DNA of 20,571 nt from Candidatus Cloacimonadota bacterium (GTDB taxonomy: Bacteria; Cloacimonadota; Cloacimonadia; JGIOTU-2). Position 1 is the first letter of the stretch. Every line of letters starts with the position of its first letter. Below, piece after piece: positions 1 through 20,571 of the stretch. Both the position numbers and the translations under genes were made by a program. The stretch lies in NCBI GenBank assembly GCA_016932035.1, contig JAFGDR010000002.1, positions 1-20,571 of the forward strand. Reading direction: 5' to 3'. The notes under the pieces are model-generated. The model was not told the origin of the DNA. It searched no databases and saw nothing but the letters and a program-made list of their open reading frames with translations.

Positions 1-2
1 AT

Positions 3-2078
3 AAGGTTTATATTCCGCAAGATGAGCCGAAGCATCTCAAGCTTACCTCTCAAACTCGAAATGATAACAACTATGACGTTCCTAATTGGGAATTCATCCA
101 AGCTCCCACAACACTCACAGGCTTCACTAACTACTATGACTATATGCCGGGTAGCTATTGTGGTCGTCCCCTTGTATGTCAACCAGACATCTTTGGCGGT
201 GTTTATTTTCTCTTTCATGGTCGTCCTAACACGACTGATAACCGAAGAGTATATTGGGCATATGTCTATCCAAATGGTGCAATAGAATATGCTACAATTA
301 CTACTTCTGACACTTGGCAGGGTTATCCTGGTATAACCATGCATCCAGCTTCAGGTGATCCAATTGGGACCTGGCACGACATTTTAGGTTCTAGTACTCC
401 CGAAGATACAAACACACTCCTTTCTTATGACGATTACGCCCTCTTACACATTCCTGGATTTTGGAAAACTCCTGTAAGATTTGATCAGCCAATTCCTTAT
501 GTTGACGAGTATATCTGGCCATATACATTTATTGGAATGGCGCCGGACTATGCAACCAGTGGAAACTACCGTGTCTATCAAACCAGCCAACAAAATCCTG
601 ATGGTGAAATCGAACATGATATCATTCGCTGGATCGATGTCCCTCAAGATGACTGGGTGTATGGTGATCTTACTATCATGCTGGACAAGAACAATTGGGG
701 TGGGCCGGTAAATATTTCGCGCGACTGGTCAAACCCGGATTTAGGTATTGCCTGTCGTCCCTACCCATCTTTTGCTGTTGATCCTTATAATGCCGGACAT
801 GTCGCAATATTTGGTTATGCTGGATATACCAATGGATTAATCGGTGGTGAAATTGTCCCGCAGGGTTGGTATGTTTGGGATTGTTATGATGGTGGTGAAA
901 CCTGGTCATACGACAATTTGCATTTTTATGAAACTGATGTTGGAATGCTAAATGAATATGTGGTTTATGCTGTAGAAAACATTCCCGGATTTACCGTTGA
1001 CGATGTGCTTATTGATTCACTTCATGTCTGGATTGGTTGGCCCGGTAACCAACACTCAACCCACAGAACAACATTATTTGACTGTGAAGGAAACATGCAT
1101 CTACCTGAACTCTTCTGGATATGTTCTGTTGACGGAGTGGCTGGTAGTGCCTCATATTGGCCTTATTACGAATTCCAATACCAAGGCGAGGTTGTATATA
1201 AAACCGATGGAACTTGGGAAATTCGTAATGTTCCAAACCTGCCTGGTTGGGATGCGTGGAGTGGTATGAGTGTTCCTTGGAAAATTGATCCCATAAGTGG
1301 TGATACTTTAGTTTATCCTTGGCGTGATTATCCATTTGCAATTTCTAATGATGTTGGTTTTCACGAAAATTCGCAACGCAATGCTGCTTGTCTGACACAG
1401 CCCTGGATGGTTCAAGTTTGGAATAGCGGCACAAAAACGCTTTATGCTGAAAATGGAATTCCAGGATATGACGACTATGCAACTCATCCAATTCTTCATG
1501 TATCTGCAACTATAAATAACGGTGAGAACTGGAGTGCGCCAATTGAACTTTCAGATATTTACAGTAGTGTATACCCAGAATTTGGAAACATGATCACCAT
1601 GTACCCCTACATTAATGCTACAATTAAAGATCTCGGTGGTGGCTGGGGAAGAATTGATATGTACTTCTTTGATGATAATGACTATGGTAGCTCGATCAAT
1701 AGCATGGGTCCCGCAACAGGCGGCGAAATGGTTTATTGTTCATTTAAAATTGACTTTGATGGCTTGGTCTTATCAACAGATCCACAGCCACAACCTGAAG
1801 TAAATATGACTCTTTACAATATTCCCAATCCTTTCTTCTCACACACTCAAATCCAGTTCTCAGCTTCAGCCGGTGTTGAAAATGCAAAAGTAACCATTTA
1901 TAACGTGAGGGGTCAGCTCGTAAAAACATTGGATACAGTTACAGATACTCATACTGAAGGACACGCTACGTGGGATGGAAAAGATAATTCAGGTAAGAGC
2001 GTTTCAAATGGCATCTATTTCTATAAAGTCAAAACGGATAATATTGAAAGAACACAAAAACTTATTCTGATGAGATAA
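3..2078 (+). CDS. Secreted protein with Asp-box-like motifs and C-terminal sorting domain (5' truncated by window edge)
   Basis: The reading frame is open from the first bases, so the start and any signal peptide lie outside the window; 691 residues are visible. The body is rich in Trp, Tyr, Gly and Asp. It carries two Asp-box-like motifs (DGGETW near base 890 and NNGENW near base 1520), the kind found on blades of sialidase-like beta-propellers. The last 90 or so residues form a FlgD/Ig-like Por (type IX) secretion sorting domain: NIPNPF, then VTIYNVRGQLVKTL, a WDGKDNSGK turn and the terminal KLILMR. Such domains direct export across the outer membrane in FCB bacteria. No catalytic site is recognised, so the substrate is unknown. 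An internal ATG at 144 is unlikely to be the start because the frame continues upstream with similar composition. The gene ends in a strong terminator. The sorting domain is a confident call; the propeller is inferred from two motifs. Confidence 0.85.
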   Translation, partial: KVYIPQDEPKHLKLTSQTRNDNNYDVPNWEFIQAPTTLTGFTNYYDYMPGSYCGRPLVCQPDIFGGVYFLFHGRPNTTDNRRVYWAYVYPNGAIEYATITTSDTWQGYPGITMHPASGDPIGTWHDILGSSTPEDTNTLLSYDDYALLHIPGFWKTPVRFDQPIPYVDEYIWPYTFIGMAPDYATSGNYRVYQTSQQNPDGEIEHDIIRWIDVPQDDWVYGDLTIMLDKNNWGGPVNISRDWSNPDLGIACRPYPSFAVDPYNAGHVAIFGYAGYTNGLIGGEIVPQGWYVWDCYDGGETWSYDNLHFYETDVGMLNEYVVYAVENIPGFTVDDVLIDSLHVWIGWPGNQHSTHRTTLFDCEGNMHLPELFWICSVDGVAGSASYWPYYEFQYQGEVVYKTDGTWEIRNVPNLPGWDAWSGMSVPWKIDPISGDTLVYPWRDYPFAISNDVGFHENSQRNAACLTQPWMVQVWNSGTKTLYAENGIPGYDDYATHPILHVSATINNGENWSAPIELSDIYSSVYPEFGNMITMYPYINATIKDLGGGWGRIDMYFFDDNDYGSSINSMGPATGGEMVYCSFKIDFDGLVLSTDPQPQPEVNMTLYNIPNPFFSHTQIQFSASAGVENAKVTIYNVRGQLVKTLDTVTDTHTEGHATWDGKDNSGKSVSNGIYFYKVKTDNIERTQKLILMR

Positions 2079-2106
2079 GATAAAACTAATAAAGCAAACA
2101 CTCGTA

Positions 2107-2135
2107 GAGCAGGATACAACATCCTGCTCATTTTT
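2107..2135 (+). terminator. Rho-independent terminator
   Basis: A perfect 9-bp stem GAGCAGGAT / ATCCTGCTC with a 5-base ACAAC loop is followed by A and five T. It lies 29 bases after the stop of the upstream secreted-protein gene and separates that gene from the selenoprotein gene. Confidence 0.9.
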
Positions 2136-2151
2136 ATATAAAACCTCTGAT

Positions 2152-2234
2152 TGTCCGAACTTGTTAGGACATCCGAGTGTTTTAATTGGGGAACTCACCA
2201 ATTTCAACACTCCGAAGATTCCGATAAATCGGAA
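2152..2234. repeat. Cluster of three inverted repeats in the 2079-2378 spacer
   Basis: Apart from the terminator, the 300-base gap between the two secreted-protein genes holds three closely packed hairpins and no credible gene. Hairpin 1 (2152-2171) is TGTCC/GGACA with a 10-base loop. Hairpin 2 (2175-2212) pairs GAGTGTT with AACACTC, has a 2x2 internal loop, then pairs AATTGG with CCAATT around an 8-base loop. Hairpin 3 (2219-2234) is TTCCGA/TCGGAA with a TAAA loop. None is followed by a T-run, so they do not look like terminators. A dispersed intergenic repeat or a structured leader are both possible; only one copy is seen here. The rest of the gap (2235-2378) is AT-rich leader with a TTGACA at 2324-2329. 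Confidence 0.55.
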
Positions 2235-2378
2235 ACATTCGAAGGTTGGCAAAGCACTGTAAATAAAGCTTTTATCCCATCAAAATGGAGGAAATTTCAT
2301 TGTGTATTTATAACCAGAAAAATTTGACAATTTTTTGGGGTATTTTGAAATGAACTTAAATAAAAGCAGGAGGAGCAG

Positions 2379-4301
2379 ATGAAAAAAATAGCTGTTCTTA
2401 TCTTATTTGTTATGCTCACCTCAACAGCTTTTGCAGCATACCAGGTCGGTGATGTTGTGTCAAATTTCAGCTGGACTGATAACACAGGCACGTCCCACAA
2501 TATTTATGACCTTATCGATGCTCAGAAAGCAATAGTGTTCTTTTGGGGAGGTACTGGTTGAGGTGGCTGTATTTCGGCGGCGCCGCAATTAGAAACTATT
2601 TGGCAAAACTACCAGGGAACCGGTCATTGCTACATTCTATCCGAGACAAACTGGACTTCCTATGGAGCAACATATTTTTATTCGTATGATATCGATCCTT
2701 ATTATGGTCAATATGGTAACGGATACATTCCATTCTTTGCTGTTATTGGTGGAGAATATAAGTTATATTATGGAGATAATGCTATTAGTAATGTGAGTTC
2801 AGCACTCTACGATGCAATACAATCTTTGGGTTTGTATGCCAACTTTGATGCCAATCTCTATCAAGGACCACCTGAACTGACCGTTCAATTCACCAGTAAC
2901 TCATCTGGAAATCCGGACGCATGGGATTGGGATCTTGATGGAGACGGAACCATAGATAGCCATGATGAAAATCCTTTCTGGACTTATACTGCAGTTGGAT
3001 CATATGACGTCTCATTAACGGTCTATGAAGGGACAGAAAGCGATGAACTCACTCAGGAAGATTTTATCACAGTACTCAGTCCATCAAATGTATCCGGAGA
3101 ACTAGCCGGAACATGGTCACCAACGTATGGAACATATACTGTCACCGGGAATGTTACCATTCCGACAGGAACCGTTCTTTCTGTTGAACCAAATACGAAT
3201 ATTGTTGTGAATAACGGCAGTAATATAAAAGTAAAAGGTAGGATTGAAGCAGTTGGATCTGAACGTGGTTTTGTTAATTTCTCAACCGACGATACCTGGC
3301 AAGGAATCCTTATCCAGGACAGCCAGGAAGCGAATATCATCGATCATTGCTATTTTACCGGTGCTACATCCAGTGCTGTTGATATTGATAACTCAGTTGT
3401 AGATGTTCTGAACAGTATTTTCTATGAGAATACAAATACATCGCAGAAAGGTCCGGCGATCAATGTTGTTGATGCTACAGATGTGCTTATCGAAGGTAAT
3501 ATGATAGCAAATAACTCCAGCTCAGTACTATCCGGTGGAATAGCTCTCGATAACGCACCTGTTGAAATATCGCATAATATCATTGTGAATAATGAAGCGA
3601 TGTTTGCCGGCGCGATCGGGCTGAAGAATGGCTCGGATGTATCACTTATCAATAACACAATTGCCAATAATTCTGGAAGCTATGCATGTATCTATATACT
3701 ATCTTCTTATCCTGATGTTCTTAATACTATCATCATTCATGATGGTTTGATTTTCACGACCTTCAGCGGTAATCCTTTTGTAAATTATTCATGTATTTCC
3801 GGCGGTTATTCAGGTACAGGTAATATCAGTGATGATCCTCAATTCGTAAATTCAACAGCTGGAGATGGTATTGCCTATGATGGTCTTGCAGCAGATTGGA
3901 GTTTGCAGGAAACCTCACCATGTATTGATACTGGCGATCCGACATCACCTCCCGATCCTGATGGAACCAGAGCTGATATGGGTGCCTTGTATTATTATCA
4001 TGAAGTTTCTATCGATGATCCGCATGAAAATTTGATCTATATTACTCAGAACAATCCGAATCCATTTAAAGGTTCAACCACAATTTCATACTCATTACCA
4101 AAACAAACTGAAAATGCCGTAATCACAATCTATAATGTTAAAGGTGATGTGGTGAAACAATATAATGTTGATGATAGTGAAGGTTCGGTCCAGTGGAGTG
4201 GTCTCGATCAGCATGATAAAGCTGTAGCAAGCGGAGTTTACTTCTATCGAATTCAAGGAGAAACTATTTCTCAAACGAGATCAATGATCTTTATGAGATA
4301 A
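2379..4301 (+). CDS. Secreted selenoprotein: thioredoxin-like UGGC domain, PKD, beta-helix, C-terminal sorting domain
   Basis: A 640-residue protein is obtained if UGA at 2559-2561 is read as selenocysteine 61. The start ATG has AGGAGG at 2368-2373. Residues 1-19 are a signal peptide (cleavage near AFA/AYQ). Residues 20-145 look thioredoxin/TlpA-like: AIVFFWGGTG, then Sec61-Gly-Gly-Cys64, helix PQLETIWQ and a candidate cis-Pro118 (YIPFF). The frame runs without another stop from the UGA into the downstream open frame. A PKD-like domain spans about 154-234 (WDWDLDGDGT, WTYTAVGSYDVSLTVYEG). A right-handed parallel beta-helix with repeated N-N-T/I-I rungs spans about 238-530. A Por-type sorting domain (NNPNPF, ITIYNVKGDVVK, MIFMR) ends it. 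Sec in the first position of a CxxC-like motif predicts an extracytoplasmic redox role. Substrate unknown. Ordinary gene callers would report a 60-residue fragment plus a separate gene starting at GTG 2793. tRNA-Sec, selA and selB follow directly. Confidence 0.88.
2562..2589 (+). promoter_or_regulatory. Candidate bacterial SECIS hairpin after the in-frame UGA
   Basis: Directly downstream of UGA 2559-2561 lies a GC-rich hairpin inside the coding sequence: CGGC (2575-2578), loop GGC (2579-2581), GCCG (2582-2585). Below it are a U/C mismatch (2574/2586) and an ATT/AAT extension (2571-2573/2587-2589). The apical loop begins 17 bases after the UGA and contains G. Both features fit bacterial SECIS elements, which must lie within a few tens of bases of the UGA for SelB to bind. 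The lower stem is weak, so the exact fold is uncertain. Confidence 0.6.
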
Positions 4302-4330
4302 CGTCACTTCTAAAACATAATTTCTTTCGG

Positions 4331-4426
4331 TTGAGAGGAAGGAACTGGTGTTCCAGCTGGTCTTCAAAACCAGTAGTGCGCGGATAACACCGTCCATGGC
4401 AGGTTCGATTCCTGCCCTCTCGGCCA
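4331..4426 (+). tRNA. selC: tRNA-Sec (anticodon UCA)
   Basis: The anticodon arm is CTGGT / ACCAG (4357-4361/4369-4373) with a CTTCAAA loop, giving anticodon TCA at 4364-4366, which reads UGA. The D arm GGAAC-TGGT-GTTCC is at 4341-4354. A long variable arm covers roughly 4374-4398. The T arm GCAGG-TTCGATT-CCTGC is at 4399-4415. The acceptor 3' strand CCTCTCG plus G and an encoded CCA ends at 4426. The 5' boundary is uncertain: with an encoded CCA, 7 bp can form from 4332 (U-G first pair), while pairing continues out to GG at 4329-4330. Overall layout matches bacterial SelC. Eight T follow at 4427-4434 and selA starts 22 bases after them. A separate selAB promoter would have little room, so tRNA and selAB may share a transcript. 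Confidence 0.93.
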
Positions 4427-4448
4427 TTTTTTTTATAAAGGATAGACT

Positions 4449-5834
4449 ATGGACGAAAAGAACGAATTCAGAAAAATCCCGGGGGTGGATACCTTATTGA
4501 AACAAGCAAATATACAATATTTAATACATGAATTTGGAGAAAAACTAACCGTCTTTTCAATCCGTAGTGTTCTTGATAATATACGTGAGAATGTTCTTAA
4601 AGGTAAAAATGTACCATCTAATAAACACATACATAAGATGATTATGGATGGCATTCGTTATATAGGTTCAGCATCATTAAAACCGATGATCAATGCGACA
4701 GGTGTAGCACTTCACACTAACCTGGGACGTGCACCGCTTGGAGATGTGCTGACAGCAGAAGTTGCACGGATCATTAAAGGATATTCCAACCTTGAATTTG
4801 ATTGCGATAAAGGAAAACGTGGTCATAGAGAAGTACATATTAGGGATATTGTAACATTTATAACCGGTGCTGAAGATGCAATTGTTGTGAACAACAATGC
4901 TGCTGGTGTTTTTCTTTCTTTGAAAACATTTTCCAACAGAAAAGAAGCGGTTATTTCACGTGGGGAGCTTATAGAGATTGGTGGTTCATTCCGTATTCCC
5001 GACATTATGAAACAAAGTGGTGCAAAGATGATCGAGGTTGGAACCACGAACAGAACTCATATTTCTGACTATGAAGATGCAATAATAGAGAAAACAGCGG
5101 TACTTTTCAAAGCACATAAATCAAATTATTATATTGAAGGATTCTCTGATGAAGTTGAGATCGAAGCACTTGCTCAGCTAGCACATGCAAATGGTGTAAT
5201 GTGTATCTATGATATGGGTTCGGGATTACTGAAAAAACCAAAAGGACTTCCGCTTGAAACAGAGCCGGATGTTCATGCAGCACTTCAGTCCGGTGCTGAT
5301 CTTGTAATGTTCAGCTGTGATAAATTGCTTGGTGGTCCTCAAGCAGGAATTATTGCAGGTAAGAAAGAGTATATTCATAAGCTAAGGAAATCTCCTTTGA
5401 TGAGAGTTCTGCGTGTTGGTAAAATAACGCTTGCAGCATTATCTACGGTACTTCGATGTTATCTTCGTGATGAAGACCTTCTTGAGCATGTTCCGGTATT
5501 CAGGATGCTTCATCAAACTAAAGAGGAAATCGAAAAGAAAGCGCAAATTTTCTCAAGATTACTTATAAAAAATAACATTCCGAATAAATTCATTGAGAAT
5601 ACTGCACGATGTGGTGGAGGAACGCTTCCTCAACTAAAAATTTCGAGTTATGCTGTTCAACTTGACCTTTCATCATCGAAACTGAGTGCTGAAAACGTCC
5701 AGCGTAAGCTCCTTCAATTAGATGAACCAATCCTTAGTATTCTTCGCGAAGGCAATCTACTTTTTGATGTGTTCACCTTAACAGAGGAGCAATTTGAAAT
5801 CATCGCAAAAAATCTAATAGAGATCATGATATAG
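4449..5834 (+). CDS. selA: L-seryl-tRNA(Sec) selenium transferase
   Basis: This 461-residue PLP enzyme converts Ser-tRNA-Sec to Sec-tRNA-Sec using selenophosphate, as a cytosolic oligomer. Family landmarks are visible in order: an N-terminal tRNA-binding helical region (1-75), INATGVALHTNLGRAPL (81-97), GHREVH (125-130), NNNAAGVFL (148-156), RGELIEIGGSFRIP (171-184), the YDMGSG region (254-259) and the PLP-lysine motif SCDKLLGGPQAG with Lys292. Length matches the family. The ATG has AAAGGA at 4437-4442. It lies just after tRNA-Sec and only 4 bases before selB, so selA and selB are almost certainly one operon. Confidence 0.97.
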   Translation: MDEKNEFRKIPGVDTLLKQANIQYLIHEFGEKLTVFSIRSVLDNIRENVLKGKNVPSNKHIHKMIMDGIRYIGSASLKPMINATGVALHTNLGRAPLGDVLTAEVARIIKGYSNLEFDCDKGKRGHREVHIRDIVTFITGAEDAIVVNNNAAGVFLSLKTFSNRKEAVISRGELIEIGGSFRIPDIMKQSGAKMIEVGTTNRTHISDYEDAIIEKTAVLFKAHKSNYYIEGFSDEVEIEALAQLAHANGVMCIYDMGSGLLKKPKGLPLETEPDVHAALQSGADLVMFSCDKLLGGPQAGIIAGKKEYIHKLRKSPLMRVLRVGKITLAALSTVLRCYLRDEDLLEHVPVFRMLHQTKEEIEKKAQIFSRLLIKNNIPNKFIENTARCGGGTLPQLKISSYAVQLDLSSSKLSAENVQRKLLQLDEPILSILREGNLLFDVFTLTEEQFEIIAKNLIEIMI

Positions 5835-5838
5835 AATT

Positions 5839-7770
5839 ATGAAGCACTTAATAATGGGTACTGCCGGTCATGTTGACCATGGTAAAACAGCGCTTATCAA
5901 AGCATTAACCAATTTTGACTGCGACACACATAAAGACGAGAAAAATAGAGGTATTACGATCCACCTTGGTTTTACCCATCTCGATCTGTCAAATGGAAAC
6001 AGTATCGGTATAATCGATGTGCCCGGGCATAAGGATTTCATAAATACGATGATATCCGGTGCAAGCACGATCGATTTTGTGCTCTTTACTATTGCAGCAG
6101 ACAGCAGCATCATGCCGCAGACAAAAGAGCATCTCCATATTATGGAACTTCTCGGTATTAAAGATGGGATCATTGCGTTAACAAAAAGCGATACAGTGGA
6201 TGAGGAGATATTAGAACTTGTCGAACTTGAGATCAGCGAGTTCGTTTCAGGCACGTTCCTTGAAAATGCACCGATCATTAGAACATCAGTAAAAGATAAT
6301 ACAGGAATAAAGGAGTTGCTTCAGGTAATATCAAATCTTATAGATCATATCGAATCCCGATCATCAGGATTGTTCTTCAGGATGTATATTGATAGGATCT
6401 TCACCGTTGCAGGATTCGGCACTGTCATAAACGGATCGGTTCTGCAAGGAAGAGCAACAAAGAATACCTCATTATACCTGTTACCTGGCGGAAAAGAACT
6501 GCGTATCCGAAAGATGGAGCATCATGGAAAAGAGGTAGATGAAGTGGTTTCAGGTCAAAGAGCTTCTTTAAATATTGTCGGACTCGATATCAAGGATTTC
6601 CAAAAAGGAATGCTCATCTCTGAAAGGATGATCAAACCTACGAAAATGATCGACGCAACAGTTACGCTCTTTGAACACGACAGATCGCTCGAGACATGGA
6701 ATACTGTACTCTTCCTGATGGGGACATTTGAAGACCAGGTGAGAGTACATCTCATGGACAAAGATATCCTCAAAGAAGGTGAAACAGGGCTTGTGCAGAT
6801 ACATTTTGAAAAAGAATGCTTTCCGATTTATGGTGATGCATTCATTATAAGAAGTACTTCAGGCGATATGACACTCGGCGGCGGGAAAGTATTAGATGCA
6901 TATCCGCTTCATCATAAACGGAGAACGCAGAAAGTAGTGCAGCATCTTAGCACCATAGCTTATGGAGGATTGCCGGCTTTCGTTGCAGCCGAAGTCAGAA
7001 AAAGATCATTTCCGGTTTCGATACTTTTGCTTGCAGAGATAACAAATATGCCATCAGATGAAATCGAAAAGATCGCCCAATATTCGCTTCCTGAAGACAT
7101 TGCTATAAAACAAATCGGGAAAGAAATCCTGTTGGTTCATAATGAAAAGGAAAAGGAACTTACACAAAGAATAACAAGCATTCTTTCAAAGTTTCATAAG
7201 GAAAATCCTTTTATAAAACGGGGTAAAACATTCGAGGAACTTACAAGTCTGTTACGATTCCAGAAGCAAGATGAATCATATCTGAACAATCTGATCATCC
7301 AATTGATCGATGCTGATATACTTAAAAAATTCGAGGGAACATTTACTCTTGCCCAATCGAATGTTAATATTGCAGAAGAGGATACGGATAAAATTAACCT
7401 TATCGAGCAATTCATCCTACAATCAGGAATGAAAGTTCCTTTGATGAGTGAAATTAATGAGTATGCAGGTAAAAAAGCCATCAGTTCTAAGAGGTTGCAG
7501 GACATTCTTAACTATCTTGTAGAGAATAAGAAGATCGTGATTATTGAAGGATCGTTCATTCATGCGGATATTATACATCAAGCGCAACATGCACTTATTG
7601 ATCATTTTAAGGAAAAAGATCAACTTATCCTTGCAGATTTCCGTGACCGATTGGATGCAAACAGAAAGATATGCCTTTTGCTCCTTTCTTATTTTGATGA
7701 TTTCGGTTTGACAATACGTAAAGGTGACTTTCGTGTCTTGACCGAGAAGGGAAAAACAGTATTAAAGTGA
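5839..7770 (+). CDS. selB: Selenocysteine-specific translation elongation factor SelB
   Basis: This 643-residue GTPase carries Sec-tRNA-Sec to the ribosome and recognises the SECIS hairpin of selenoprotein mRNAs. The N-terminal EF-Tu-like G domain shows GHVDHGKT (10-17), RGIT (37-40), DVPGH (60-64) and TKSD (115-118, a variant of NKxD). Beta-barrel domains follow (for example GFGTVINGSV near 194-203 and GGGKVLDAYPLHHKRR near 353-368). A C-terminal region of about 250 residues fits the tandem winged-helix domains that bind SECIS RNA. Length is close to other SelB proteins. No clear ribosome site precedes the ATG, 4 bases after the selA stop, so translational coupling is likely. Confidence 0.96.
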   Translation: MKHLIMGTAGHVDHGKTALIKALTNFDCDTHKDEKNRGITIHLGFTHLDLSNGNSIGIIDVPGHKDFINTMISGASTIDFVLFTIAADSSIMPQTKEHLHIMELLGIKDGIIALTKSDTVDEEILELVELEISEFVSGTFLENAPIIRTSVKDNTGIKELLQVISNLIDHIESRSSGLFFRMYIDRIFTVAGFGTVINGSVLQGRATKNTSLYLLPGGKELRIRKMEHHGKEVDEVVSGQRASLNIVGLDIKDFQKGMLISERMIKPTKMIDATVTLFEHDRSLETWNTVLFLMGTFEDQVRVHLMDKDILKEGETGLVQIHFEKECFPIYGDAFIIRSTSGDMTLGGGKVLDAYPLHHKRRTQKVVQHLSTIAYGGLPAFVAAEVRKRSFPVSILLLAEITNMPSDEIEKIAQYSLPEDIAIKQIGKEILLVHNEKEKELTQRITSILSKFHKENPFIKRGKTFEELTSLLRFQKQDESYLNNLIIQLIDADILKKFEGTFTLAQSNVNIAEEDTDKINLIEQFILQSGMKVPLMSEINEYAGKKAISSKRLQDILNYLVENKKIVIIEGSFIHADIIHQAQHALIDHFKEKDQLILADFRDRLDANRKICLLLLSYFDDFGLTIRKGDFRVLTEKGKTVLK

Positions 7771-7787
7771 TCTTCAATTAAAAACAT

Positions 7788-7817
7788 TTGACGTATGAAA
7801 AACAGGGGAGATATATT
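7788..7817 (+). promoter_or_regulatory. Candidate sigma-70-like promoter
   Basis: TTGACG at 7788-7793 is followed after 18 bases by TATATT at 7812-7817. It sits in the 89-base gap between selB and the GNAT-kinase-dinB operon, with a plausible transcription start some 35 bases before the first ATG. Confidence 0.45.
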
Positions 7818-7859
7818 ACAAACATTCTTTTTTAATCAATCAATCGTATGAGGTGCGCA

Positions 7860-8315
7860 ATGTCTGATAAAGTAGAAGTTCGACAAGCTGAAATTCGTGA
7901 TATACCTTACATAAAGGAACTTCTCCTGCAATTATATAACACGATATCAAACAATGAAGGACTTGATCAAATGATGATTGAACACAATCTTGCAAAGGTT
8001 TTTTCGGATGAACATTCGATACTCATTGCAGAGAAACAAGGATCAATTGTTGGTATGATCTATGTCATTTATCATCAGTCGCTTTTGCATTATGGATTGT
8101 CTGCCTGTATTGAAGAACTTGTTGTTCACAAAGGTTTCAGAGGACAGGGAATTGGGAAATTACTCGTAGAGAAAGGTGTTGAAATGGCACATGAAAAGGG
8201 ATGCGTGGAGCTCGAAGTGAGTACGGAATTCACAAATAAAGAAGCTATTTCATTTTACGAGAAATTTGGTTTTAAACAAATTGGTGTTCTTCTTGAAATG
8301 GAGCTGGATTCGTGA
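7860..8315 (+). CDS. GNAT family N-acetyltransferase
   Basis: A 151-residue single-domain GNAT protein that would transfer an acetyl group from acetyl-CoA to an unknown amine. The acetyl-CoA motif A is clear: IEELVVHKGFRGQGIGKLL with the RGQGIG pyrophosphate loop, followed by the family's NKEAISFYEKFGF segment. The start was set at ATG 7860 rather than ATG 7848 because GAGGTG (7850-7855) is then correctly placed as ribosome site. It opens a three-gene operon and its stop overlaps the next gene's GTG start by four bases. Substrate cannot be read from sequence. Confidence 0.9.
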   Translation: MSDKVEVRQAEIRDIPYIKELLLQLYNTISNNEGLDQMMIEHNLAKVFSDEHSILIAEKQGSIVGMIYVIYHQSLLHYGLSACIEELVVHKGFRGQGIGKLLVEKGVEMAHEKGCVELEVSTEFTNKEAISFYEKFGFKQIGVLLEMELDS

Positions 8316-8989
8316 AGAAAAGGGATGAGATATTTGCAAAGATCACTGCATATATTGAATCAGCTAAAGTTATTTCTCCCTATAAAATTGCAATTGACGG
8401 CATCGATGCTTCGGGCAAAACGATCTTTGCAGATGATTTAGCAAATTATCTAAAAAGTAAAACCAGTAGACAGATCATACGTGCATCGATCGATGGATTT
8501 CACAATCCTGAAGAGATCAGACTTCGTAAGGGAAAGCTCTCACCTGTTGGTTATTATGAGGATTCATTTGATTATGAATCTCTTAAAAAACTTCTCCTTC
8601 AACCATTAATAAGAAGTAAAAATAGAAGCATTCTCACGAGCATTTATGATTATCGTTCAAAGACTAAAACCAATGAGAATTATATCATAGCTGAAGATAA
8701 CCCTATACTGCTTTTCGATGGAATTTTCCTTCTTAGAAAAGAATTATTCCATTATTGGGATCTATGTATATTTCTTGAAGTATCCTTTAAGACAGCATTA
8801 AAAAGAGCTCTGGAAAGAGATATCGACTATTTTGGTGATGAACATGTTCTCAAGATGAGATATGAACAGCGATATTTTCCGGGTCAGCAACTTTATCTCC
8901 ATGAAGCCCATCCAAATCAAATTGCAGATATAGTAGTTGATAATAATGATTATCAAAATCCTGAAATATTGAGAACGCATGTTAGATAG
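8312..8989 (+). CDS. Uridine-kinase-like P-loop phosphotransferase
   Basis: A 225-residue P-loop kinase of the uridine kinase/phosphoribulokinase-like group. The Walker A motif is GIDASGKT (30-37), followed by ASIDGFHNPEEIRLRKG and SPVGYYEDSFDYESL, a pattern usual in proteins annotated as uridine kinase-like. The segment LLFDGIFLL fits a Walker B-like strand. It starts with GTG inside the previous stop (GTGA overlap) and overlaps dinB by 11 bases. Uridine phosphorylation is possible, but this subgroup is diverse and no specificity residue is certain. Confidence 0.82.
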   Translation: MKKRDEIFAKITAYIESAKVISPYKIAIDGIDASGKTIFADDLANYLKSKTSRQIIRASIDGFHNPEEIRLRKGKLSPVGYYEDSFDYESLKKLLLQPLIRSKNRSILTSIYDYRSKTKTNENYIIAEDNPILLFDGIFLLRKELFHYWDLCIFLEVSFKTALKRALERDIDYFGDEHVLKMRYEQRYFPGQQLYLHEAHPNQIADIVVDNNDYQNPEILRTHVR

Positions 8990-10079
8990 AGACATAAAAA
9001 CAGAACAGCCAATCAGGAAGATCATTCACATTGACATGGATGCTTTCTTTGCAGCTGTCGAGGTAAGGGATAATCCTGCCTACAAAGGAAAACCGCTCAT
9101 TGTCGGCGGTGATCCGAATAGTAGGGGAGTTGTCGCCACATGTTCATATGAGGCGCGGAAATTTGGTATTCATTCTGCAATGGCAAGTGCTGTCGCCTAC
9201 CGGTTATGTCCTCATGCGATCTTCATTCATGGAAGGTACGAGGTTTACAGCAAGATATCCAAACAAATACGGAAAATATTTGATGATTATTCCAATCTCG
9301 TTGAACCGGTCTCGATCGATGAGGCATATCTTGATGTAACCTATAACAAACTCGGAATGAAATCAGCAACACTCATTGCAAAGGATATAAAAAAGAGGAT
9401 ATTCCAAGAAACTAAACTCACTGCATCTGCTGGTGTATCATACAATATGTTTTTGGCTAAGATCGCTTCTGATATGGATAAGCCGGATGGATTAGTTGTT
9501 ATTCCTCCAGATAAAGCAAAAGAAGTTCTGGAGGGGCTTCCGATTGGAAAATTCTATGGCATTGGCAAGGTGACGGAAAAGAAAATGCAGATACTCGGCA
9601 TACTAAAGGGTAGAGATCTAAAAGCGCAATCTCTTGAAGAGCTGATAAGACATTTTGGGAAAACCGGTGAATATTATTACTACATTGTAAGGGGAATTGA
9701 TAAAAGGCAGGTTACTCCTGAGAGAGACATCAAATCGATTGGGCATGAAAACACCTTCTCGACAGATATCGATGATATCAATGAAATGAAAGAGTATCTT
9801 ACCTCATGTGCTGAGAAAATTGAAGAAAGAATGAAGAAACATAATGTCGCCGGACGGACGATTACACTTAAGATCAAATATCCCGATTTCTATCAGGCGA
9901 CAAGAAGCCGAACACTGCAAAAACCAACGATGAATAAAGAGATTATCACACAAACCGTGTGCAATCTACTCGATGAAACACTGGTTAATAAATGCAGTGT
10001 TCGATTACTCGGTATCAGCGTTTCAAAACTGGAAACTGACGAGGTCAATCTCCCATACCAGCTTACCTTGCAATTATAA
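8979..10079 (+). CDS. dinB: DNA polymerase IV (Y-family translesion polymerase)
   Basis: This 366-residue Y-family polymerase copies across damaged bases. Catalytic motifs are intact: IIHIDMDAFFAAVE with Asp19 and steric-gate candidate Phe24, YEARKFGI, and SIDEAYLDV with Asp114-Glu115. The helix-hairpin-helix region (GKFYGIGKVTEKKM) and little-finger domain follow. The C-terminus QLTLQL resembles a beta-clamp binding peptide, so recruitment to the replisome is plausible. The ATG lies inside the end of the kinase gene, with only a weak ribosome site, suggesting translational coupling. No LexA-like operator is obvious upstream of the operon. Confidence 0.96.
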   Translation: MLDRDIKTEQPIRKIIHIDMDAFFAAVEVRDNPAYKGKPLIVGGDPNSRGVVATCSYEARKFGIHSAMASAVAYRLCPHAIFIHGRYEVYSKISKQIRKIFDDYSNLVEPVSIDEAYLDVTYNKLGMKSATLIAKDIKKRIFQETKLTASAGVSYNMFLAKIASDMDKPDGLVVIPPDKAKEVLEGLPIGKFYGIGKVTEKKMQILGILKGRDLKAQSLEELIRHFGKTGEYYYYIVRGIDKRQVTPERDIKSIGHENTFSTDIDDINEMKEYLTSCAEKIEERMKKHNVAGRTITLKIKYPDFYQATRSRTLQKPTMNKEIITQTVCNLLDETLVNKCSVRLLGISVSKLETDEVNLPYQLTLQL

Positions 10080-10100
10080 AAAAAGCCCTCAGAAGAGGGC
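10078..10100 (-). terminator. Rho-independent terminator for the ferritin-like gene (possibly bidirectional)
   Basis: A perfect 6-bp stem GCCCTC/GAGGGC (10085-10090/10095-10100) has a 4-base loop. Read on the minus strand it is followed at once by a run of seven T (10078-10084 as A on plus). On the plus strand the T-run comes only about 12 bases later, so termination of dinB there would be weaker. The A-run overlaps the dinB stop codon. Confidence 0.85.
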
Positions 10101-10126
10101 GTAATTATACAATTTTTTTTTAAGAA

Positions 10127-10429
10127 TTATTCGTGATGCTCGTGTTCGATTTCACTAAGCGAACCTTCGGTAAATAAATAGTCCTTCAGTTCATGATCAA
10201 AGGCAGGATCCTGTCTGCGAATCCATTCCATAAGCATTGCAGCGTGTTCCTTTTCTTCATCACGATTGTGCGCAAGTATTGATGCAAGTTCATCATCATC
10301 GCATACATCCACTCGTTGATTATACCAGTCGATTGCTTCCAATTCCTCGATTAGGGAGTTGAGGGCACGGCTCATATTTAATGTTACTTGTGAAAGTTCA
10401 CGAATATCTTCATGAGTACTGTTTGCCAT
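10127..10429 (-). CDS. Encapsulated-ferritin (EncFtn) family protein
   Basis: A 100-residue two-helix ferritin-like protein. Recognition rests on the near-canonical segments EELEAIDWYNQRVD (28-41), HNRDEEKEHAAM (54-65) and YLFTEG. These match the encapsulin-associated ferritin family, in which a decamer or annular assembly forms di-iron ferroxidase sites between subunits. Candidate iron ligands are Glu29, Glu59 and His62, with Trp35 nearby. The role would be Fe(II) oxidation for iron storage. The C-terminus (EIEHEHHE) lacks an evident encapsulin-targeting tail, and no encapsulin shell gene is in this window. The start has AGGAGG six bases upstream. It is a single-gene unit with its own promoter and terminator. 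Confidence 0.88.
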   Translation of the reverse strand: MANSTHEDIRELSQVTLNMSRALNSLIEELEAIDWYNQRVDVCDDDELASILAHNRDEEKEHAAMLMEWIRRQDPAFDHELKDYLFTEGSLSEIEHEHHE

Positions 10430-10452
10430 TATATCCTCCTGATTAATATTTT

Positions 10453-10485
10453 ACTATACTATAAAAACATTATCTCTTGATGCAA
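10453..10485 (-). promoter_or_regulatory. Candidate promoter of the EncFtn-like gene
   Basis: Read on the minus strand, TTGCAT (10480-10485) is followed after 16 bases by TATAGT (10458-10463). A second overlapping TATAGT lies at 10453-10458. The AGGAGG ribosome site and ATG (10429) follow within 30 bases. Confidence 0.5.
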
Positions 10486-10511
10486 GAAATTTTCAAAAAA
10501 ATCCATAGACC

Positions 10512-10554
10512 TTGACATGAAATGTTTCAAACAAATCTTTTTTTTATTCGGAGG
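10512..10554 (+). promoter_or_regulatory. TTGACA element and ribosome site of first ATPase-GNAT gene
   Basis: TTGACA (10512-10517) is followed after 19 bases by a C-T-run and then GGAGG (10550-10554), 4 bases before ATG 10559. No good TATAAT is present at the usual spacing. The same layout recurs before the paralog (12162) and the last gene (20374). Confidence 0.45.
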
Positions 10555-10558
10555 TCCA

Positions 10559-12064
10559 ATGGATATCAAGAAAGTATCGACATTACATTTGCCGGTTGAC
10601 CTGGCATACTTGCCGGCAGCTCAGGCATTTATCAATGAACTTGCCCGTCTCGCAAAGTTCTCGCAAAAGGATATTACGTTCTTTAACGTTGCAGTTGAAG
10701 AAGCAGTCACAAATGTTGTTAAGCACGCATTTCTTCCTGATGAAGAAGCAACATTCGATGTTATCTGCGAGTTGACACCAGTTGAATTCAAGGTCATTAT
10801 CAAGGATAAAGGAATGCCTTTTGATCCTACTCAAGTGAAGGATTTCTCTGCAGAAAAATCATTGGAAGGCGACGAACAGGTAGGTCTTGGATTTCGACTC
10901 ATGAAGGGTAGTGTCGACCAGCTTTCATTTCATAATATGGGTTATGGTGGTAAGGAAGTTCACCTTGTTAAATTCGTAGATCAAAAACATGTCGAAAAGT
11001 ATTTCCAAAAATCTGAAATGCAGGCATTCGAACAGCCGAAATATAAATCAAAAGAAGAAAGAGTGAAGATTCCATACCATGTGGAACTCCTCCAGAAAGA
11101 TCAGGCGATCGAGATATCACAATGTGCTTATCGAACCTATGGCTACACATATATTATGGAAAATATTTACTATCCTGAACGACTGATCGAAATGACCAAG
11201 TCTGGTGAACTTATCTCAGCTGTTGCTGTATGTGATGACACTGGCGAAGCAATGAGTCATTGTGCGTTGGAGCGTTTTGGTAAAAAGTGGGATACACCTG
11301 AACTGGGAATGGCATTTACCAAACCGAAATTCCGAGGTCAGGGTGCTATGATATCCTTGAATGAGTTTCTTGAATTGGAAGCAAAAGATAAAATGATCAA
11401 AGGTATGTATGCAAAAGGAGTTACAACACATCCCTTTTCGCAAAAAGCATTACTTAGAAGTGGTTTCCAAGATGCCGCAATACTCATTGGATTATCACCT
11501 CCGAAAACATTCGAGGGTATGAAAGATCAGGGAGTCCAGCGGGAAACACTTGTCCTAAGTTATAAAAAACTCTTAGAGCAAAATGTAGAAATATATATAC
11601 CAATGCATCACAAAAAGATAATAGAGAAGATTTATAAGAATATTGAGATCGATGCGCATCTGAATACAACGGACTCTTCAAAAAAGAAGAAGAAAGATAT
11701 GATACAGTCTGATGTGGAAATCGAAGTGAAGGATACTCTTAATTTTGGGAATATATATATCAATGACAGTGGTTATAATATCAAACTTGAGATCAAGCAG
11801 CGATTGAAAGAACTCTGTCAGAAAAAGATTGAGACTGTAAATCTTTATATCGATCTCTGCGATGAAAATTCAGTAAAATATATTGAGGATTTCGAATCGC
11901 TAGGCTTTTTCTTTTCTGGGGTGTTCCCTAGTAATAAGAAGCAGTTTCTCATCCTTCAGTATCTTAATAATGTTCCTATTGATTATTCTAAGATTGTACT
12001 TGTTTCTGATTTTGCCCAGGAGCTTGGAAAATACGTTCAGGAATGTGATCCGAATCAGAAGTGA
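10559..12064 (+). CDS. RsbW-like ATPase domain fused to GNAT-like domains (copy 1)
   Basis: A 501-residue protein. Residues 5-135 are a histidine-kinase-type ATPase domain of the anti-sigma (RsbW/SpoIIAB) type: N box VEEAVTNVVKHAF with Glu47/Glu48 and Asn52, G1 box DKGMPFD (83-89), G2 box GLGFRLMKG (109-117). Residues about 165-340 are GNAT-like, with KPKFRGQGAM as the acetyl-CoA loop. A Lys-rich linker (SSKKKKKD) leads to a C-terminal segment ending LGFFFSGVFP and QYLNNVPIDY, which resembles a second GNAT-like half. The start at ATG 10559 is set by GGAGG. The protein may be a signalling switch whose kinase-like domain senses or phosphorylates a partner while the GNAT part modifies something; this is inference. 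No sigma factor or STAS antagonist is nearby. A paralog of identical length follows. Confidence 0.83.
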   Translation: MDIKKVSTLHLPVDLAYLPAAQAFINELARLAKFSQKDITFFNVAVEEAVTNVVKHAFLPDEEATFDVICELTPVEFKVIIKDKGMPFDPTQVKDFSAEKSLEGDEQVGLGFRLMKGSVDQLSFHNMGYGGKEVHLVKFVDQKHVEKYFQKSEMQAFEQPKYKSKEERVKIPYHVELLQKDQAIEISQCAYRTYGYTYIMENIYYPERLIEMTKSGELISAVAVCDDTGEAMSHCALERFGKKWDTPELGMAFTKPKFRGQGAMISLNEFLELEAKDKMIKGMYAKGVTTHPFSQKALLRSGFQDAAILIGLSPPKTFEGMKDQGVQRETLVLSYKKLLEQNVEIYIPMHHKKIIEKIYKNIEIDAHLNTTDSSKKKKKDMIQSDVEIEVKDTLNFGNIYINDSGYNIKLEIKQRLKELCQKKIETVNLYIDLCDENSVKYIEDFESLGFFFSGVFPSNKKQFLILQYLNNVPIDYSKIVLVSDFAQELGKYVQECDPNQK

Positions 12065-12108
12065 AGTTTCAGTAATTATCGCTAAGCTAAGCAGTCAAGT
12101 TTAAGAGT

Positions 12109-12118
12109 TAACGCGTTA
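12109..12118. promoter_or_regulatory. 10-bp palindrome next to promoter
   Basis: TAACGCGTTA is a perfect palindrome that directly abuts the TTGACA at 12119. It could be an operator for the second paralog; no regulator is identified. Confidence 0.25.
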
Positions 12119-12147
12119 TTGACACGTAGAATTTTATACACAATAAT
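12119..12147 (+). promoter_or_regulatory. Candidate sigma-70-like promoter of second ATPase-GNAT gene
   Basis: TTGACA (12119-12124), a 17-base spacer and AATAAT (12142-12147). A second TTGACA at 12162-12167 lies downstream in the layout shared with copy 1 (19 bases, then CC and a T-run, then GGAGG at 12203-12207). Two promoters, or one promoter and one inherited element, are both possible. Confidence 0.45.
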
Positions 12148-12211
12148 AAATGTTACAGTCCTTGACAAATGTATTTCTACATATATCCTTTTTTTTACAT
12201 TTGGAGGTTCA

Positions 12212-13717
12212 ATGAAACTTAAAAAAATATCGACACTACATGTACCAGCGGACCTGGCATACCTTGCGGCAATACAGGCGTTTATAAATGAACTTGCACG
12301 CATTGCCAAATTCTCTCAAAAGGATATTACATTTTTCAGCGTTGCTGTTGAGGAAGCAGTTACAAATGTTGTAAAACACGCATTCCTACCTGAACAAAAA
12401 GAGCACTTTGATGTCATTTGTGAATTAACACCAATTGAATTCAAGGTTATCATCCGAGATAAAGGATTACCTTTTGATCCTGATCGTGTAAAGGATTTCT
12501 CGGCTGAGAAATCTCTTGATGGAGATGAGCAGGTAGGGCTTGGTTTCAGGTTAATGAAGGGAAGTGTTGATAAAATATCATTTCATAATTTGGGTTATGG
12601 GGGTAAAGAAGTCCAGCTTGTAAAATTTATTGATCAGAAGCATATCGATGAATATCTTAAAACCTCTCAAATGGAAGCGTATGATGAACCTGAATTTGTG
12701 GCGAAAAAAGAAATTGTGAGAATTCCTTTCCATACGATGCTTCTGCAGCCAAGTCAGGCAGTCGAGATATCGCAATGTGCTTATAGAGCGTATGGTTATA
12801 CATATTTGATGGAAAATATCTATTATCCTGAACGTCTTATTGAAATGAATAAAACAGGTGAACTTATCTCTGCCGTTGCGGTGTCAGATTTAAATAATGA
12901 AGTGCTGGGACATATTGCACTTGAGTTTTTTGGAAGAAAGAAAAAGATTCCTGAGCTGGGCATGGCATTCACAAAACCAAAATTCCGCAGACAGGGATGC
13001 ATGAAACATCTGAGTGAATTTCTCGAAAACCAAGTTATGAAAAGAGGTGTTAAAGGTATCTATGCTGATGCCGTAACAGTTCATCCATATTCACAAAAAG
13101 CACTTCTCGGTATTGGTTACAAATCTGCTGGTTTGCGTATCGGTCTTGATCCGCCACGATCCTTTAAAAGTATGGAAAATCAATGTACACAGCGTGAGAC
13201 ATTGGTGCTTATGTATAAGATGTTAATTCCCCAGGATGTCCAGGTCTTTGTACCGATTCATCATAAAAGCATTATTGAGAAAATATATAAACATCTCGGG
13301 ATCAATGCAGATGTTCAGACACTTGAGGGTATTGACGAAGATAAGAGTACGGTGGTTCAGTCTGATGTGGAAGTTGATGTCGTAGAATCAGCCGGGATTG
13401 CAAGTTTTATTGTGAATTCAATTGGCAATAATTTTCTTGAAGAGATTAAGTACCGGCTTAGAGACTTGTGCCTGAAAAGGATTGAAATAATTGATCTTCG
13501 TCTGGATATGTGTGATAGAAATCTTATGAAATTCGTTCCTCAACTGGAAATGCTTGGATTCTTCTTCTCAGGCGTATTACCCGATGATGATAAACAGTAT
13601 CTCCTGCTTCAGTATCTTAACAATGTTCCTATCGATTATGATAAAATTATGTGTGAATCTGAGTTTGCTAAGGAATTAAAAGAGTATGTTAAACAGTGTG
13701 ATTCGAACAGGTTGTAG
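12212..13717 (+). CDS. RsbW-like ATPase domain fused to GNAT-like domains (copy 2)
   Basis: Paralog of the preceding gene with the same length (501 residues) and collinear throughout; most positions agree by eye, most strongly in the ATPase domain. The N box (VEEAVTNVVKHAF), G1 box (DKGLPFD) and G2 box (GLGFRLMKG) are intact. The GNAT loop reads KPKFRRQGCM instead of KPKFRGQGAM, replacing the first loop Gly with Arg, so acetyl-CoA binding may differ between copies. The Lys-rich linker of copy 1 is replaced by an acidic one (EGIDEDKS). The C-terminal LGFFFSGVLP and QYLNNVPIDYDKI segment is conserved. ATG 12212 is preferred over an upstream in-frame TTG at 12119 because GGAGG (12203-12207) fits and the extension is not shared by copy 1. 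It converges with the permease gene, 5 bases away. Confidence 0.83.
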   Translation: MKLKKISTLHVPADLAYLAAIQAFINELARIAKFSQKDITFFSVAVEEAVTNVVKHAFLPEQKEHFDVICELTPIEFKVIIRDKGLPFDPDRVKDFSAEKSLDGDEQVGLGFRLMKGSVDKISFHNLGYGGKEVQLVKFIDQKHIDEYLKTSQMEAYDEPEFVAKKEIVRIPFHTMLLQPSQAVEISQCAYRAYGYTYLMENIYYPERLIEMNKTGELISAVAVSDLNNEVLGHIALEFFGRKKKIPELGMAFTKPKFRRQGCMKHLSEFLENQVMKRGVKGIYADAVTVHPYSQKALLGIGYKSAGLRIGLDPPRSFKSMENQCTQRETLVLMYKMLIPQDVQVFVPIHHKSIIEKIYKHLGINADVQTLEGIDEDKSTVVQSDVEVDVVESAGIASFIVNSIGNNFLEEIKYRLRDLCLKRIEIIDLRLDMCDRNLMKFVPQLEMLGFFFSGVLPDDDKQYLLLQYLNNVPIDYDKIMCESEFAKELKEYVKQCDSNRL

Positions 13718-13722
13718 GAGTG

Positions 13723-15060
13723 CTATTCTTCTTCTTTCTTGAATAGTCTATCCAGGTTGAACACCTGGTGCAGCAACACTGCAAGAATTGTTGTGGTTGG
13801 CAGGGGATCGGTAAAGAATGTCTTGATGAGTTCCGGTGAACGTGCATAAAGTTCCGGGAGCATTGCTGTACTCAATCCAAAGATAAGTGAGATCCCAACA
13901 ACAAAGGTTTTTCGTGTATCCCATTTCTGGCTGAACATCTCCTTCAAACCGGTGCATATCATAAAGCAGCCGGAAAAAACAATCGAAGCACCGAGAACCG
14001 GTTTGGGAATTAGGGAAAGTGCAGTAATAAGTTTCGGGAAAAATGCCAGGATGATAAAGATCGCACCTGCTACCACACTGATCCAGCGACTCACCACTTT
14101 TGTGACACCTGCAAGACCGATATTACTGGAGGATGTATCAACAGCCATACCGCCGATCAGTCCGGCAAATGCAGTTGACAAGCCGTCTGCTATTAAACCC
14201 TTTCTGATAGGAGTAAAATTCACTTCTTTGAGTTCGGGCTCAGAGATTTTCTGCGCTGCAAGCAGATTGCCAAAGGACTTCAATGATCCGCTGATCGCGA
14301 TCACAATAAAGGGGATGAGCATTTTTAGATCGATCGTAATTCTCTTGAATTCCGGACCGAAAGAGGGAAGCGCGAAGGTCGGACTGTTCTTTATTGCAAG
14401 AAGATTATACCAGTATTCGGGTACAAGAATGAGTGCAAGTGCCCAACCCAAGACCATACCAACAAGCAGGCAGTACATTTTAAGGAATCCCTTTCCCCAA
14501 ATATTACTCAAAACCATAATAAGCAAACTGATCACACCGATAAGGATATCAACACTTCGAATTGCATCTCCGTAATAGGCAAGTCCAAAAACAGATGTTG
14601 TTCCAAGCTTGATAATACTCACACCAACCATTGCGACCACCAGTCCGACAACATAGGTGGGGAAAACTTTTCTCAACTTTTGAACGATTGGTGCAAGTGC
14701 TACTTCCACAAAACCTGCCACGATGATAAGTCCGCGCATAAGCGGAAGTCCGCCAAACCATGCTGCAGAGAGTGAAAGACTAAAATATGATGGTCCGCAT
14801 AGGTTCGGACACAAGTATTTCGAGCCGATATAGGGAATGCCGACCGATTGGATGATCGAACCTACTCCTACAGCGATCATCGATAAAGAAATCAATGAAG
14901 CCGTAAATTCCATGGATGCGCTGAGCTGACTGCAGAAAAGAATGGGAAGACAAAGCGACATGACCATTAACATCACATGCTGGATTGAAAGGACGAACAG
15001 TTGACCTGGTGGTGGAACTTCGTTTACAGAATATTCATATTTTCTTTGTTTTTGAGTCAT
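13723..15060 (-). CDS. NCS2-family xanthine/uracil permease
   Basis: A 445-residue inner-membrane transporter with about twelve or more hydrophobic segments. Family features include the N-terminal LSIQHVMLMVMSLCLPILF, the LCPNLCGPSYF region, and ISGSLKSFGNLLAAQKISEPE followed by GLIADGLSTAFAGLIGGMAVDTSSSNIG, the conserved region after TM8. It should import a nucleobase (uracil, xanthine or a related purine) with protons or sodium; which one cannot be decided here. The start has GGAGA a few bases upstream. The Cache lipoprotein gene ends 14 bases before it on the same strand, so the two are probably cotranscribed. Confidence 0.92.
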   Translation of the reverse strand: MTQKQRKYEYSVNEVPPPGQLFVLSIQHVMLMVMSLCLPILFCSQLSASMEFTASLISLSMIAVGVGSIIQSVGIPYIGSKYLCPNLCGPSYFSLSLSAAWFGGLPLMRGLIIVAGFVEVALAPIVQKLRKVFPTYVVGLVVAMVGVSIIKLGTTSVFGLAYYGDAIRSVDILIGVISLLIMVLSNIWGKGFLKMYCLLVGMVLGWALALILVPEYWYNLLAIKNSPTFALPSFGPEFKRITIDLKMLIPFIVIAISGSLKSFGNLLAAQKISEPELKEVNFTPIRKGLIADGLSTAFAGLIGGMAVDTSSSNIGLAGVTKVVSRWISVVAGAIFIILAFFPKLITALSLIPKPVLGASIVFSGCFMICTGLKEMFSQKWDTRKTFVVGISLIFGLSTAMLPELYARSPELIKTFFTDPLPTTTILAVLLHQVFNLDRLFKKEEE

Positions 15061-15074
15061 TATCTCTCCGGTGA

Positions 15075-16034
15075 TTATGGCGGATTGGGCAGGTCTGTAA
15101 CAGCACCGACATATATGATCTCATCGCCATATACTGCTTTACGGATATACATACACTTTTTCACAAGCTCTCGTCTGAATCTGTTCTTTGCGAGGAACAC
15201 TTCCCAAACACTGTCGTTTGTCTGCAATTCGTTTACTGCTTTTACGAATGGTTTATTGCCAACTTCGTCAGTGCATTCCAGGAGTTCGATCTTTGCAAGA
15301 CTGTCCTCCAATACAGGTGAGATCAATATTTTCCCGTCAGGTCCAAAGGCAAAAATACTTACTTCCCGATAATTATATTCAGAAGTAGGGTCAGATATTT
15401 CATCGAATGCATCATGACCTTTTTCTTCTATGAGTTCAGCAGCATTATCGACATTGATGCGCATGAATTCCTGCTCTTCCTGCGGATAGTTTATGCCGCC
15501 GCCAACGCAATATTCCTTTCCTTCGGGAGTTGTTACCCTGAAATGACATGATGATTTCGGTACAGGGAAGAATTTTCCCGGCTCCCACCATGTATAGTGA
15601 ATCCAAGAGTGCGGATTGGTTTCATCTTCCAGGGCTTTGAATGTTAATGCAGCTACCTTTTTCCCATTTTTATCGATGATACTCCAAAGATTGAGATTCT
15701 CCAGGTTTTCCATGCCACTATGAAATACACAATTGAAATCCAGATCATAAATGTAAAGGTAAGTATCTTTCGTTCGAAAATGTTCCCTGTTCTCATGAAA
15801 ATATTCAAGTCCAGCCAATCCCTCTTTTTCGAGGATTTTCGCAGCATCATACACGAATTTCACTAGGTTTTTTGTGTCCCGGTAATGATACATGCTGACA
15901 TCGAGTTCGTCATATTTTCCTGTACAGCCTGAAAAGAGAAGAAATAGGGAAGCAATAACGATAGGATGTATAAAATGTATGTTTGGGATGAATCTTGAAA
16001 AGGTAATTTGTATAAGTTTATTACAAGATTTCAT
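15075..16034 (-). CDS. Lipoprotein with tandem Cache-like sensor domains
   Basis: A 319-residue protein. The N-terminus is a long signal with hydrophobic core PIVIASLFLLFSGC, where Cys37 fits a lipoprotein cleavage site (Phe at -3 is atypical). Two Cache-like repeats follow. The first (about 48-190) contains VYDAAKILEKEG, DTYLYIYDLDFNCVFH, WSIIDKNGKKV and YTWWEPG. The second (about 195-315) contains VDNAAELIEEKG, SIFAFGPDGKILISP and YIRKAVYGDEIIYVGAV. Cache domains bind small ligands outside the cell and are usually attached to chemoreceptors or kinases; here no output domain is present. Lying 14 bases upstream of a nucleobase permease, it may act as a surface ligand-binding partner, which is inference. 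No good ribosome site is seen before ATG 16034. Confidence 0.75.
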   Translation of the reverse strand: MKSCNKLIQITFSRFIPNIHFIHPIVIASLFLLFSGCTGKYDELDVSMYHYRDTKNLVKFVYDAAKILEKEGLAGLEYFHENREHFRTKDTYLYIYDLDFNCVFHSGMENLENLNLWSIIDKNGKKVAALTFKALEDETNPHSWIHYTWWEPGKFFPVPKSSCHFRVTTPEGKEYCVGGGINYPQEEQEFMRINVDNAAELIEEKGHDAFDEISDPTSEYNYREVSIFAFGPDGKILISPVLEDSLAKIELLECTDEVGNKPFVKAVNELQTNDSVWEVFLAKNRFRRELVKKCMYIRKAVYGDEIIYVGAVTDLPNPP

Positions 16035-16174
16035 ATCACGATTTAATAGAAATCCAATGATTAGATGTCAATTTTTTAATGACTCTAACCTCTTATTTTT
16101 TAGAAATCCTCAAATACTCTATGAAACCTTGCGAATGGATGAAATTCTTCGCAACGGTTGAAAACCGAATAGTT

Positions 16175-16552
16175 TTATGTATTAAGTTTCCTCTCACGAA
16201 TATACAGGAATAGTAAAAAGATTGCAATTGCAGCACCGAAAATGATCGTGGGCAAAGCTTCAATCCTGAGCGCGCCAGCCAGGACACCCCACAACATGAT
16301 AAGGGAGTAAAGAAGCATCCAGGCAATAAGCATGAGGACAACGATTTTGACACTCTTCCAGGTTCTGTCGAAGTACGTGAGCCCTGCGCCGAATGCAAAC
16401 GCAAGCATTGCTCCTCCCATGACCCGTTCGATTGCATTACCCTCTGCATAGGCAGTTTGTGGGCTGATGATATGGAATAATCCTGAGAGTATTGATACAA
16501 TTGCATAGACCAGGAGCGTGATCCTGAGTCCTTTAGATATGTGTTCTTTCAT
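16175..16552 (-). CDS. Small four-helix membrane protein
   Basis: A 125-residue hydrophobic protein with about four predicted membrane segments (roughly 9-30, 43-62, 68-92 and 98-117) and basic ends (RERKLNT). No catalytic motif or family is recognised. The start is well supported by GGAGG (16561-16565 as CCTCC on plus), 8 bases before the ATG. That site is part of a short inverted repeat, CGGAG-AC-CTCCG. It is separated by 138 bases from the FAH gene upstream and by 140 bases from the lipoprotein gene downstream, so it may be its own unit. Confidence 0.75.
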   Translation of the reverse strand: MKEHISKGLRITLLVYAIVSILSGLFHIISPQTAYAEGNAIERVMGGAMLAFAFGAGLTYFDRTWKSVKIVVLMLIAWMLLYSLIMLWGVLAGALRIEALPTIIFGAAIAIFLLFLYIRERKLNT

Positions 16553-16690
16553 GACGGAGACCTCCGATGTTAGATTAATATCATGATGAAATAAAGCAAC
16601 TATACAGGTATGAATATAGGTTGGAGAGTATTGTCAATATTATCCGAAAAGATTTGGGTTTGACTATTTATGAAATAGCGTATAGCTTTT

Positions 16691-17302
16691 TTACTTCACC
16701 ACCCAGCTACCCTCAACTAATAATGTTTCTTTATCAAATATCTTCCCGATCAAAGTATCACCTGCATGAACAGGACCAACGCCTTTTGGGGTTCCGGTCA
16801 TGATAATATCGCCATCCTCAAACGAAAGAAAGGTTGATGCTTCGTGTAAAATGTCATCTGGCTTGTTCATCATAAGCTCATAACCGCCTTGCTGAACCAA
16901 ACTGCCATTTATAGAGAGTTCCATTCTCAGATCATGTATATTAACTTCGAACATAACAAACTCACTAAACACTGCTGAACCGTCAAAGGATTTGGAGCGT
17001 TCCCATGGCAGTCCTTTTGATCGTAGCTCGGACTGAACCTCTCTCTTTGTAAGGTCCAGACCAAATGCTACACCTTTCAATTTGTTTGAACGTATGATAA
17101 ACGAAATTTCACCTTCATAGTGAATAAGATCATTGTTGCTGGAAAGAATTTCATGTGAAATGGATGAATTCGGTTTAATGAAGAGTACCGGTTGCTTCGG
17201 TACTTCATTATGCAGCTCCTTTATATGTTCCATATAATTTTGTCCAATGCACACGATCTTAGAAGGATGCACCTTTTTGCCGTTGAAGAGTATATAATTC
17301 AT
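16691..17302 (-). CDS. Fumarylacetoacetate hydrolase family protein (FAHD1-like)
   Basis: A 203-residue FAH-fold enzyme. Diagnostic segments are GQNYMEHIKEL (20-30), LFIKPNSSI (40-48), HYEGEISFII with metal-ligand candidates Glu63 and Glu65, and GLDLTKREVQSELRSKGLPW with Asp83. KSFDGSAVFSEFV and TGTPKGVGPVHAGD (159-172) follow. This arrangement resembles FAHD1 and bacterial relatives that hydrolyse acylpyruvates, decarboxylate or tautomerise oxaloacetate, or act in aromatic catabolism; the exact substrate cannot be fixed. A divalent metal is required in this family. It begins 7 bases after the PH-domain gene and is probably in an operon with it. The stop and the next gene on this strand are 138 bases apart. 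Confidence 0.92.
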   Translation of the reverse strand: MNYILFNGKKVHPSKIVCIGQNYMEHIKELHNEVPKQPVLFIKPNSSISHEILSSNNDLIHYEGEISFIIRSNKLKGVAFGLDLTKREVQSELRSKGLPWERSKSFDGSAVFSEFVMFEVNIHDLRMELSINGSLVQQGGYELMMNKPDDILHEASTFLSFEDGDIIMTGTPKGVGPVHAGDTLIGKIFDKETLLVEGSWVVK

Positions 17303-17309
17303 GTTTTAC

Positions 17310-17951
17310 CTAGAAATTTTCGTTTCTTTTATGTTGTGCTTTTACGATGATCTGATACACATCAACCACGTTTGGTAATAATTCAAAGATAGCAGTAGCG
17401 TTCCAGTTCGGACGAGGGCGTGATGTATTTGATGAATAGGCAGGAATTGCTTGTGGAGCGCTGAAAGTGATCGTACCGGATCCATCTCTTTTTTTGATCA
17501 TGTTTATGTTTGTGATGGATTTGAGATCGTAACTTTTTACTTTTTGAGAACCTGATCCTATAATTATTAAAATTCGTTGTTCACTAACGCCATAATACGT
17601 TTTTTTACGCCGGAGTGCATCAGCAATGAATCTGCCGAACAACAGGTAAAGACCGATGATAACAAAGGGGAGACCAAACAAGGGGAAAATACCTGATACA
17701 AGTGATGTTGGTCCTCCGAAGCTGTTTTTACGAAATAATATGCCCAGAGCCATAAGTTCCCAGAAGATGGCAAAACCGCACCAGAAAATACTAAATGGAA
17801 TAAGAAACACATCTTTAGCTTGTAGTCGTAAACCTTTGAGTGGTTGACCTGACCAGAGTAATGATTCGCCACTCTTAAGGAAGCCATGAATCACGTCTGA
17901 AGCAGTTTGCCATTTTCGAAGATTAGAATTCGTATACATAATTTGCACCAT
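17310..17951 (-). CDS. Membrane protein with bacterial PH-like domain
   Basis: A 213-residue protein. A short cytosolic start with GESLLWSGQP (28-37), typical of bacterial PH/DUF304-type proteins, leads to two membrane helices (about 48-72 and 84-108). A beta-rich domain follows (109-205) that begins TYYGVSEQRILII and contains YDLKSITNINMIKKRDGSGTITF. Function is unknown; such proteins are generally small membrane-associated accessories. The start could be ATG 17951 or ATG 17939; neither has a good ribosome site. It is divergent from the NifS-SelD gene and lies 7 bases upstream of the FAH gene. Confidence 0.8.
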   Translation of the reverse strand: MVQIMYTNSNLRKWQTASDVIHGFLKSGESLLWSGQPLKGLRLQAKDVFLIPFSIFWCGFAIFWELMALGILFRKNSFGGPTSLVSGIFPLFGLPFVIIGLYLLFGRFIADALRRKKTYYGVSEQRILIIIGSGSQKVKSYDLKSITNINMIKKRDGSGTITFSAPQAIPAYSSNTSRPRPNWNATAIFELLPNVVDVYQIIVKAQHKRNENF

Positions 17952-17990
17952 AATTTTTTTTAGTTGAATTGAGACAGAAAACTGAATTTC

Positions 17991-18019
17991 TTTGATCGAT
18001 TTATTTTTTACTGATCAAA
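17991..18019. repeat. Inverted repeat in the divergent NifS-SelD upstream region
   Basis: TTTGATC (17991-17997) and GATCAAA (18013-18019) form a 7-bp inverted repeat with a 15-base AT-rich spacer. It lies midway between the divergent PH-domain and NifS-SelD genes and could be an operator or a stem-loop. A second inverted pair, TTGACA (18045-18050) and TGTCAA (18070-18075), lies closer to the ATG; its first arm could also serve as a -35 element. Confidence 0.35.
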
Positions 18020-18080
18020 TCTTCATTATGTGTAACTGACTTTATTGACACAATTTTCAGGAATCTTTTTGTCAAATATT

Positions 18081-20279
18081 ATGAAACCTATCTATCTCGA
18101 TTATAATGCGACCACACCTCTTGCGCCCGAAGTGGCAGAGGCAATGAAACCTTTTTTGGATGAATATTTCGGCAATCCCTCCAGTTCGCACTGGTATGGT
18201 GTTCAAACACGCAAAGCCGTTGAAAAGGCACGTGCACAGGTGGCAGTGCTCTTGCATGCAAATCCTGATGAGATCATCTTTACCAGCGGTGGTTCGGAGT
18301 CCAATAATTTTGCGATCAAAGGCATTGCTCATGCGCGGAAATCAATCGGTAATCATATTATTACGTCAGCAGTAGAGCACCCAGCAGTTGTCGAAGTATG
18401 CGAATACTTGAAATCGGAAGGATTTGAGATAACCTATATTCCGGTTGATGAGTACGGCATGGTGAATCCGGATGATGTTGAACGGGCGATCACTCCGAGA
18501 ACAATACTGATCACGATCATGCATGCAAACAACGAAGTTGGAACGATCCAGCCGATTCGCGAGATCGCTGAGATCGCTTATGCGCACGATATTATTATGC
18601 ATACGGATGCTGCACAGTCAACAGGGAAAATTCCGGTACATGTTGATGAACTGAACGTCGATCTGCTGTCGATTGCAGGGCATAAGTTATATGGACCCAA
18701 AGGCATCGGTGCACTCTATATCAGACGGGGCGTGAAGCTGGAAAAGATCATTCATGGTGCAGATCATGAGCAGAATTTGCGCGCAGGGACAGAGAATATT
18801 TTATGTGATGTGGGTCTCGGAAAAGCATGTGAGATCGCTGAAAGAGACCTGCAGAACAATATGAAACACATGCAGGAGATGAGGGATTTACTTCATCAGA
18901 AATTCGAGGAGTCAGGATTGGATTTCCGATTGAACGGGAATCCTGAAAAACGTCTGCCGAACACACTCAGTCTTTCGTTCAGAAACGTGGAAGCTAACAC
19001 CGTTCTTTCCGAACTGTCACACGTGGCAGTATCGGCAGGAGCTGCGTGCCATTCCGACCAGATCGATGTGTCCGCAGTACTCGAAGCGATGGATGTTCCC
19101 CTTGACTATGCCATGGGTACGATACGCTTTTCAACAGGACGATTCACCACAAAGGATGAGATTGAGAAAGCAGCTGAAGAAGTCATACAAGTCATTGGCA
19201 AATTCCAGGAGGGAACACGAGCCGATGTTACTGACGAAGTAAAGGAGATCAAACTCACGCACTATACGCATGGCATGGGCTGTGCTTGCAAGATCGAGCC
19301 GGCATTGCTTGAAGATATTTTAAAGAACCTGCCCATCCCTGATGATACAAAAATATTGGTGGGTACACAAACTGCTGATGATGCGGCAGTGTATAAGATA
19401 AATGATGAAACAGCACTTGTGGTTACGCTGGATTTCTTTACACCAATTGCTGACGATCCTTTTGAATTCGGCGCTATCGCTGCAGCCAATGCATTGAGTG
19501 ACATCTATGCAATGGGAGCAATGCCATTATTTGGTCTCAATATTGTTGCATTTCCGTCGAACAGACTACCGATGGCTGTATTGGAGAAAATCCTTCAAGG
19601 AGCCCAGACTAAAGCGCAGGAAGCAGGTATCTATGTGATCGGTGGTCATTCCATCGAGGATACCGAACCAAAGTATGGAATGGTTGTTGTTGGTAGTGTT
19701 CATCCTAATAAAATCTGGAAGAATGTAGGATTGCAAGAGAATGATGCACTGATCTTAACCAAACCGATTGGCACCGGCATTCTTTCGACTGCACTTAAAA
19801 GAGGTTTGCTGGATGATGCACAAAAGGATTTACTTATCTCTACGATGTCCGGATTGAATAAGCTGGCATCCGAAGTTCTCCAGAAATATCCTGTTCATGC
19901 ATGTACAGATATAACAGGTTTTGGGCTGATCGGACATCTATCTGAGATGGTTTTGGGGAGTAATACGGCAGTTGAGATTATAGCTGAAAAGGTTCCGGTG
20001 CTTGAAGGTGTTTTTGAATTGGCAGCAGGAAATGTTATTCCGGGTGGAACGCTTTCCAATATGAAATTTGTCGAGGATGTTGTCCTGTGGAGTCCTCAAC
20101 TTTCGCAGGTTCAGAAGATCGTTCTATGCGATGCCCAAACATCCGGAGGATTACTCGCAGCCGTACCTGGAAATAAAGCACAGGACATAGTTCAAACCTT
20201 GCATGATACTGGGATAATCAAGGCACAGATAGTTGGTAAAGTAGTTGAAGGATTACAGCCGAAGATTAGAGTGGTGTAA
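18081..20279 (+). CDS. selD: NifS-like cysteine desulfurase / selenocysteine lyase fused to selenophosphate synthetase
   Basis: A 732-residue two-domain protein. Residues 1-375 are a PLP cysteine desulfurase: YLDYNATTPL, FTSGGSESNN, the HxxV segment at EHPAVVE, HTDAAQSTGK, PLP lysine Lys202 in AGHKLYGPKG, and the active-site Cys323 loop SAGAACHSD. Residues 390-732 are SelD: LTHYTHGMGCACK with catalytic Cys401 and Lys404, DDAAVY, a DFFTPIADDPFEFG loop, IGGHSIEDTEPKYG, TDITGFGLIGHL and CDAQTSGGLL. The first domain can liberate selenium from selenocysteine and the second makes selenophosphate from it with ATP, which suggests channelling to SelA. The catalytic residue of SelD is Cys, not Sec. ATG 18081 is preferred to an in-frame TTG at 18045 because homology begins MKPIYLDYNATTP; no good ribosome site is seen. 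It supplies the selAB cluster 10 kb away. Confidence 0.96.
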   Translation: MKPIYLDYNATTPLAPEVAEAMKPFLDEYFGNPSSSHWYGVQTRKAVEKARAQVAVLLHANPDEIIFTSGGSESNNFAIKGIAHARKSIGNHIITSAVEHPAVVEVCEYLKSEGFEITYIPVDEYGMVNPDDVERAITPRTILITIMHANNEVGTIQPIREIAEIAYAHDIIMHTDAAQSTGKIPVHVDELNVDLLSIAGHKLYGPKGIGALYIRRGVKLEKIIHGADHEQNLRAGTENILCDVGLGKACEIAERDLQNNMKHMQEMRDLLHQKFEESGLDFRLNGNPEKRLPNTLSLSFRNVEANTVLSELSHVAVSAGAACHSDQIDVSAVLEAMDVPLDYAMGTIRFSTGRFTTKDEIEKAAEEVIQVIGKFQEGTRADVTDEVKEIKLTHYTHGMGCACKIEPALLEDILKNLPIPDDTKILVGTQTADDAAVYKINDETALVVTLDFFTPIADDPFEFGAIAAANALSDIYAMGAMPLFGLNIVAFPSNRLPMAVLEKILQGAQTKAQEAGIYVIGGHSIEDTEPKYGMVVVGSVHPNKIWKNVGLQENDALILTKPIGTGILSTALKRGLLDDAQKDLLISTMSGLNKLASEVLQKYPVHACTDITGFGLIGHLSEMVLGSNTAVEIIAEKVPVLEGVFELAAGNVIPGGTLSNMKFVEDVVLWSPQLSQVQKIVLCDAQTSGGLLAAVPGNKAQDIVQTLHDTGIIKAQIVGKVVEGLQPKIRVV

Positions 20280-20373
20280 TATTAACCGCATATTAGCACG
20301 AATAGACTCGAAAATTATAAAAATAATCTTGTTATCAAGCCCCAGCTTGGTAATGAAAGCGCTACATGTTTGC

Positions 20374-20419
20374 TTGACATCTTTATCTGACGACGTAACC
20401 TTTTCCTATAATTCGGAGG
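20374..20419 (+). promoter_or_regulatory. TTGACA element and ribosome site of the last gene
   Basis: TTGACA (20374-20379), 19 bases, then CCTTTTCC and CGGAGG (20414-20419), 4 bases before ATG 20424. The layout matches those at 10512 and 12162. Confidence 0.4.
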
Positions 20420-20423
20420 CATA

Positions 20424-20571
20424 ATGCAAAATAAAATATATATAGTGAGAATTGCAGCAGTTTTAGCATTGCTGATGATTGGAACTACTTTCGCTTTGTC
20501 TGCAGAGATACTCATCTGGGACAATGATAATTACTCTATGATTGAAGATCCTGAAGGTGCAGGATATGTTG
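20424..20571 (+). CDS. Exported protein, N-terminal fragment (runs off window)
   Basis: Only the first 49 residues are visible. They begin with a signal peptide (MQNKIYIVRIAAVLALLMIG, cleavage near LSA/E) followed by EILIWDNDNYSMIEDPEG. The start is fixed by CGGAGG four bases before the ATG. The mature start (ILIWDNDN) recalls secreted proteins of FCB bacteria that carry C-terminal sorting domains, but the family cannot be named from this fragment. Confidence 0.75.
   Translation, partial: MQNKIYIVRIAAVLALLMIGTTFALSAEILIWDNDNYSMIEDPEGAGYV

Follow-up and report, generated by a model that had tools for sequence, protein, structure and literature searches.

A predicted exported thioredoxin-like selenoprotein encoded beside selC, selA and selB in a Cloacimonadota genome

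The DNA analysed here, referred to below as the window, is a stretch of 20,571 nucleotides that makes up an entire contig (C2) of a 2.44-Mb Candidatus Cloacimonadota genome (G000). It contains a reading frame that is interrupted once, by a UGA codon, a short distance upstream of genes for the insertion of selenocysteine (Sec). The locus thus poses the question of whether this UGA ends a short peptide or is read as Sec within a much longer protein. We consider it very probable, judging from the sequence, that positions 2379–4301 of the forward strand are one gene for an exported thioredoxin-like selenoprotein with a type IX secretion system (T9SS) tail, in which UGA 2559 would be read as Sec under the direction of a SECIS element. 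The basis for this is the frame, the conservation of the UGA and of a hairpin that follows it, the adjoining machinery, the predicted fold, the C-terminal tail and the gene cluster in which the family occurs; from these we infer Sec insertion, export, redox activity and a source of electrons.

The reading frame and the selenocysteine machinery

The frame begins at ATG 2379, which is preceded by a strong Shine–Dalgarno sequence (AGGAGG), and its only interruption before the TAA that ends at 4301 is the TGA at 2559–2561. This agrees with an earlier sequence-only reading of the locus, in which a signal peptide and a thioredoxin-like start led into the UGA, with the frame open beyond it to 4301. 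Read through, the gene specifies 640 residues with the predicted Sec at position 61 (GGTG-U-GGC). When ORFs of at least 90 residues are called with genetic code table 11, only the downstream ORF from GTG 2793 is obtained, as that reading had foreseen; no Shine–Dalgarno sequence is visible just upstream of this GTG. Across the 77 codons that separate the UGA from GTG 2793, the differences from same-genus homologs fall at codon positions 1, 2 and 3 in numbers such as 5/5/25, 6/6/26 and 6/4/22. This excess at third positions argues that, downstream of the UGA, selection acts on a protein encoded in the unchanged frame.

The placement of tRNA-Sec, selA and selB directly downstream, also claimed from the sequence alone, is borne out by ARAGORN, Rfam and TIGRFAM matches. 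The tRNA-Sec gene selC (UCA; 4332–4426) starts about 30 bases past the TAA and is found by ARAGORN and by Rfam model RF01852 with 60.1 bits. It is followed on the same strand by selA (4449–5834; TIGR00474, 533.9 bits) and selB (5839–7770; TIGR00475, 324.8 bits). Further along the forward strand, positions 18045–20279 encode a NifS-like cysteine desulfurase fused to SelD; the first part scores 473.2 bits with TIGR03402, below the cut-off of 530.75, and the second 381.2 bits with TIGR00476, over the cut-off. The genome therefore holds all of selA, selB, selC and selD. The SelD part is of the Cys form, having Cys (GMGCACK) at a site that is often Sec in SelD proteins, and the acceptor stem of the tRNA-Sec may be of the short 7+5 Cloacimonetes type (PMC5330540). 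UGA remains a stop codon in the window, where selB and the gene after it both end in TGA.

Domain architecture and predicted fold

The protein opens with a predicted signal peptide (MKKIAVLILFVMLTSTAFA; 2379–2435), which was read from the sequence, appears as a conserved hydrophobic leader in the alignment and forms a helix at residues 2–15 in the structural model; it would serve for export. Residues 20–151 (2436–2831) make up a TlpA/ResA-like thioredoxin domain with the motif UGGC. The Pfam matches of this domain to the TlpA/ResA/AhpC-TSA and Redoxin group are weak, at 23.1 bits against a gathering score of 26, which two homologs do pass (L014, 27.1 bits; L018, 27.9 bits). An AlphaFold model built with 30 homologs has a thioredoxin fold with a pLDDT of 93.2, in which Sec61 stands immediately before a long helix and after a strand ending in FFW, the place that the first Cys occupies in thioredoxins. 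The best Foldseek matches are ResA-type oxidoreductases, led among PDB entries by the thiol-disulfide oxidoreductase 4nmu (TM 0.70). The proposal that the UGA falls where a redox residue belongs is supported by two alignments in which U meets the first Cys of the CxxC motif: a pairwise one with the genome's own TlpA paralog (FWAKWCNPC against FWGGTGUGGC) and a profile match to 3hcz. It would be natural, on these alignments, for the selenol of Sec61 to be the attacking group and for Cys64 to resolve; the most likely substrates are disulfides in the envelope, which the domain would reduce or exchange, or else other oxidants there.

The rest of the chain comprises a PKD domain (residues 166–232, 2874–3074; PF18911, 32.6 bits), a right-handed β-helix (residues 300–443, 3276–3707; PF13229, 30.3 bits) and a T9SS C-terminal sorting/FlgD Ig-like (Por secretion) tail (residues 560–636, 4056–4286), all over their cut-offs. 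The tail is matched by PF18962 (31.5 bits, cut-off 27), TIGR04183 (33.5 bits, cut-off 23) and PF13860. Neither the β-helix nor the tail figured in the sequence-only reading. Given this tail, the protein should leave by the type IX secretion system and arrive at the outer surface; the genome encodes the translocon protein SprA of this system, at 570.6 bits summed over matches against a cut-off of 200.

Conservation and proposed decoding of the UGA

Homologs were sought with the domain alone among 40 relatives and then with an alignment in 124 genomes of the phylum. Counting the window's own, these searches gave 38 strong matches to the full domain, and 37 of these, from 32 genomes, contain exactly one TGA, which lies at the Sec61 position in every copy examined base by base. 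The codon is shared down to about 40% identity, and same-genus homologs share the length of the protein too. The homologs do not stop at the UGA but retain the codon and continue beyond it. Outside the genus the N-terminal domain is always the same and the C-terminal parts vary (fn3, CarboxypepD_reg and, in L018, dockerin-like). In the L018 protein (L018:751-1932, minus strand), the dockerin-like C-terminus replaces the T9SS tail, with a PF00404 score of 22.3 bits, slightly below the cut-off.

The one copy that lacks the UGA (L066, from L066:2384 onward) reads EDWSPSS, with Ser in place of both Sec and the resolving Cys. We take it to be a decayed copy whose domain may no longer serve in redox chemistry; a T9SS-like tail is retained. 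No Cys ortholog of the exact window family was found: Cys stands in place of Sec in TlpA paralogs and in a second UGA family described below (TGC in L099, L110, L112 and L114). Among 84,980 species genomes, scanned with short peptide patterns that distant members elsewhere could escape, matches came only from Cloacimonadota-type records and from one record labelled Armatimonadetes; its matching stretch is identical to that of genome G093, placed in the same class. None of the contrary observations named in the sequence-only reading, namely homologs ending at the UGA, TGG or TGT in its place, or a lack of homologs with Cys or Sec there, was encountered.

The family also goes together with the Sec machinery. 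A SelB or tRNA-Sec marker exceeds its cut-off in 30 of the 32 genomes that have a window-family gene; in the other two, G087 (61% complete) and G105 (92%), the gene is present and neither marker was found at the cut-offs used. All 49 genomes of family f3 are without both markers and without the gene. Over the 124 genomes, the association of gene and markers has a two-sided Fisher p of 1.8e-8, a value that ignores relatedness. Only matches over cut-off were counted, because SelB and tRNA-Sec searches match weakly in most genomes, to EF-Tu-like factors and to other tRNAs. Adjacency to selC is seen in seven genomes, drawn from genera g1 and g4, where the gene ends about 30 bases ahead of it. At the other window-family loci no tRNA-Sec was found within the 1.5-kb flanks, and the genome-wide search puts one just beyond the end of several of these flanked loci.

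The GC-rich hairpin that had been noted after the UGA does exist, and homologs conserve it as a nucleotide sequence. By itself the window sequence does not fold significantly (RNAfold, 2550–2610, z −1.4), so the hairpin was judged by comparison of homologs. Its core, CGGC-GGC-GCCG (2575–2585, forward strand), places the loop 17 nt after the UGA and is near-invariant: in 32 aligned sequences, with three exceptions, the stretch starting 13 nt 3′ of the UGA reads CGGC-GGC-GCCG. It is written in Ala-Ala-Pro codons, and within it 63 of the 64 Ala codons are GCG and 31 of the 32 Pro codons are CCG; elsewhere in the same ORFs these codons account for 7% of Ala and 17% of Pro. RNAalifold returns the same hairpin from the homolog alignment. 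None of 500 shuffles, which ignore relatedness, attains its covariation score or its pairing, and no slid version of the alignment attains the covariation score. Both sides have changed in three of the six pairs, and in L063 a compensatory A-U replaces C-G; since the upper stem is almost invariant, the covariation rests on the lower pairs and this one sequence. In L066, the copy without UGA, the hairpin is lost and the Ala codons are GCA GCT GCA (GCAGCTGCA). The minimum free energy alternative, in which GGTGGCTGT pairs with the GC-rich stretch, was dropped as it cannot fully form in members of UPSC type (CCTAGC).

The published bacterial SECIS (bSECIS) model calls for an apical loop of 3–9 nt with G within the first two places, a stem of at least 4 bp, a loop 16–37 nt after the UGA and an energy of −7.5 kcal/mol or lower (PMC13188914). 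The SECIS check suggested in the sequence-only reading yields a SECIS-like hairpin that fits the shape, with a GGC loop (G first), a 4-bp stem and 17-nt spacing, and that is conserved among homologs; in the window, the small hairpin itself has an energy of about −4.5 kcal/mol against the threshold of −7.5. A 42-nt fold of the window sequence reaches −10.9 kcal/mol in a different shape, and the hairpins of homologs L063, L011 and L053 have energies of −8.0, −9.7 and −14.0 kcal/mol, respectively. We propose that the UGA would be decoded as Sec by the tRNA-Sec, SelA and SelB encoded just downstream and that this short hairpin would direct the insertion.

Bacterial Sec insertion competes with the release factor, so some truncated product is to be expected, and the locus might then act as a regulated switch, at which translation mostly ends to give a secreted peptide of 60 residues and reads through with Sec only under ample selenium. 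We think this unlikely: in the model the 60-residue product is a thioredoxin fold cut just ahead of the active-site helix, by itself it matches no family, and the pattern of conservation is that of the full domain. The open frame would also fit insertion of an ordinary amino acid (Trp, Gly or Cys) at the UGA, whether by suppression or under a changed code. This is very unlikely in view of the UGA codons that end selB and its neighbour within the same window, the complete selC-selA-selB set adjoining the gene, the SECIS-like hairpin after the UGA and the absence of the gene from genomes of family f3, which are without Sec markers. That the UGA is a true stop, arisen by nonsense mutation, assembly error or gene decay, with the GTG 2793 ORF a separate gene or debris, is extremely unlikely: MAGs can hold such errors (a subtilase gene described below has a lone TGA where the ortholog is open) and GTG 2793 does open a long table 11 ORF, but the same TGA was assembled separately in 32 genomes, codon third-position bias continues beyond it, the nucleotide-level hairpin is retained only where the UGA is, and GTG 2793 has no visible Shine–Dalgarno sequence right before it. 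Decoding of UGA 2559 as Sec is accordingly the reading that we adopt.

Related selenoproteins and the conserved gene cluster

A 2026 review lists 119 selenoprotein families or subfamilies, several of them UxxC thioredoxin-like; its entries of TlpA/redoxin type are the PF00578 Prx-like thiol:disulfide oxidoreductase, the PF08534 redoxin family and a cd02966 thiol-disulfide isomerase-like group (PMC13188914 and its Table 1). The window protein shares with the UxxC members the thioredoxin fold, the motif and a redox-type domain. It differs in that this domain forms the N-terminal part of a 640-residue protein with PKD, β-helix and T9SS parts, and in that it scores below the cut-offs of both PF00578 and PF08534. 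No NCBIfam selenoprotein model matches the domain significantly. In ResA/TlpA oxidoreductases (4nmu, 2h1b), its best structural matches with TM values of about 0.65–0.7, the first Cys of CxxC is at the position of Sec; the window domain departs from them in having Sec for Cys, one more residue before the motif (FWGGTG-U) and a different C-terminal half (GNGYxPFFAVIG). The catalogue holds no entry with the window architecture, and its text is silent on Cloacimonadota, T9SS and secreted proteins (PMC13188914). In the non-subscription literature on Cloacimonadota, T9SS and Omp28 selenoproteins we found nothing on the window family, single members of which may have been annotated automatically, and no report of a selenoprotein with a type IX secretion tail. 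We have high confidence that the window protein is a selenoprotein; its UxxC thioredoxin-like kind is already known, and within that kind the window family, with its predicted exported T9SS architecture, is new as a family-level variant. As standard gene callers split the gene, 37 proteins of the phylum are probably annotated wrongly, each as a 60-residue fragment and a headless surface protein.

The same genome has two further UGA genes. One (L119:1630, at about position 5393 of contig C11) encodes a peroxiredoxin with an in-frame TGA in PGDFTFVU (TxxU), a known Sec family; unlike the window protein it has no T9SS tail, and its hairpin, CUCUGC-GGUC-GCAGAG, resembles that of the window gene and has the same 17-nt spacing from UGA to loop. 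The other (L002:427-2591, minus strand, on contig C57) is T9SS-tailed. Its product (MKKLL...VFTSTS-U-GYCPSARAGL) joins an Omp28-like N-terminus with UGYC to a PKD/β-helix/T9SS body; over residues 150–640 it shares 49% identity with the window protein, and the two N-terminal domains differ, so that only this body is common. Its family is large, numbering dozens of relatives within the phylum; in many Sec-marked genomes the member has one TGA, and in other genomes it has Cys instead. The family hairpin has 7 bp and a 3-nt loop, with pair swaps CG/UG/GC and GC/UA, and a covariation score reached by 0 of 500 shuffles. The nearest known selenoprotein to this second family is the thioredoxin-like, UxxC, Omp28-related NF045500 (GOS_C of PMC2398784), which matches the L002 protein (P0003) with an E-value of 5.8e-25 and 88.4 bits against a curated cut-off of 200, as a distant relative.

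Both T9SS-tailed genes belong to one conserved neighbourhood. In genome G003, a single strand carries, in order, genes for DsbD, an Omp28-like lipoprotein, TlpA, a DUF6029 outer-membrane protein, a T9SS protein, a subtilase, a Vps10-like propeller, the second-family Sec protein and the window-family Sec protein, and then selC, selA and selB. In G000 the first eight of these genes lie on contig C57, which ends just past the second-family gene, and the rest open C2, so the two contigs likely adjoin. Family f4 (L125, L126, L047 and L049) again groups the genes for DsbD, the lipoprotein, TlpA, DUF6029, the T9SS protein and the window-family Sec protein, and the cluster from DsbD to the T9SS protein is seen in L127:424-13062 and in L124. 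In the Sec-less genomes G018 and G044 (L128, L129), the last slot of the cluster is taken by a 448-residue protein that has a thioredoxin-like Cys motif (TWCLNC or TWCMNC) and a tail of T9SS-like type.

The presence of both UGA families within the DsbD-TlpA-DUF6029-T9SS cluster suggests a redox relay that would reach the cell surface, and an envelope redox chain is plausible from the make-up of the cluster. The reducing power for the window protein would probably come from the DsbD-TlpA system of this cluster, conserved in relatives. More tentatively, and as a reading less likely than not, one may picture a selenium electron relay spanning the Cloacimonadota envelope. Electrons would pass from DsbD to periplasmic TlpA and the Omp28-like lipoprotein, cross or bypass the DUF6029 outer-membrane protein, and end on thioredoxin-like selenoproteins that T9SS would have exported and that would be held at the surface; in Sec-less genomes of the phylum the Cys version (CLNC) would be the last member. 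The Cys-type protein in the same slot offers a natural comparison, which across the phylum could show what selenium buys an exported redox enzyme.

Two minor features are recorded. The G003 subtilase gene has a lone in-frame TGA (L124:12922-12924, minus strand) at a Gly of its G000 ortholog; this is likely a mutation or an assembly error and not Sec. Within the window, positions 10517–13717 hold two related genes in tandem (515 and 532 residues), each resembling an anti-sigma-type ATPase domain followed by a GNAT-like part, an apparent duplication.
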